Origin: an uncultured Armatimonadota bacterium
GTDB taxonomy: Bacteria; Armatimonadota; Fimbriimonadia; Fimbriimonadales; Fimbriimonadaceae
NCBI GenBank assembly: GCA_903899015.1
Contig: CAIUHP010000113.1
Span: 62,001-126,000, forward strand
Length of the DNA stretch: 64,000 bases
Direction of reading: 5' to 3'
Each line of letters begins with the position of its first letter. Position 1 is the stretch's first letter. The position numbers were made by a program, and so were the translations under genes. The notes beneath the pieces are model-generated. The model was not told the DNA's origin. It searched no databases and saw only the letters and a list, made by a program, of their open reading frames with translations. Of the stretch, positions 1-64,000 are shown piece by piece.

Positions 1-1
1 G

Positions 2-142
2 CATCCTGCCTGTGCAATCATTCGAACTAGCCGGGCTACCCTCTATCTGTTTGTAGAGTCAAAAATGAGAGGTTGCCTGATTAAAACTGTCAAGCACCAA
101 CGTGATGCCGAGCCCACCGAAGAACCTGACGACATCGAGTAA
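2..142 (+). CDS. 3' end of an unidentified gene (partial)
   Basis: The frame is open from the window edge to a TAA at 140-142 and gives 46 residues. The tail is acidic (DAEPTEEPDDIE). An internal ATG at 65 could also start a 25-residue ORF, but the frame continues upstream of it, so a truncated longer gene is more likely. Its place just before an efflux operon would suit a TetR- or MarR-type repressor, but nothing in the visible residues shows that. No family is recognised. Confidence 0.4.
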   Translation, partial: HPACAIIRTSRATLYLFVESKMRGCLIKTVKHQRDAEPTEEPDDIE

Positions 143-203
143 TTCAACTGGGCTCAATTGTTAAGAACGTTGAAGATATCTTCCTCATTCAAGAAACCTT
201 CTT

Positions 204-227
204 AGGGTCTTTTAAGACGGGGACCCT
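204..227 (+). promoter_or_regulatory. nested inverted repeat in the leader of the RND operon
   Basis: AGGGTC (204-209) pairs with GACCCT (222-227). Inside it, GTCTT (207-211) and AAGAC (214-218) form a second, alternative inverted repeat. The element ends two bases before the TTG at 230 and 26 bases before the ATG at 254. It could be a repressor operator or an RNA hairpin controlling the efflux genes. It carries no clear T-tract, so a plain terminator for the upstream gene is less likely. Confidence 0.4.
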
Positions 228-253
228 ATTTGATAAGCCAAAATCGCAACGGC

Positions 254-1870
254 ATGCAATTTCGACTTTATCGTGCATACGCTCTTCCCGCACTTCTACT
301 TCTGGCGATCGGATGTGGTCCTAAAGCGGCCCCGGCTGGAGAAGGAGACGACAAATCAGAAGGAGCAGCCGTTGCAGTAGAAACATCCCCGGTTTCGGTC
401 CGGTTGATGCGATCAACAATTCAGGCGCAGGGAATCTTTGTTGCACCGCAAGGTGGCTCGGTAAAGGTCGGAGCCGTTTCCGCGGGCCGAATCGCAAAAA
501 TTCTCGTCGTTGAAGGCGATCAGGTGCAGCCTAATCAACTCGTCGCAGTGCTCGATAACAAGATTTCAAGCGCCCAAGCTCAAAGCGCAGCAGCAGCGTT
601 ATCGATGGCTGAATCCACCGCAAAACAGTCTGTTCTCAATGCGAAGTCAAGTGAACTTGAGCAGGCTTCAAACTTAAAAATTGCCTTACTAGCCCAACGA
701 TCTGCGAAAGCCGAGCGGGAAGCAAATATCCGACTGGCAACACTTAATTTAGCCTCCGCCCAAGTTGCATTGACTCGCGCAACCGCCGGAAATCGACGAC
801 AAGAGGTTGCCCAAGCCGAACAAGCCGTTCGACAGGCTCAAGTCACACGTGATAGCGCAGCACGGGATGAAAAGCGCAATGAGCTTCTGCTTGAAAAGGG
901 CATTGTTTCCCAGAAGACGTACGACGACAGTAAGACCGCACTGGCGAACGCCGATGCCAGCCTCAAGAGCGCCCAAGCTCAGTTCGACCTTGTTAAAGAG
1001 GGCACCCGCTCTGAAGATATTGAATCGGCCAGACTCGCAATGCAGTCGGCCAAGCAAGCCTTAAAAAGCGCAAAAGAAGTTGGCGACCAAAAGGTTGAAC
1101 AAGCGGAAGAGGGCCTTCGTCAAGCGCAACAAGCGATCCTGCAAGTTCAAGCAAAGCGGCTTGAAGTCGAGGCGAATCAAAAGAGCGTTCTTCAGAAATC
1201 TGCGGATGCAGGCGCTGCCGTCGCAACCCAAGCGCTCACCGAAATTCGATCTCCTATAGCTGGCAGAGTAGCTCGACGACTGCTCAACCCAGGTGATACG
1301 CCCGATAATACCAACCCAATCCTAGAAATTGTCAGCGAAAGCAGTGGCTTAGACTTCAACGCTTCACTCCCGCCAACGGACGCGACGAACCTAGCTCCTA
1401 ACCAAATTGTCCTGATAACGACTGCCGGCTCTGAGGCAAAAGAGGTATCCGGAGTGGTGTTGAGTGTCGGGTTAGTCGACCCTCAGACTGGGCTGTTATC
1501 GGTTCGAATTCACTGCTCCAAGCCACCCCAAATCATCAAACCGGGAACATTTGGAACCGCTCGCATTATCGTTTCTCAAAATGCCAATGCACTAGTTGTT
1601 CCCAAACAAGCGGTCTTAGCGAAGGACAATGACGCCATTGTTTATGTCGTTAAGGGCGACAAAGCCTCAATGATCAAAATTCAGACTGGATCGGAAGAGG
1701 ACGGTTTTGTGGAAGTTAAGAAAGGCCTCGATAAGTCACAAACAGTAATAACCCTCGGAAATTACGAATTAAGTGATGGAAGCCCCATCAAGTTGCCAGA
1801 CGAAAAGAAGGAAGGCGGCAAGACCGAAGGCGACAAAGACGAGAAGCCAACCGGTGCAAAAGACAAGTGA
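254..1870 (+). CDS. RND efflux periplasmic adaptor lipoprotein (HlyD/MFP family)
   Basis: This is the membrane fusion protein of a tripartite RND pump, linking the inner-membrane permease to an outer-membrane channel. From the ATG at 254 the signal reads MQFRLYRAYALPALLLLAIGC, a lipoprotein signal with an LAIGC lipobox, so the mature protein should be lipid-anchored. An in-frame TTG at 230 with GGGG upstream is an alternative start adding 8 residues. A biotinyl-lipoyl-like half motif (GRIAKILVVEGDQVQPNQLV) is followed by an unusually long Ala/Gln/Lys-rich coiled-coil hairpin of about 200 residues, the second lipoyl half (TEIRSPIAGRVARRL), then beta-barrel domains and a Lys/Glu/Asp-rich tail. 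The stop overlaps the permease start (GTGA), so the two genes are translationally coupled. No outer-membrane TolC-like gene is in view. The substrate is unknown. Confidence 0.9.
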   Translation: MQFRLYRAYALPALLLLAIGCGPKAAPAGEGDDKSEGAAVAVETSPVSVRLMRSTIQAQGIFVAPQGGSVKVGAVSAGRIAKILVVEGDQVQPNQLVAVLDNKISSAQAQSAAAALSMAESTAKQSVLNAKSSELEQASNLKIALLAQRSAKAEREANIRLATLNLASAQVALTRATAGNRRQEVAQAEQAVRQAQVTRDSAARDEKRNELLLEKGIVSQKTYDDSKTALANADASLKSAQAQFDLVKEGTRSEDIESARLAMQSAKQALKSAKEVGDQKVEQAEEGLRQAQQAILQVQAKRLEVEANQKSVLQKSADAGAAVATQALTEIRSPIAGRVARRLLNPGDTPDNTNPILEIVSESSGLDFNASLPPTDATNLAPNQIVLITTAGSEAKEVSGVVLSVGLVDPQTGLLSVRIHCSKPPQIIKPGTFGTARIIVSQNANALVVPKQAVLAKDNDAIVYVVKGDKASMIKIQTGSEEDGFVEVKKGLDKSQTVITLGNYELSDGSPIKLPDEKKEGGKTEGDKDEKPTGAKDK

Positions 1871-4800
1871 ATATCAGCGCTTTTGCTACCAAAAATATCA
1901 AGGCGATTCTATTCGTCACCGTTGCCTTATGCTTAATGGGCGTAGCAGCGTATCGGGTGTTTCCGGTCTCTATCCTCCCAGATGTAACGTTCCCTCGCGT
2001 CATCGTCATTGCGGAGTCGGGTGACCGACCTGTCAAGAGTTTGGAAGTTTCCGTAACTCGCCCAATTGAAGAGGCACTTAGCACCTTGCCCGATGTTAAG
2101 CGAGTTCAATCTCGAACGGAAAGAGGTTCTACTGAATTATCAGTTAGCTTCGCTTGGGGCACAGACGTTTATATGGCCGAGCAATTAGTCAATGCTCGCG
2201 TGAACCAGATTCGACCCGATTTACCGTCTGATACCGCGATTGAGATTGAGCGAATGAATCCGACTGTCTTCCCAGTAATGGGTCTGACACTCAACGCGAA
2301 GAACCTGAGCCAGAGCGAACTCTATGAACTTGCGGCTTACAAATTAAAGCCTCGGCTTTCCCGAGTTGCCGGTGTTGCCAGAGTCGTCATTCAGGGCGGC
2401 CAGATTCCTGAATACCAAGTTGAGGCAGATCCCCAGAAACTTCAGCAGTATCACCTCTCGCTCGAAGACCTGAGCCAGGCTATCACAAAGGGAAACATCA
2501 TTCGGTCGGTTGGAAAGATGGACTACCAGTACCAGCGATTCCAGGTGATTGTGACTGGAGAGACCGCGGACATCGATACGATCGGCAAGTTATCTATTAG
2601 CCAAAAGAACGGAATACCCATCCTTGTAAATCAAGTTGCGACGGTGCATCCGAGCTTTGAAGACAAATCTACGATTGTCTCTGCCAACGGCTCTGAATCA
2701 GTACTTCTCAATATCGTGCGCCAGCCGAGCGCCAATTCAGTTTCAATGGTCGAGGCGGTAAGGGCTGAGCTAGCCAAGATGAAACCCTCCCTGCCCCACG
2801 GAGTGAATGTTGGCGTCTTTTACGATCAATCCACCCTCATTAAAGATGCCGTGCAGAGTGTGGAAGAAGCCGTTTTGATCGGTGCCCTCCTTGCCGTTGT
2901 CGTGCTTATGCTGTTCTTGGGTGACATTCGAGCCACATTGGTTACGGCCGCGATCATCCCAGCAACCGTACTCATAACCTTTCTTGTCATGAGACTGGCG
3001 GGATTGACCCTCAACCTCATGACCCTCGGTGCCTTGGCAGTGGGTATTGGTCTCGTCATTGATGATGCGATCGTTGTTGTTGAAAATGTTTTCCACCACA
3101 TGACGGTTGGCGAATCGGTGCGGTCAGCCGTCCAAAATGCGGCCAAAGAGATCGCGGCACCCATGATTTCTTCTACCTTGACGACGGTTGTGGTGTTCCT
3201 TCCCCTCGTCCTTTTGCAAGGCGTGGCGGGCGCTTTCTTCACTGCACTGGCCGTCACGCTTGCGATTGCCTTGATGGTTTCCCTTCTCCTTGCGCTCCTT
3301 GCAAGCCCAAGTCTTTGTGCGGCCTTCCTTAAGAATCGAGCTGGCCAAAAGGAACATGGAAGGTTATTCGACCGCTTCCTTCACGGTTATGAGCGATTGC
3401 TCCGATGGATGATTCGAATGCCATGGGTTTCTGGAATCTTGGCCCTAGCGGCGATCGCATGTATTGTTGTACTAGGCCCTAAACTCAAAACCGGATTCAT
3501 GCCTGCGATGGATGAGGGCGCGTTTATTCTCGACTATCTTTCACCCCCAGGGACAACTCTCGAAGAGAGCAATCGGCTTCTGTTAAAGGTTGACCAAGTT
3601 CTTAAGGAGACTCCAGAAGTCGACGTATTTTCACGACGTACCGGCACCGAACTTGGCTTTTCGATCACCGAGCCCAATAAGGGTGACTACGCGGTCGTTC
3701 TCAAACGAGACCGGAAACGCAAGATTGATGATGTCATCGCTGATGTCAGGAAACGTGTTCAAGCATCCGCCCCTGGGCTCGACATCGACTTTGCTCAGGT
3801 TCTTCAAGATCTTATTGGCGATCTAGCCGGTGATCCCGCTCCCATCGAAATTAAGCTTTTCGGCGAAGATAAGGCTCAACTAGAAAAGATTGCCGGTGAC
3901 CTCGCGGACAAACTCGGCAAGGTGAAAGGCCTTGTCGACATTAAATCGGGCGTCATCGTCAATGGGCCAACGTTAAACTTCAAAGTGGATCCGGTCCGAG
4001 CCGGACGCTTGAGCATGACCGCCGATGATGTCGCCGCACAGGCCACTGACGCAATCTTCGGTGAAGTTTCTACCAAAGTTATCCGCGGCGATCGCCAGAT
4101 CCCAGTCCGAATTCGTTACCCAGCTTCCTATCGGCAAGATCCGCTTCATATTCAATCGATCCCGATCCACACTCCCGGTGGCGCGGATGTACCTCTTGGA
4201 TCTCTAGCGACGATTGAAACACAATCCGGAACTACCGAAGGTTATCGGCAGGATCAGAGAAGAATGATCGGGGTTACGATGAACCTGGAAGGAATCGATC
4301 TTGGGAGTGCGGTTCCAAAAGTCAAGAAAATACTTGCCGATACCCCGATGCCAGCAGGAGTGACTACCGTCATCGGCGGACTTTTCGAGAGTCAATCGGA
4401 ATCGTTTAACAACCTGATTCAGGTGTTAGCCATCGCGATCCTCCTTGTCTACATCGTCATGCTCTTCCAGTTCGGGTCCTTTACCTGCCCAACTGTAATC
4501 ATGCTCCTGATGCCGCTCGCACTTGCAGGCGCAGTTCTCGCACTCTATTTCACGGGAACGGCATTGAATGTGTCTTCGTTTATGGGGTCCATCATGCTCG
4601 TAGGAGTAGTCGTCAAAAACGGAATCTTGTTGCTGGATCGCGTCCAACAAGCCGAGCGCAAAGGGTCCTCCCTGACGGAAGCAATACTTGAAGCAGGTCA
4701 TCAGCGGTTACGTCCGATTCTTATGACAACCTTAACCGCAATGCTAGGTCTATTCCCCCTAGCGTTGGGATTAGGAGCTGGTGCAGAGATGCAGCAACCA

Positions 4801-4923
4801 TTGGCAATCTCCGTAATAGGTGGGCTCGGGTTCTCTACAGTTCTTACCTTGCTTATTGGACCAATTCTTTACAGCATGTTCCGGTCTTGGCAATTAAAAA
4901 GAGAAACTCCGAAAGCCGCGTAA
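1867..4923 (+). CDS. RND efflux permease (AcrB/HAE1-like)
   Basis: This 1018-residue inner-membrane proton-driven pump has the usual RND length. It has an N-terminal TM helix, a periplasmic porter domain (PIEEALSTLPDVKRVQSRT), TM2-6 with the proton-relay Asp pair in GIGLVIDDAIVVVEN (residues 399-400), a second periplasmic loop, and TM8-12 with VGVVVKNGILLLDR. It starts at a GTG inside the adaptor stop codon. The intact Asp pair indicates a functional transporter. The HAE1-like sequence suggests organic substrates such as drugs, lipids or bile-type compounds over metals, but specificity cannot be read from the sequence. Confidence 0.93.
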   Translation: MNISAFATKNIKAILFVTVALCLMGVAAYRVFPVSILPDVTFPRVIVIAESGDRPVKSLEVSVTRPIEEALSTLPDVKRVQSRTERGSTELSVSFAWGTDVYMAEQLVNARVNQIRPDLPSDTAIEIERMNPTVFPVMGLTLNAKNLSQSELYELAAYKLKPRLSRVAGVARVVIQGGQIPEYQVEADPQKLQQYHLSLEDLSQAITKGNIIRSVGKMDYQYQRFQVIVTGETADIDTIGKLSISQKNGIPILVNQVATVHPSFEDKSTIVSANGSESVLLNIVRQPSANSVSMVEAVRAELAKMKPSLPHGVNVGVFYDQSTLIKDAVQSVEEAVLIGALLAVVVLMLFLGDIRATLVTAAIIPATVLITFLVMRLAGLTLNLMTLGALAVGIGLVIDDAIVVVENVFHHMTVGESVRSAVQNAAKEIAAPMISSTLTTVVVFLPLVLLQGVAGAFFTALAVTLAIALMVSLLLALLASPSLCAAFLKNRAGQKEHGRLFDRFLHGYERLLRWMIRMPWVSGILALAAIACIVVLGPKLKTGFMPAMDEGAFILDYLSPPGTTLEESNRLLLKVDQVLKETPEVDVFSRRTGTELGFSITEPNKGDYAVVLKRDRKRKIDDVIADVRKRVQASAPGLDIDFAQVLQDLIGDLAGDPAPIEIKLFGEDKAQLEKIAGDLADKLGKVKGLVDIKSGVIVNGPTLNFKVDPVRAGRLSMTADDVAAQATDAIFGEVSTKVIRGDRQIPVRIRYPASYRQDPLHIQSIPIHTPGGADVPLGSLATIETQSGTTEGYRQDQRRMIGVTMNLEGIDLGSAVPKVKKILADTPMPAGVTTVIGGLFESQSESFNNLIQVLAIAILLVYIVMLFQFGSFTCPTVIMLLMPLALAGAVLALYFTGTALNVSSFMGSIMLVGVVVKNGILLLDRVQQAERKGSSLTEAILEAGHQRLRPILMTTLTAMLGLFPLALGLGAGAEMQQPLAISVIGGLGFSTVLTLLIGPILYSMFRSWQLKRETPKAA

Positions 4924-5115
4924 TATCGAGCTAAATCACTAAAAGACTTCTCTCCTTGCAACACTAGACTTATTTAGAATCTATCACTTGCTTGTTGTGC
5001 GTTAAAAAATCCTCCCGATTAGCTATTAGTTGGGACTCCCAAATTCATAGGTTAACCGTCTATATTGAACACAGAGGAATCCCGATACATTTCTCGGGTC
5101 AACTTGGGCCAAATT

Positions 5116-5745
5116 ATGAGCAACGACGCAGAATCACCACAAACTCCTGCGTCGATTCCCAAATCCATAGATTGGAAGAGGCTCTCCCAGTATCTCGAAA
5201 CGTTCCTTGTCGTCATTGTCATCTCCTTCCTTCAGTTCATCGCTAATTCCATGATGGAGGAGCGTGCGCGCTATACCTTGATGCTGATCGGCACGTGCTA
5301 CGGAACTTGGCGTGGAGGCAAGGGGCCGGGAGTTTTTGCACTCCTCTTGTCGGGGTTAATAGGAGCCTATGTCCTTACCCACCAGCACTTTACGATGGTC
5401 ATCCAAGACATCGTAGGTTCCTTTAGTCTAACCCTCTATCTTTTAGTGGGTGCTGTGATTATCGTGTTCGGCGAATCCCAGCGAAAAGAACGCAAGCGCG
5501 CTCAGGACAATGAAGCGAAACTCATCGTTGCACTCTCTGATTTGGCCAAGGCGAACGAGACTCTAGAGCATCTCCTGGAGGTTCGCCAAGAAGAGCTCAG
5601 TGAGATCAAGCGATTTGTTGCCGAAGAAGAACTACCAGATTCTTTGTCGGCGAAAAGGATTGGAGACGCCTATTTTCAACAAATCGAAGAAGAGGCTTAC
5701 CTTCATGAACCTCCAGTAGAAGGCACCCAAGACCCCAAACCATAG
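5116..5745 (+). CDS. DUF4118-like membrane sensor without a kinase domain
   Basis: The start is set at ATG 5116; an upstream TTG at 5065 is in frame but unlikely. The protein has about 209 residues. Residues about 27-125 contain several hydrophobic helices with the YGTWRGGKGPGVFALLLSG segment, typical of the DUF4118 (KdpD-like) membrane domain seen at the N-terminus of sensor kinases. A highly charged coiled coil follows (QRKERKRAQDNEAKL to about residue 180), then an acidic tail. No histidine-kinase, PAS or response-regulator domain follows before the stop. It may be an orphan input module acting through a partner. It stands alone between the RND operon and the MFS gene. Confidence 0.65.
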   Translation: MSNDAESPQTPASIPKSIDWKRLSQYLETFLVVIVISFLQFIANSMMEERARYTLMLIGTCYGTWRGGKGPGVFALLLSGLIGAYVLTHQHFTMVIQDIVGSFSLTLYLLVGAVIIVFGESQRKERKRAQDNEAKLIVALSDLAKANETLEHLLEVRQEELSEIKRFVAEEELPDSLSAKRIGDAYFQQIEEEAYLHEPPVEGTQDPKP

Positions 5746-5958
5746 TCGAACCGTCTCGAGCCGGAGAGTTGAAACCGAGTTCGGCGACAGAAATCTCACG
5801 AAATGGGAAGTTCGTCACACGAAACAAGCGTCTTTGAACTAAGATGATCGGGTGACTTTCACCGAGGAGAGGTTTCGCAACTGCGGCAACAATTGCCGAG
5901 TCGATAAGCTAAATATGTCTGTGCCCCAATCGCATTTGTCTCACGACGGCGGGGCAAT

Positions 5959-7602
5959 ATGACATTAGAAAAGCCAGCAACAAGGTTTCGTTGGACCATC
6001 TGTGCACTCGTCTTCTTTGCGATGACGGTGAACTATCTAGACCGCCAATTATTTTCCGTACTGGTTCCCTTCTTCGAAGATGACCTCAAGTTAGGTCCGA
6101 CCGATCTGGCGTTGATCAACGTTAGTTTCATCTTGCCATATGGGTATTCGATGCTCTTTGTCGGTCGATTCATCGATAAAGTTGGCACCCGAAAAGGACT
6201 CACTGCAGCCTACATCCTTTGGAGCATTGCTTCAGCCGCCCATGCACTCGTTCGAAGTCTCTTTGGTTTTGTAGGTATTCGTTTCCTCTTAGGAGTTGGC
6301 GAATCCGGCATGTATCCGAGTGCAGTAAAGACCATTGCCGATTGGTTTCCTAAAAAGGAGCGAGCCACCGGAATTGGCATCTTTAATGCGGGCTCGAACG
6401 TAGGCGCGATTCTTGCTCCACTGCTTGGAGTGTGGATTGCAATGACTCCCGCCCTCGGTTGGAGAGCATGTTTCCTCATTACGGGTAGTTGCGGTCTTGT
6501 TTGGATCTTCTTTTGGCTGCCAACTTATCGTCAGCCTGAAAATCATCCCAAAGTTTCCGCTTCTGAATTGGCCTACATCCAAAGTGAGCCGGACGCTCCG
6601 CAACATTCCCTTTCCTTTGCTCAGTTGTTCGCGATGAGGCCGGTTTATGGATTGGCAATCGCAAAGGCCCTTTCCGACGCACCACTTTGGTTCTATCTGA
6701 CATGGATGCCCAAGATTCTTGTCGATCAATTCCATGTAACCCCTGGCTTTATGGCACTAGCTATTCCGGTGGTCTACATCGTCGCCGACCTCGGATCGAT
6801 CGCGGGAGGGTGGATGTCCTCGTTCCTCCTACAGAAAGGATTCGACCTTAATCGCGCAAGAAAGCTTCCAATGCTTACTTGCGCAACCCTAGTCGTACCG
6901 GTCGCTTCGGTTGGGCTTCTAGTTGACCATGCACCCATATTAGGAATTCCCTGTGTTTTTTGGGCAGTGGGAGCAATGGCACTAGCTGCAGGGGCCCATC
7001 AAGGTTGGAGCACGAATTTGTTCACGATCATTTCCGACACCGTTCCTCAAGGTTCGATGGCAATGGCAGTCGGAGCCATCAACGGTTTCGCAATGATTGG
7101 CGTCTCCGTAATGCAGTTCTTCGTGGGGCGGACGGTCCAGCTAACGAGTTCGTATACGCTTCCCTTTTTGGTGTCAGGAAGCCTTTACTTGGTTGCCTTC
7201 GTGTTTCTCCAATTGATCGTTCCTCGGGTGGAACAGACCATGCCGACAAAACTCGCGAAGATCCCACTCGTGATTGCTGGAGGGCTCGCCATGCTCGCAG
7301 GACTGGGCTTCCTTCAATATCAAGTCAATCGCCCCCCATACGCTGACATTGTTGAATACCGATCGAAGCGAGCGGTAGAACTCAAGTCAGATTCACAAGT
7401 AGTAGAAGGCCCCAAGGCGAAAGTCGGTTGGATGGATGCCCAATGGTTTGAGTGGAAGCTGGCCAATGGTAAAGACAAAATTGAGCTTGTCAAATTTGAC
7501 ACCCATGGACACCCATTTATCGAGTCAAAGGGTGTGAAAGCCTCCAAATATAAAGGGCCTGCGCTGAGTACGGTATCAGCTGGTTTTCATCCTGCCGGCT
7601 AA
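5959..7602 (+). CDS. MFS transporter, anion:cation symporter type, with C-terminal extension
   Basis: This major facilitator protein has 12 predicted helices. The N-terminal TVNYLDRQLFSVLVPFFEDD and the RFLLGVGESGMYPSAVK motif resemble hexuronate/glucarate-type ACS family members, so a sugar acid is a plausible substrate. The start ATG 5959 follows GGCGGGG at a usual distance. After the normal MFS fold ends near residue 430 there is a thirteenth hydrophobic segment (PLVIAGGLAMLAGLGFL) and then about 95 soluble residues with FDTHGHPFIESKG, which should lie outside the membrane. This extension is not part of the family. The GH95 gene downstream suggests a link to sugar uptake. Confidence 0.85.
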   Translation: MTLEKPATRFRWTICALVFFAMTVNYLDRQLFSVLVPFFEDDLKLGPTDLALINVSFILPYGYSMLFVGRFIDKVGTRKGLTAAYILWSIASAAHALVRSLFGFVGIRFLLGVGESGMYPSAVKTIADWFPKKERATGIGIFNAGSNVGAILAPLLGVWIAMTPALGWRACFLITGSCGLVWIFFWLPTYRQPENHPKVSASELAYIQSEPDAPQHSLSFAQLFAMRPVYGLAIAKALSDAPLWFYLTWMPKILVDQFHVTPGFMALAIPVVYIVADLGSIAGGWMSSFLLQKGFDLNRARKLPMLTCATLVVPVASVGLLVDHAPILGIPCVFWAVGAMALAAGAHQGWSTNLFTIISDTVPQGSMAMAVGAINGFAMIGVSVMQFFVGRTVQLTSSYTLPFLVSGSLYLVAFVFLQLIVPRVEQTMPTKLAKIPLVIAGGLAMLAGLGFLQYQVNRPPYADIVEYRSKRAVELKSDSQVVEGPKAKVGWMDAQWFEWKLANGKDKIELVKFDTHGHPFIESKGVKASKYKGPALSTVSAGFHPAG

Positions 7603-7727
7603 ACCCTCGACGAATTGAACCGCATTGTTTTATCCTGTAGTAACTCCGTGAATCTTCCAGACGCGCACCAAACGGTTAGTGGCCTACTACTAATTTTCCT
7701 AAATTCCAACCCCATCATGGTGAAAAA

Positions 7728-10127
7728 ATGAGCTTTCCAAGTCGCAGACAAATCATAGCCGCCGGACTCAACGCAGTGGCCGCCGGCCCCTTATCGCGAA
7801 TCGCGAAAGTAATCCATCTCGGTGGGGCCGAGTCAGAGTCAGTTGCATTCAGTGGTTTCCCGGACGACCATCAGAATACGAGGCTCTGGTATCACGGACC
7901 TGCGGAAGAATGGGTGGAAGCGTTACCCGTTGGCAATGGTCATCTCGGAGCCATGATTTTTGGTGGCGTCAATACCGAACGCATTCAACTAAACGAAGGA
8001 ACCCTTTGGGCCGGTAGCCCTCATGTCTACGATATTCCTGAGGCATTAGGGGCCTTGCCAGAGATCCGGAAACTCATATTTGCCGGCAAGATAAAAGAAG
8101 CCCAGGACCTCGCAAACAAGAAATTTATGAGCCAACCGCTCGGTCAGCTTCAATACCAGACCGTCGGTGAACTGCAGCTAGCCTTCTCGAGTAGCGAGCC
8201 AACTATCGATGCTTATCGTCGTGAGCTTGATATCAAGCAAGCAGTACATACCGTCAGCTATCGGCAAGGCGGAGTCCAATTCAAGCGTGAAACATTCTGC
8301 AGCTATCCTGACCGTGTATTGGTGATCCAATTAACGGCTAGTACCCCGGGTGCAATCAACTTTAAAGCAAGGTTTTCGAGTCCCCAGCATTCAAAAGTCG
8401 TGACAAACGGCTCGGATCTTGAGCTTTCTGGGGTGGGTTCTGATTCCGAAGGCATCTTAGGACAAGTTCGATTTCTCGCGAGTCTGCGCGTGCAAGCTCA
8501 AGGCGGAACGGTAACGCCTCACGAAGACTACATTTCAGTCGATGGAGCTAACTCCGTCACTTTGCTTGTCGCGATTGCCACCAACTTTAGATCCTATAAA
8601 GATCTTTCAGGCGACCCTGTCGCCAGAGTCAAGAAGCACCTTGACGCGGCTGCTCTGCAGAAGGTCGATAAACTCAAGAAGACCCATGTGGCAGATCACC
8701 AAAAGATCTTCGATCGAGTGCAATTTAGACTAGCTGCACCTGCGACCAAAGACTCAACAGAAGAGCGAATCAATGCTTTCCAAGATGGACACGACCTGAC
8801 TCTGCCCGTTCTTTACTTCAACTACGGTCGCTATCTCATGATTGCCTGCTCCCGTCCGGGAGGCAAGCCAGCTACTTTACAGGGCCTTTGGAACGACAGC
8901 CTCACTCCACCTTGGGGATCGAAATACACCACGAACATCAATACGGAGATGAACTATTGGCCCGCAGAAACCTGCGCGCTGAGTGAATGCCACGAACCCC
9001 TTTTTGATCTCATCAAGGACATCTCGGTTACCGGTCAGAACACCGCCAAGGTCCACTACGGCGCGAAAGGCTGGGTCCTCCACCATAACACGGATCAATG
9101 GCGAGGCACCGCCCCCATCGATGGCGCAGCTTGGGGGATATGGCAAACCGGAGGCGCGTGGCTCTCCACCCACTTGTGGCAGAATTACCTTTTCGGCCAA
9201 GACAAGGTTGCCCTCGCTAAGCACTACCCGTTGATGAAGGGAGCGGCGGAGTTTTTTGTCGATGCACTGGTTCCTCATCCCGAAAAAGGCTGGCTCGTTA
9301 CGTGCCCTTCGGCATCCCCTGAAAATTCACATCATCCGGGCGAGGGCCTGTGCGCGGGTCCAACCATGGATATGCAGATTGTCCGTGACCTATTTGAAGC
9401 ATGCATCGAATCATCACAGGTTCTTGATCTTGACCCTGAATTTCGCCATCACCTCGAAGTCCTTCGCTCCAAGTTAGCACCTATGCAAATCGGGAACCAC
9501 GGTCAACTTCAAGAGTGGCTTGACGATTGGGATCAGTATGCTCCCGAACAACACCATCGACATGTTTCACACATGTATGGCCTTTTCCCCAGCCACCAAA
9601 TTCATCCCGTTCAAACACCTGAGCTATTTGCGGCCGCAAAAAGGTCGCTAGAGATTCGTGGCGATGAAGGTACCGGTTGGAGCCTCGCTTGGAAGATTAA
9701 TCTGTGGGCTCGCCTTCTGGATGGCGATCATGCTCTTCGATTAGTGAAGGACGCCTTGCGGTCGGTCCGTGGCAGAGGCACCAGCTACAGTGGCGGAGGC
9801 GGAGTCTTCCCCAACCTATTCGATGCCCATCCTCCTTTCCAGATTGATGGAAACTTCGGATTCACTTCTGGTGTCGCCGAGATGCTACTTCAGAGTCATG
9901 CAAACGAACTTCATCTGTTGCCGGCCCTGCCGAGTAGCTGGCAACACGGAGAAATAATCGGGCTCAGGGCTCGTGGAGGGTTCGACGTAACTCTCCACTG
10001 GAAAGATGGAACCCTTAAAAGGGCAGTTATTCATTCCAAACTTGGCGGCAAAACAAGTGCCCGGTACCGCGATCAAGTTCACCAAATCGATATCATGGCT
10101 GGACAAAGCCAAACGATTGATTTCTAA
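7728..10127 (+). CDS. GH95 family glycosidase, probable alpha-L-fucosidase
   Basis: This 799-residue secreted enzyme has a possible Tat-type leader ([16 protein letters not shown]). The GH95 signatures run in order: [19 protein letters not shown] and [13 protein letters not shown] at the N-terminal beta domain, [14 protein letters not shown], the acid-residue region [15 protein letters not shown], and [20 protein letters not shown] carrying the Asp expected to work in the inverting mechanism with the nearby Asn residues. Length and order are normal for the family, which cleaves alpha-1,2-fucose (some members act on L-galactose) from plant or animal glycans. A bidirectional hairpin follows the gene. 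A second fucosidase (GH29) lies at 55.5 kb. Confidence 0.9.
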
Positions 10128-10134
10128 TTTCACC

Positions 10135-10168
10135 GCTCCTGGCTAGCGAGATTTCGCAAGCCAGGAGC
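10135..10168. terminator. terminator hairpin between convergent genes
   Basis: GCTCCTGGCT (10135-10144) pairs perfectly with AGCCAGGAGC (10159-10168), with a 14-base loop. It sits between the GH95 stop and the stop of the convergent pseudopilin gene. T/A-rich flanks on both sides suit bidirectional termination. Confidence 0.75.
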
Positions 10169-10178
10169 CTTAGTTTGA

Positions 10179-10874
10179 TCAGTGGGCCGTTCCGAGCCGA
10201 CCATCCACTAGGAACTTGGCATGCCCATCAAAATAGACTCGGTTGCGACCGTTCCCATGAATTGTGAATCCCGCAATCTTCGGGTCAATGTTTGCCGAGT
10301 TCCTCGGGAAATACGGATCCACCGCTAACTCAACATCACCCATTCCATCTGGAAAACCGACGGTTGGATCTTTGGCAAGTTGGAGATCGCTTAAAGCCTG
10401 ATCAGGTGACTTTCCCCACAAGTAGGCAAGCGGAACCGGGTTATCAATTCTGGCAAACCTCCAAAACCATGTACGGATTTCGTTTCCGCTACTGGTTGTC
10501 TGAAGCACCTCGGGCAGGTTCCCGAGGGATGTATTCAGGATCGCGGGGCAATTGTAAATCGTGACGTTTTTCACGTAAGGATCGAACAACACCTGGGCCC
10601 AACCCGCTCGTGGATCAACTGGCGGCCAAGTTGTCCAAGGACGATATCCGCCGGGCATCGAAGACTTTAGATCCCTGCGATCTGGATAGATATCGTCACT
10701 GTCCGAACAATAAAGAAAAAACCCTACACCAAGTTGGCGAAGGTTTGACAGGCATGCCGTCTTTTTGGCAGCCGCCTTCGCTTGTGCAAATACGGGAAAT
10801 AGAATTGCTGCTAGGATTGCGATGATCGCAATCACGACCAACAATTCGATAAGCGTAAATGCGTGACGTCTCAT
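10179..10874 (-). CDS. type II pseudopilin-like protein (prepilin N-terminus, H-X-G tail)
   Basis: This 231-residue protein begins [20 protein letters not shown], a class III prepilin leader cleaved before Phe by prepilin peptidase, followed by the long hydrophobic helix of GspG/PilE-like pseudopilins. The segment [13 protein letters not shown] and the C-terminal [13 protein letters not shown] are characteristic of the very large families found in Armatimonadota and Planctomycetota. The start lies 6 bases after the stop of the upstream propeller gene, so it is probably co-transcribed with it. Its precise role (surface filament, secretion, or adhesion) is unknown for this family. Confidence 0.85.
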
Positions 10875-10880
10875 AAAAGT

Positions 10881-13244
10881 CTAATTGCCAGACGGATAAA
10901 GCTGACTCGTCGGTACGAGTTGTTGAGGCAATCCGGGGGCCGACCAGTAGAGTTGCATCAGCGACCCACCTTGGTTTTGATAGAACTTGATATCGATCGA
11001 TACTTTTTGCCCAGATTGAAGCTGAATATTCCCTTGGTCGATTGTCGGAGCGTGGTCCGTATAGTTATCAATCAACAACTGGCCATTCACTGAAACCTGG
11101 ACGCCATCATCCGATTTCGAATAGATTGTATAGGTACCGGTCGTCATTGCTTGGATTTGGCCCTTCCATTCGGCACACCAATTGTTGCCACCAACGCCAG
11201 CAGCCGGCGAACCACCGTTCCAATTGAAATTGATCAAGGGGTCAATTTCGGAGATCGTAGGTGTTCCCGAAGGGTCTCTTAAACCATCGAAGTAGCTACC
11301 GAATAATCCGGTGCCATTTCCGATAAATGGACTGACCAAATAATTGACCGAGACGATTCCACTTGGCGCCATCGTTTTGGCATAGGCTCGGGCCTGAAGC
11401 GTCGCACTCGTAGAAAGCGTGAATGTCCCCTTGTATAAAGTGGATGCTGGAGTCGGCGTACTTCCGTCCAACGTGTAGTAAATCAATGCTTTAGGAGTCG
11501 CACACTTTAGGGTCACCTGGATCGGGCTGGTGTAAGTTCCAGCCGCAGGAGTGACCGTCGGCGTTGCCGTCCACTGACCGAGCCCAAACACCCCAACTGC
11601 ATCTCGGGTCCCAACATATACCTTTCCGTTTGTAATCGTTGGAACCGCAAACTTGACAGCACCGTCTAGCGTGTCTCGCCCCTGCGAATTGGCGCTGCTA
11701 TAGAGCTCCACTCCAAGATTACTGGCATCATAGGCGTGCAGAACAGCAGGACCGCCCGAGTTGTAACCGTCAGTCTGAATGGCCCAGACGATGCCATTTA
11801 GAAGCCCACTGGAAGACAGGCTGGGCGTTGGTCCGGGGAATTGGAATCCGGCCGTACTAGAACCAACCGGAGTGGTCGGAGCAAAGAGACCGTTCTTGAT
11901 CTGGAACGAAACAAGTGGCGAATAGGATGGACCGTAATAAACGTGATTGTTGAAGTACGCTGGAGCGCCCCAGACTCCGCCCATTACATAAGGCAACTCT
12001 TGAACCGTCTGATCATTCGCACCGTAATGTCCAAGGTTAGCCTGATTGAGCAAGTAGATGGTTCCCTCTTTCCCCGAATGAACCAAAAGATTGGGGGTTG
12101 CACTTGATCCAGCAGAACGCGGTAAGAGCATAACGCCACCTGAGCCTAGATCCGCGTCATAGTCATCCAGATTAAGCTGATTTGATGGGGCGAAATAGTC
12201 AGAGAACGAAAACACACGATTCGCCATTCGAACAATCGCATCACCGTAAGATCCCGTTGTGGGATCGAAGACTCCGTTTCCGGTTGAGAAATAGATATTC
12301 GTGCCATCACTAGCCGGACCAGCCCCGCCTTGCCAAATACCTCCCGCGGCGATCGGATATCCACTTGGATCGGTTCTTCCATTGGGCGTAGTATTCAGAA
12401 TTCCAATTTGCTTTAGATTGGCTGAGTCATAGGCAAACACCCATCCATGATAGGGTCCTTGATCTCCGTGAGATGCAAAGGTTACGTAAAGCGTTCCTCC
12501 GCCGATCGGGATTCGAGGGTTAGACTTGGAGGGTGGTGCGGTCGAGAATCGAGCTTGAGGCACGAGCAGGAGCGCAGCGCGACAGTGCTGAATCAAAGAG
12601 TTAAAGTTAACTGTGCCGTTGACTGAAGCTTCACCCGTTCCAGGCACACTTCCTTGAATCGTAACCGGTCCACCAAGTTTTTCAGTCCCCGTTGTAACGT
12701 CTAGGGCGTGGATTTGTTGCGTGTAGACCGCCTGTCCAGAGGTATCGAATGACTTGGTTTTCGAAACCACGTAAAGCAGTTGGTTGTTACTGCTATAGGT
12801 CGCCGGACCAATCACGGGCGTGGACGTGATACCAATTTCAGGGTTGATATCGTCCGATCCAACTTCCCAATTCGGAATCGAAGAACCGAAATTGACATGC
12901 CATAACGGTTGAGCGTTTGAGCCTAGATTGGAGTCAGCATCGTAGGCATAAACCGAGTTGTGTTGAGTAGCAATAAAGACGACGTTATGAATTCCTTTGC
13001 CTGGGATATTCAGAAACGGCAGGTAAAGAGGTTGAGCATAAACTTGCCCGTCGGTCGGCAAATTGAAGAGCAAACCGAAGGTTTGCGGCCGAACATTTGC
13101 CGGTTTGAGCAAAGTCTCGGAAGCGTTCAAACCCGTACGACCAATATCGTTGTGATAGGTCATGACCGGTGTTTGCGCATGAACCACCATCAAGGACGAT
13201 GACAAGCAAAGACCCAATACGAATTTCGCCAACTTCAAATACAT
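10881..13244 (-). CDS. secreted PQQ-like beta-propeller protein with CHB_HEX and PA14 domains (copy 2)
   Basis: The start is taken at ATG 13244, one codon after an in-frame TTG. The signal peptide ends near VVHA-QTPV. Residues about 25-545 form a quinoprotein-like propeller (YHNDIGRTGLNASET, DGQVYAQPLYLP, NSVYAYDADSN). Next is a chitobiase C-terminal-like domain (YYTLDGSTPTPAST). Last is a PA14-like carbohydrate-binding domain (GTGLFGSYFDGL through YTIYSKSDDGVQVSVNGQLL). No catalytic residues are evident, so a binding or surface role is as likely as an enzymatic one. It is a tandem paralogue of the gene immediately upstream, with the same domain order and nearly the same length. Confidence 0.85.
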   Translation of the reverse strand: MYLKLAKFVLGLCLSSSLMVVHAQTPVMTYHNDIGRTGLNASETLLKPANVRPQTFGLLFNLPTDGQVYAQPLYLPFLNIPGKGIHNVVFIATQHNSVYAYDADSNLGSNAQPLWHVNFGSSIPNWEVGSDDINPEIGITSTPVIGPATYSSNNQLLYVVSKTKSFDTSGQAVYTQQIHALDVTTGTEKLGGPVTIQGSVPGTGEASVNGTVNFNSLIQHCRAALLLVPQARFSTAPPSKSNPRIPIGGGTLYVTFASHGDQGPYHGWVFAYDSANLKQIGILNTTPNGRTDPSGYPIAAGGIWQGGAGPASDGTNIYFSTGNGVFDPTTGSYGDAIVRMANRVFSFSDYFAPSNQLNLDDYDADLGSGGVMLLPRSAGSSATPNLLVHSGKEGTIYLLNQANLGHYGANDQTVQELPYVMGGVWGAPAYFNNHVYYGPSYSPLVSFQIKNGLFAPTTPVGSSTAGFQFPGPTPSLSSSGLLNGIVWAIQTDGYNSGGPAVLHAYDASNLGVELYSSANSQGRDTLDGAVKFAVPTITNGKVYVGTRDAVGVFGLGQWTATPTVTPAAGTYTSPIQVTLKCATPKALIYYTLDGSTPTPASTLYKGTFTLSTSATLQARAYAKTMAPSGIVSVNYLVSPFIGNGTGLFGSYFDGLRDPSGTPTISEIDPLINFNWNGGSPAAGVGGNNWCAEWKGQIQAMTTGTYTIYSKSDDGVQVSVNGQLLIDNYTDHAPTIDQGNIQLQSGQKVSIDIKFYQNQGGSLMQLYWSAPGLPQQLVPTSQLYPSGN

Positions 13245-13345
13245 CAAAAAAACAGATCCTTGGAATTTATAAAGGGAAAAATCTTTTTTCCATCATTACC
13301 TTCCGCGTGTTCTTCATCTTAACCAATGGAAGGCATCTCAATCGC

Positions 13346-15709
13346 CTAATTACTGGGATACATCTGACTTGTTGGGATGATTTGCTTGGGAATACCAGGA
13401 GCTGACCAATAGATTCCAACGGGTTCGGATGTTCCGTAGTGAGCGTATTTGATCGTAATCGAAACTTTCTTCCCAGCCGTCAGCCAGATCTTGCCTGAGT
13501 CTTCTGGTTCTTCGCAGAAGGTTGAATTGTCGAAGATCTGTTTCCCATCAATCCATAACGTGACGCCGCTACTTGCACTTGTGGAAAGGGTGTAAACACC
13601 TGTGACTGCTGGAAGGAGTGCTCCCGTCCATGTGACTGACCAGCTTTGAGGATTGACGCCCTGAACTGGCGCCCCACCATTCATCTCAAAATTGATCGAC
13701 TGATCCACTCGGCTGGCAACCGGCACGGAACCATTGCCGTCCAGATACTTTGCAAGCAATCCGGTTCCAGTGCCCACTTCAGGCTTAATGAGGTATTCCG
13801 CGGATGACACCTCACTTACCCCGATTCTAGCACCGAATGTTCTAGCTCGTAACGAAGCACTTGAGGACAGAACGAACGGACCGGTGTATTTTGTTGAGTT
13901 CGCGGAAGGAATCGTTCCATCTAACGTGTACGTGACGTACTGCCCATCTTGAGGTTTGGCGATTGTCACCTTCGTATCCGCCGCATACATTCCACTTGCA
14001 GTCCGGATGCTCGGAGCCGACGCCCAAGTCCCGAGGCCAAAGGTGCTAAATGAACCAGCTCCCCCAACAAAAACACGTCCATTTGCGACCGTTGGCGTGC
14101 TAAATTTCGTCGAGGTATCAATGGTGTCTCGGCCATTGGTGGTCGAACTGTTATAGAGTTCAACTGCGAGATTATTCGCATCATAGGCATGGAGAATTCC
14201 AGGAACCGTTCCCAACTTACCGACACTCTGTAGGGCCCAGACGATTCCGTTTGTCTTTCCGTTAGCAGACACACTTGGAACCGCACCCGTGTTCATGAAG
14301 GTCGTCGAGGTTTGACTGGTAATCCCGGTAGATGCAAGTGCGCCGTTCTTTACTTGAAGTGCCACCATTTTGCTTAGAGAGCATCCAAAGTAAACATTCC
14401 CATTGAAATATGCCGGAGCTCCTCGTATCGCACCTAGCGCGTGCGGTAATTCCTGGACGATGTGGTCCGTTTTGCCGTATCCACCTAGGTTATCGCGATT
14501 CAAAAGGTACGTCGTCCCTTCTTTTCCGGTTTGAATTAGGAGGTTGGGTCCACCAAGCGCTCCGGCTTCCTTCGGAAGCAACATCACGCCACCCGAGCCG
14601 AGATCGGTGTCGTAATCGTTGAGTGATTCTTGGTTTGAGGGCGTGAAATAGTCTTTGACTTGCATCACTCGATCTTGGAAAGACACGATCGAGTCTCCAT
14701 AAGAACCGTTGGCTGGATTAAACATTCCATTTCCGGTGGAGAAGAAGATATTCGTTCCATCAGTTGCGGGTCCCGATCCACCTTGCCAGATCGTCCCTCC
14801 TGCGATCGGATACCCACTCGAGTCCGTCTTCGCGTTTGGACTTGTGCACAAAACGCCGAGCAAGTTCAGGTTCCCGGCATCATAGGCAAAAACCCAACCA
14901 TGGCAGGCAAACACGTCGCCATGAGATCCAAAAGCAACATAGATGGTTCCCGATATCGAAGTCGCAGGAGCCAACCGTCCTTTTACAAGTGCAGGTTGAG
15001 ACGACGATGTTTTATAGGGCATATACAACAGCGCCGACCGTTGCATCTGCCAGAGCGGATTGAAAGCCAAAGTTCCGTTGACCGATCCATCCCCCGTTCC
15101 GGGGACTGATCCTTGAATCACCCTCGGGCCACCCAGTTTCTCGGCTCCCGTAGCTACATCGAGAGCATGAAGCGTTTGCGCGTAGTTCGGCTGTCCCCCC
15201 TTTCCTATCGTCTTCGTAAAACTCACGACATAGAGCGTGGGCGAAGGTCCGGTCACGATAACCGGGGTTCCTGTAATTCCTTTTTCCGGCGAAACCAGAA
15301 GCGATCGCGTATCTAAACTAGGCACAGAGGGCCCAAGATTGACTGACCAAATCGGAGCAGCGTTGGCACCAGTGTTACTATCTGCATCAAAGGCATATAC
15401 CGAGTTGTGCTCGGTAGCAACATAGACCAAGTTGTGAACACCTTTACCGGGCACGTTCACTGCTGCCAGATACAGCGGTTGAGCATAAATCTGACCGTCT
15501 ACCGGGTGAGTAAATAGCAATCCAAATGTTTTCGGTCGAACATTGGCGGGGTTGAGGATCGTCTCATTCGAATTCAACCCGGTGCGCATACAATCGTTGT
15601 GATAAGTCGTGACCGAAACCTGGGCCATCGCATGACCAAAAGCAGATAACAGGATTGCCGCAGACAGGCTGAATCGAGCCTGTTTCAGAAATGAAATAGT
15701 TTTGCGCAT
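13346..15709 (-). CDS. secreted PQQ-like beta-propeller protein with CHB_HEX and PA14 domains (copy 1)
   Basis: This 787-residue protein is paralogous to the next gene. The signal peptide ends near FGHAMA-QVSV. The propeller begins YHNDCMRTGLNSNETILNPA and repeats DGQIYAQPLYLA and NSVYAFDADSN. A chitobiase-C-terminal-like segment (VTYTLDGTIPSANST) precedes a PA14-like domain (GTGLLAKYLDGNG, SSGVTLWIDGKQIFDN). About 100 bases separate it from copy 2, so a shared transcript with the pseudopilin gene is likely. The propeller halves match closely while the C-terminal domains have diverged more, as expected if the two copies bind different ligands. Confidence 0.85.
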   Translation of the reverse strand: MRKTISFLKQARFSLSAAILLSAFGHAMAQVSVTTYHNDCMRTGLNSNETILNPANVRPKTFGLLFTHPVDGQIYAQPLYLAAVNVPGKGVHNLVYVATEHNSVYAFDADSNTGANAAPIWSVNLGPSVPSLDTRSLLVSPEKGITGTPVIVTGPSPTLYVVSFTKTIGKGGQPNYAQTLHALDVATGAEKLGGPRVIQGSVPGTGDGSVNGTLAFNPLWQMQRSALLYMPYKTSSSQPALVKGRLAPATSISGTIYVAFGSHGDVFACHGWVFAYDAGNLNLLGVLCTSPNAKTDSSGYPIAGGTIWQGGSGPATDGTNIFFSTGNGMFNPANGSYGDSIVSFQDRVMQVKDYFTPSNQESLNDYDTDLGSGGVMLLPKEAGALGGPNLLIQTGKEGTTYLLNRDNLGGYGKTDHIVQELPHALGAIRGAPAYFNGNVYFGCSLSKMVALQVKNGALASTGITSQTSTTFMNTGAVPSVSANGKTNGIVWALQSVGKLGTVPGILHAYDANNLAVELYNSSTTNGRDTIDTSTKFSTPTVANGRVFVGGAGSFSTFGLGTWASAPSIRTASGMYAADTKVTIAKPQDGQYVTYTLDGTIPSANSTKYTGPFVLSSSASLRARTFGARIGVSEVSSAEYLIKPEVGTGTGLLAKYLDGNGSVPVASRVDQSINFEMNGGAPVQGVNPQSWSVTWTGALLPAVTGVYTLSTSASSGVTLWIDGKQIFDNSTFCEEPEDSGKIWLTAGKKVSITIKYAHYGTSEPVGIYWSAPGIPKQIIPTSQMYPSN

Positions 15710-15915
15710 AAAGGAGTCTGGTGTTGTCCGACACGTTCACAAGGGTTTAAGAGAAGCCACCAGGATGACATGAGAAAGTGACAATTCGAACTTTTTTGAA
15801 GGGCTTTTGACCTACGATTGAGGCCCACTTGTACCATATGGGTGGGAAATCAGCAAATTATTCCACCTAATATACGGGGAATCAGATTGGGTTTCTGTCA
15901 TGGTGGTTTTCACTC

Positions 15916-15927
15916 TATACTGTCGAC
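15916..15927 (+). promoter_or_regulatory. -10 element directly before a start codon (leaderless promoter)
   Basis: TATACT at 15916-15921 is followed by six bases (GTCGAC) and then the ATG at 15928. This spacing puts the transcription start on or next to the A of the ATG. There is no Shine-Dalgarno sequence. No good -35 box is visible. Confidence 0.55.
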
Positions 15928-17073
15928 ATGGTTCCGCTGGCAATCTTGCTGATAGCGTTGGCATCTCAAGAACGAACTCAAAGCGTTAAAGAGTCGCCGG
16001 TATTTCCTCAGCTATACCACCCACCAACCCATGGACCAACCCTATCGGAATTCACGCTAAGAGTTCCTGTCATGGTGAAAGAGAAAGGAAAAGTTGGGAC
16101 CGTTATGTTCCCCGCACCCTCCGATTATTCGGGGCAAGTGATCGTATCCCTAAAGGTTGAAAGCCAGCCTCCGAGCGCTCTCAAAGCTTGGAAGTGGCAA
16201 GACCGGGCCGACAAACTCAATTCCTATATCGTCGCAACGGTTGCTCCCGAAGGAAAAGGGGCCTGGATCACGTACACCGCGCAAGTGCTTTGCCCTCCTG
16301 AGCCCGTAGTCCGAACAATGGTCAAGCCAGACAAAGCATGGCAATCGAGTACCGCGTGCGTACAATCTACTGATCCTGAAATCAAAAGCCTTGCCCAAAA
16401 GCTAAAGGAAGGGGCAAAGGACCAGGAGGATTACGTCCATCGGGTGACAATGTGGGTAGCCCGAAACAATGGTCAGAAGGGAGAACAATTCACTTCATTG
16501 GATGCCAAGCGCGGGCTCAAATGTGGAGGAAGTTGCACAAACCGAGCTAACCTTTGTGCAGCGCTCTTGCGAGGAAACGGAATCCCTGCCCGTACGGTTG
16601 CTCATATGCCCACATGGGCCGTTGGCAAATTCTATCAGCACTGGCTAACCGAATATTGGACGGAAGATGGTAACTGGGCGATGGTGGAACCAACTCTAGG
16701 AGTCAAGCACCCAGCCCGAAACACCGTAATCGTGCTCGCAATCTCTAGCACCGAAGATGAAGAAAAGGCGTTCGATAAGCAGCATCTTGAATTCTCCATG
16801 CCCGGATCGCCGTACCTCTCGCTGGCAGAAGTGTCAACCGGGCTCTACGCCGCCGATTTAACGCAGGATGATGCAATCAATGAAGTTCACCTTCTGAAAA
16901 CGTTCCCCAACCAGTCAACTCCACGAATCATGACGTCCGGCTACCGACGATCTCTCAAAGTGCGAGAAGCCGCGCGTTTAGGAAAATCCATGGCGTATGA
17001 ACAATCTAAGGTGCTCCAATCCATTGCAAAAGGTCCGGGAGATTTCTCAATGCTTTTGGATGGAAAGCAGTAA
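15928..17073 (+). CDS. secreted transglutaminase-like protein
   Basis: This 381-residue protein has a short hydrophobic leader (MVPLAILLIALASQ). The transglutaminase-like core shows the nucleophile Cys203 in CGGSCTNRANLCAALL followed by GNGIPAR, His238 in YQHWLTEYW, and Glu254 in MVEPT, where most members have Asp. These proteins are papain-fold enzymes or inactive scaffolds acting on peptides outside the cytoplasm. The substrate is unknown. It precedes the DUF1549/DUF1553 gene by about 60 bases on the same strand and may share its transcript. Confidence 0.75.
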   Translation: MVPLAILLIALASQERTQSVKESPVFPQLYHPPTHGPTLSEFTLRVPVMVKEKGKVGTVMFPAPSDYSGQVIVSLKVESQPPSALKAWKWQDRADKLNSYIVATVAPEGKGAWITYTAQVLCPPEPVVRTMVKPDKAWQSSTACVQSTDPEIKSLAQKLKEGAKDQEDYVHRVTMWVARNNGQKGEQFTSLDAKRGLKCGGSCTNRANLCAALLRGNGIPARTVAHMPTWAVGKFYQHWLTEYWTEDGNWAMVEPTLGVKHPARNTVIVLAISSTEDEEKAFDKQHLEFSMPGSPYLSLAEVSTGLYAADLTQDDAINEVHLLKTFPNQSTPRIMTSGYRRSLKVREAARLGKSMAYEQSKVLQSIAKGPGDFSMLLDGKQ

Positions 17074-17132
17074 AGTTAGCAAGCACTTCTCTAAGCGCTT
17101 AGTAAAGAAGTGTCTCAGTCCGTTTAGATCGC

Positions 17133-20060
17133 ATGAAGGCATCCTTACCCATTCTCGCTCTATCTTTTGCTGCACTAGGATTTGCAGCATTTGACACGAC
17201 ATCCAAACTTCCTTCTGTCGAAAAAGTAAATTTCGATCGGGATGTCATGCCGATCATCGGACAAAAATGCTTTAAGTGCCACGGACCCGACGTAACAAAG
17301 GCCGCCGCAGGACTCCGCCTCGATTCAGCGAAAGAAGCTACCCGTGATTTAGGGGGCGGTTCAGCGATCGTTCCCGGCAATCCAGAGAAGTCGTTCATGA
17401 TCCAACGCATTACCGCGCAGAGTCCTGCGATGCGGATGCCACCTTCCGACTCTGGCGTCAAAGAACTCAGTGCCGAACAAATTCAAACGTTGAGAACTTG
17501 GATTGCACAAGGAGCCAAGTACGAGAAGCACTGGTCTTATATTCCACCTGAAATGCCTAGCCTTCCGGTGGTGAGTAATCCTAATTGGTGCAAAAATCCG
17601 ATTGATAATTTGGTCCTCAGTAAGCTTGACCAAAGCCACCTCAAGCCAGAGCCTGAAGCAGATAATGAAACGCTCGCCATGCGGGCCTCTCAAACTCTCA
17701 CTGGGCTACCACCTTCGCCTGAACTGCTCGAAGCATTTCGAAAAGATAAATTGCCGGGAGCCTACGAAAGGTTTGTCGATCGTCTGCTAGCCTCGCCTGC
17801 GTATGGCGAACACCAGGCTCGTTACTGGATGGATGCCGTTCGTTATGCCGACACCCACGGGTTACAACTCGACAACGAGCGTGGCATTTACCCCTACCGA
17901 GACTGGGTAGTAAGGGCATACAACAAGGACCTTCCGTTCGACAAATTTGTAACTTATCAGTTGGCGGGCGACCTACTTCCCCATCCCACAACCGAGCAAT
18001 TAGTTGCAACCGGATACGTGCGATCGAATCTCACCTCGAATGAAGGTGGCGCGATTGAAGAAGAGTTTCTTGCTCGGAATACTTTCGATCGTGTTGACAC
18101 CACGAGCACAATCTTCTTGGGTCTGACAGTTCAATGTGCTAAGTGCCACGATCACAAATACGATCCCATTTCGCAGAAAGACTATTACGGGATGTATGCC
18201 TTCTTCGATAGCACAAAGGACAAGGCTCTCGACGACAACATCCTTCTGCCCGCTCCCGTCGTAAAGGCTGCCACAGAAGAAGACACGGCTCGGATCAATG
18301 CTCTGAAGCTAGCTCAAGCAAGGATTCGAGCGTCGGTGAATCTCATCCAAGCCGAACAATATTTAACCGAGCATCGTCATCCCGTCCCGTCCTCCAAGTA
18401 CTGGGAGCAAAGCCCAGTATATGCCGAGAAGTCATTCGACGAGGCCTACGCCAAAGTCGAACCCGCTGAACCGGGTCAAACTTCAGACGTTGCGTGGAAG
18501 CCCATCGCATTCGAGGTCGGCAAGGATCAGGCGAACCTGATTGGTAAAGACAATGCTTCTATTTATGTTCGGGGGACCGTAACATTCGCCACCGCGCAAA
18601 AATTCACTTTCGGGGTATCGAGCGACGATGCAGTCAAGGTTTGGCTGAATGGAAAACTCATCCACGCCAACAAAGCGTCTCGCGGCGTCGATCAAGCGAT
18701 TGACCAGGTAACGGGTGAATTTCTTGCGGGTGACAATCAACTCGTTGTCAAACTCATCAATGGAATTAGCACGGATGGGTTGAACATTCGCTTGATCGAT
18801 CCTACTGATCAACTCATTCAAGATACTTGTGCCGCCTACAAATCAAATCCTACTGATCCGGCCAAAATCCAAAATCTACAAACGGTCTTCTTAGAGCACG
18901 GCCCAAAGAGCGCGAACGCTTCTCACTACCAAGAAGCTGCGAAGGAGCTGAAACAGATCGAGGACGCCATCCCCATGAGCTTAATTGCTCAGGAAATGGA
19001 CACTCCTCGCCCAACCTATGTCTTGCAGCGCGGACAGTACGATCAGAAGGGAGATCGAGTGGAGCGACACATCCCGAAAGCTCTAGGCGAATTGCCGAAA
19101 GGGGCTCACCTCGACCGTCTTGGACTAGCTCAGTGGTTTGTATCCCCGTCGAATCCACTCGTAGCCCGAGTCTTTGTCAACCGAATCTGGCAACAACACT
19201 TCGGAATGGGGCTTGTGAAGACCGCAGATGACTTTGGAAGCCAAGGCGAATGGCCCCTTAATCAGCCACTTTTGGATTACCTTGCCGTGTCGTTCGAAAA
19301 GAATGGCTGGAGTGTCAAGAAACTCAACCGCATGATCGTCACGTCTGCGGCATTCCGACAGAGTTCGCGCATCACACCTGAAAAGCTGACCAAGGACCCG
19401 GAAAATCGATTGATCTCACGTGGTCCTCGTTTCCGGTTGGATGCGGAAGTTATTCGCGACAAAGCCCTCATGGCGGGAGGATTGCTCGTGAAAGAGTTAG
19501 GCGGCCACGGGTTCAAACCTTATCAACCAGATGGCTTATGGGAAGGAACCTCTGACCCGGCGAGTAGCACTCACTTTTATGTTCGGGACCACGACAAGAA
19601 CATCTATCGACGCAGCCTGTATCTGTTCTGGAAACGTACTGCTCCGCCGCCCGCAATGATCACCTTTGATGCTCCGTTACGGGACACATGCACGGTGCGC
19701 CGAAGCGTAACGAACACGCCATTACAAGCACTGACTTCGATGAACGAACCGTCCTTTCTAGAAGCTTCGAGAACGATGGCTCAAAGGCTGCTAGCGCATC
19801 CCGGTACGGATATTCAACGAATCCATCTGGCTTATGACCTCACGCTTGGTAGAAAGCCAAGACCAAACGAACTACCAATAATTAATCGAATGCTCGCAAG
19901 CTTCCGCAAGCGCTATCAATCGCAACCTTCGGATGCAAAGAAACTCCTTGCCGTAGGTGACGCACCAACCGCAAAGAACATTTCGCCCCCAGAGCAAGCA
20001 TCATGGATGCTCATCTGCTCGACCCTGATGAATACAAACGACTTCCTGACCCTACATTAA
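17133..20060 (+). CDS. secreted DUF1549/DUF1553 protein with planctomycete-type cytochrome c domain
   Basis: This 975-residue exported protein has a signal peptide ([20 protein letters not shown]). Residues about 30-130 form a PSCyt1 haem-c domain with C46-x-x-C49-H50 (CFKCHG) and a candidate distal Met102 in RMPP. DUF1549 follows ([29 protein letters not shown]). A second CxxCH ([13 protein letters not shown]) suggests another haem or structural site. A PA14-like insert ([19 protein letters not shown]) follows, and DUF1553 closes the protein ([20 protein letters not shown]). In Planctomycetota and Armatimonadota these are encoded next to DUF1501 genes, as here, and are thought to form surface redox or polysaccharide-processing pairs. 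The exact reaction is not established. Confidence 0.88.
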
Positions 20061-20062
20061 CT

Positions 20063-21592
20063 ATGGATCCGATACATGAAGCTGAATGGATGATGACGCG
20101 CCGCCAACTCTTTGGTCGCGCCACTTTGGGTCTCGGAACAGCTGCCCTAAGTCGGCTGCTTGCCGTTGGAGGATTGGGCAGTATTGCCAGCTTGGCGAAT
20201 GCTTTTGGTGACCAGTCGCACGGCGGACTACAAGGTATCCCTAACTTTGCCCCCAAGGCAAAGCGAGTGATTTATCTGTTTATGAGTGGCGGCCCAAGCC
20301 AGCTAGATCTTTGGGATTACAAGCCCAAATTAAACGACTTGTTTAACACTGATCTTCCGGATCAGATTCGTCGTGGCCAACGCATCACGACGATGACGAG
20401 CGGTCAAACCCGGTTTCCTATCGCTCCGTCTCGGTACAAGTTCAACCATTACGACAACAACGATACGGGCCTCCATGTCAGTGAGCTCCTTCCCTACACT
20501 GCGGAAGTCGTCAAAGAACTTTGCGTGGTTAAGTCGATGTGGACGGAGGCAATCAACCATGATCCGGCAACTACGTTCATCCAGACAGGAAGCCAAAATC
20601 CGGGTCGACCCTGCATGGGTTCTTGGCTCAGTTATGGGTTAGGCAGCATGAATGAGAATCTGCCCACCTATGTGGTGTTGCACAGCAAAGTCTCGAGTAA
20701 CAAACCCAATCAGGCGGTCTATCCTCGTCTTTGGGGCTCAGGCTTCTTGCCGAGCGAATATCAAGGCGTTGCCTTGCGGTCGCAAGGCGATCCCGTGCTA
20801 TATCTCAACGATCCTAATGGCATGGACCGCAAAACTCGCCGGACCATGCTTAACGGCGTGGATGCTCTAAATAATCAAGAGCTCAATGCTTTCGGGGACC
20901 CCGAAATTGCGGCTCGTATCAAGCAATACGAGCTTGCCTTTCGCCTCCAATCAAGTGTTCCAGATTTGATGGATCTGAGCAAAGAAAGCAAAGAAACGTT
21001 TGAGTTGTACGGAAAGGACGCTCATGAGCCGGGCACGTTTGCCGCAAACTGCTTGCTCGCACGCCGCATGGTCGAGCGAGGAGTCCGATTCATTCAGATT
21101 TTCCATCGCGGATGGGATTTACATTCCAACCTAACCGGTGACCTTCCTAGTCAGACTAAGGATGTGGATCAAGGCTGCGCCGCTCTCATTAAAGATCTCA
21201 AGCGCACCGGACTGCTCGATGAGACCCTCGTCGTGTGGGCAGGCGAGTTCGGAAGAACAGTCTACTGCCAAGGCCCCCTCTCGAAGGAAAACTATGGGCG
21301 CGACCACCATCCCCGAGCGTTTACAATTTGGATGGCTGGTGGTGGCGTTAAGCCCGGTTTCGTGTATGGACAAACGGATGATTTTGGCTACAACATTGTC
21401 GATAGAGATGGAGTCGCGATTGATCCGAGTGCCGAAAAGTTCACTCCTGGCGCAGTCCACGTTCACGACCTTCATGCGACGATTCTCAATCAGCTTGGGA
21501 TAGACCATACGAAGTTGACTTATCATTACCAGGGTCGAGATTTTCGACTCACGGATGTGAGTGGCCACGTGGTGAAAGAGCTTCTAGCATAA
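20063..21592 (+). CDS. DUF1501 (sulfatase-like fold) exported protein
   Basis: The ATG at 20063 lies two bases after the upstream stop. An in-frame ATG at 20003 would overlap the upstream gene by 58 bases and is less likely. The leader [14 protein letters not shown] is a Tat twin-arginine signal, so export after folding is expected. The DUF1501 core, related to alkaline phosphatase/sulfatase folds, shows [28 protein letters not shown] and [19 protein letters not shown] with His residues able to bind metal. It forms an operon with the preceding DUF1549/DUF1553 gene, the standard partner. Confidence 0.88.
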
Positions 21593-21641
21593 ACACGGGC
21601 AACCATCTCGTCGACTCGTACCGTCCGATACATCGAGGCGC

Positions 21642-22979
21642 ATGAGAAGTATTAAGTTCATCCTGCTGCCCATTCTTGGGGTGTTAGCCGCGATTATCGC
21701 GTTCAAACTTGCAGGCCCATTTGAAGCTACTTTGTCACGGCCCGATCTCGGACCAGACGACCCAAGGGCGCTATTCACCTATGGCACCCGGTGGGGCGAC
21801 GTGAACCGAATTGCGTTCGGGGCACTCGTTTGCGGTCCGTTTGCAGTCGTCCTGACCCTTGGCCGTCGGTCACCTCTGCGAGTCATTTTTGCAGGCATTC
21901 TGGGTGCGGCCCTCGGAGGTCTGGTTAATTTCGTGACCGATTCAGGTTCAGACATGTTCGGTCTATTCCTGTCCGGAAAGTCCGCAGAATTTGGCAGCCT
22001 AATGGCCATGTTCGCCTGGTGTGCGCTGGTCCCTTTGGGCATCGCGTTAAGCATTACGGTAGCTCTTGGCGTTACACCGGAGCGTTTGCGACGGGCAATA
22101 TATTCCGCCAAATGGGCCTCGATCGCTTCATTTTGCGTCCAGATCGTAGGTGGCTTCTTAGGTGCGCCCGATCCCTCGTCGGAGAACCTTTTGCAATCTC
22201 AAATCCCTGTTTGGCGACTGGTGGAAATTGCGGTTGGGATTGCCCTCGGCGTAACCATTCTCATAGCCGACGAATGGATTCGAGTGGCCTCCATTCGACA
22301 ATTGCATGGTCGAAATGAGTTTCGAGACTGGAGCATCGATCATGCCGTCACTCATATTGGATCGGCGGAAGGATGCGAGATACCTCTCTTTGGCTTGAAT
22401 GGAGTTGAACCCGTTCACGCCATCATCGTACGCCAGGCCACTCAGTTTCAACTGGAAGCGCGGGGCCACACCCTGCTCAACGGACATCCGGTAACCACCG
22501 CATCTCTCCAGTCTGGCGATCAAATTACGATCGCAAATGTGGTCCTTGTCTTCACCGCTCAAGGTGGATTCTATCGTCCCGTATCAACGAAGAATCCGTC
22601 GATTCCAATCGCTCTTCAAAATCCCAACCCGGTTTTTATTCCTCAGCCACAAGCAGCGCCTTACCAACCGGTGGTTGCCCCCATATCGCATCCCAGCCCC
22701 TCGAAAATCCTGGTGGATGGGCATGGGCAAAGGCTTCCCTTGGCCCTTGGCAGATACGGGGTGGGCAGAGAAAACACAAACCCTATCTGCCTTTACAATG
22801 ACTTTCAAGTCGCGCCCAACCACGCCGTCATCATGGTCTCTGATGTCGGAATCGAAGTCGTCGATCTCGGCGCCCCTACCGGCACAAAGATCAATGGCAC
22901 GAGAATCTCCGGCCTCGTTGCGTTAAAGCTCGGCGACACCGTTGAGTTCGGCTCAACTCGATTCACCTACTCCCAGTAA
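21642..22979 (+). CDS. membrane protein with two FHA domains
   Basis: This 445-residue protein has an N-terminal half with about five hydrophobic helices (LLPILGVLAAIIAFKLAG, AIYSAKWASIASFCV and others to about residue 205). Two forkhead-associated domains follow on the cytosolic side. The first (HIGSAEGCEIPL, VEPVHAIIV, TLLNGHPV) has weaker consensus. The second (GRYGVGRENTNPICLYND, VAPNHAVIM, GTKINGTRI) keeps the GR, N-H and NG residues expected to bind phosphothreonine. It could read Ser/Thr kinase signals at the membrane, but no kinase gene is nearby. GAGG 3 bases before the ATG is a possible but close ribosome site. Confidence 0.8.
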   Translation: MRSIKFILLPILGVLAAIIAFKLAGPFEATLSRPDLGPDDPRALFTYGTRWGDVNRIAFGALVCGPFAVVLTLGRRSPLRVIFAGILGAALGGLVNFVTDSGSDMFGLFLSGKSAEFGSLMAMFAWCALVPLGIALSITVALGVTPERLRRAIYSAKWASIASFCVQIVGGFLGAPDPSSENLLQSQIPVWRLVEIAVGIALGVTILIADEWIRVASIRQLHGRNEFRDWSIDHAVTHIGSAEGCEIPLFGLNGVEPVHAIIVRQATQFQLEARGHTLLNGHPVTTASLQSGDQITIANVVLVFTAQGGFYRPVSTKNPSIPIALQNPNPVFIPQPQAAPYQPVVAPISHPSPSKILVDGHGQRLPLALGRYGVGRENTNPICLYNDFQVAPNHAVIMVSDVGIEVVDLGAPTGTKINGTRISGLVALKLGDTVEFGSTRFTYSQ

Positions 22980-23030
22980 CAGAATGTTCCCTAGTAAGTC
23001 AGGAACTCTGCAAAGTGGGCCTCTTATCCG

Positions 23031-24788
23031 CTATTTCGCAAGTGAAACGGGTGTTCGTGCTGAAACTCCACCTTCGTTAAAGGCTTCGATCTGAAAATAG
23101 TAGGGTTGATCCTTCGTCATTGCATTGAAGTAATACTCATTCGCTCCGTAGACCATGACGCTGGTGTAAAGCTTGTCGGGTGCAATGCCGGTGTAGATCA
23201 CATAGCCGGTGGCATCGCCTGAAACCTGCCATTTGAGCCAAGCATTTCGTCTGTCAGCCCCACTGACCGTATCTGCCCGCAAGACAACAAAGTTCTTCAC
23301 TGGTTTAGGCTTTGCAACCGGCCCGATACCGAACACACGCAGACCGCTCAGAGCAAACTTGCCCGTCGGCATGTGGATGTTCTCGATCTTTACATAGCGA
23401 GCTTGCACGGGCTTCGCAAACTCAACGTAGTCGTGAGGCACGTCGGTAAGGTTTCGACTTTTATCGGAAATGACGCGCCAACTCTTACCGTTATCCGAAG
23501 CATACAGTTTGTACTGATGATATAAACCAGGAACCTTGCCCATGACCTCGGCATCCTGATCTGCGAAGTTCACTTGAATTGCCCGTATCGTACTGACGGC
23601 TCCTAAATCCGACTGAAACCACTCACCCTTCTTGGCAGAAACCGCCGACCAATACGTTTTCATGCTCTCATCAACCGCAAGATTTGGTGAGAAACCACCC
23701 AAGGTCGAAGAAGCCTGAACTGGCTTGCCGTAGTTTAAAAGCATCCATCCTGCAAACCTTCCCGCCACATGATCCTCACCAGCCTTATCCGGCAATAGAG
23801 TGGGATAGTCTCCGTAGGCACAATTGGTATACATCACACCATCTTTATCAAAGCCGGCGGGCCAAATCCCAATTCGACGCTCAAAGTTATTCTTGACCGC
23901 GATCGTTATCGTGGAAACGTGCCACCAATTATCAAACGCATCCTGATAGGTCGCTCCGTGTCCGGCTCCACGAGCAAAACCACCCGATTTGTAGCTTAGT
24001 GGGTTGTGGGGTTGGTAAGTGAATGGGCCAAGAGGGTGATCGCCAACATACACGCCATCTGCATAGCCACTGAACTCCGTTCCAGGCGCTCCGTACTGAA
24101 GGTAATACTTGCCCGCGTGCTTTGTCATCCACGATCCTTCAATGAACGGTTTCAAGAAAGTGTTGTCGTTGTTCTCGCCAAACCTTTCCCATCCATGAAG
24201 GTCGTCGTGGAGCCTAAGGAGCTCTATTTTCTCCCCGATCGGTTGGAAAGTTTTGGGGTCAATTTCCTGCCCGTAGGTTGGAAAGGTGTTACTTGAACCG
24301 TGGTAAAGAAAAAGTCGACCGTCGTCATCCAAGAAGAACGCCGGATCCCAAGCTGGTACCGGAAAGTGGTGAATAGCCTCGTTCCAGTCGTCCACGCGAG
24401 GATTGCTACTCTTCCAGATCGCAAATTGGTTGGTATAGGTGGAACCAATGACGTACAACGAATCGCCCATCACCCAAATGGCAGGTGCGCATAGTTCGTC
24501 ATAAACGTTAGCGCCCGGCAACAGAAACTTGCGCGCCACGAAGTTCCAATGAAGCATGTCGTGGCTCCACCAATAACCCCATTGGTTGGTCGAGAACAAG
24601 TAGTAGTCCCCTTTAAACATCGTAATCGCAGGATCAGCGGTCGCACGATGTTTCCCCTGCTCAGAAAAATTCGGAATCGGGCAATAGCCGTAATCCATAT
24701 TGATAGGGTTGCAGTAAGTGAGTTGCTTAGGTGAGGCAGCTGGCGACTGGGAAGCAAATAAAGAAAGAGCAATTAAGACAGTGAACAT
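23031..24788 (-). CDS. GH43-family glycosidase with F5/8 (discoidin-like) domain
   Basis: The start is ATG 24788 (MFTVLIALSLFASQ signal); an in-frame TTG lies 9 bases upstream. The five-bladed GH43 domain shows three expected acidic residues in ATADPAITMFKGDYY, AWDPAFFLDDDGRLFLYHG and FIEGSWMTKHAGKYYLQYG. Residues about 335-470 form an F5/8 type C domain (LGGFSPNLAVDESMKTYWSA, GEWFQSDLGAVSTIRAIQV), and a fibronectin-like segment ends the protein. GH43 enzymes are mostly arabinofuranosidases or xylosidases; the subfamily cannot be told by eye. It follows the threonine aldolase gene by 23 bases. Confidence 0.85.
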   Translation of the reverse strand: MFTVLIALSLFASQSPAASPKQLTYCNPINMDYGYCPIPNFSEQGKHRATADPAITMFKGDYYLFSTNQWGYWWSHDMLHWNFVARKFLLPGANVYDELCAPAIWVMGDSLYVIGSTYTNQFAIWKSSNPRVDDWNEAIHHFPVPAWDPAFFLDDDGRLFLYHGSSNTFPTYGQEIDPKTFQPIGEKIELLRLHDDLHGWERFGENNDNTFLKPFIEGSWMTKHAGKYYLQYGAPGTEFSGYADGVYVGDHPLGPFTYQPHNPLSYKSGGFARGAGHGATYQDAFDNWWHVSTITIAVKNNFERRIGIWPAGFDKDGVMYTNCAYGDYPTLLPDKAGEDHVAGRFAGWMLLNYGKPVQASSTLGGFSPNLAVDESMKTYWSAVSAKKGEWFQSDLGAVSTIRAIQVNFADQDAEVMGKVPGLYHQYKLYASDNGKSWRVISDKSRNLTDVPHDYVEFAKPVQARYVKIENIHMPTGKFALSGLRVFGIGPVAKPKPVKNFVVLRADTVSGADRRNAWLKWQVSGDATGYVIYTGIAPDKLYTSVMVYGANEYYFNAMTKDQPYYFQIEAFNEGGVSARTPVSLAK

Positions 24789-24811
24789 CGTTGTCAATGT
24801 CCATTATGCGA

Positions 24812-25897
24812 CTAGCCATTCGCTAGTTCAAGCAACCTCGAAAACATGCGACTGATCTGGTCCTTTGGAACGTCGAGTCCGGCGTCTCCGACCCATAACT
24901 CTAGTTTGCAGCCTGTCCCATTCTCCGAAACTCCACCAAAAAGGAGGCATTTCTCACTTCGAGCGATTTCACCGACTGCATCCATGATTTTCTCCTTTGG
25001 TGCCTCGAATGTGATATGCATCATGTTTGTTTGTGGCACCTTTGGGCGAACCGAAACTCCTTCAAGTCGGTTGAGAATATTCGCGATCTCAATCGCCTTT
25101 TCAACATAGGCTGGAATGCAAGACAACCGTTTCTCGAGTCCCAGTTTTGCAGAAATGGCATTGGGATACATGGTGTGCAAGTTGCCACCATGTCTTCTCA
25201 TCCAGACCCTAGCCTCCTCTATAAAATCACTTGGCCCGGCTAGTGCAGCGCCCGGCAACCCGAAAAGCACCTTATAAAACGACACGTAAACTGAATCGAA
25301 ATCAGACGCGATTTCCGAATAACTCTTTTGATAAAAGGGACCAGTTTCCCAAAGCCTTGCCCCGTCAAGGTGAAGTTTTGAATCCTTCGCCTTTGCTAAA
25401 GAGGTAATCGCCTTTAGCTCGTCCCAAGTCGGCAACTCGCCACCCAGATCGCGTTGGGGGAGTTCTATCAATACCGTCCCAACTGATTTCTCGACCTCAT
25501 TCAAATCCGTGTACGTAAAGAGACGGTCAGCTTCACCAAGTAAAACAGCCTCCAACCGATGCAGCTCTCTATATGCCATGTGCTCGTGGGTGTGAAGGTG
25601 GCACATCGGGTGAAACGCGACCGTTGAATTGCCCGATCGGTCCGCCCAAATTCGCAAAGCAATTTGTTGTGCCATCGTGCCACTTGGCATAAAGAGCGCA
25701 GCCTTTTTACCAAGCAAGGCTGCGATCTCACTTTCAAATTCGGCAATAAACCCACCGTTTCCGTACTGATCTGGCTTCAATTCGCAATATGGGCTTTCAG
25801 CGATATCTAGTAAGCGTTGGCGTGCCGAACGCGGGTAGTGATCCCGCAAAAAATGTGTGCAACCTTGGACTGCTGACGAGAATTCTTCTGGCGACAT
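24812..25897 (-). CDS. PLP-dependent threonine aldolase / beta-eliminating lyase family enzyme
   Basis: This 361-residue fold type I PLP enzyme shows GKKAALFMPSGTMAQQIAL near the cofactor phosphate site, KLHLDGARLWETG with the Asp that pairs with the pyridine nitrogen, and SFYKVLFGLPGAALAG with the Schiff-base Lys. These match low-specificity threonine aldolases (threonine or allo-threonine to glycine and acetaldehyde). The SFYK variant belongs to a branch whose substrates are poorly defined, so the family call is firm and the substrate is not. TAATAT lies 9 bases upstream of the ATG with no Shine-Dalgarno sequence. Confidence 0.8.
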   Translation of the reverse strand: MSPEEFSSAVQGCTHFLRDHYPRSARQRLLDIAESPYCELKPDQYGNGGFIAEFESEIAALLGKKAALFMPSGTMAQQIALRIWADRSGNSTVAFHPMCHLHTHEHMAYRELHRLEAVLLGEADRLFTYTDLNEVEKSVGTVLIELPQRDLGGELPTWDELKAITSLAKAKDSKLHLDGARLWETGPFYQKSYSEIASDFDSVYVSFYKVLFGLPGAALAGPSDFIEEARVWMRRHGGNLHTMYPNAISAKLGLEKRLSCIPAYVEKAIEIANILNRLEGVSVRPKVPQTNMMHITFEAPKEKIMDAVGEIARSEKCLLFGGVSENGTGCKLELWVGDAGLDVPKDQISRMFSRLLELANG

Positions 25898-26072
25898 GGC
25901 TGAACCATATTAGCTTAGGGCTTCGATAAACGTAGCCAGATGAGCGGCAGACCTTGGTTAATGGAATGCAAGCTCCAAGAATAAAAGGTCCGAAACATGC
26001 AATTCAGAACTCAAGCGCCAGCTTTAAACAATGATCATTGAAAACGTCGATCCTCGCTACAGTGTCGGTATG

Positions 26073-26084
26073 TATACTCGCACT
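26073..26084 (+). promoter_or_regulatory. -10 element directly before a start codon (leaderless promoter)
   Basis: TATACT at 26073-26078 plus six bases precede the ATG at 26085. The arrangement is identical to that at 15916. It decides the uridine kinase start against the in-frame ATGs at 26031 and 26070, which lie upstream of or overlap the element. Confidence 0.5.
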
Positions 26085-26909
26085 ATGAGGCCCCTAGTTG
26101 TGGGAATTGCCGGTGGGTCAGGATCGGGAAAAACCTATTTATCCCGACTTATCGTAGAGCGTTTAGGAGAGAAAAACGCCGCGATTCTAAGCATGGATCA
26201 GTACTTCAAATCCCAAACTGAGGTCGAGATTTGTGCAGGCACGATCAATTTCGATCACCCTTCACACTTAGACTTTCGGAAGCTTATTTCAGACGTCAAA
26301 AAGCTCAGAAATGGCAAGTCTGTTTTGGTGCCTCTATACGATTTCCAGACGATGGTGCAACAACCGAATGCCGTTCGGATTCATCCGCGACCGATCCTCG
26401 TTGTTGAAGGTCTATTCATCTTGAATGAGCCAATGGTGAGCCTTTGCGACATCACATGCTTCTTAGATGTAGCTACCGACGAAAGACTCCTCGGACGCAT
26501 TTTACGGGACATCAAAGAGCGTGGTGCCAGTATCGAAGATGTTATCGATCGATACCTTAGGTTTGTTCGCGCCAGCTATCAGATCTTTGTTGAACCCACG
26601 AAGCAGAACGCCGATGTCATTGTCGACTTCACCTATCACCGGGCGTTTTTTACCGAATCTCTCATCCACCTTCTACGCGACTACATTGTCGGTGAGCCGA
26701 CCCTCGAAGACTTCGTTCACAAACTTCGAACCGAGAGTTTTCACGCCGGGCTGCACCCTGAGGAAGGCTTTATGTCGCTGACTTCCGACATATTTGAAGT
26801 AGCTAAGTCCTATCCCGAAAAGGCCCAACTGAGAGATATTCAACATCCTCTGTCATCTCCTGCCGCCGCCTCCCTCGGCAAGAAACGGCACCGTAACCAC
26901 AATTCTTGA
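26085..26909 (+). CDS. udk: uridine kinase family protein
   Basis: This protein of about 274 residues phosphorylates uridine/cytidine with ATP or GTP in pyrimidine salvage. Motifs are the Walker A loop GIAGGSGSGKT near the N-terminus, ILSMDQYFK with the catalytic Asp, INFDHPSHLDF for nucleoside binding, and ILVVEGLFIL (Walker B). It is longer than typical Udk (about 210 residues) because of an extra C-terminal segment rich in basic residues (GKKRHRNH). A phosphoribulokinase-like substrate cannot be excluded. The ATG 26085 is preferred because it begins just before the P-loop and six bases after a -10 hexamer. Confidence 0.82.
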   Translation: MRPLVVGIAGGSGSGKTYLSRLIVERLGEKNAAILSMDQYFKSQTEVEICAGTINFDHPSHLDFRKLISDVKKLRNGKSVLVPLYDFQTMVQQPNAVRIHPRPILVVEGLFILNEPMVSLCDITCFLDVATDERLLGRILRDIKERGASIEDVIDRYLRFVRASYQIFVEPTKQNADVIVDFTYHRAFFTESLIHLLRDYIVGEPTLEDFVHKLRTESFHAGLHPEEGFMSLTSDIFEVAKSYPEKAQLRDIQHPLSSPAAASLGKKRHRNHNS

Positions 26910-27004
26910 ATTATTGATTGCTCATCCAGAGACAAGTTAAACTTCAGACCGTACCCAGACGTTCGTAAATAGGCAATAATCACAGAGCAACTTGCAGGTG
27001 CTGT

Positions 27005-27637
27005 GTGACCGACGAAAGACCCATACCTGAACTATCCCCCCGCGAACGACAGCTACTCGACTATGCTGCCGCTGGCTTGACCGATACTGCAATTGCCAAC
27101 AAGCTGGGAATCAGCGTCGCCACGGTTGGCACTTACTGGGGGCGCGTCCGCATCAAGCTTGGACCGTTTAGTCGAACCGAATTGGTTTCCATTGTCCTGC
27201 GCGCCGAGCGCGAAACAGCTCTTGACGCCCTGAGACAAGAGAATGCTCAACTCATTCAGCAGTTAAATACGCGAGCCGAATCCGGAGAAGCTGCGTTCTA
27301 CCGCGAACTCATGGAAAACGCACCGGACGCCATGATCCTTGTGTTACCGGACGGAACCATCCAATTCGCAAATGCGGTTGCTCACGAAATATTTGGGTAC
27401 GAACCTGCCGAGTTAAACGGGGCTGATCTGCTGAAATTAGTGCCCGAACGAGTTCAATCAAAGCACCTTGAGCATCGAGAAGACTATATTCAGAATCCTC
27501 AACGCAGACAGATGGGTGAGCACCTCGATACACCGGCGATCAAAAAAGATGGCACTGAAATCTTGATTCGAGCATCGCTTTCCGCAATTGAATCAGCAAC
27601 CGGATTGGTCGTGATCTGTGTAATCCGAGCAGTCTAA
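27005..27637 (+). CDS. regulator with N-terminal LuxR-type HTH and C-terminal PAS domain
   Basis: The GTG start follows GCAGGTG. Residues about 8-65 form a LuxR/GerE helix-turn-helix (LSPRERQLLDYAAAGLTDTA, GISVATVGTYWGRVRIKLG). A short coiled coil (residues about 73-92) leads to a PAS domain (LMENAPDAMILVLPDGTIQF, EIFGYEPAELNG, AIKKDGTEILIRASL) up to residue 210. The usual order in this class is sensor first and HTH last, so this inverted order is unusual. A small-molecule, redox or light cue sensed by PAS is plausible. No cofactor-binding Cys typical of LOV is evident. Confidence 0.85.
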   Translation: MTDERPIPELSPRERQLLDYAAAGLTDTAIANKLGISVATVGTYWGRVRIKLGPFSRTELVSIVLRAERETALDALRQENAQLIQQLNTRAESGEAAFYRELMENAPDAMILVLPDGTIQFANAVAHEIFGYEPAELNGADLLKLVPERVQSKHLEHREDYIQNPQRRQMGEHLDTPAIKKDGTEILIRASLSAIESATGLVVICVIRAV

Positions 27638-27640
27638 ATC

Positions 27641-27678
27641 TGCCCACCTCACTCGTTCCCAAGTTCGTTTGGTGGGCA
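27641..27678. terminator. terminator hairpin between convergent genes
   Basis: TGCCCACC (27641-27648) pairs with GGTGGGCA (27671-27678). AATTTATTTT follows on the plus strand. It ends the HTH-PAS gene and may also serve the convergent sigma factor gene. Confidence 0.75.
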
Positions 27679-27693
27679 AATTTATTTTCCTTG

Positions 27694-28326
27694 CTACGCT
27701 GCGATGCCAGCGAATGCTTCGTTAAAAGATTGTTCTTCCATCTCTTCCAGGCTTGGTAGCTGGTCGCGCAACTTGCGTCGGGCCCTGAAGATTCTGCTCT
27801 TGACTGTTCCGATCGGGACATGTAGGTTAGAAGCAAGACTCTCGTAGGTTGTCTGATCTCGGTGCACCGCTAATAGCAACTCGCGCTCCGATTCTGGCAA
27901 TTGAGTCAACCCACTAGAAATCTTGTCCGAAGCGTATGTAACGAGTTCGTCCCACTCATAGTCGTGGTTATTTGGCAAGACTGAAGTAAGTTCGTGATCG
28001 GGATAGCCTTCGAGAAGCTGATCCAAACTTCGTGTGGGCCGAGAAGCACTTCTTCGAGCGATGTCGGTCGCGCAATTCACAACCACTCGATGTAGCCATG
28101 TAGATAGCTTGCTTTCAAATCGGAAGCTGTTCCCGGTCTTATAAAGTCGAATCAAGGCATCTGATACTGCGTCAGCCGCTTGTTCATGATCACCGGTTAC
28201 TCGAAAGGCTGCCGCATGCAGTCTCACTCGGTGCTTTTCGACCAGTCGGTCGAATGCGTTAGCGTCTCCATCAAGTGCCCGGCTGAGTAGGAGACAATCA
28301 TCTGAATCGTTTGAGTAAATAGTCAT
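27694..28326 (-). CDS. ECF-type RNA polymerase sigma factor
   Basis: This 210-residue sigma-70 group 4 protein has region 2 (NAFDRLVEKHRVRLHAAAFR, DALIRLYKT, STWLHRVVVNCATDIARR) and region 4 (LTQLPESERELLLAVH, LHVPIGTVKSRIFRARRKLR). A clear GGGGG lies 5 bases before the ATG. No anti-sigma gene is adjacent. Its signal and regulon are unknown; the neighbouring HTH-PAS regulator is convergent and separately transcribed. Confidence 0.88.
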   Translation of the reverse strand: MTIYSNDSDDCLLLSRALDGDANAFDRLVEKHRVRLHAAAFRVTGDHEQAADAVSDALIRLYKTGNSFRFESKLSTWLHRVVVNCATDIARRSASRPTRSLDQLLEGYPDHELTSVLPNNHDYEWDELVTYASDKISSGLTQLPESERELLLAVHRDQTTYESLASNLHVPIGTVKSRIFRARRKLRDQLPSLEEMEEQSFNEAFAGIAA

Positions 28327-28654
28327 TTTTCCCCCGAAAAAATCCTCTTATGAGTTCATATTGGATAGATTTCAGGGCACTTGCAAGCCGACCTTTCCGT
28401 GTCATCCTTTCCTTTGTCATCTGTTTCTATGACGCGGAAGATTTGACTTGCTTGAACCTAAATTGGTACCGCATCATCTAGGTGTGATAGGTGTAATGAG
28501 CGCCTAAATCCGGTCGGAAGATCGTTCAATAAGTAAGTAAATGCTTTGGGCGGGTCCCAATTTCCAATGGTGGTTTCGGGACCCACCTAAATTCAAGTCA
28601 ACGTTGACGGCAAAGGTCAGGAACCCCTAAAGAGTTCCGAACTCGAGATCGACA
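28327..28654. other. intergenic region with one hairpin
   Basis: I see no convincing gene here. GGGTCCC (28552-28558) and GGGACCC (28578-28584) form a stem with a 19-base loop and no T-tract. The leader of the sigma gene lies at the left end. The rest shows no recognised RNA or operator. Confidence 0.4.
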
Positions 28655-28921
28655 ATGTATAGAGAGGACCTGAAAGCGACTCTAAACGAATCACAGAGTC
28701 ACGAGACCACTCACCAGATAGATTCCACCACATCCTCTGACGCGGCAACGGAATGTCGTTGTCAGAGTGAGCAACCGCAATCCTCCTTCGAAATTCAACT
28801 GAATTCCGGATCAGTTGCTGTCCCAAAGCCAACTTTAGTTTTGAACGGTTTGTGGGGGTTCGAGGCTAACCATGCCGCTCCCACCGCAATAGAACTAAGC
28901 AGGCTTTTCAGAGATTTATAA
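28655..28921 (+). CDS. possible small protein upstream of the CoA-transferase gene
   Basis: An 88-residue ORF from ATG to a TAA that ends one base before the CoA-transferase ATG. That junction suggests translational coupling. The composition is Ser/Thr/Gln/Glu-rich in the first half with ECRCQ, and more hydrophobic towards LSRLFRDL. No family or Shine-Dalgarno site is recognised, and an antisense ORF overlaps. It may be a real coupled leader protein or chance. Confidence 0.3.
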   Translation: MYREDLKATLNESQSHETTHQIDSTTSSDAATECRCQSEQPQSSFEIQLNSGSVAVPKPTLVLNGLWGFEANHAAPTAIELSRLFRDL

Positions 28922-28922
28922 A

Positions 28923-30191
28923 ATGAGTCCAACCTGTACACCAGCAGAAGCAGTCGCCATTATTGCAAGCGGTCATCGAGTCTTTATTCACGGAATGGCT
29001 GCCGCCCCGCAAGCACTGATCAAAGCCATGACGGCCCGATCAAACGAATTGCGCGGAGTCGAAATCGTTCATATGCATACCGAAGGAGAAGTTCCTTACG
29101 CCGCTCCAGACATGCAAGGGAGTTTCCGAGTGAACTGCTTATTCATCGGCTCCAACATGAGACAAGCAGTGAAAGAAGGACGAGCGGACTACACTCCCGT
29201 CTTTCTGAGCGAAGTTCCTTCCCTTTTCAAGAACGGAACTTTGCCAATTGATGTTTCCCTCATCCAGGTTTCCCCACCCGATAAACACGGATTTGTTTCG
29301 TTAGGTGTTTCCGTCGACGCAACTAGGGCAGCCGTGCTTAATTCGAAGCACGTTGTGGCACAGGTAAATCGAAACATGCCCCGAACACACGGAGACGGAT
29401 TGATTCATATCAACAGTCTCAATGCGATCGTGGAAGAAGACGCTCCTATTCCTGAAATTACGGCAAAGGCTCCCACCGATGTCGAGAAAGCAATCGGTAA
29501 GAACGTCGCTAGCTTGGTCGAAGACGGGGCAACTCTTCAGGTCGGGATTGGAGCGATTCCAAATGCCGTTCTAGATTCTCTCCATGGCCATCGAGACCTT
29601 GGCGTCCACTCAGAAATGTTTTCTGACGGCATGATCGATCTCATCGAACGGGGAGTCGTCAATGGTCGGTTTAAGAAGCTGCACCCTGGAAAAGTCGTCT
29701 CCGGCTTTGTGATTGGCTCACGTCGTCTCTATGATTTTGTTGACGACAATCCCCTGATCGCGATGCTGGATATCGCATACGTCAACGATACAGCGACGAT
29801 TAGACGGAACCCTAAAGTCACCGCCATTAACAGCGCAATCGAAGTCGATCTTACTGGGCAGGTCTGTGCAGACTCAATCGGCTCGCAACTCTACTCGGGA
29901 GTCGGCGGTCAAATGGATTTCATCAGAGGCGCCTCTTACTCAGAAGGTGGAAAACCGATTATTGCGTTACCATCCACCACACACAAGGGAATCTCTCGCA
30001 TCGTGGGCCTCCTGAAGCCAGGTGCCGGTGTTGTTACTACCCGAGCTCACGTTCATTGGGTTGTTACTGAATATGGAGCAGTAAACCTTCATGGTCTATC
30101 TCTGAAGCAGCGCGCAAAAGCAATGATAGGCATCGCCCATCCTGACCATCGAGAAGCGCTTGAGAAGGAAGCCTTTGATCGTTTCGGTTAA
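28923..30191 (+). CDS. acetyl-CoA hydrolase/transferase family, 4-hydroxybutyrate CoA-transferase-like
   Basis: This 422-residue enzyme exchanges CoA between acetyl-CoA and a carboxylate through a glutamyl-CoA intermediate. The family marks are IQVSPPDKHGFVSLGVSVD, LQVGIGAIPNAVL, LGVHSEMFSDGMIDL with the likely catalytic Glu231, GGQMDFIRGA, and the C-terminal EYGAVNLHGLS. The closest class by pattern is 4-hydroxybutyrate CoA-transferase, but acetate or propionate use is possible. A strong terminator follows. The convergent SDR operon downstream could supply hydroxy or keto acids, but this is only positional. Confidence 0.85.
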   Translation: MSPTCTPAEAVAIIASGHRVFIHGMAAAPQALIKAMTARSNELRGVEIVHMHTEGEVPYAAPDMQGSFRVNCLFIGSNMRQAVKEGRADYTPVFLSEVPSLFKNGTLPIDVSLIQVSPPDKHGFVSLGVSVDATRAAVLNSKHVVAQVNRNMPRTHGDGLIHINSLNAIVEEDAPIPEITAKAPTDVEKAIGKNVASLVEDGATLQVGIGAIPNAVLDSLHGHRDLGVHSEMFSDGMIDLIERGVVNGRFKKLHPGKVVSGFVIGSRRLYDFVDDNPLIAMLDIAYVNDTATIRRNPKVTAINSAIEVDLTGQVCADSIGSQLYSGVGGQMDFIRGASYSEGGKPIIALPSTTHKGISRIVGLLKPGAGVVTTRAHVHWVVTEYGAVNLHGLSLKQRAKAMIGIAHPDHREALEKEAFDRFG

Positions 30192-30222
30192 CGATTGACC
30201 TTCCTCGATTGGTGACCATCTG

Positions 30223-30255
30223 AGTCCCGCCCGTTTCGTACGAGCGGGACTTTTA
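30223..30255 (+). terminator. rho-independent terminator after the CoA-transferase
   Basis: AGTCCCGC (30223-30230) pairs with GCGGGACT (30244-30251), followed by TTTTACTT. It is positioned about 30 bases after the stop codon. Confidence 0.8.
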
Positions 30256-30376
30256 CTTGGTCTACGAGGATGGGTTCAAAATATACGAGCAACCCCCAAC
30301 AAGGGACGAAAGCAAGGCACCAGTTCGACGATCCTGCACTCCAAAAGCTACAGGAAAACGAAACCAGTTGAAAGCT

Positions 30377-30811
30377 CTACGGCGACTCGTACCGCCCAGA
30401 CTTTTTGCCAAGCAGAATGGAATAGATGACGGAATCGGTCGTCATCCCATGAGGAGTCATTGATTGAGGTGTTGCGGTCGCACTGGCCATGAGCGGCATC
30501 AGCCGGTCGACAAGAAGCTCGGCCGCAGAAGTTGCATCGGAGCCCTCTAGTTCCTCAAATTGACCTTCGGCAACTACCGAGCGCCAGTTGGCCAGGTTCT
30601 CGATCTGCTCCACTTCGAAGCAAACATCGGGATTTGCACGCATCATGCGTATGAGGTCCCCACGACCGCTATGGCAAATGACTCGTTCGCCATCGTAAAC
30701 GTAGGTGACGGGCACGACGTAAGTTCGACCATTTGCATGGCAACCAATTCGCCCAAGCACTTCGGTTTTCAGGATGGATTCAACGTCTTCTTGAGTTAGA
30801 TTTCCCAGCAT
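30377..30811 (-). CDS. PNPOx-like split-barrel flavin-binding protein
   Basis: This 144-residue member of the pyridoxamine 5'-phosphate oxidase-like (nitroimidazole-resistance NimA-like) family has VLGRIGCHANGRTYVVPVTY, the FMN-binding CHSGRGDLIRMMRANPDV, and NWRSVVAEGQFEEL. Such proteins bind FMN or F420 and reduce or sequester small oxidants; the substrate here is unknown. Its ATG overlaps the SDR stop (TAATG), so it is the last gene of a three-gene coupled operon. Confidence 0.8.
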   Translation of the reverse strand: MLGNLTQEDVESILKTEVLGRIGCHANGRTYVVPVTYVYDGERVICHSGRGDLIRMMRANPDVCFEVEQIENLANWRSVVAEGQFEELEGSDATSAAELLVDRLMPLMASATATPQSMTPHGMTTDSVIYSILLGKKSGRYESP

Positions 30812-31590
30812 TATTGTGCCGTGTACCCTCCGTCAATGACTAATTCACTTCCCGTTACGAACTTCGACTCCTCGGAAGCCAGGTAGAGCACTCCGTAAGC
30901 GATATCTTCTGGTTCCCCCATATGCCCTAACGGATGAAGTCCACCAACCGCTTTCTTCCAGGTTTCCGCATCACCGCCTTTCGACGTGAGATAAGCCTCC
31001 ACCATTGGGGTGTAAATGAAGCCAGGATTTACCGAATTCACTCGAATGCCATATTGGGCGTAAGTGATTGCATCCGTCTTCGTCATGAGCCGCACGGCCC
31101 CCTTAGAAGCGTGATACGGAGGAACATCCGGTGCACCCACCATTCCATAAATCGACGATATGTTGATAATGCTTCCCTTACGGGCGCCCATCATGCATGG
31201 CAGAACATGCTTCGTGCACAGGAAAACTCCTTTGACGTTGATGGCCATCAAGCGATCCCAATCTTCGGTGTTCACTTCGTGAGTGGGTTTGTTGACGCCC
31301 GAAATCCCGGCGTTGTTAACTAATATCGTGATTTGTCCGAACTTGGATTTCACCATGCGAACAACGTCTTTCACTTCTTGCTCACTTGAGACATCTAAGT
31401 GCCAAAACCCCGCGGTGCCTCCGGCAGCACAAATCTCGTCCACTAATGTTTGACCGGCTTCGTCGTTAATGTCAGTGACTGCCACCGCTGCACCTTCAGA
31501 CGCTAGCACCTTAGCGCATGCGCGACCAATGCCGAGAGCACTACCGGTAACGAGGGCAACTTTTCCGCGAACTCGGATACCCATATTCAT
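30811..31590 (-). CDS. short-chain dehydrogenase/reductase (SDR)
   Basis: This classical NAD(P)-dependent SDR has about 259 residues. It shows the Rossmann TGSALGIGRAC, the NNAG motif (ILVNNAGISG), the catalytic Ser in SIINISSIYG, and Tyr-x-x-x-Lys in PPYHASKGA. An Asp after beta-2 (VTDIND) suggests NAD over NADP. The ATG 31590 is chosen because GGAGAG lies 7 bases upstream and because it overlaps the stop of the small upstream gene as TAATG; an in-frame GTG at 31608 has no support. The substrate is unknown (alcohol or hydroxyacid). Confidence 0.88.
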   Translation of the reverse strand: MNMGIRVRGKVALVTGSALGIGRACAKVLASEGAAVAVTDINDEAGQTLVDEICAAGGTAGFWHLDVSSEQEVKDVVRMVKSKFGQITILVNNAGISGVNKPTHEVNTEDWDRLMAINVKGVFLCTKHVLPCMMGARKGSIINISSIYGMVGAPDVPPYHASKGAVRLMTKTDAITYAQYGIRVNSVNPGFIYTPMVEAYLTSKGGDAETWKKAVGGLHPLGHMGEPEDIAYGVLYLASEESKFVTGSELVIDGGYTAQ

Positions 31591-31838
31591 TACGAGGCTC
31601 TCCACCAACGGTGGCTAAACGAGTTTGATTTCGATTCAGTAGACGGGACAACATTGCCTGAGTCAACTTGAACCTGGTCCAAAACCTCAAGCATTCCGGG
31701 ACCAAATCCATCCAATGGGTAGACACCAAGTGGTCCAAAGCCTGCGTACATCTGGCCAAAGGACGAAAATCCCCCACAAGACTGCGATACACCTTCCCTT
31801 TTCGACTCTTGAATGCGGAGATTCTGAACAGCTTGCAT
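31590..31838 (-). CDS. small Gly/aromatic-rich protein coupled to the SDR gene
   Basis: This 82-residue ORF has its ATG preceded by GGAAAGG at 5 bases, the strongest ribosome site in the neighbourhood. Its TAA overlaps the SDR ATG. The middle is rich in Gly, Phe, Tyr and Pro (SCGGFSSFGQMYAGFGPLG, then VYPLDGFGPGM), preceded by a Lys/Arg/Glu leader-like N-terminus and followed by a polar tail ending HRWWRAS. There is one Cys, next to GG. No family is recognised. It could be a peptide precursor, an accessory subunit for the oxidoreductase, or a surface peptide; the sequence does not decide. Confidence 0.6.
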   Translation of the reverse strand: MQAVQNLRIQESKREGVSQSCGGFSSFGQMYAGFGPLGVYPLDGFGPGMLEVLDQVQVDSGNVVPSTESKSNSFSHRWWRAS

Positions 31839-32101
31839 GGGTTACCTTTCCAGGCGCAACAACTCGAACTTCGTGGTGCCACGTTAGACGAGTCCTGAAG
31901 CAAATTCGCCTCAGAAGTATTCGCGCTTACATTGAATGTATCCGTGATTGGATTTATTTGAAAGTCGCGAATTCGGCGTCATATAAATCCATGTCATCAG
32001 AGTTCAGGACTAACGAGCCTCGATCATCCCGCAATTGATCGCACATTCATGTTCCCTTCATTTCTTATCGCCAAAATGGCTTTATTCGTGAGGTGTTCTC
32101 G

Positions 32102-33613
32102 ATGATTACAGCGCTATTGCTTTCGCTTTACCTGTCTCAAGACCAAAACAACTTGGTCTTGAATCCAGACTTTTCGCTTGCCAACTCAACCAAGGTTGGG
32201 CCCGATCATTTTCAACTGGAAGGCACGACAACATGGTCTTGGGTTGGGTTTTCCGATGAAACAGCCATTCGAGGCATTCGCTTCAATTCGTTTGGCGCAC
32301 AAGCCTACGGCTCGGTGTCTCAGATGGTGGAAGGGCTGGACTACACAAAGGGTCACTGGGTTAAGTTCACCGTTCGAGCAAGAGCTGACGATGGATTCAG
32401 TGTCTCAAACGACAAGCTCGCCTTGAAGATCGATTTCTATTCCAAGCAAGGAACTGCCTACATTGACTCCGCCGAAAGATTGATCTATAGAGAAGTCCAA
32501 AAAGACCGCAAAGATTTCTCGGTGAACGGAAACAACGGGAAAGCGGGAGCCGCCGTATGGAGGACGTACCTCTTTGAGGAATTACTTCCATTTAAGGAGG
32601 TTGATTCACTCAAGTTAACGTTGAGTTTTCATGGCGGAAACGGTCAATCCAAAGATTACAGCCAATTCTGCGCGACCGATTTTTCACTTATCCAAGAGCA
32701 AAGCGCGTCAGACGGTCGTAAAGAACCGGAAGCGACCCTAAAGCAGTCAAGTTCAACATCCAGCGATCAGCCACTGATCCAACTCGGCGGGCGGTGGTTC
32801 TACCAACCAACCACTGAGGAACACATCGCTCTATCAAGCGACGGCAAGCTCCTAAAGAGTCTGGTCATCAATGCTGACAACGCGGACCGATTCTTCTACA
32901 AGGATGATCGGATGGTCAATCCTTTCGCCGGCAATATGTCCGCATGGCTTCGCAAAGGTTATCTAGACCTCAAAGGTGAACTGGTTAAGGAAGACCGATT
33001 CATCAAAGACAATGTAACGGTGACGTTCGACGGGTCCGGTTTCATCAATATTAGAGCTCGCAATATCCCAAATCACCAAACGGCAAAGTTCCCAGACACC
33101 TACGGAACTCAAGGATATAACCCCAGCTACATTCAAGAGCACGACTATCAGTATCGATGGCCAGTAGATCCTAAGCCTTCAAAAAAGGCGATTGCGATGA
33201 CGGATCGAGATGCGAATGGAGCGCTGAATATGGGAACAGTAGGAATTGCCGTCAACGGGGTGGCATTCTACAATCCGTTCGATGCAGGCATGCAAGATGC
33301 GTCGAGCATCATGGATCGATGCTGCGGCCATCCGAGTCCTGACAATCGATACCACTATCACAAGTATCCAATTTGCGTGAATACACCTTTTGTTGATAAG
33401 GGCACTACTCACTCACCGGTGATTGGATTCGCGTTAGACGGAATGCCCGTTTACGGCCCCTACGAAGCCGCCGACATCATGGCAAGAGATTCAAAGTCGA
33501 ACCCTCTTAATGCCTTTAATGCCCACTTCGACAAAGTTCGCGGCTGGCACTACCATGTCACTCCCGGCAAGTTCCCGTACATCATCGGGGGCTACTTCGC
33601 TCGCTGGTGGTAA
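32102..33613 (+). CDS. secreted YHYH-domain protein with N-terminal beta-sandwich domain
   Basis: The ATG at 32102 follows GAGGTG at 6 bases; an in-frame GTG at 32093 lies inside that ribosome site. A short signal (MITALLLSLYLSQ) precedes a CBM-like domain (residues about 17-205, NLVLNPDFSLANSTK). The C-terminal YHYH domain shows DRCCGHPSPDNRYHYHKYP, ALDGMPVYGPYEA and GWHYHVTPGKFPYIIGG. YHYH domains are common in marine and soil bacteria; their His/Cys clusters suggest metal binding, but the reaction is not known. A perfect terminator hairpin follows. Confidence 0.85.
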   Translation: MITALLLSLYLSQDQNNLVLNPDFSLANSTKVGPDHFQLEGTTTWSWVGFSDETAIRGIRFNSFGAQAYGSVSQMVEGLDYTKGHWVKFTVRARADDGFSVSNDKLALKIDFYSKQGTAYIDSAERLIYREVQKDRKDFSVNGNNGKAGAAVWRTYLFEELLPFKEVDSLKLTLSFHGGNGQSKDYSQFCATDFSLIQEQSASDGRKEPEATLKQSSSTSSDQPLIQLGGRWFYQPTTEEHIALSSDGKLLKSLVINADNADRFFYKDDRMVNPFAGNMSAWLRKGYLDLKGELVKEDRFIKDNVTVTFDGSGFINIRARNIPNHQTAKFPDTYGTQGYNPSYIQEHDYQYRWPVDPKPSKKAIAMTDRDANGALNMGTVGIAVNGVAFYNPFDAGMQDASSIMDRCCGHPSPDNRYHYHKYPICVNTPFVDKGTTHSPVIGFALDGMPVYGPYEAADIMARDSKSNPLNAFNAHFDKVRGWHYHVTPGKFPYIIGGYFARWW

Positions 33614-33620
33614 GTAAAAT

Positions 33621-33650
33621 GAGCCGGATGCAAACAATTGCATCCGGCTC
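33621..33650. terminator. bidirectional terminator hairpin
   Basis: GAGCCGGATGCAA (33621-33633) and TTGCATCCGGCTC (33638-33650) form a perfect 13-bp stem with a 4-base loop between convergent stops. It is flanked by TAAAAT and TTACC. Confidence 0.85.
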
Positions 33651-33665
33651 TTACCTAGCGAATGT

Positions 33666-35042
33666 TTACCGTTTCGCTACGGCATTTGCACTTGTCGTCT
33701 GGTTGAGAGATAGTAAGAACGCTTGAAGTGCCGCAACTTCTTCGTCCTTTCCAACAAGCGGAGGCATGTAAGCGTGATAGGGAGAATCGCTCTTATTCTG
33801 CCGGAGCATCGAGAGAATATTGCCTACTGCTTTTGCGTCACGCCCTTCTAAGAACCGCTTCATCGACCGGTATCCGTTCTCGGTATGACAGCTCATGCAT
33901 TGACCACGAAACATCGCTTTGCCAAGTTCATGCTGACTTACTGATGGTCCACTCGGCGTCCACATGGAGTGAGTGAGATACCCATCTTGATTGAATTTCG
34001 CGACGTCCCTTACTCGAACGCTATTGGAGTACATGTGGCTGCCAATGACAAACGGTTTACGGATCGCCTCACGAGCATATTCGGTGGATCCAGTCGCAGC
34101 TAGGGCAAGCAACAGAATCGCGATCGAATGGCTTGGACTAAAGTCTTTCGGAAACTTATAGGCGAACAGATAGGCGACCGCCGCGATTGTCGAAGTGCTC
34201 ATGACAGAAAGCAGAGCGATTCGAGTTACCTGCGTGAACGAACCTTGTCCGATCGAGGCCATGCCAAGTTCCAATAGATGCTTGTTTGCATCGGGGACCA
34301 TCATGATGTACCACAGGAAGGTCACCGGCATGAGGAGAAACGCGGGAGCGAGCCACTTGGTACTCCATCGAATCAGCTGAGTTTTAGCGTTGCCATAAGA
34401 ATCGTCGTCGAGACGAGAGTAAGTGACGAGCGCCCAAACTCCAGCAAGAGAAATGCACACCAACGTTCGCAGAACAAGACTCGGCCAATAAGTTGGGTTA
34501 AAGAAAGCGTTCCAGAAATAGCTCGATTCATGTCCCGAGCCAACGACGCCTAGCCAGGTGGTTCCCGGAGTCAACATGAAAGTCAAAATGCCGTTGATGA
34601 TGACGAGGGTACAGATCGACGAAATCGCGTAGAGCCAACCAACTTTTAGGTGCAGGGCGGCTGGAATACGATTCCACGTGTAGTAATACACCGCTGCTGA
34701 AGTCAATTCAACAATGAAGAAGACCCATTCAATCGCCCAACCAAACACAAAGTTATGGATCAAGGTGCTGGTTGCTTCTGGCTGAATCAAGCCGATAGAA
34801 AACCAGATTCCGACTCCGGAAACCGCCCCAAATACGCCGGTTAGGACGAGGAAGAACTTCGAGTGAGCTTGGAGCAACGGAAACCAGTTCGCACGCCCCT
34901 CTTTGATTGCTTTCGCTTCCGCGAGAGCCAGATAGAGCCCTCCTCCCACTGCAAAGTGAGAGATCATGATATGGAAGATCGCGATGATCCCGATAACCCA
35001 GGGTAATCCGATCCCTTTTACTTCCCAAATTGGATAATTCAT
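33666..35042 (-). CDS. CydA-like quinol oxidase subunit I homologue fused to cytochrome c
   Basis: The ATG 35042 follows AGGAAA at 7 bases. The protein has about 458 residues. The membrane part resembles cytochrome bd subunit I: HIMISHFAVGGGLYLALAE (TM1 His and Glu), VFGAVSGVGIWFSIGLI, and FGWAIEWVFFIVELTSAAVY with a Glu pair close to the CydA E99/E107 arrangement. The GRQPW loop of true quinol oxidases is not seen. The C-terminus (after about residue 365) is a cytochrome c domain with CMSCH and a candidate Met in YMPPLVG. It is the last gene of an operon with cytochrome b and Rieske proteins, so it probably passes electrons within that complex. Confidence 0.8.
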   Translation of the reverse strand: MNYPIWEVKGIGLPWVIGIIAIFHIMISHFAVGGGLYLALAEAKAIKEGRANWFPLLQAHSKFFLVLTGVFGAVSGVGIWFSIGLIQPEATSTLIHNFVFGWAIEWVFFIVELTSAAVYYYTWNRIPAALHLKVGWLYAISSICTLVIINGILTFMLTPGTTWLGVVGSGHESSYFWNAFFNPTYWPSLVLRTLVCISLAGVWALVTYSRLDDDSYGNAKTQLIRWSTKWLAPAFLLMPVTFLWYIMMVPDANKHLLELGMASIGQGSFTQVTRIALLSVMSTSTIAAVAYLFAYKFPKDFSPSHSIAILLLALAATGSTEYAREAIRKPFVIGSHMYSNSVRVRDVAKFNQDGYLTHSMWTPSGPSVSQHELGKAMFRGQCMSCHTENGYRSMKRFLEGRDAKAVGNILSMLRQNKSDSPYHAYMPPLVGKDEEVAALQAFLLSLNQTTSANAVAKR

Positions 35043-35053
35043 TTGATAGTTTC

Positions 35054-36121
35054 CTAACCGGCTACGTAGCCAAGTAGAGTGGTGACCAGGAGGACTCCTA
35101 GGCAAAAGATGCCGAAGTAAGTTGCATACCGTCCATTGCGTCCCTTTGGCGAACTCGTGTCGAAGAACGGCACAAGGCACCAAAGCACCAAGCCAAGCGT
35201 AAAGATCGTAATGCCGGCAGCCTCACCCAGCATTCCTGGAATTACCTTGCCAATCAGCTTGAGCGTTTCAAACGAACTCATGAAGTACCATTCGGGATGA
35301 ACACCGGCTGGCGCGGGTCCAAGAGGATCCGTAACCTTTCCAAGATCCGGTGGGAAGAGAGATGCCACGAGTGCAATTGCATTGAGGGTTACGAGCCACA
35401 TCGCCAAATCTTTGAGAATGAAGTTTGGGAAGAATGGAATCGACTTTCTCTTTTCCATCGGAACGTCTTCTTCACTCGGAGGAATCGCGTTGCCGTGTTT
35501 CTGCACGAGAAACAGATGGAACATCAACAAAGGCAAGTACAGCAATGGCAAGACAACCGCGTGCCATGCAAAGAATCGTTGTACGGTGATCTCGGAGACT
35601 TCAAGACCGCCCCGCATCAGATTAGCGATCGTATGACCCACGAGAGGAATGTTTTCAGGAATCGCGAGTCCGACCTTGGTCGCTACAAACGATAACTGAT
35701 CCATCGGAAGCAGATATCCACTGAAGCCAAAAAGCAGTCCAAGAATGAGCAAAGCCATTCCCGACCACCATCCAAATTCTCGAGGCTTTCGGTAGGCCTT
35801 CATGAAGTACACCGAAAACATGTGTACGAACACCGAGACCAAGAAGATGGTCGCCGACCAGCTATGGGCCGATCGAATCAGCCAACCAAAATCGACATCG
35901 TATGTCAATGAGCGAACCGAGTTATAAGCATCCGGTCCCGGCTTGTAATAGATGATAAGGAGAATTCCCGTTACAAGCTGGATCAAGAAGCAGAGCAAGG
36001 AAATGCCGCCCCAGTAATACCAGAACGAATATTTATGAAGGGGAACGGTTTTCTTGCCCGCGAACTTCTTCAGTTCAGAGATAGAAAGTCGTTCATCAAG
36101 ATAATCGTAAACTTTTGACAT
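35054..36121 (-). CDS. cytochrome b (bc/b6f-type, N- and C-terminal halves in one chain)
   Basis: This 355-residue quinol-oxidising subunit has haem ligand His pairs in SAHSWSATIFLVSVFVHMFS and WHAVVLPLLYLPLLMFHLFL. The LLPMDQLSFVATK segment follows the first pair. The Qo-site PEWYF lies in VHPEWYFMSSFETLK. About eight or nine helices are expected. The gene starts one base after the Rieske stop. The C-terminal half is short, as in menaquinol-type complexes. Confidence 0.9.
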   Translation of the reverse strand: MSKVYDYLDERLSISELKKFAGKKTVPLHKYSFWYYWGGISLLCFLIQLVTGILLIIYYKPGPDAYNSVRSLTYDVDFGWLIRSAHSWSATIFLVSVFVHMFSVYFMKAYRKPREFGWWSGMALLILGLLFGFSGYLLPMDQLSFVATKVGLAIPENIPLVGHTIANLMRGGLEVSEITVQRFFAWHAVVLPLLYLPLLMFHLFLVQKHGNAIPPSEEDVPMEKRKSIPFFPNFILKDLAMWLVTLNAIALVASLFPPDLGKVTDPLGPAPAGVHPEWYFMSSFETLKLIGKVIPGMLGEAAGITIFTLGLVLWCLVPFFDTSSPKGRNGRYATYFGIFCLGVLLVTTLLGYVAG

Positions 36122-36122
36122 A

Positions 36123-36608
36123 CTATGCTCTCGTCACCGTTACCGCCCCATTGGCAACTTTAATTTGGAATCGAGTAAGCGGCTTGGGTGGGGGACCGCT
36201 CACATTTGCTCCGGTATGAGAATCGTAGACACCACCATGGCAAGCGCAAACAATCTTGTCCTGCTCGGGGTGATACTGAACCGTGCATCCTAAGTGGGTG
36301 CACACGGCATCAAAGGCAACCCAAGAATCATCCTTGTGATGGATGAGCATCGAAGGATATGGGCCAAATTTAAAAAGGAGAACGGCTCCTTTCTCGAGCT
36401 TATCTGCCCCCGCCAACGTCACGTCTTTCACGGCCGAGAGGGCTGCCTCACGCTGCACCGGTGAGTTTAAGTATCGGTAGATGGGGTAACCGACTGCCGC
36501 TGCGTAGGCGAGGCACATTCCACCCACCGCTACCTTGATAAAATTGAGACGGCTAATCTCATTTTCGCCGGGATCTTCTGGCGAAACAGCCATGATTTCT
36601 TCGCTCAT
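36123..36608 (-). CDS. Rieske iron-sulfur protein
   Basis: The ATG at 36608 overlaps the upstream stop (ATGA), which sets the start; the long upstream extension is the other frame. The protein has about 161 residues. One N-terminal membrane anchor (NFIKVAVGGMCLAYAAAVGY) is followed by the Rieske fold with CTHLGCTV and CACHGGVYD, which supply the two Cys and two His [2Fe-2S] ligands and the disulfide Cys pair. It transfers electrons from quinol at the cytochrome b Qo site to a cytochrome c acceptor, here probably the fused cytochrome c of the last gene. Confidence 0.92.
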   Translation of the reverse strand: MSEEIMAVSPEDPGENEISRLNFIKVAVGGMCLAYAAAVGYPIYRYLNSPVQREAALSAVKDVTLAGADKLEKGAVLLFKFGPYPSMLIHHKDDSWVAFDAVCTHLGCTVQYHPEQDKIVCACHGGVYDSHTGANVSGPPPKPLTRFQIKVANGAVTVTRA

Positions 36609-37711
36609 GCGTTCACTTGCTCCGGAATAGGTTTGGCAGCTTTCATCACCGACAGAAGCCATCCGATGGCTCCCAGCCCGGCAACGAAAAGGACGAGAAA
36701 GATGCAAATCACAAACCAGTTCGAGGCTTCTTGACGCTTCCAAACATCAAAACCCTTTTGAAGGAGCGTGACATCACGAATTCCGTCTCTCACAATCACT
36801 GCCCCGGCAATCCCTAGAAAAGCACCCAAGGAACCAAGAATGGTTACGAGTAAGCCACTCGCCTTCCGAGCCAGAACGACTCCCGCCATCAACAGAGCCA
36901 AAGCAAATCCCACGCCCCACACGACAATCCCGATTTGGTAGAGGGGGGTGTGCATTCCGTTTTGCACTTCGCCAGGTTGAACGGTATAAACCCAGAAGCC
37001 AGTTGCCAGTTCTCCCAGCGCACCGATGACTGCAAATGTTGCGCCCGTAGATCGAAGCAATTCGGCTGCGCCGCTTTCGATGGTCTTGAGTTTGCTGTGA
37101 AGAGTCAGCCAGAAACCGCCGACCAAGAATCCACCGATGAGTACAAACATCAATCGAGGTTCTGCCGTAGGGTCATGCGGAGCGGATTGAAGCCCTGACG
37201 CGGTCTTGGCATACATCTGCTGCCAGACTTCCGGTCGAAGCATCAAGGTCATATTGGCGGCATAGATGTGCCCGACCATTGCGGCAAGCAAAAGAGCTCC
37301 TATGGCGTGCCAATGCACTGGCTTCCCGTAAGTAGTTCGATCTGAAATTCGGTAAAGCAACCAATAGCAACCCATGAGGATGAAAACAACTCCGATCCAC
37401 TGAACCGCGATGAGAATGCTGCTGGTGTAGAGCGCACGTCCGTATAGAACTTGTGCAAAAAGGAGAGGCGGCACCCCAAGATTGATGACGTACGTCATGA
37501 CAATTGGGAGACGTCTTGCCACGGTAAGCGCGGCACCCTGAGCGGCAGGGCCATTTGATCTGGCTTTCAGACTGAAATAAATCACGGCAACGAGACTGCC
37601 GATTAGAATCTGAACAGCAAAAAAGTGAAGGGCCAACGTCAAGAGGCTCAGAACTTTCATGAGCCAAATTGGGGCTGGAATTGGGATGGGGTCTACATTT
37701 GGAAATTGCAT
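36605..37711 (-). CDS. multi-TM protein, first gene of the Rieske/cytochrome b operon (CydA-like?)
   Basis: This 368-residue membrane protein has about nine helices. The N-terminus (PAPIWLMKVLSLLTLALHFF, then GSLVAVIYFSL) and the second helix pair (VPPLLFAQVLYGRALYTSSI) have the same spacing of helices and His/aromatic positions as the CydA-like gene at the end of the operon. It lacks that gene's cytochrome c domain. Several membrane His residues (HWHAIGALLLAAMVGHIYAA) could bind haem. A distant CydA homologue acting as a second quinone- or haem-bearing subunit is my inference. It overlaps the Rieske gene by four bases. Confidence 0.6.
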   Translation of the reverse strand: MQFPNVDPIPIPAPIWLMKVLSLLTLALHFFAVQILIGSLVAVIYFSLKARSNGPAAQGAALTVARRLPIVMTYVINLGVPPLLFAQVLYGRALYTSSILIAVQWIGVVFILMGCYWLLYRISDRTTYGKPVHWHAIGALLLAAMVGHIYAANMTLMLRPEVWQQMYAKTASGLQSAPHDPTAEPRLMFVLIGGFLVGGFWLTLHSKLKTIESGAAELLRSTGATFAVIGALGELATGFWVYTVQPGEVQNGMHTPLYQIGIVVWGVGFALALLMAGVVLARKASGLLVTILGSLGAFLGIAGAVIVRDGIRDVTLLQKGFDVWKRQEASNWFVICIFLVLFVAGLGAIGWLLSVMKAAKPIPEQVNA

Positions 37712-37892
37712 AATTGGCTTTCTGCTAACCGTCCTGGCACCAAGCCTACGATTCTCAAGCCTCGCATTTCCGCGCCATAATCCATGTCCTTCATTTTCAG
37801 GACATAGTTATAACCTCAATTTTTTCCTGAACTTTGTCCTCGTTTTGAACTCAATATGGACGGCTAGCTTGCCACCAGTGGGGTGCCATCAA

Positions 37893-37927
37893 CAAAAAGA
37901 CCCGGCCTCACTAATACGGGACCGGGC
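37893..37927 (-). terminator. rho-independent terminator of the fasciclin gene
   Basis: On the minus strand CCCGG (37926-37922) pairs with CCGGG (37905-37901), followed by TCTTTTTG. It lies just after the fasciclin stop. Confidence 0.8.
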
Positions 37928-37951
37928 AGGTGGCTAGCGTGGATAAAAGAC

Positions 37952-38464
37952 TTACTTGGGCAAGATAACCGAGTCAATCACGTGAATGACTCCGTTCGAG
38001 CATACGATATCAGTCTTGACAACCTTGGCGTTATCAACTTTGACTCCATGCTTGTTGTGAATGGTAATCGAAGCGCCGTTAACAGTCTTAACTTTCGTGC
38101 CGTTCTTCAGCTTGAGAACGTCTGCAGCCATAACCTTTCCAGCAACTGCGTGGTAAGTCAAGATCGCAACCAACTTCGACTTGTTCTCTGGCTTGAGCAA
38201 GAATGCAATGGTGCCTGGCTTCTTCTTCTCAAGGGCCTTGAAAGCATCATCGGTTGGAGCAAATACTGTGAAAGGACCAGCACCCTTCAAAGTATCGACA
38301 AGACCAGCAGCCTTCACTGCAGCAACGAGAGTCTTGAAACTGCCTGCAGCCACCGCGGTGTCTACAATGTCCTTCTCTTCAACTCGGGTTGTCGGAGCAG
38401 CGAATGCGCTCGAAATAGCGGCCATACCGATGATCGCAAGTGAAATCCATTTTGTTGTTTTCAT
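37952..38464 (-). CDS. secreted fasciclin-domain protein
   Basis: The start ATG 38464 follows AAAGGAAAAGAG; an in-frame upstream ATG at 38506 is not supported. The signal peptide [20 protein letters not shown] ends near AFA-APTT. One FAS1 domain of about 135 residues follows, with the H1 motif [35 protein letters not shown] and the H2 motif [17 protein letters not shown]1 domains mediate adhesion or bind small lipophilic ligands, including carotenoids in some proteins. The promoter region is shared with the divergent CarH-like regulator. Confidence 0.9.
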
Positions 38465-38589
38465 ATCTCTTTTCCTTTCTCGTCGATTAAGAATGCTCGC
38501 ACCCACGAACGGAAACCATCCGCGGCTGAAAGACTTACATCCCTCTCACGTCTCAACTCAATCCTGAGCCGAATCTCCTATACACCTAG

Positions 38590-38708
38590 ATATTGCATCA
38601 CTTGTCTAATGTTTGTCAATTATTTGTCTAAGATTGTTCTCAGATTAGAAACAGGAATGAGCACCAGTTGACCCAAATGTTGACAAATCTTAGACAAGAA
38701 TTCATACT
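38590..38708. promoter_or_regulatory. divergent promoters with repeated TTAGACAAG operator motif
   Basis: Plus promoter: TTGACA (38680-38685), 17 bases, CATACT (38703-38708). Minus promoter: TTGACA (38619-38614), 18 bases, CAATAT (38595-38590). Just after each TTGACA lies the same TTAGACAAG (38690-38698 plus, 38609-38601 minus). A further copy forms an exact 12-bp inverted pair: TTGTCTAAGATT at 38624-38635 and AATCTTAGACAA at 38686-38697. An operator between -35 and -10 is the classic position for MerR-family regulators, so control by the adjacent gene is expected. Confidence 0.7.
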
Positions 38709-38718
38709 CGTTCAAGTT

Positions 38719-39648
38719 TTGAACCTGACCTATACGATTGGCACGCTCGCAAAGCTAACCGGCTTGTCCCCCCATACGATCCGAGCATGGGAGCGGCGAT
38801 ACAACGCACTCAGCCCCGATAGGTCTATCACGAACCGTCGTCTCTATCAGACGGAAGATCTCGAAAGGCTTACCGCGTTGCAAAGGGTTGTGGAAGCTGG
38901 GCACAGCATCGGTCAAGTTGCAAACCTTTCTACCGAGCGTCTGAGGTCCCTAGATGCTCAACGAAGCCCAGTCGCAACCCCAGTGAGACAGGACGAAGTA
39001 ATCGTTGGAGAACGCAATCCATTTCTTGAAGCTGCACAGAATGCCGTCTTAAGACTTGACCCGGAAGGATTGGAGGATTCCCTGATTCGTGGACATGCCT
39101 CACTGGGAATTTTTGGACTTCTTGAAGGCGTGGTCGTTCCTCTCATTTCCGACATTGAGACTCGATGGGTAAATGGCACTCTGAGCATTAGTCACGAGCA
39201 CATGGCATCAGCAGTTTTACGTTCCTTTCTCGATCAAGTCCGAAAATCCATGCCTGGGTCGCAGACCGCACCGCGACTCATTGTCACTACTCCGCAAAAC
39301 CAGATTCACGAAATTGGAGCGCTCATGGTCGCAATCGTTGCCGCAACTCAGGGCTGGCGGGTGACCTACTTAGGACCCAATTTACCGTCCGACGAAATCG
39401 CCCATGCCGCCAATCAATTATCTGCTCGAGCGGTTGCCCTGAGCCTCGTCTTCCCAACCGACGACCCACTCCTGCCTGCCGAGCTGAAGCGACTTCGACA
39501 AAACCTGCGCTCAGATGTCCAACTCATTGTCGGCGGAAGGGCCACGCATTTTTACATGAATGCGTTGAAAGAGAATCACGCGATCGTACTGTCGGATCTA
39601 ACATCCGCGAAAGACGTCTTTCACGACGGTCAAATCGAACCATCGTAG
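38719..39648 (+). CDS. MerR-family regulator with B12-binding domain, CarH/LitR-like photoreceptor type
   Basis: The TTG at 38719 gives MNLTYTIGTLAKLTG, a normal MerR N-terminus, and lies 10 bases after the -10 box; upstream TTG 38668 and ATG 38677 are before or inside the promoter. The protein has 309 residues: a MerR HTH (HTIRAWERRYNAL), a four-helix cap with the Wx9EH signature (Trp150, Glu160-His161), and a cobalamin domain with the cobalt-ligand loop QIHEIG (His197) and YLGPNLP. CarH proteins bind adenosylcobalamin, repress as tetramers in the dark and release DNA in light. Here the residue after Trp150 is Val, where Thermus CarH has the His that ligates cobalt after photolysis, so the light response may differ. 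It probably controls itself and the fasciclin gene. Confidence 0.85.
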   Translation: MNLTYTIGTLAKLTGLSPHTIRAWERRYNALSPDRSITNRRLYQTEDLERLTALQRVVEAGHSIGQVANLSTERLRSLDAQRSPVATPVRQDEVIVGERNPFLEAAQNAVLRLDPEGLEDSLIRGHASLGIFGLLEGVVVPLISDIETRWVNGTLSISHEHMASAVLRSFLDQVRKSMPGSQTAPRLIVTTPQNQIHEIGALMVAIVAATQGWRVTYLGPNLPSDEIAHAANQLSARAVALSLVFPTDDPLLPAELKRLRQNLRSDVQLIVGGRATHFYMNALKENHAIVLSDLTSAKDVFHDGQIEPS

Positions 39649-40172
39649 ACGCAAAATCGTTTTAACTTTCTGCGCGGTGATCCTCCCGAGATGACGATCC
39701 GGTCACAGAGCATTTGAATCCAACTAAATGCCTGCAACCTCCGTGGTACCAAATCCGAAAGAATACAGAGCCAATCCCACTAATTGGCTCTTGATGCTAT
39801 TTGAGATGAAACGGCGCACGAAGTCAGCCAGATTCGAGTCTAGAACTTGAACCGACTGAATCTCTCAGTAACGACTCATCTTTCGAAGGCAAATTAGGCG
39901 CTGATCCTGGAACCGATGATTACCGAAACAAGGATAAATTCTTGGTTAACATGTAATAGGACCATCGTTAATCATAGACACTTAAATAAACCAAGCACAA
40001 ATACTGTGAACTCTGAGTTTTCTTGCCTTAAAATTCATTTTAGCGGCTCAATTCCGCTTGATTTATCGGTAAAACCGATGCTTCGATTAAGTCCTTTGTT
40101 ATTTTCGAGCCAGCTTTGCGCACGCAACAAAGACTGAGAGAATCTTTGACCTACAAGCAGCAAGTTCCAAGA
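39649..40172. other. intergenic region with one hairpin
   Basis: No gene is seen. AGAGCCAAT (39767-39775) pairs perfectly with ATTGGCTCT (39783-39791), loop 7 bases, without a T-tract; it may end the CarH-like transcript. The right part (about 39930-40090) is AT-rich and probably holds the promoter of the next regulator. Confidence 0.4.
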
Positions 40173-41225
40173 ATGAAAACGAAACATGCTGAAGTAGTCG
40201 CCGATCTTCAAGAACGACTTCGCAAAGGTTTCTACCGAGTTGGGCAACAACTGCCTAGCGAACCACTTCTAGCGCAAGAATATGGTGTAGCTTACATGAC
40301 GGTTCGAAGAGCGATCACCACTTTGGTGGAGCAAGGGGTCCTCTATCGTGTTCGGGGACGAGGAACCTATGTAGCGGAACCTTCGCCACAGAGCCATTTG
40401 CCTTCTATTGGTCTCCTTTTGCTCAGGAATTGGCACAGCATTGACCCGTTCTATTTCCCTCCGTTGGTGAGTGGATTTGTTGAGTTTGCTCAGACGGAGG
40501 GCTTTCAGGTCCACCTTGCCGATCGAAGTGAACCTCTCCTTGAGTTGTTGAAATTCAATGAATTACACATTCGAGCGGTAGCTTGCATCATTCTTGAACA
40601 CGACGACTTAACGGATGCAGATGACTTGCTAGACAGAGGAGTTGCCGTCGTGGCCATCAACAATTATGGTGGACTCCGCCGAGTCACTTCCGTTAGCCCC
40701 AACAACAGGAGAGGGGCTTATGACGCGACAAAAGTTCTTTTAGATCTTGGTCATCGCGAGTTTGCCTTTTTGGCCGGTCCTAAGCACAATGTCGATGCCA
40801 TCGAGCGAAGAAAGGGATACGAAGCGGCCCTTAAAGAAGCGGGCAAGTCTGTGCGCAGTAGCATCGTCGTTGAAACCGGATTCAAGGAAGAGACGGGTTA
40901 TGAGCAAGGTAGGGAGCTGATTCGAACTGGAAAACTTCCCACTGCCGTCGTCTCGGCGAGCGACCTTCCTGCCATCGGCTTCATGAAAGCATTGCGTGAA
41001 GAGAAAATTCTCGTGCCCCAAGATGTGAGTGTTTTTGGCTTTGGAGACTTTAGGTTATCCGGTTACACCAACCCAGCCCTCACAACCGTCAAGTTAGCAC
41101 TCGACGAAATAGGTCGCCGAGCGGCGGACGCCCTTATCACTCAACACCGTGGGGGCAGGATTGAAACAGTTAGAATCGACTGCCCTATCGTCTGGAGAGA
41201 ATCGGTGGCGGCGGCATGCCGTTGA
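40173..41225 (+). CDS. GntR-type HTH regulator with LacI-like sugar-binding domain
   Basis: The ATG 40173 gives MKTKHAEVVADLQERL; an upstream TTG 40116 is unlikely. The protein has about 350 residues. The N-terminal winged helix (QQLPSEPLLAQEYGVAYMTV, RRAITTLVEQGVLYRVRGRG) is GntR-type. The rest is a periplasmic-binding-like effector domain (IGLLLLRNWHSIDP, DLGHREFAFLAG, VFGFGDFRLSGYTNPALTTV), as in AraR. Such hybrids sense sugars and repress catabolic genes. Target genes are not obvious; the sugar ABC operon 2 kb away is a candidate. Confidence 0.85.
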   Translation: MKTKHAEVVADLQERLRKGFYRVGQQLPSEPLLAQEYGVAYMTVRRAITTLVEQGVLYRVRGRGTYVAEPSPQSHLPSIGLLLLRNWHSIDPFYFPPLVSGFVEFAQTEGFQVHLADRSEPLLELLKFNELHIRAVACIILEHDDLTDADDLLDRGVAVVAINNYGGLRRVTSVSPNNRRGAYDATKVLLDLGHREFAFLAGPKHNVDAIERRKGYEAALKEAGKSVRSSIVVETGFKEETGYEQGRELIRTGKLPTAVVSASDLPAIGFMKALREEKILVPQDVSVFGFGDFRLSGYTNPALTTVKLALDEIGRRAADALITQHRGGRIETVRIDCPIVWRESVAAACR

Positions 41226-41231
41226 CGCCTG

Positions 41232-41263
41232 AGTAAGTGGAGGATATGAACTCTCCACTTACT
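41232..41263. terminator. terminator hairpin at convergent gene ends
   Basis: AGTAAGTGGAG (41232-41242) pairs with CTCCACTTACT (41253-41263). The stem includes the stop codon of the minus-strand flavodoxin-fold gene. There is no T-tract. Confidence 0.5.
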
Positions 41264-41876
41264 GCATTGGCACAGTGAGCTCTGCTTCACACTTATCCGT
41301 GTACACGCTTAGCCACTTAGCACCGTACTTCCCTTCATTCGTCGGCCACTGCTTCCAATTTTTTCCACCTCGAATGGCTTCTAGCAAGTTACAGCACACC
41401 ACTTCAGTGTCCTCCGAAGTCCAAAGCTCGTTTCGAAGGTGATCGGACGCTACCGGTAGCGCGGTATCGGCGACGTACGTATAGTTGAACCCTGCGAAGG
41501 GCGGAATAAGAGCGCCGTAAACGTTCATCACGCCAAGCAAGCGAGAAAGAACGCCTTTCGCACCAACCGCATGAGCGGTCACGATCGCTCCTGCTGGCTT
41601 ACCTACCCAAATGGACTGCCCTTCGGTATGTGCAGTCATCTCTAAGAACCGCTGAAGTGGTGAGCCCCACGAATCCCAATACGTTCCAGTCCCAAAAAGA
41701 AATCCATCCGCCTCCGAAACGGCTTCGAGAATACGGTCCATCGAAGGTTCGCGGACAAGTTCGAGATAAGTAACGTCCACTTCTTGCCGCAACCGCTCCT
41801 CAGCGATCGCAAGCAGTTCAGCGGTGTTACCTTGAGAGCCCCCCAGGGAGCCGTTTACAATCAATACGTTTGGCAT
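41259..41876 (-). CDS. NAD(P)H-dependent flavin reductase / flavodoxin-fold protein
   Basis: This 205-residue protein has the flavodoxin-like FMN phosphate loop NGSLGGSQGNTAELL and the GTGTYWDSWGSPLQRFLEMT segment common to NADPH-dependent FMN reductases and WrbA-like quinone reductases. It starts two bases after the tyrosine phenol-lyase stop, so the two are one operon. A role in handling quinones or phenols formed from tyrosine is plausible but unproven. Confidence 0.8.
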   Translation of the reverse strand: MPNVLIVNGSLGGSQGNTAELLAIAEERLRQEVDVTYLELVREPSMDRILEAVSEADGFLFGTGTYWDSWGSPLQRFLEMTAHTEGQSIWVGKPAGAIVTAHAVGAKGVLSRLLGVMNVYGALIPPFAGFNYTYVADTALPVASDHLRNELWTSEDTEVVCCNLLEAIRGGKNWKQWPTNEGKYGAKWLSVYTDKCEAELTVPMQ

Positions 41877-41878
41877 GT

Positions 41879-43282
41879 TTAATTAAGTGATTCAAATCGT
41901 GCCTGGAAGAACCGAAGCGAACCTGGCTCATAAACCATCTTCAATCCGCGAATGGACTCGGCTCGTTGGCAAACTCTTGCGCACGCCTCGGAAACATAAT
42001 CGAGGTGCGATTGCGTGTAAACCCGACGTGGAATGGTCAACCGAACTAACTCTAGGTCCGGTTTGTATTCGTTTCCATCGTGATCTCGCCCCGCAGAAAC
42101 GATCCCACGTTCCATCGAGCGTACGCCAGACTCAAGATAAAGTTCGGCCGCAATCCGCTGTGCGGGATACTGCTCTTGAGGCATATGTGGCAGAATGTCT
42201 CGAACATTGAGGTAGATCGCGTGGCCGCCAAAAGGTTTAACGACGGGCACACCAAAGCGTTCAAGCCGCTTGCCTAAATATCCAACTTGCTCTACTCGGG
42301 CTCGAATATATTCGAAGTCCTGAGATTCCACGATTCCAACCGCCATCGCACCCATATCTCGTCCTGCCATGCCGCCGTACGTATGCAGGCCTTCAAAGGC
42401 AACCACGAGTTCACGGGCCATTTGAGCGAGATGATCGTCCCGCAGAGCTAAGAACCCGCCAATGTTGACCAGGCAGTCCTTCTTCCCCGAAATCGTACAG
42501 CCATCGGTATAGCTACAAAGTTCAGCGAGAATCGCAGAAATGGAAGTTGCTTCGTATCCCGCCTCCTTTGTGTTGATGAAGTAACAATTCTCCACCGCAC
42601 GCGTTGCGTCGAGCATCACCTTGATACCAAGCTTCGAACAATATGCTTTGAGTTCCCGAGCGTTTGCCATCGATATCGGCTGCCCGCCACACATATTGAC
42701 GTTGGTTTCAAGACTTACATAGGCGATTCCCTGGGGCCCAACCCTCTGAACGATCCGATCAAGTTTTGCGAGGTCAACATTGCCTTTGAATTCAAATTCG
42801 CTATGTGGATCAAATGCTTCATCCACAATCACGTCTTCAAATTCGCCTCCCGCATGCTCCTGATGAAATTTCGTCGTGGTGAAATACATGTTGCCAGGAA
42901 CGATCTGTCCCTTCTTAATCATGATTTGAGACTGGATATGTTCGGCCCCTCGCCCCTGATGGGTGGGAATGAGGTGTTCGTAACCGTAGACTTTCTGCAC
43001 GACTTCTTCGAGTCGTTCGAAATCCTTACTTCCCGCATAAGCCTCATCGCCGGTCATGATCGCAGCCCACTGTACGTCGGACATCGCATTCGTCCCCGAG
43101 TCGGTTAATAGGTCGATATACACTCGGCGTGAAGGCAGAAGAAACGTATTCCAACCCGCAATCTCGAGAGCCGACCTTCGCTCTTCGGCAGAAGCAAGAT
43201 GAATATGCTCAATCGTCTTGATCTTCCAAGGCTCACACCAAGACGTCGGGATGTTGTCCGCTATTCTCATAGGTCCAAACAT
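41879..43282 (-). CDS. tpl: tyrosine phenol-lyase
   Basis: This 467-residue PLP enzyme splits L-tyrosine to phenol, pyruvate and ammonia. It aligns by eye over its full length with Citrobacter freundii Tpl at a constant offset of 11. PLP lysine is Lys268 in TISGKKDC; phosphate and pyridine contacts are in THQGRGAE and MLDATRAVEN. Residues that separate Tpl from tryptophanase are kept: Thr135 (YFTTTKF), Arg392 (GVRSMERGI) and Phe459 (LRFFQARF). An alternative start is ATG 43270. It leads a two-gene operon with a flavin reductase. No tyrosine transporter is adjacent. Confidence 0.88.
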   Translation of the reverse strand: MFGPMRIADNIPTSWCEPWKIKTIEHIHLASAEERRSALEIAGWNTFLLPSRRVYIDLLTDSGTNAMSDVQWAAIMTGDEAYAGSKDFERLEEVVQKVYGYEHLIPTHQGRGAEHIQSQIMIKKGQIVPGNMYFTTTKFHQEHAGGEFEDVIVDEAFDPHSEFEFKGNVDLAKLDRIVQRVGPQGIAYVSLETNVNMCGGQPISMANARELKAYCSKLGIKVMLDATRAVENCYFINTKEAGYEATSISAILAELCSYTDGCTISGKKDCLVNIGGFLALRDDHLAQMARELVVAFEGLHTYGGMAGRDMGAMAVGIVESQDFEYIRARVEQVGYLGKRLERFGVPVVKPFGGHAIYLNVRDILPHMPQEQYPAQRIAAELYLESGVRSMERGIVSAGRDHDGNEYKPDLELVRLTIPRRVYTQSHLDYVSEACARVCQRAESIRGLKMVYEPGSLRFFQARFESLN

Positions 43283-43446
43283 ATAGTCGGATTGCGTCGA
43301 AGGATGTTCCGGAGTTTGAAGCCTCGTTCACCCGATGCATGGTGACTCACTTCCAGATCTCCATTTCTGGCGAACATCGCCAAATCACATTCCTAAGCTA
43401 ATACGTCTGAATATCACCGGGTCACTCAGCCATCCGATCTTCTCCC

Positions 43447-44751
43447 ATGCCGACTTTTTTACGCCGACGACATTTGCTGGTTGGGCTATGTGCATTAGGA
43501 GTTGGCTTGACAAGTGGCTGCCAACAAAGCGGCTCCGGCCCAGTAGAAATTACTTATTGGACCGGATGGTCGGGACATGAGTTTGGGATCCAGCAACGAC
43601 TTGTCGACCAGTTCAACTCAGCCCACCCGAATATTCACGTGCGTCTGGTAAGTCAGTTTGGAAACTCGGGCTACCAAAAGGTGCGCATTGCCTTCGCGGG
43701 TGACGCAACTCCTGATCTTATGTCGACCGTCTGGTCCGACGAACTGGCTGACTACGCCAAACGAGGTGTCCTCACTCCCCTTGACGACTACTTGAAAAAC
43801 TCTCATCGCGATTTCGACCGCGAATACGTTCCTGCTTTACGCAACTCACTTCGCGTTGATGGCAAGGTATTCGGAATGGCGGTGACGACCGACACCGGAT
43901 TCATCGTTTTCAATAAGAAGATCTTCCGAGAAGTTGGGCTGGATCCAAACCATCCGCCATCGACTCCGAACGAGTTAATGCTTGCATCGAAAGCCTGTAC
44001 CATTCGGCGGGCTGATGGCGGGTTCGAACGGTTGGGATATCGGCCAGCCGATCTTCGAGTCTGGGCCCATGTTTTTGGCGGAGATTGGTACGACTCTCGG
44101 ACACATAGAATTACTGCCAATAACCCAAAGAACTTAGAAGCCTTACGATGGATGGCCTCCTTCAATGCCTTCATCGACCCAAACCGCGCTCAGGCCTTTC
44201 AGTCAACCTTTGGAAGCGAGAAAACGCCAAACGGCCCCTTCTTCGTTGGGAAGATCGCAATGTGGCAAACCGGCGAATGGGCGAGTGAATACTTGCGACG
44301 ATACGGACCAAACGTTGAGTACGGCTACTTCCCTTTTCCAGCCCCGGTAGGTGGACGCCCAAACACCACCTATCAAAACGGGAGCGTCTTTGTCATTCCG
44401 AAAGCGTGCAAGCACAAGCAAGAGGCATGGGAGTTCTTAAATTGGCTTACTCAAGAGGGACCCGTTCGCGAGTTCAGCGGAACAATTGGTAATGTCCCTC
44501 CCATTCAATCAGCGGGTGAGGCCCCAAGGTTTAAGAACGATCCTCTCTTTCGATTTGCCGTCTCGCTGTCTCGGGGTCCTAATGGCTTTGGTCCTCCCGA
44601 TATTCCGATTTGGCCAACCTATTCTGCTGAGATTGGTCGGGCGGAAGAAAAAGTCATTATGGGGGGCGAAGATGCGAAAACGGTTCTCGACGACCTTCAG
44701 CGCCGCATGGAAAAGGAACTCGCGGAGACCCTAGAGGACCTGAAGCGATGA
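43447..44751 (+). CDS. sugar ABC transporter substrate-binding lipoprotein
   Basis: This 434-residue family 1 (MalE/UgpB-like) extracellular binding protein has a lipoprotein signal with positive MPTFLRRRHLL and the lipobox LTSGC. The mature fold shows ITYWTGWSGHEFGIQQRLVD, the MAVTTDTGFIVFNKKIF hinge segment and AWEFLNWLTQEGPVREFSG. It binds a mono- or oligosaccharide for the two permeases that follow with 4-base overlaps. Confidence 0.92.
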   Translation: MPTFLRRRHLLVGLCALGVGLTSGCQQSGSGPVEITYWTGWSGHEFGIQQRLVDQFNSAHPNIHVRLVSQFGNSGYQKVRIAFAGDATPDLMSTVWSDELADYAKRGVLTPLDDYLKNSHRDFDREYVPALRNSLRVDGKVFGMAVTTDTGFIVFNKKIFREVGLDPNHPPSTPNELMLASKACTIRRADGGFERLGYRPADLRVWAHVFGGDWYDSRTHRITANNPKNLEALRWMASFNAFIDPNRAQAFQSTFGSEKTPNGPFFVGKIAMWQTGEWASEYLRRYGPNVEYGYFPFPAPVGGRPNTTYQNGSVFVIPKACKHKQEAWEFLNWLTQEGPVREFSGTIGNVPPIQSAGEAPRFKNDPLFRFAVSLSRGPNGFGPPDIPIWPTYSAEIGRAEEKVIMGGEDAKTVLDDLQRRMEKELAETLEDLKR

Positions 44752-45659
44752 AATTATCGTTGCCTAAGTCCGTAGGTGAAAAACGAAACTTCCGAAACGG
44801 CATACTGTTCGCTACGCCGTGGCTGATCGGCATAACCGTCTTTGGGATTTATCCCATCCTTTCCTCGCTTTACTACAGCTTGTGCAGTTACGATGGAATC
44901 CGAAGCCCGAGATTCGTAGGATTACACAACTATCACAAGCTGTTTTTTGAAGACGAACTCTTTTTCAAATCGCTCTTAAACACTTTTTATATGGTCGCGG
45001 TGGGCGTACCGCTGAGCCTCATTTCTGGACTGAGCATTGCTCTTCTCCTCAATCAGAAAGTGAAAGGAATAGCGATATATCGCACCATTTACTATCTACC
45101 GAGCGTGGTGCCGGTGATCGCGAGCACGATTTTGTGGTTGTGGCTCCTTAACCCAGACATTGGACTGATCAATATTGGCCTTTCGCACCTTGGGATCAAA
45201 AACCCGCCTGCCTGGTTAGGCGATCCGTTTTGGTCCAAACCGGCACTTATCATCATGAGCCTTTGGGGAGTCGGCGGAGGCATGGTGATATATCTGGCAG
45301 CCCTTCAGAATGTCTCCGAAACACTGTACGAAGCTGCTTCACTAGATGGGGCCGCCATCATTGCGAAGTTCCGGCATGTGACTTTGCCCATGATCACACC
45401 GGTTATCTTGTTCAATCTCATAACGTCGCTCATCGGTAGTTTTCAATACTTCACGGAAGCCTATGTGATGACAAGTGGGGGCCCGCAAGATTCCACGACC
45501 TTCTATGCTCTGCACCTTTTCAACGCGGCGTTTCAAGACTTTCACATGGGAGTTGCATCCGCGATGGCATGGGTTCTCTTCGTGATCACGCTCGGCTGCG
45601 CACTCGTGGTCTTTAAGAGTTCGCTGAAATGGGTCTATTACGACGGTGAGATCAAATGA
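44748..45659 (+). CDS. sugar ABC transporter permease (MalF/UgpA-like)
   Basis: This 303-residue inner-membrane protein has six helices. The ATPase-coupling EAA loop reads EAASLDGAAIIAKFRHVTLP. The start ATG overlaps the upstream stop (ATGA), and the stop overlaps the next gene the same way. Confidence 0.93.
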   Translation: MKLSLPKSVGEKRNFRNGILFATPWLIGITVFGIYPILSSLYYSLCSYDGIRSPRFVGLHNYHKLFFEDELFFKSLLNTFYMVAVGVPLSLISGLSIALLLNQKVKGIAIYRTIYYLPSVVPVIASTILWLWLLNPDIGLINIGLSHLGIKNPPAWLGDPFWSKPALIIMSLWGVGGGMVIYLAALQNVSETLYEAASLDGAAIIAKFRHVTLPMITPVILFNLITSLIGSFQYFTEAYVMTSGGPQDSTTFYALHLFNAAFQDFHMGVASAMAWVLFVITLGCALVVFKSSLKWVYYDGEIK

Positions 45660-46486
45660 AATCTCCTAAGCTTGGACGCACCGTGTTCACCCATGTAATC
45701 CTGATTACGATCGGGTTGGTTTTTCTCTTTCCGTTCTACTGGCTCGTAAGCACCGCACTCAAGCCCGACGAACAGATTTTCCAGATGCCGCCTGCATGGG
45801 TCCCTCATCCCCTCATGTGGGAAAACTTCCCGAAAGCGCTCACCGAAATTCCGTTCTTTCAATACACGTTTAACACGCTGAAGATCTGTGCGTGCAATGT
45901 TTGTGGCACCGTATTGGCGTGTTCACTGGTTGCTTACAGCCTCGCTAAGATCAAGTGGATCGGAAGGGATTGGGTTTTCTATTCGCTCATCGCGACCATG
46001 ATTCTCCCGGGCCAAGTCACGATGATCCCGACTTTCATGATCTTTAAGTGGCTGGGTTGGATTGGCACCGTGTTACCGCTGACAGTGCCTCCTTTCCTGG
46101 GTGGCGCATTCAGCATTTTCTTGCTGCGGCAGTTCTTCATGACGATTCCTAACGAGTTGTCAGACGCTGCGCGCATTGACGGCTGCAATGAATTTGGTAT
46201 TTATTGGCGGATCATCATGCCGCTCGCAAAAACTGGCCTCGTAACGGTCGGACTCTTTGCGTTTATTGGATCATGGAACGATTTTATGGGTCCACTGCTC
46301 TATCTAAACGACGAGCGAAGCTACACCCTTTCCATCGGACTTCAAAAATTCGTCAGTCAACACGGCGCCGAATGGGGCAAGTTAATGGCGGCATCGACTC
46401 TCATGGCTTTGCCCATCGTGATTATTTTCTTCTTCGCCCAACGAGTTTTTGTTAAAGGCGTGATCCTCACTGGAAGCAAGGAATAA
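45656..46486 (+). CDS. sugar ABC transporter permease (MalG/UgpE-like)
   Basis: This 276-residue protein has six helices and the EAA loop DAARIDGCNEFGIYWRIIMP. The C-terminal QRVFVKGVILTGSKE is typical of the MalG class. No ATPase gene follows; like many CUT1 importers it may use a shared MsmK/MsmX-type ATPase encoded elsewhere. Confidence 0.93.
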   Translation: MKSPKLGRTVFTHVILITIGLVFLFPFYWLVSTALKPDEQIFQMPPAWVPHPLMWENFPKALTEIPFFQYTFNTLKICACNVCGTVLACSLVAYSLAKIKWIGRDWVFYSLIATMILPGQVTMIPTFMIFKWLGWIGTVLPLTVPPFLGGAFSIFLLRQFFMTIPNELSDAARIDGCNEFGIYWRIIMPLAKTGLVTVGLFAFIGSWNDFMGPLLYLNDERSYTLSIGLQKFVSQHGAEWGKLMAASTLMALPIVIIFFFAQRVFVKGVILTGSKE

Positions 46487-46493
46487 TAGTTCT

Positions 46494-47027
46494 GTGGATA
46501 TTGAGCGCCTGATTAACCGGCACAAAGATGCGGTTTATCGCCAGATGATTCGAACATGTGGCAATCGGGACGATGCGGAAGATGCACTTGCAGATGCGCT
46601 GATGGCGGCCTTCAGAGCTTCCGACAAGCTTCGGGATCCCGCAAATTTCCAAGCATGGCTCGCTCGAATCGGGACCCGCTCATGTGCCCGTATGCGGATT
46701 CGCGAACGGCTCCTGAAATTCACATCCATCGCGGACTTAGAGGCTAAGGGAATCGAAATGCCCTCTTCTAGTCCCAGCCCCGACATGCAAGCCGAACTCG
46801 CAAATCTCAAATCGTGCGTAACAGGAGCAGTTGAATCTCTGCCAGACGTTTATCGCGAAGTCTATTTACGTCGCGAAATAGTCGGCGACAGGGCCGAGGA
46901 AGTAGCGAGCGATCTTGGATTAACCATCGCTGCCCTCAAGTCTCGGCTCCATCGAGCTCGACAGCTGATGAGAGAATCTCTGGATTCAGGCCTAGGATGC
47001 AAGAGCCTGGCTGACTCCATCGATTGA
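46494..47027 (+). CDS. ECF-type RNA polymerase sigma factor
   Basis: The GTG start lies 7 bases after the permease stop, so it probably shares the ABC transporter transcript. The protein has 177 residues: region 2 (INRHKDAVYRQMIRTCGN, DALADALMAAFRASDKL, NFQAWLARIGTRSCARM) and region 4 (VESLPDVYREVYLRREIVGD, LTIAALKSRLHRARQLMRE). No anti-sigma gene is present. The last 36 bases overlap the convergent OsmC gene. Confidence 0.85.
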   Translation: MDIERLINRHKDAVYRQMIRTCGNRDDAEDALADALMAAFRASDKLRDPANFQAWLARIGTRSCARMRIRERLLKFTSIADLEAKGIEMPSSSPSPDMQAELANLKSCVTGAVESLPDVYREVYLRREIVGDRAEEVASDLGLTIAALKSRLHRARQLMRESLDSGLGCKSLADSID

Positions 47028-47447
47028 GCCCTGACCAACAATTTCGAAAACCGAACTTACAGTTGGCCCTGCCCTTAGTGTCGCAATCGCAGTGCAGTAT
47101 TTTTCATCGCTCAGCTTTACCGCCTGCTCGACCGCGACCGGGTCTAAGTTCTCTCCTTCGATGATATGATGAAACACGATATCGACGTAGGGCTTTGGAT
47201 AGGTTTCGCTCTTTCGTTGCTGGCCCTCAACCTCAATTCGGTAAGACGTGACCTTTTGACGTTTCTTTTCCAAAATCTGCATGACATCGATACCAGAACA
47301 AGCTGCTCCCGCTGCAAGAAAGGCTTCCATCGGTGTCGGTCCCAGGTCCTGACCACCCACTTCAGGATAGGCATCCATCATGAATTTATTCCCTGTTGGA
47401 GGCGTAGCTTCGAAGGCTCTCTTGCCTTTCCATTCAACTTGAATCAC
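46992..47447 (-). CDS. OsmC family peroxide-handling protein
   Basis: This 151-residue protein has the two redox Cys of OsmC/Ohr-like proteins in AAGAACSGIDVMQILEKKR and DEKYCTAIATLR. These thiol peroxidases reduce organic hydroperoxides. GTG start with AAGGAG at 7 bases; it overlaps the thioredoxin stop (GTGA). The coupling suggests that this thioredoxin recycles OsmC. Confidence 0.88.
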   Translation of the reverse strand: MIQVEWKGKRAFEATPPTGNKFMMDAYPEVGGQDLGPTPMEAFLAAGAACSGIDVMQILEKKRQKVTSYRIEVEGQQRKSETYPKPYVDIVFHHIIEGENLDPVAVEQAVKLSDEKYCTAIATLRAGPTVSSVFEIVGQGSIDGVSQALAS

Positions 47448-47806
47448 TTTATTTCTCCTTTTGGTGGCACATGCATCCGAATCTCATTTACTAAGGTTGC
47501 TAACGGCTGAACGCCTACAAGCACTTTCAAAACGTCCGGTCCTTGCATAAGAACACACGTCGGGATGCTTCGGATGTTGAAAGCGGAGGCGATCTCGCGC
47601 TCCTTGTCCACATTCACCTTTGCGACTCGAACTTCTCCGCGAAGTTCGTTTTCCACTGCTTCTAGAATCGGCCCCATCGTTCGACATGGACCGCACCATG
47701 GTGCCCAAAAGTCAATCAATATGGGGGTCGAATCCTGAATGACGATCTGTCTAAACGTGTCTTTCTTCAGATCAATCAGTTGGGAATGAATCTCTGGTTG
47801 TCTCAT
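47444..47806 (-). CDS. trxA: thioredoxin
   Basis: This protein of about 120 residues has the active site WAPWCGPCRT and cis-Pro region RSIPTCVLMQGPD. The ATG 47806 is preferred; a TTG 27 bases upstream would add nine residues. No signal peptide is seen, so it is cytosolic. It is translationally coupled to the OsmC gene. Confidence 0.9.
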   Translation of the reverse strand: MRQPEIHSQLIDLKKDTFRQIVIQDSTPILIDFWAPWCGPCRTMGPILEAVENELRGEVRVAKVNVDKEREIASAFNIRSIPTCVLMQGPDVLKVLVGVQPLATLVNEIRMHVPPKGEIK

Positions 47807-47839
47807 GCCTTGGTAGAGACAACCAGCAAACAAAAGGAT

Positions 47840-48829
47840 TCAAGCTCGAGGATGAGACTGGAAGAATTTCCAAATCTCGTGGGTTGCATCGACGGAATTT
47901 AAGCTGGGTCCTACAAATCTTGAGGGCAGCCCAGCCTCTTCTCCGCCTGGCCACATGTGGCCTTGCCCCTTGATAATCCACTCTTGAAAGCTGGGGCCAA
48001 ATTCAACAACCGTTTTCGTTCGGTCGTCAGAACGAATAACGGATTGAGTGCGGATCCCCATGCCTTTCGCCCACTCAGCTAGCTGATTTTGAACAGGTGG
48101 TACTTCGCGCGAGTTCCAAGGTGTCTTTTGAATCCCTCCCGCGAGGGGATTCAACGGATCCTTATCTCCGATAAGATAAAGCGTTGGTATCGGTTGCTTA
48201 AGAATGGGATCTCTTTCCGTCATCTGGCCCGCTACCATTGCCACCGCGGCTACTCGACAATTTGGGCTGGCTGCATACCGGAACGCCATTGAAGAGCCAT
48301 TTGAATGACCGCAAAGGAATATACGTTTTGAATCTATTTTGAATCGAGATTGCATGCGATCAAATAGATCATCTAGAAATTTTAGGTCATCAATATTTGA
48401 TCGGACAGCAGCTGTTGAAACTTGCCCAGTGCGCCATATGCGAGGATTGGTTAGGAAATTGGGAACTGCTCGAACCCTAGCTGGAAGACCATCTGGAGCG
48501 ACCACGATGAATCGTCCCAATTCCGCCTGTTTCTCCCAACCGTTTCTTGTCAGGTACATCTCCCCCTCACCGCCTGCTCCGTGGAGGACCATTACGAGAG
48601 GAGTCATTTCACTCAAATCGAGGCTCTTAGGTACATAAAGACAATAAGTCCGTACCCGTCCGTCGCTAGTTATTCGAAGTTTCTGGAGTCCAGTTTCTCG
48701 TTCTGGCGCATCCGCCCTCGCCTGCTGCATTGAGAAATATCTCACTCTGCGCATCATCATCGAAGCCGCTAGCAAGATCGGAATCGAAATAATCAGCAAC
48801 AGTAGGATGGAAAAGAGCCGACGTACCAT
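47840..48829 (-). CDS. PHB depolymerase-like / LpqC-type secreted esterase
   Basis: This 329-residue alpha/beta hydrolase has an N-terminal membrane anchor or signal (LFSILLLLIISIPILLAASM). It has the oxyanion-region PLVMVLHGAGGEGEMY, the nucleophile Ser in LCGHSNGSSMAFRYA, Asp in LIGDKDPLNP and His in GQGHMWPGG. These belong to the poly(3-hydroxybutyrate) depolymerase/feruloyl esterase class. Without a substrate-binding domain a feruloyl- or acetyl-esterase role on plant polymers is as likely as PHB hydrolysis. Confidence 0.82.
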   Translation of the reverse strand: MVRRLFSILLLLIISIPILLAASMMMRRVRYFSMQQARADAPERETGLQKLRITSDGRVRTYCLYVPKSLDLSEMTPLVMVLHGAGGEGEMYLTRNGWEKQAELGRFIVVAPDGLPARVRAVPNFLTNPRIWRTGQVSTAAVRSNIDDLKFLDDLFDRMQSRFKIDSKRIFLCGHSNGSSMAFRYAASPNCRVAAVAMVAGQMTERDPILKQPIPTLYLIGDKDPLNPLAGGIQKTPWNSREVPPVQNQLAEWAKGMGIRTQSVIRSDDRTKTVVEFGPSFQEWIIKGQGHMWPGGEEAGLPSRFVGPSLNSVDATHEIWKFFQSHPRA

Positions 48830-48909
48830 TCATGGATAGTCGCTACGATCCTGTGATTTGTTCAGTAGCGAGCCCACGGGATCAACTTGAGTTACTCGTG
48901 AGGCATGGA

Positions 48910-50244
48910 TTATCTCGTGCCAGACTTTGCCCCACCTTTTGGAGCCGATCGAACTAGGGCTTTCATTTCGGAATCGGACGGTAGGTAAATGCCAAGTTTC
49001 TTTTCTTCCGTCTGGAGCGAACTATTCAACTCAATCACGATCTGCTTGCCAGCTTTCTTCATCACGAGTGGCTTATGGTCAAGTGGATTGATGATGTCCG
49101 AAAAGGTTTCTTGTTCGGCAATTGGGTGCCGCTTCAGGGCGCGCGCAAGCGCAACATAAGACAGGCGGCGTGCTTCCCAAATTTGATCGTGGTACAAGTT
49201 GTCCGAGTTTGTTAATGAGCCTGACGCCAATTTCTGATAGATGTCTCCACCTGTCGGATAGGCGAGCAGGGATCGTTGCAGGTTCTCCCATTCGTTTTGA
49301 ATAATTGGCAGACGATTTTGAACGGGCAACGAACAAGCTTCGATTATTTTCCTAGTCGAACGTGCTATCTCCACGTCCGCCTTGCGCCGGCTAAAGATAA
49401 GGGGGGCAAATCTCTCAGCTGGTGCAATGTTCTCAGACTTAATTCCTAAGTCGGCAAGACCTTTGGCGGTCGTTGATAACTCCAGCACGGAACGGACCAT
49501 CAGCAATTCATCGCGATGCATACGCGAAAGGTTGACCTTTGGCCAGTTCTTGATGGCTTGTTCAAGAGCGGTTTGATAGGCGGGAATTGAAGGGTGGGTA
49601 TAGCTCCAAAGCGCTATCCTTCGCACGCCAATAAGGTAGATCGATTCACTCACCAGAGTCGCGATGGTCGTCTCTTCTTCATTACTATGCTTCGCAATAA
49701 CAAAGACTTTATGAATGTCTCGAAGCGCACCTCCTGGATTGTTCGAAGCCACTTCGACAGAGCCGCATAGCGCGAGAAGCTTTGCTCCAGCCTTCATATC
49801 GGCATACTCGGGCAATAGAACCGCAGCGCCTTTAGCCCAGTCTCGCTTAAACCAGCATCTAGGGAGCACAGTCGCCTTTTCAAGCAAGCTTAGAGAATGG
49901 GATTCCTTAGCCAAAATGTCTTTGAGGGCTCCCAATTGCTCACTCTTAGAATCAAATATTATGGAAATCTCTGATTCAAATGCCGATGCTGGCAAATCCC
50001 AGTGGTGCCGAAGATCTCGATAGTAGCGAGCTGAATTTTCAGACTCAGCCGCAGTTGGAATGGACGTTGCAAACTCTTGCCACGTGGTAGGAATATTCGA
50101 GTTTCGTGCTAACTCGAGTTCTCTATCGATCGCAGATTGTTGCAGGCGAGCTTCAATGCGGTCATACACCAACTTCCCAATCAGGCAGATCACGATCAGG
50201 ATCGCAAAACTTCGAAGACATCCAGATAGGGTTCGGTTTTTCAT
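48910..50244 (-). CDS. single-pass membrane protein of unknown function
   Basis: The start is taken at ATG 50244 (MKNRTLSGCLRSF), giving about 444 residues. A longer reading to 50529 would overlap the divergent GH36-like gene. One N-terminal helix (FAILIVICLIGKLVYDRIEA) is followed by a largely alpha-helical soluble part (ATSIPTAAESENSARYYRDL near the start) and a basic end. No domain is recognised. It is probably anchored with the bulk outside the cytoplasm. Confidence 0.6.
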   Translation of the reverse strand: MKNRTLSGCLRSFAILIVICLIGKLVYDRIEARLQQSAIDRELELARNSNIPTTWQEFATSIPTAAESENSARYYRDLRHHWDLPASAFESEISIIFDSKSEQLGALKDILAKESHSLSLLEKATVLPRCWFKRDWAKGAAVLLPEYADMKAGAKLLALCGSVEVASNNPGGALRDIHKVFVIAKHSNEEETTIATLVSESIYLIGVRRIALWSYTHPSIPAYQTALEQAIKNWPKVNLSRMHRDELLMVRSVLELSTTAKGLADLGIKSENIAPAERFAPLIFSRRKADVEIARSTRKIIEACSLPVQNRLPIIQNEWENLQRSLLAYPTGGDIYQKLASGSLTNSDNLYHDQIWEARRLSYVALARALKRHPIAEQETFSDIINPLDHKPLVMKKAGKQIVIELNSSLQTEEKKLGIYLPSDSEMKALVRSAPKGGAKSGTR

Positions 50245-50350
50245 GGAGAGAAAACGAAGTAGGTGGTAACACCTCAACGTCAAGGCGAATCGGTAAGGAT
50301 AAAAGGTTCGTGTTACACTGAATACCCGGTAATTCGGTTTACTGTTTGCT

Positions 50351-52864
50351 GTGGGAGCTGACTTGAAACCTATGCGATTGCCGCGACGATTGACTTTTTC
50401 TTTGGGCCTGACACTGGTCACGTGTATCACATTTGCGAGCGTAGAATTTCCCGGGCCCCAACCTGGCAAGGCCCAAGCCAACAAAGTCAAAAATGCTTTC
50501 TCGCTTGGAAACAATGTGTTGCAATCCACGTGGATCTGGGATCAAGGGCACCTTCAGACATGCAAATTAGTCAATCGACTCGAGTCAGGAACTTATAACC
50601 AGAAAGGGACTCAATTGTTTCGACTTGCGACTCAGCCAGTCAAGCCTATTTCGGGAGCTTACGTTGGAGTGCGCATAGAAACCAGCCGGATCGTTGTTGT
50701 CGCTTCGGCAGACAATAAAACTTGGTCCGAACTTACCTCTTACCCTCAGTCCGATTTTCCTGGAGAGCCTAAAACAATTCGAATTGGGAAAATGAATTTG
50801 AAGGGGGAGCCAGCAAACAATCCGGGCGACCTTGGTCCAATTGGAACGTCGACCGTTTCCCATTTGAGCTTCGCGGATGCTCGACCAATCGAAATCAGAG
50901 CCCATGCTCATGAAGGATTCTCGAGGACTTATGCGTTTCCAACTGGAAAAACGCTTGTCTCTTGCCTTATTGACAAGCAATCTGACCAAGGCATGACATG
51001 GGGACCGGCGATGGAGGTCGTTTTCCCTCGAAAAAACAAATTCATCCTAGTTGGCCTGCGTGAAAAGAACTCCGTCTTCAATGTGATTACCGACAAGGGC
51101 GAGCGCATCCTTAGTCAGGCCGTCAACAACACCCCAACTTTCGACTTACCGGCCACGTTGTTTACCTGCCCAAATCCACCAAGAATCATTTCCCTTCATG
51201 CCGACCCTCAAGGAATTCGCGTTGCCGATCAATCTTCTGGTGTCGGTCTTGAGGCAAACTTCGTGTCTCCTTCGGGAATTCATGCCAAGTGGCGCGCCGA
51301 GCTAAGGGATGGCTCCAATTACATCCATCAATCGATCGAATTCTCGACGACAAAAATGCGAATTCCGATTTCTGGTGTTGAATTTGCCGATTATAAGCTG
51401 CCCCAAGCTAAAACTATCGGTACCGTTCCAGGGTGCCCCGTTGCCGGAAGTGGAGTGTTCATGGGCGTGGAGATGCCGGGCGCGATAAGTCAGACCGACG
51501 GAATCGGTAGCCGGATTTCATTCGGATGCCAGCTTGTCTTGTCGCCAACTCAAACGTTCAAATTTGGCTCGGTCGTGGGTGTCGCACCGCAGGGCCAACT
51601 CCGAAGATCGTTCCTTTACTACATAGAACGAGAACGTGCGCGACCTTCATCACCATTCCTGCACTACAACTGCTGGTATGACCTTGGTTTTGGCGTGGAT
51701 GCCGAGAAAATGCTTGATGCAGCTAATCAGTTCAATCTGGAGTTGGTTCAAAAACGAGGCGTCAAGGTTCAGTCTTACTTGATCGATGACGGTTGGGACG
51801 ATTCGAGCAAAGGGCTCTGGATCGAGAATGAAGAAAAGTTTCCTGGAGGTTTTAAGTCGCTTAAGCCCAAAATGGATGCCCTCGGCGCTAATCTCGCAAT
51901 TTGGATTTCACCTCTTGGAGGTTACGGAGGTTCGGAAGAGCGAACCACTGATGCGCGGAAATTGGGGATCATTCCTAAAGGAGCGGCCCTAGACCTTGCC
52001 TATCCTGGCTATAAGCAATGGTTCCAAGATCGGTGCCTCAAACTCATGCGCGAAGATGGAGTTAACGCGTTCAAGTGGGATCGGGCGGGAGATGGAGTGA
52101 GCCCTCACTTTATGGCTTTGCTGGACATCGCGAGTAACTTGCGTAAAGTGAACCGTAATGTTTTTATCAATGTGACAGTTGGAACTTGGCCCTCTCCGTT
52201 CTGGCTGAATCATGTCGACTCAACTTGGCGTAACGGAAGCGCTGATGTAGGTTGGACAGGAAAAGGTGACATGCGTGAGAAATGGATCACCTTTCGAGAT
52301 GGAAATTGCAAGCGCATGTTCGTTGACCGATCACCTCTGTATCCGCTGAACTCCGTCATGCACCACGGCATCGTTCACGGTCGTAACTTTCAAGGTGAAC
52401 CTATCGGCAAAACCGGTCCACACTTGAAAAATGAAGCGCGATCCTATTTTGCAAACGGGACGTCCCTTCAGGAGTTGTATCTAACCCCTTCGATGATGGA
52501 TCAATCCGCTTGGGATGATGTCGCTCAGGCGGCTAAGTGGGCACAGGCCAACTCTGACGTTTTGGTGGACTCACATTGGGTCGGTGGAGATCCGTTACAG
52601 CTACAGATCTACGGCTACGCGTCATGGAATAGTCAGAAAGGGACGCTTATGCTTCGCAATCCGGACGACAAGCCTCAGATAATGACTCTTGACCCGGCCG
52701 TTCTATTCGACTTGCCAAGTGATGCACCGACCCGGTATTCCATGCAATCTCCATTCCCGGACCAAAGAATTCAAACGATCAGTGAAGTCTCGAGTAAGAA
52801 CCCGATCACATTCGAGCTGCAACCATTCGAGGTTTTGGTTTTCGATGCGCGGCCAAAGAAGTAA
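50351..52864 (+). CDS. GH36-like (clan D) glycosidase, probable alpha-galactosidase type
   Basis: This 837-residue protein has possible starts at GTG 50351, TTG 50363 (GGGAG 6 bases upstream) and ATG 50372. The signal reads LTFSLGLTLVTCITFASV. The N-terminal half is a beta-sandwich without clear family. The TIM barrel (from about residue 430) shows SYLIDDGWDD, KFPGGFKSLKPKMDALGA and the nucleophile Asp577 in AFKWDRAGDG, typical of clan GH-D (alpha-galactosidase, alpha-N-acetylgalactosaminidase). The ISPLGGYGGSEE insertion is unlike standard GH36, so specificity is open. Its stop abuts the convergent phosphoesterase gene. Confidence 0.75.
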   Translation: MGADLKPMRLPRRLTFSLGLTLVTCITFASVEFPGPQPGKAQANKVKNAFSLGNNVLQSTWIWDQGHLQTCKLVNRLESGTYNQKGTQLFRLATQPVKPISGAYVGVRIETSRIVVVASADNKTWSELTSYPQSDFPGEPKTIRIGKMNLKGEPANNPGDLGPIGTSTVSHLSFADARPIEIRAHAHEGFSRTYAFPTGKTLVSCLIDKQSDQGMTWGPAMEVVFPRKNKFILVGLREKNSVFNVITDKGERILSQAVNNTPTFDLPATLFTCPNPPRIISLHADPQGIRVADQSSGVGLEANFVSPSGIHAKWRAELRDGSNYIHQSIEFSTTKMRIPISGVEFADYKLPQAKTIGTVPGCPVAGSGVFMGVEMPGAISQTDGIGSRISFGCQLVLSPTQTFKFGSVVGVAPQGQLRRSFLYYIERERARPSSPFLHYNCWYDLGFGVDAEKMLDAANQFNLELVQKRGVKVQSYLIDDGWDDSSKGLWIENEEKFPGGFKSLKPKMDALGANLAIWISPLGGYGGSEERTTDARKLGIIPKGAALDLAYPGYKQWFQDRCLKLMREDGVNAFKWDRAGDGVSPHFMALLDIASNLRKVNRNVFINVTVGTWPSPFWLNHVDSTWRNGSADVGWTGKGDMREKWITFRDGNCKRMFVDRSPLYPLNSVMHHGIVHGRNFQGEPIGKTGPHLKNEARSYFANGTSLQELYLTPSMMDQSAWDDVAQAAKWAQANSDVLVDSHWVGGDPLQLQIYGYASWNSQKGTLMLRNPDDKPQIMTLDPAVLFDLPSDAPTRYSMQSPFPDQRIQTISEVSSKNPITFELQPFEVLVFDARPKK

Positions 52865-55423
52865 TCAATCGGTGTCCACAACTTGTGGCTTCGCGGTAAT
52901 CGCTCTACCTGGGTAGGGTTGGTTGCCATGTAGCGAATACCAGATCACTCGATTAAGCTTGTCCGGATTCGGGGCGTCTGGATGGCTCCAGTCAAGACCC
53001 AACGATACCGAGGTCCAATACCGATCTTGGGCTGACATAGCGCTCGCATTGCGACCGGGATTGGGCAGGTTCAGTGGGATCTGGTTCGGGTGCACGAAGT
53101 AAGGAGTCAAATCGGCCTTATCTTGGAAGCAAGTGTCGATTGGCTTAGCCAATGTGTCAAATCGGTTCATGGGCGAAAATCCCAACATCATTTCGATCGA
53201 CTTCAACATATTCACCGTCGTGTAAAAAGTGTGATCGACAGTATGGCGTTTGTTGTACGGGCTTACAACCATATAGGAAGTTCGGTGCCCATCCACATGG
53301 TCCGGCCCCGATTGAGCATCGTCCTCAATGACGAAGACGCAGGTGTTTTTCCATTGCGGGCTCCGACTAATTGCTTCGATCACTCGGCCTAAGGCGAGGT
53401 CATTGTCCGCCATCATGGATTTGGGCTGAGGATAATTCGGGTCCATTCCTTCGCTGTGATCACACGGCAACGAAAGGATCATTAAGTTGGGAACGGTGTT
53501 CGTTCGAGACCGCTCGTCGTATTCCGAAATAAACTCATCTGCCCGTGATTGGTCGCTCTGAATCAAAGGCCAGTAGTGAATTTTCTTGTTGACGATCGGA
53601 ATTAAGCTTCTGACCAACGTGACGGGTTCGTAGGTGAATTTATGAGTTCCCTTCTCACGATCTTCCCAAGCTTCAAACCAATCCTTCGGCCGGTAGGGTG
53701 AATATTTGGCGACGTCGGCATAACAAAATTCACCGTAATCCCGAACGCTCAGGCCCTTTGCCATTGCGGAATCCCATAGACAACCGCTGGATGCCAGTGA
53801 CATGGCACAGTTGCCATCGTCATTGTATGTTCGCGAGTAGCCTACGTAGAAGTGCTCAATATAGTCGTTTGCGACTGCTTGAGTGCTCCATGCGTGCCCA
53901 TCACAGCTATTCGTCCCGCTCACATAGCCATTATCAAAAAGTGTGAACTCGCGAGCGATTGCCTGGTGGTTAGGCATGATCTTGTTGCCAATTTCAGCGG
54001 CAATTTTCGGATCGCCGTTCCCCTCCGGCATGTCACCGAATATCTCATCGTAAGTCCGATTCTCTTTGATGATATAAAGGACATGCTTGATCGCGCCTTT
54101 ATAGACAGCAAGGTCAGGCTTTGATGTCACGGGCTCATTCCAGCCATTGTTCTTGGCGACCAATTCCGTCTCTTTTGTGAGATCAGACAGCAAGTTGACC
54201 ACCGAAACCGTACCTTCAAAGTCGTGTACGTTCCCAAAACTGCCGCCGTGCCCAAGGCGAGATACCGAGCCGTTTCCTTTAGAGTTCAACACCCAGGCTT
54301 CGTCACCGTTCAAGGCGATGGAAATCGGATAAAAACCAGCCGGCCGATACCCCTTCACCGCGCTTGTCGCAAGATCTACTTCTGCGACTGCGTTATCTCC
54401 ACCGTTACAAACGAATAAAGTTTGCCCGCTTCGAGCTAGCGCGACTGGCATCGCTCCAAGGACACTGAAACCATTCCAAGAGAGCTTGATCGTCTTTTTG
54501 ACTTTCTGAGCTTCAAGGTCAATCTCCGAAACCGTGTCACTCATAGAGTTGGCAACGAAAGCGGTCGATCCTGAAATCAAAACGTCGGTGGGATGAATGC
54601 CAACTTCAACATCCTTTCTCGCTCCTGAAGCCAAGTTAAGAAGAGTAACCGAGCCGTTGTTAGCCACGCCGCGACCGTCAACCGCAATCTTAGATATTCC
54701 GGTCTTGCTCGCATAATCAGATTTCAGTGGGACTCGACCACCCCAGTTAGAAATCACAAGCGATCGTTCATCATCTGTGAGCCGAGCCGCAAATGGAATC
54801 ATGCCGCACGGAAACTTGCGCAACCGCTTGCCAGTCAAAGCATCCAATTCAAGAACTGCGTTGAGATCACCGGCCGGTACATAAAGTCGCGATCCATCCT
54901 TGTTGAGGCACAAGCTTCCCGGAACGATGTTATTGGGCTCCCCTTTCTCAGTTAGGATCATCTGAGATTCGAAGGAGAACTTTCCATCAACGTAACGGTA
55001 GGTTTCGATAACTCCTTCGGAGGTCTCTCCCTTAGGCGTGCTGTCGCCTCCTCCCGCAGTTGTGACGTACAGCCTTGAACCATCTGGGCTCCATACCATT
55101 CCATGAAAGCCAGGCTCGTGCCGCATCAGCAAGTAGGTATTCGGCACCACTCCTGATCGATTGACCAAAAAGATCTGATCCCGCTGATTGGTCTGGTCTT
55201 TGACCGTTACAGCTGCGACATCCTTCTGGGGTCGGAGAGCCATATCGGCCGGTCGCCCCTTGAAGGCCACTGTTCCCGGCTGAATCGTCTGCCGGGAACT
55301 CAGAAGATAGGTGCCATCACTCTGCTTACCAAGGTGCCTCGCAAGATCCTGATAATGGCTCGCTTCGAGGGTGATTCCTGCTACAACGACTGCGGTTACG
55401 AAAATCCAACGGCTCTTCTGCAT
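52865..55423 (-). CDS. YVTN beta-propeller fused to phosphoesterase (PF04185-type) domain
   Basis: The ATG 55423 gives MQKSRWIFVTAVVVAGITLE, a signal peptide; GTG 55435 is an alternative. Residues about 35-430 form a seven-bladed YVTN/lactonase-like propeller (SLCLNKDGSRLYVPAGDLNA, VGIHPTDVLISGSTAFVANS). The C-terminal half begins VLYIIKENRTYDEIFGD and has GHAWSTQAVANDYI and VFVIEDDAQSGPDHVDGHRT, the metal-site pattern of the phospholipase C/acid phosphatase family. It is a secreted phosphoesterase of unknown substrate. Confidence 0.85.
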   Translation of the reverse strand: MQKSRWIFVTAVVVAGITLEASHYQDLARHLGKQSDGTYLLSSRQTIQPGTVAFKGRPADMALRPQKDVAAVTVKDQTNQRDQIFLVNRSGVVPNTYLLMRHEPGFHGMVWSPDGSRLYVTTAGGGDSTPKGETSEGVIETYRYVDGKFSFESQMILTEKGEPNNIVPGSLCLNKDGSRLYVPAGDLNAVLELDALTGKRLRKFPCGMIPFAARLTDDERSLVISNWGGRVPLKSDYASKTGISKIAVDGRGVANNGSVTLLNLASGARKDVEVGIHPTDVLISGSTAFVANSMSDTVSEIDLEAQKVKKTIKLSWNGFSVLGAMPVALARSGQTLFVCNGGDNAVAEVDLATSAVKGYRPAGFYPISIALNGDEAWVLNSKGNGSVSRLGHGGSFGNVHDFEGTVSVVNLLSDLTKETELVAKNNGWNEPVTSKPDLAVYKGAIKHVLYIIKENRTYDEIFGDMPEGNGDPKIAAEIGNKIMPNHQAIAREFTLFDNGYVSGTNSCDGHAWSTQAVANDYIEHFYVGYSRTYNDDGNCAMSLASSGCLWDSAMAKGLSVRDYGEFCYADVAKYSPYRPKDWFEAWEDREKGTHKFTYEPVTLVRSLIPIVNKKIHYWPLIQSDQSRADEFISEYDERSRTNTVPNLMILSLPCDHSEGMDPNYPQPKSMMADNDLALGRVIEAISRSPQWKNTCVFVIEDDAQSGPDHVDGHRTSYMVVSPYNKRHTVDHTFYTTVNMLKSIEMMLGFSPMNRFDTLAKPIDTCFQDKADLTPYFVHPNQIPLNLPNPGRNASAMSAQDRYWTSVSLGLDWSHPDAPNPDKLNRVIWYSLHGNQPYPGRAITAKPQVVDTD

Positions 55424-55465
55424 GTTCGGAACCACAGTCTAGCAATACCGCGCATTAACGTGGGA

Positions 55466-56752
55466 TTAACCGTTTAGCATCGCGTGAAAAACAGCGATTC
55501 GCCGAATGAGGGGCTCACCTACCGACTTCGTAATTCGGATTCGGACCTTGCTCACTTTTACGGGATCAAAATGATCAATCTTTTTATGCCCGATGGCGGT
55601 ACCGGTCGCCAATTCCTTCCAGGCGCCATCTACCATTCCCTCAATAACATAGGCTCGAATCCGCTCTCCCCCGGTGGTGTCTTCCATCGTGATCGCGGTG
55701 TCAATCGTGCTGGGTGAGGACGGCATAGCTTCTACCGTTTCTCCTTTTCCTTGGCTATACACGATTGGCAAGCTATATCGACGCTTGATCTCGTCTCCGA
55801 ACTCCTTTGCTCGCTTGACATCAGCCGCCGGGATGAGCCCTGTGGTGTCAGGAGTATTGTTCAGGATGAGAACAGTGCCATGTCCGACGCTGTTGTCGTA
55901 CATTTCCATCAACTTTTCGAGTGGCTTAACGGTTGGCTCGTTCTTTGTATTCCAGAACCAAGTATCACGCATTCGACAATCGGTTTCTGTCGGCAACCAT
56001 CGATCACCATCCGGATTTCCGTCTGCAGCGGTTAAAACACCCCACGTTTTTGGATCAAACTTCGCGCCGTTCCAACATGGATAAGGAGCCATTCCCTCCT
56101 CGTTTCCAACCCATCGAATGCTTGCCTGAGGTCCCTGAAAAACGATTGCTTTGGGAGCGTATTTTTGGAGGATATCTCCGACATCGAACTTCAAGCTTCC
56201 ATCAAACCAGACCTCAAAGATGGATCCATATTTACTGAGCAACTCAGTCAATTGAGTTCGGAAGATCTTGATGTACTTTGCTTGTTCCTCTGCATTCTTA
56301 GCCTGACCGCCAACTTCTATTCCGTGCTTACCGTCGGCTGGCGAGAGATAGACTCCAAGTTTGAGTCCGTACTTTTTGCATGACTTAGCCACGTCTGCCA
56401 TGACATCGCCCTTTCCGCCCCGCCAAGGAATGCTCTTCACACTGTAATCGGTTGTCTCCGTTTGCCACCAACAGAATCCACCCACGTGTTTGGCGACAAA
56501 AACGAAGTATTTGCACCCCATATCCTTAGCCGTCTTTACCCACTGATCGGAATCCAACTTGGTCGGATTAATTTGGCTCAAAGGAGTCGAAAGATTATCC
56601 CCCTCAAGATCCTGCCACGTGTTTGGCGCAAAATGCAGGAACATCCCCATCTCGGCATCCTGCCATTCCACTTGCTGTGGGGTTGGTTTGGGGAGATTCG
56701 CTTGGATTGCGGGTCGAATGAGGGTCGCTAAAATTGCAGGAATAAGGATCAT
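55466..56752 (-). CDS. GH29 alpha-L-fucosidase
   Basis: This 428-residue secreted retaining fucosidase starts MILIPAILATLIRPAIQA. GH29 motifs are AEMGMFLHFAPNTWQD, YFVFVAKHVGGFCWWQTET, LGVYLSPAD and the nucleophile Asp184 in FEVWFDGSLKF. A short C-terminal beta domain (VSKVRIRITKSVGEPLIRRI) ends the protein. With the GH95 enzyme it gives this region two mechanistically different fucosidases. Confidence 0.9.
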   Translation of the reverse strand: MILIPAILATLIRPAIQANLPKPTPQQVEWQDAEMGMFLHFAPNTWQDLEGDNLSTPLSQINPTKLDSDQWVKTAKDMGCKYFVFVAKHVGGFCWWQTETTDYSVKSIPWRGGKGDVMADVAKSCKKYGLKLGVYLSPADGKHGIEVGGQAKNAEEQAKYIKIFRTQLTELLSKYGSIFEVWFDGSLKFDVGDILQKYAPKAIVFQGPQASIRWVGNEEGMAPYPCWNGAKFDPKTWGVLTAADGNPDGDRWLPTETDCRMRDTWFWNTKNEPTVKPLEKLMEMYDNSVGHGTVLILNNTPDTTGLIPAADVKRAKEFGDEIKRRYSLPIVYSQGKGETVEAMPSSPSTIDTAITMEDTTGGERIRAYVIEGMVDGAWKELATGTAIGHKKIDHFDPVKVSKVRIRITKSVGEPLIRRIAVFHAMLNG

Positions 56753-56859
56753 GGGTCAACTCTGAACCGCTTGATTATGACTAGGTTGGGATTGTCAAAC
56801 AAGCATCATGATCCGGGCCTGCTGGGAGGGTTCATGACTCCCAGCAGGCAATGAACTCT

Positions 56860-58350
56860 TTACTGCCCTTGCCCAAGCGAATATCCTGGGACACCATTGA
56901 ATGTGCAGAGATTTTCCGTCTTAATGAAGTCGATCTCGGCGGTGCTCAAGTTTTGAAGAAGGCTGATGAGCGTGCTGTGCGGTACTGGTGCCGAATCACC
57001 CATGAATCGGCATCGCCAGTGATCAGTGCAGAAGGTTTCGGACAAACCTTGGGGCCAAACCTTTACCCCTCTATTCGTAATCATGACAAGCTTCAATCCT
57101 GGAACCGACGAGGCTTGCAGCTTATCGGCAAGTTGCTCGGTATTCCCGTTCCAGTGAACAAACACATCCATGCCCACAAGTTCCTTTTTCTCGAACGAGC
57201 GGCGAACCGGACGAGCCAAAGCCGCCGTTAAGTCAGGGGGAGTGCCGTAGTGAATGGGTTTCAGTCGAGTTGGAATGAGTCCGAGACGTTGGATCACCGC
57301 GTCAGCGAAAAATTGCGTGCCAACTTTAGACGTGCTTTGATCGAGGGTGAAAATGTCTGCCGTGTGAACACCGTCTTCGATCGTCTTTAGCCAAGCGTTA
57401 TGGATCTTCATTGCGATCTCAGATTGACCAATATGAACCAGCATCATGACAGCGGCCAATATCAGGCTACTTGGATTAGCAATGTCCTTCCCTGCGATAT
57501 CCGGAGCACTACCGTGAATTGCTTCAAACATGGCGCAGTGCTCTCCAATGTTCGCACTGGGCGCGAGTCCCACTGAGCCCGCAATTTCGGCCGTCACGTC
57601 ACTCAAGATGTCGCCGTAAAGGTTAGGTGTTACGATTACATCGAAAACTTCTGGCCGAGTCGCGGCCTTTGCCATTCCGATATCGATAATCCAATGCTCT
57701 TTTTCGATTTCCGGATATTCCGCGCCAATTTCATCGAATACCTTGTGAAAGAGCCCGTCCGTGAACTTCATGATGTTGTCTTTCGTCATGCACGTTACTT
57801 TCTTGCGCTTATAGGCGCGAGCATATTCAAAGGCGTACCGCACAATTCGCTCGCACCCCGGGCGACTCACGAGCTTGAGACATTGATAGACTTCATCCGT
57901 CTGTCGATGTTCGATCCCGGCATAGAGATCTTCTTCGTTTTCTCGGATAATCACGACATCCATTTCAGGGTGGTTCGAATGCACGTAAGGGTAGTAAGTA
58001 ATACAGGGCCGAACGTTTGCGAAAAGGCCCAAGGTCTTTCGAATCGTGACGTTCAAACTCTTGAAACCACCGCCCTGCGGAGTCGTAATGGGAGACTTGA
58101 GAAAGACTTTTGTTTTCCTAAGCGACTCCCATGCTTCGGGAGCGATTCCTGATGAGAAGCCTTTGAGGTACACCTTCTCACCAATCTCAATCTCGTTTAC
58201 CGCGATTCGAGCGCCAGCAGCATCTAAAATTCGCAGCGTTGCGCGCATCAAATCCGGTCCAATTCCATCTCCGTACGCTACAGTAATGGGAGTCGGTTTG
58301 ATCTCCAAGGTCGAATTCAAGATATAATCATTTGAAGTCGCGGTTTCCAT
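56860..58350 (-). CDS. icd: isocitrate dehydrogenase, long (Thermus/Rickettsia) type
   Basis: This 496-residue TCA-cycle enzyme converts isocitrate to 2-oxoglutarate. The N-terminal part has VAYGDGIGPDLMRATLRIL, the substrate loop SLNVTIRKTLGLFANVRPC, IIRENEEDLYAGIEHR and the metal site YGDILSDVTAEIAGS. An extra C-terminal region of about 150 residues (after RLGLIPTRLKPIHYG) marks the long subgroup known from Thermus thermophilus, usually NADP-dependent. TATACT lies 9 bases before the ATG with no Shine-Dalgarno site. The promoter overlaps that of the divergent winged-helix gene. Confidence 0.9.
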   Translation of the reverse strand: METATSNDYILNSTLEIKPTPITVAYGDGIGPDLMRATLRILDAAGARIAVNEIEIGEKVYLKGFSSGIAPEAWESLRKTKVFLKSPITTPQGGGFKSLNVTIRKTLGLFANVRPCITYYPYVHSNHPEMDVVIIRENEEDLYAGIEHRQTDEVYQCLKLVSRPGCERIVRYAFEYARAYKRKKVTCMTKDNIMKFTDGLFHKVFDEIGAEYPEIEKEHWIIDIGMAKAATRPEVFDVIVTPNLYGDILSDVTAEIAGSVGLAPSANIGEHCAMFEAIHGSAPDIAGKDIANPSSLILAAVMMLVHIGQSEIAMKIHNAWLKTIEDGVHTADIFTLDQSTSKVGTQFFADAVIQRLGLIPTRLKPIHYGTPPDLTAALARPVRRSFEKKELVGMDVFVHWNGNTEQLADKLQASSVPGLKLVMITNRGVKVWPQGLSETFCTDHWRCRFMGDSAPVPHSTLISLLQNLSTAEIDFIKTENLCTFNGVPGYSLGQGQ

Positions 58351-58376
58351 AACGCGATAAGTATAACACGAATTTT
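58351..58376. promoter_or_regulatory. 26-base divergent promoter with overlapping -10 boxes
   Basis: TATAAC (58362-58367) faces the plus-strand ATG at 58377 with a 9-base gap. TATACT on the minus strand (58365-58360) faces the icd ATG at 58350, also with a 9-base gap. The two boxes share four bases, so the promoters should exclude each other. Confidence 0.55.
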
Positions 58377-58682
58377 ATGTCGCATATTGTATCTGAACCA
58401 AATAATGCTGGTTGGACTTTTTTTAGCAACCATTCGCATGTCTTGTTCTGCCTTGCTGGCGATCCGACCATAACGATGAAAGACGTTGCGCTAAAAGTCG
58501 GAATCACGGAGCGAGCCGTTCAAAGAATCGTTGCTGATCTCGTTGGGGTAGGAGCATTGACGCGCCTCAAGAATGGACGTCAGAACCAATATGAAATCAC
58601 GAAGGACCTTCCCCTTCGTCATCCCCTTGAGTCTCACCGAACGATTGGAGACGTTCTTGAGCTCATCGTTAATGAGAAATAG
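58377..58682 (+). CDS. winged-helix (MarR-like) transcriptional regulator
   Basis: This 101-residue protein has [20 protein letters not shown], the recognition helix region [15 protein letters not shown] and the wing [14 protein letters not shown]. It carries no effector domain. It is divergent from icd across 26 bases and may control icd or itself. Confidence 0.8.
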
Positions 58683-58705
58683 GGCCCGAGAATTCTCGGA
58701 CCCTA
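58680..58705. terminator. hairpin at the end of the winged-helix gene
   Basis: TAGGG-C-CCGAGAATTCTCGG-A-CCCTA is an almost perfect palindrome beginning at the stop codon. It lacks a T-tract, so termination is uncertain. Confidence 0.45.
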
Positions 58706-58730
58706 CTTGAGAGGTTCAAATCTCGAGGAT

Positions 58731-59483
58731 TTATTTCGCGGTGAACCCTCCATCAACGTTGAGAATCTGTCCTGTCACGAATGAGGCGGCATCGCTAGCA
58801 AGAAATGCAACCGCTTCAGCTATTTCGATCGGTTCTCCAATTCGGCTCATCGGAATCATTGCGACGAATGCTCCCTCAAAATTCTCACGTGCTCCTGTCA
58901 TCGCTTCTGCACCTTCGGTCCAGATGGGACCAGGAGCCACTGCATTTACGCGGATCTTCGAACCCGCGAGTTCGATGGCTGCGGTGCGAACGAGGGTGTT
59001 GATGGCACCTTTTGTGAGTGAGTAAGCACTTGCTCCGGGAATACCCTTGTCACTCACAACGCTGGAATTAATAACGATCGACCCACCATTTGTAGCGAGT
59101 GCATTGGCTACATGCTTCAGACCGTAGTACACGCCCTTCACGTTTACATCGAGTTGATTTGTGAGGTCATCGGCATCTTGATCGGAGATGGGACTGAATC
59201 GGAAAACTCCCGAATTAAGGAAAGCCACGTCAACTTTTCCAAAGGCAGCAACCGTTTGCTCGACGAGCGATTTGACTTCCGATTCGACGGTGACGTCAGC
59301 CTTAATAAACTTGGCTTTTCCACCCTGGGCTTCGATTTCTTGAACGACCTGGTTACCTTCCGCTTCTCTACGGCCCGAAACAACCACGGTTGCTCCGCGC
59401 TGTGCGAGTAGGATGGCGGTTGCCTTACCTATTCCTGAAGTAGATCCGGTAACGATGGCGATTTTGTTGGTGAATTGGCTCAT
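58731..59483 (-). CDS. short-chain dehydrogenase/reductase (SDR)
   Basis: This 250-residue classical SDR has VTGSTSGIGKATAILLAQRG, the Arg after beta-2 (VVVSGRREAEG) that favours NADPH, NSGVFRF in the NNAG position, the catalytic Ser (SIVINSSVVSDKG) and Tyr-x-x-x-Lys (SAYSLTKGAI). The substrate is unknown. The gene follows the ArsR gene across a 39-base gap that holds a perfect palindrome, so it is probably the regulator's target. Confidence 0.88.
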   Translation of the reverse strand: MSQFTNKIAIVTGSTSGIGKATAILLAQRGATVVVSGRREAEGNQVVQEIEAQGGKAKFIKADVTVESEVKSLVEQTVAAFGKVDVAFLNSGVFRFSPISDQDADDLTNQLDVNVKGVYYGLKHVANALATNGGSIVINSSVVSDKGIPGASAYSLTKGAINTLVRTAAIELAGSKIRVNAVAPGPIWTEGAEAMTGARENFEGAFVAMIPMSRIGEPIEIAEAVAFLASDAASFVTGQILNVDGGFTAK

Positions 59484-59486
59484 TGT

Positions 59487-59510
59487 ATATATCGATACGC
59501 ATCGATATAT
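59487..59510. promoter_or_regulatory. perfect palindromic operator upstream of the SDR gene
   Basis: ATATATCGAT (59487-59496) and ATCGATATAT (59501-59510) are exact inverted arms around ACGC. The site lies 3 bases before the SDR start codon on the minus strand, where a bound repressor would block initiation. The adjacent ArsR-family gene is the likely binder. Confidence 0.75.
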
Positions 59511-59522
59511 TGAACAATCAGC

Positions 59523-59807
59523 TTAACCGAGAAGTCTTTTCCTCAATTCCTCTAAATAATCAGAAATGACGGGTTCATTAACCGAAAGCAGGTTGAATTT
59601 TCCCTGCTTTCGGCAATGAATTAGATTCGCTCGGCATAATTCCGCGACATGATGCGAGAATGTCGACTGGGAAATATCCATCAAACCCAGGACATTTGAA
59701 CACGTTATGCCCGCGCTGGAATCTTGAGATCGAATCGCCTCAAGAATCTCCAATCGCTTCCCCTCACTCAAAACCCGCTGTATCGTAGCAAAGGATTCTG
59801 CGTTCAC
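59523..59807 (-). CDS. ArsR-family winged-helix repressor
   Basis: This 94-residue protein starts at GTG 59807. The HTH reads LMDISQSTFSHHVAELCRAN, followed by LIHCRKQGKFNLLSV for the wing. Cys residues at GITCSNVLG, ELCRAN and HCRKQG could sense metal or oxidants, but no standard metal motif (ELCVCD) is present. It is upstream of and co-oriented with the SDR gene. Confidence 0.85.
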   Translation of the reverse strand: MNAESFATIQRVLSEGKRLEILEAIRSQDSSAGITCSNVLGLMDISQSTFSHHVAELCRANLIHCRKQGKFNLLSVNEPVISDYLEELRKRLLG

Positions 59808-59830
59808 TTTCTATATCTACGAAATATAAA

Positions 59831-59856
59831 GCGGTCAAGCAATCACACTTGACCGC
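59831..59856 (-). terminator. terminator of the GH38 gene
   Basis: GCGGTCAAG (59831-59839) pairs with CTTGACCGC (59848-59856). On the minus strand TTTATATTT follows the stem. It sits 12 bases after the GH38 stop. Confidence 0.75.
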
Positions 59857-59868
59857 AGAGTTTTCAAA

Positions 59869-62800
59869 CTAAAGCTTTACCTTCAGTGTCTTGATCTCGA
59901 ACGGACGTAATGTAAGCTCCACCTCATTCCCTTCAAGGGTGACCGGTTCCGCTTTTTCTTCTAACAGATTCACTTCCATGACCTCTGTCACAGGAATTCC
60001 AAACTTTATTCGAGCGTGGCTCGTCGACTTACCCGCCTCATAGAACCGGACGATCAAATCCTGATCGTCTTCCGCTTTCTTGACCGAAGCAACGATTACG
60101 TTGGGTTGATCGACCGAAAGTAGGTTCCAAGTGCCCTCTAGCTCACCCGATGGCTTCACCGCTGGTAAGACGTTGAATTCGAACGCAGGTCGGACCACCG
60201 ACTCGACGGAGAATCCACCCAAATGAGGGAGCATCGCATAGGAGAATCGATGTTGACCTTCGTCACCTCGAGGATCAGGGTGCCGACCGGATTTGATTAG
60301 ACTCAAGCGATACTCGCCCTCTTTAATCGTGCAAGCGTACTTGCAGTCGTTTAAGAACGCGATGCCGAAGTTACTCTCAGAAATGTCGGTCCATTTGTGA
60401 GCACACACGTCGAACTGAGCTCGGTCTTGACTTGTATTGTCGTGAGAATTCCGCTGAACGTGGCCGAATTGAATTTCATGAAGCGCCGTCTCGGCTAGAA
60501 CATCTGGCGTAAATCCAACCTTTAGGAACTGATACTTCTCATGCCAATCGACCGTTGTGTCGAAGTCAACCTGGGCGGTCGCCGCATGAAAAACGATGTC
60601 TTGGATCAATTTTGAACTTCGACCAATCTCGAACTCCTGTCGAATTCGTAGCTGAAGGGGGCCATTTGCGACCACTTCACGCTTGACAGGTGCGCCAACC
60701 GGGCCGAGCTTGTGTCGCTGATCTCGATCGATATCCCAGTTGTCCCAAGCAGCCGGAACGTCTTCACCAATCAAAAGTGCGTTAAACGTACAGCCGGGTC
60801 GAACCAGTTCGCGACGCGAGGGTAAGTCATAGAACGATGCAATCCGTCCCATTTCATCAAACCAAACTAGAGCAAACGGAGTCTCAACGGAGTTCTCCGT
60901 AACCTTGAATGGAGATGCACCGCTACCGATATGGGGCTCGACTCCTACGATCGTTGTTCCTAAACCTTGAAGCTCGAGACCAGAAACCACGAGTTGGGTT
61001 TCACCGGCAACGTCGGTCACCGTTTGAGCTACTGTTCCGGCCGGCTTCTTGCCCTCGGGGACCCCAACTAGACTAATCTCGCCGGTTCGATTCCAGCTGA
61101 GATTGTTCGCAATTAAAAGCCCATCACCCGCGGAGGTGATTGCGTTGAGACCTGCATCGCGAATAGCGTTTGCGCTTGAGAGACAGGTGGCATACGCCTC
61201 GATGGCTTGGTCGTTGACCTCGGCAATTGAAGAACCGGGCAGGATGTCGTGGAAATGGTTAAGGAGCAGAATCTTCCAGGCATCATCGAGGTCGGCGACC
61301 GGATAATTTGTTCCCTTCTGAATAAGAGCAAGAATGGATGCAAATTCAGCGTCGCGTAAGGCGAATTCACACTTTCGATTGTTTCGCTTAATCGCAGCGA
61401 TGGAGGTCAGGGTTCCTCGGTGAAGCTCTAAATAGAGTTCTCCAACCCATTTTGGAAGCTCACTGAGTTCATCTCGGCAGGAGTCCATAAATTCCCCGAT
61501 GCTCGTGTAGTCGGTCTTGGGACATCCTTCCAGATCAGCGGTATAGCGCATGATTTCGATCATTTCCGCCATCGGACCGCCCCCGCCGTCGCCATGCCCA
61601 AAACCAACCAAGCGTCGATCCTGGACGTCGGGATGTTGAACTTGCTTCCAGAGCCAAATCAATCTTTCCGGGTCGGCCCAGCCTTGCATCTCGTTGAAGT
61701 GAGCAAGGACGGTAGAACCATCGATTCCCTGCCATTGGAAAGTGTCGTAAGGGAAATGGTTAGTGTCATTCCAACTCAACTTCGTCGTGCAGAAATATTC
61801 GACTTCGCTCTTTCGAAGGATTTGAGGAAGAGCGGCCGAGTAACCGAAAACGTCAGGCTGCCAAAGCGTGTTGGCCGTTACGCCAAACATCTCTCTCAAG
61901 GCTCGCTGACCTACAAGACATTGCCGGACAAAGGATTCGCCATCGGGAATGTTGCAGTCTGGCTCAATCCACATGCAACCATTTATTTCCCAGCGACCTT
62001 CCTTAACCCGCTCTTGAACTCTGGCAAAGATCTCGGGATATTCGCGGCGCAGAACATCAAAGTGAAGGGCCGCGCTTTGGCTAAATCGGAACTCGGGGTA
62101 TTGATCCATCAAGCTCAGAACCGATGAGAATGTTCGGGCAAGCTTCCTCCAAGTTTCCGCTGTCGGCCATAACCACGCGGTATCGATATGCGAGTGGCCC
62201 ATGACCCCTAAAGTCGGTGTGGTAGGGCTATTCTTCTGCTCCAAGAGTGGTCGCATCACTTCGATCGCGTCGACGAGCGCCTGTCGCCACTCAACCTCAT
62301 CGTATTCGGCAGGCTTTTGAGGCACAAGGTTGAAGACTTCTCCCATTGCGGAGTAGATCTTCGCCCGGCGAAGGCTGCTGGGATCTTGACCGTTTGCAAC
62401 TTGCATGAGGGTTCGAAGCGAAAATACAAATTCGCTAACCTCCTGCCGCTCAACCACTAAATCGACGGATTGATAAGTGAGACAGTCTTTGGAAAGGGCA
62501 ACCGGACCGTCGGCAGATCGTGTGTCAGAAAAGGGTTGAGTTCCCGGAATCGTATGCCCAGCGTAGGATTCGAGGTGAATCAAATAGTCTCGACCGACTT
62601 CAGCTTCTAACGCAAGCAATCGGACCGGATGGTTCACGTCAAAAACGCCGTAAGCCTTCTTGTCAACGAGGAACATCGTTTCCGGACCGCCCGTTGTTGC
62701 TCGGATATAAACCGCTTCACCGTCAAATTCGGCCGGCACTCGTACGGATCCACGAAACCATCCCGTGAGCCAATCGCCACCCCATCGATGCCCTGATTGA

Positions 62801-62961
62801 ACGGGCTTCCAAGGAAGTTGCGAATCAGTTGGAACATTTCGAAAGTGCTCCATGGTCTCAGCAAATTCCATGTCGAGCGTGGCAACGGTGAAATATCTGA
62901 GCGGTGAATAGGTCGACTCGAGTCGGGCAACCTTAGGCAGAATCTTGGGATCTTGAAGCAT
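59869..62961 (-). CDS. GH38 alpha-mannosidase
   Basis: This 1030-residue enzyme has no signal peptide, so it is probably cytosolic. GH38 motifs are the zinc site GVMGHSHIDTAWLWPTAET, the nucleophile Asp region MWIEPDCNIPDGES, LWQPDVFGYSAALPQILRKS and LNHFHDILPGSSI. The C-terminal half is the large beta-sandwich (FYDLPSRRELVRPG and on). Length and order are normal for bacterial members that trim alpha-mannosides from imported oligosaccharides. CATAAT lies 26 bases upstream of the ATG. Confidence 0.92.
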   Translation of the reverse strand: MLQDPKILPKVARLESTYSPLRYFTVATLDMEFAETMEHFRNVPTDSQLPWKPVQSGHRWGGDWLTGWFRGSVRVPAEFDGEAVYIRATTGGPETMFLVDKKAYGVFDVNHPVRLLALEAEVGRDYLIHLESYAGHTIPGTQPFSDTRSADGPVALSKDCLTYQSVDLVVERQEVSEFVFSLRTLMQVANGQDPSSLRRAKIYSAMGEVFNLVPQKPAEYDEVEWRQALVDAIEVMRPLLEQKNSPTTPTLGVMGHSHIDTAWLWPTAETWRKLARTFSSVLSLMDQYPEFRFSQSAALHFDVLRREYPEIFARVQERVKEGRWEINGCMWIEPDCNIPDGESFVRQCLVGQRALREMFGVTANTLWQPDVFGYSAALPQILRKSEVEYFCTTKLSWNDTNHFPYDTFQWQGIDGSTVLAHFNEMQGWADPERLIWLWKQVQHPDVQDRRLVGFGHGDGGGGPMAEMIEIMRYTADLEGCPKTDYTSIGEFMDSCRDELSELPKWVGELYLELHRGTLTSIAAIKRNNRKCEFALRDAEFASILALIQKGTNYPVADLDDAWKILLLNHFHDILPGSSIAEVNDQAIEAYATCLSSANAIRDAGLNAITSAGDGLLIANNLSWNRTGEISLVGVPEGKKPAGTVAQTVTDVAGETQLVVSGLELQGLGTTIVGVEPHIGSGASPFKVTENSVETPFALVWFDEMGRIASFYDLPSRRELVRPGCTFNALLIGEDVPAAWDNWDIDRDQRHKLGPVGAPVKREVVANGPLQLRIRQEFEIGRSSKLIQDIVFHAATAQVDFDTTVDWHEKYQFLKVGFTPDVLAETALHEIQFGHVQRNSHDNTSQDRAQFDVCAHKWTDISESNFGIAFLNDCKYACTIKEGEYRLSLIKSGRHPDPRGDEGQHRFSYAMLPHLGGFSVESVVRPAFEFNVLPAVKPSGELEGTWNLLSVDQPNVIVASVKKAEDDQDLIVRFYEAGKSTSHARIKFGIPVTEVMEVNLLEEKAEPVTLEGNEVELTLRPFEIKTLKVKL

Positions 62962-63445
62962 AACGGGTGAGGAGGAAGGCAGGGTCTATTATGAAAGGTT
63001 CTGGTTCCTGATTGAGCCCCTTAGCCAAGCCCTTTACGTGCTGGACAAAACCCTTGCGGTTTCCTTACGAATTTCCGGCGTTCAGGAAGCGTTAGTGCGC
63101 ATACTTGGACAAGCTTCTCGTTCCTAGTTTCCCGCGGATAAATTGCTACAAAAGTTGAACAGCGTTCATGTTCTGAACAGGTCAATGTGAACTGAGCCGC
63201 CCACGGAACGGCACGTCGAAATCCTCAAGAATCTGGACCTCGCTTTTGTCATTATTTCCTACAATTACAAACGATCTCCTCTCAAACAGGTCGGATGCGT
63301 AGCTAATTGGAGGGCCAAGACATCAAAATTCTTGGCGAGACTGGGAAGTTCAGTCCGCTTAATACATGTTGGAAATCCTCGAGAAATCGTTGCTTTCGGT
63401 CGTTATCAACTTGCGAGTTGACTCTTATCGAATAGGGAGTCAGCC
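62962..63445. other. intergenic region between GH38 and the DUF47 gene
   Basis: No gene is seen. Two direct TGAACAG copies (63156-63162 and 63174-63180) flank TTCATGTTC, giving a partly palindromic patch that may be an operator. The ribosome site of the DUF47 gene (GGGAG) is at the right end. Confidence 0.35.
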
Positions 63446-64000
63446 GTGCTGAGATCCCAAAAGGAAGAGACATTCTTCGAACTCCTCGAGAAACAGGCGG
63501 CGATCGCTGTCCGCGCCTCTGAGACATTCGCGTTGATGGTGAAAGACCTTGGGAACGTCCAAGACCATACCAAGTCCCTGATGTCGATCGAACATGAAGG
63601 GGATGAAGTAACCCATCGACTTCAAACCAAGCTTTCCGGGACATTCATCACTCCCATCGATCAAGAAGATCTCAGCGAGCTTTCTCACTTACTGGATGAC
63701 GTAACCGATTGCATTGAAGCAGTTGGCGCACGGATGGAGATGTACAAGCTACGCGAGTGCCGAAATGACTTGGTTCCTCTCGCAGCTAATCTCCTCGATG
63801 TCACCAAGGTCACCGCGCAGGTTGTCAATGAACTGCAGAAGCAGCTCAAGAAATCGACAACAATGCCTCAAATTCTTGTCAAGGTGCACTCGCTGGAAAA
63901 CGAAAGCGACCGTCTGTACCGTGAAGCTTTGATAAGCCTTTTTGACGAGGTCACCGATCCCGTTGCGATCATCAAATGGAAGGAAGTCTACGACCGAGTC
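63446..64000 (+). CDS. DUF47 family (PhoU-like, phosphate transport regulator), 3' truncated by the window
   Basis: The GTG 63446 has GGGAG 6 bases upstream. The 185 visible residues form a helical bundle: FFELLEKQAAIAVRASETFA, SLMSIEHEGDEVTHRLQTKL, TFITPIDQEDLSELSHLLDD, with the acidic E-x-x-x-D metal-binding repeats typical of PhoU relatives, and ITP(I)D as in the Pit-associated TIGR00153 group. Such proteins usually sit before a Pit phosphate permease gene, which would lie beyond the window edge. Confidence 0.85.
   Translation, partial: MLRSQKEETFFELLEKQAAIAVRASETFALMVKDLGNVQDHTKSLMSIEHEGDEVTHRLQTKLSGTFITPIDQEDLSELSHLLDDVTDCIEAVGARMEMYKLRECRNDLVPLAANLLDVTKVTAQVVNELQKQLKKSTTMPQILVKVHSLENESDRLYREALISLFDEVTDPVAIIKWKEVYDRV

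Follow-up and report, generated by a model that had tools for sequence, protein, structure and literature searches.

CarH is best known for switching carotenoid genes and for its use as an optogenetic tool. Its operator is built from an 11-bp unit, nnnnTnnACAn, and Thermus CarH recognises three such repeats, one of them including the -35 element (PMC9304148). In the light state of Thermus CarH, His132 serves as the second axial cobalt ligand. The published light signature consists of the motifs GxxW, EH, GxxH and GxxxP, and the glycines of GxxW and GxxH act through their main-chain carbonyls in a homologue (PMC11796333). Class II LitR proteins control phrB, ufaM, folE and cryB (PMC9758184), so that the original prediction for the locus described here was incomplete in holding that CarH targets are mostly carotenoid genes. 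Among FAS1 (fasciclin) proteins, loss of Fdp reduces adherence about 100-fold (PMC7561615), RSP_1409 is upregulated under photo-oxidative stress (PMC7074977), and an Azospirillum FAS1 protein mediates flocculation under RpoE-ChrR (Dubey 2021 as cited in PMC10949492). Only some FAS1 proteins bind carotenoids (PMC10147662). A literature search of open-licence papers returned no paper linking FAS1 to CarH or LitR, and the MerR-like regulator MliR, which affects adhesion, shows neither a B12 nor a FAS1 link (PMC9478572).

The window analysed here, a stretch of 64,000 nucleotides from an Armatimonadota genome, contains a regulator gene (38719-39648, + strand) and a FAS1 gene (37952-38464, - strand) that diverge from an intergenic region at 38465-38718. 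The regulator consists of 309 amino acids with a TTG start. According to Pfam, it comprises a MerR helix-turn-helix, a four-helix B12-binding_2 domain and a Rossmann B12-binding domain, which is the architecture of class I LitR/CarH proteins and is reproduced by AF2/Foldseek. Its top match among PDB sequences is Thermus CarH (5c8d, E 8.9e-29), and its AF2 model (mean pLDDT 92) has CarH structures as top Foldseek matches. W150, E160-H161 (the Wx9EH motif) and H197 correspond to W131, E141-H142 and H177 of Thermus CarH, so the predicted retention of this signature and of the cobalt-binding His holds. The NCBIfam CarH equivalog NF052513 is the best match among all families, with 128.9 bits against a cut-off of 400, and because the score lies under this cut-off we term the regulator CarH-like. 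A PduO-type adenosyltransferase is encoded in the genome and allows cobalamin to be converted to AdoCbl. The FAS1 protein consists of 170 amino acids, with one FAS1 domain (Pfam Fasciclin, 2.9e-37) behind a Sec-type signal peptide predicted by eye. Its nearest solved single-domain relative is 1W7D (E 1.7e-40), whose name and length of 137 residues fit the mature Fdp of R. sphaeroides.

Between the two genes, the original prediction described TTGACAAA-NN-TTAGACAAG at both promoters and a further copy giving an exact 12-bp inverted repeat. Both are present, the former at 38680-38698 (+, NN=TC) and 38601-38619 (-, NN=CA), the latter as AATCTTAGACAA at 38686-38697 (+) and 38624-38635 (-). The underlying arrangement is more regular than this description: the true operator unit is an 11-bp direct repeat, nnnnTnnACAn, with the core TnnACA. 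As this is the published CarH unit (PMC9304148), what each promoter carries is a clean CarH-type operator rather than a novel motif. On the FAS1 side, three tandem units at 38602-38634 (-) read ATCTTAGACAA/ATAATTGACAA/ACATTAGACAA. The first (38624-38634) lies 5' of the -35 box, the second (38613-38623) contains the -35 box TTGACA (38614-38619), and the third (38602-38612) falls within the -35/-10 spacer. On the regulator side, two tandem units at 38676-38697 (+) read AATGTTGACAA/ATCTTAGACAA, the first (38676-38686) containing the -35 box TTGACA (38680-38685) and the second (38687-38697) lying within the spacer. A -35 box is thus enclosed in each of the two arrays, and the predicted CarH-like B12 regulator with matched operators at both TTGACA boxes is borne out by fold, domains and repeats.

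The regulator promoter, TTGACA-17-CATACT, has its -10 hexamer at 38703-38708 (+) and received a promoter scanner score of 10/12. For FAS1, a weak candidate -10 element, CAATAT, was found by eye at 38590-38595 (-), 18 bp from the TTGACA box, where the scanner made no call. The TTG at 38719 is a more likely start for the regulator than an earlier codon, which would overlap the promoter. Judging from the homologue alignment and the position of the -10 hexamer, the regulator mRNA is probably nearly leaderless, with a transcription start predicted by eye a few bases from the TTG. Behind FAS1, a GC-rich hairpin followed by a U-run forms a possible intrinsic terminator (37893-37927, -; fold z only -0.54, no scanner call), and from this modest hairpin FAS1 is probably transcribed as a single gene.

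Pattern searches of the 4.94-Mb genome with zero mismatches gave three TDGACAA-N4-TDGACAA sites, which overlap or adjoin one another and all belong to this locus. The strict tandem pair is thus confined to it. The looser TDGACA-N5-TDGACA adds one match, within a coding ORF. No tandem repeats lie near the crt cluster or the second FAS1 gene of this genome. The carotenoid cluster (L153, G000:C68:68000-86000) encodes a phytoene synthase, two desaturase-like proteins and an IPP-isomerase-like protein. A wide regulon was considered and is unsupported: across nine genomes TWGACA-N5-TWGACA has 23 matches, 13 of them at regulator loci, against seven for the reversed control, and the off-locus places are without convincing arrays, although such a pattern search would miss degenerate operators.

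We postulate that the regulator acts as a CarH-type, AdoCbl-dependent repressor on its own gene and on that of a secreted, Fdp-like FAS1 protein, and that light or a shortage of B12 lifts this repression; we consider this reading probable. In the dark and with AdoCbl bound, the regulator would oligomerise, and the oligomer would bind the tandem 11-bp repeats over the two -35 boxes and thereby silence the regulator gene and the divergent FAS1 gene. When light breaks the Co-C bond, or when the cofactor is missing, the oligomer would be loosened and both genes derepressed. The exported FAS1 protein would then work at the surface, in adhesion or aggregation under photo-oxidative stress. V151 in place of His132, the replacement of two signature glycines and the weak -10 element of FAS1 count against this reading, as does the distance of the relatives from which the role of FAS1 is taken.

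The Val in place of the Thermus His, to which the original prediction drew attention, is real (V151) but not distinctive. Light-responsive homologues carry Arg, Gln or Tyr at this position (PMC11796333), and 36 FAS1-adjacent homologues have Arg (16), Val (6), Glu (4), Ser (4), Lys (2) or, once each, Ala, Gln, Asp and His. The residue therefore marks the Thermus mechanism more than the family. Within the light signature, EH and GxxxP are present in the regulator, while GxxW reads ExxW and GxxH reads NxxH, the glycines being replaced by Glu and Asn. The literature on the loss of His132 is divided: the H132A variant of Thermus CarH stays largely tetrameric under illumination, against an earlier finding of disassembly (PMC10442372), while CtMerR of Chloracidobacterium thermophilum, with Arg at this place, monomerises in light (PMC11796333). 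In view of this division and of the two Gly departures, the residues make AdoCbl-dependent repression likely and light relief likely as well, the latter with less assurance. V151, the replaced glycines and the blocked light monomerisation of H132A (PMC10442372) would also suit a sensor of B12 alone, in which AdoCbl represses FAS1 and the regulator, the light-state His has been lost, light is irrelevant and FAS1 is made when B12 is scarce. We regard this as unlikely, given the light response of CtMerR, the light-stress genes that neighbour the homologues in relatives and the invariance of the Trp that stacks on the adenosyl group. This Trp and the Glu-His pair are found in 36/36 FAS1-adjacent homologues and the cobalt-ligand His in 35/36, which argues against a B12-independent repressor resembling Myxococcus CarA, whose relief would come from a partner protein or some other signal. 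CarA has no need of B12 to bind the same operator (PMC9304148), but no candidate antirepressor gene adjoins the regulator, and we judge such a mechanism improbable.

For the postulated AdoCbl-dependent repressor, we favour occlusion as the mode of action, by analogy with CarH, because the repeats cover the -35 box and spacer, the spacers measure 17-18 bp, and there is no MerR-type palindrome in an over-long spacer. The MerR-type DNA-binding domain and the location of sites partly between -35 and -10 could instead indicate activation in the fashion of MerR activators. This is very improbable, as spacers of this length and direct rather than inverted repeats on the -35 box itself are what is seen with CarH repressors.

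The pairing of regulator and FAS1 is conserved far beyond this genome, in agreement with FAS1 being the predicted target. Among 291 Armatimonadota genomes, 30 encode a close regulator homologue, and in 21 of these FAS1 is divergent from and adjacent to the regulator, with tandem repeats in 19 of the 21; in one more genome (G032) the locus is cut at a contig end. The best 80 homologues from public genomes yielded 79 testable upstream regions, of which 63 carry two or more TnnACA units in tandem and 16 carry three or more; dinucleotide shuffles predict 1.4 and 0.01, respectively. The FAS1 fraction in these best 80 is biased upward, since the query was built from mostly FAS1-linked regulators; the search of the Armatimonadota genomes used the same query but lists every genome with a match. 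When same-strand TWGACA pairs were counted with no spacing assumed, the distances peaked at 11 bp (51 pairs), compared to nine pairs at 19 bp and eight at 22 bp. At 36 homologue loci the array includes TTGACA with a -10-like hexamer 16-19 bp downstream. That the repeats are chance likenesses of two -35 boxes without regulatory meaning has a negligible probability: the repeat core does overlap with a common element, the -35 consensus TTGACA, but TAGACA is no -35 box, the periodicity is 11 bp, the arrangement is unique in the genome, and its conservation across phyla already contradicts this explanation.

The pair is found also in Verrucomicrobiota, Thermodesulfobacteriota, Dadabacteria, Zixibacteria, KSB1 and unplaced bacteria. 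FAS1 runs in the same direction as the regulator at a Gemmatimonadota locus and lies about 1.6 kb away from it at an Ignavibacteria locus. A single origin of the FAS1 link is unsupported by the regulator tree, on which the label requires 17 changes, yet is clustered; the bootstrap had not settled. Four records titled Akkermansia muciniphila or Klebsiella pneumoniae (L083, L100, L121, L139) have regulators that group with environmental Verrucomicrobiota, and their titles look wrong.

Neighbouring genes in relatives, assigned by simple ORF calling, point in a common direction. The genome G013 has no FAS1, and at its locus (L042) TspO is divergent from the regulator homologue. The Rieske and cytochrome b genes behind this TspO are those of the window, where an operon-like set at 33666-37711 (-) encodes a membrane protein with no Pfam match, a Rieske protein, cytochrome b and a CydA-like protein with a cytochrome c stretch. 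This set, also found behind TspO in G013, resembles an unusual quinone-oxidising complex. TspO/MBR genes stand beside CarH-like regulators at L042:6592-7068 (replacing FAS1), L047:3617-4075, L073:803-1405, L086:2456-3031, L152:4946-5401, L107:4923-5414 and L199:2455-2910. Their recurrence, in place of FAS1 or alongside it, points to porphyrin photosensitisation. FAS1-free homologues adjoin sigma factors (12/31), NUDIX proteins (8/31), FAD oxidoreductases and a pirin. In Poribacteria a NUDIX protein is divergent to the homologue (L113, L115, L120, L124, L126, L128, L136, L149); the one tested, from L120, is a type 1 IPP isomerase, and the supply of isoprenoids may therefore be under the control of the switch there. 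The genes behind FAS1 in relatives include sigma factors (5/24), an FAD oxidoreductase and a SOUL heme-binding protein. In Thermodesulfobacteriota and Dadabacteria (L076, L078, L096, L093) an RpoD-like sigma factor lies at most 75 bp behind FAS1, and through this linkage the switch may drive a larger response. Taken from these neighbours in relatives, TspO, sigma factors, IPP isomerase, SOUL and FAD oxidoreductase suggest that FAS1 serves a light-stress programme.

The carotenoid-binding role that had been proposed for FAS1 is not supported. AstaP matches the FAS1 protein with E-values of 5e-16 and 5e-12, against 1.7e-40 for 1W7D. The phytoene synthase family is missing from the pair-bearing genomes G003, G033 and G038 (98-99% completeness) and G048 (88%), and from 9/29 other pair-bearing genomes, one of which is probably G003 again. 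As Fdp is far closer, the pair occurs in phytoene-synthase-free genomes and the crt cluster is without tandem repeats, we regard an AstaP-type carotenoid-binding protein as unsupported. Operator-linked FAS1 proteins are mostly 52-77% identical to that of the window, whereas the second FAS1 protein encoded in this genome shares 45% identity with it. By analogy with the distant relatives Fdp and the Azospirillum FAS1 protein, the exported protein would act at the cell surface, most likely by promoting adhesion or aggregation when the cell responds to photo-oxidative stress.

The recurrence of pair and sites in several phyla suggests a widespread, apparently undescribed light- or B12-controlled switch for a surface protein. 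Such a conserved pair would provide CarH with another major role, this time at the cell surface, and would link B12 photoreception with FAS1 proteins, which in Rhodobacter and Azospirillum are known as targets of the response to photo-oxidative stress. Natural CarH-like receptors in which Val, Arg or Ser replaces His132 also bear directly on the need for bis-His ligation in the light response. A broader picture, which we advance tentatively as possible rather than probable, is a widespread switch at the cell surface, gated by light and B12 and shared by several phyla. In it, a CarH-type receptor lacking the bis-His light state would have a secreted FAS1 adhesin under its direct control, and light would induce attachment or aggregation as a carotenoid-independent form of photoprotection.

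Among the systems compared, microalgal AstaP has the FAS1 domain in common with the window protein and is far more distant from it than Fdp. The class II LitR proteins PplR and PmlR of Pseudomonas likewise represent family control of non-carotenoid light genes; in contrast to the present regulator, they lack one of the two B12-binding domains, and work with LOV proteins, and FAS1 does not figure in that paper (PMC9758184). In Rhodobacter and Azospirillum, a secreted FAS1 protein is likewise a photo-oxidative target of RpoE-ChrR (PMC7074977; Dubey 2021 via PMC10949492), which is a sigma factor/anti-sigma pair sensing singlet oxygen, whereas the regulator here is of the B12 photoreceptor type. 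CtMerR (8JBS/8JBT) matches the fold of the regulator and shares a CarH-like B12 domain without His132, replaced by Arg in CtMerR; its target genes are not given, and its DNA-binding domain is said to differ from that of Thermus CarH (PMC11796333). With CarH of Thermus thermophilus, the regulator shares fold, domain order, the equivalents of Trp131, Glu141-His142 and His177, and tandem 11-bp TnnACA operators including the -35 box. It differs in Val for His132, in an identity of 27-28% over the structural match, and in its predicted target, which is FAS1 and not carotenoid genes.
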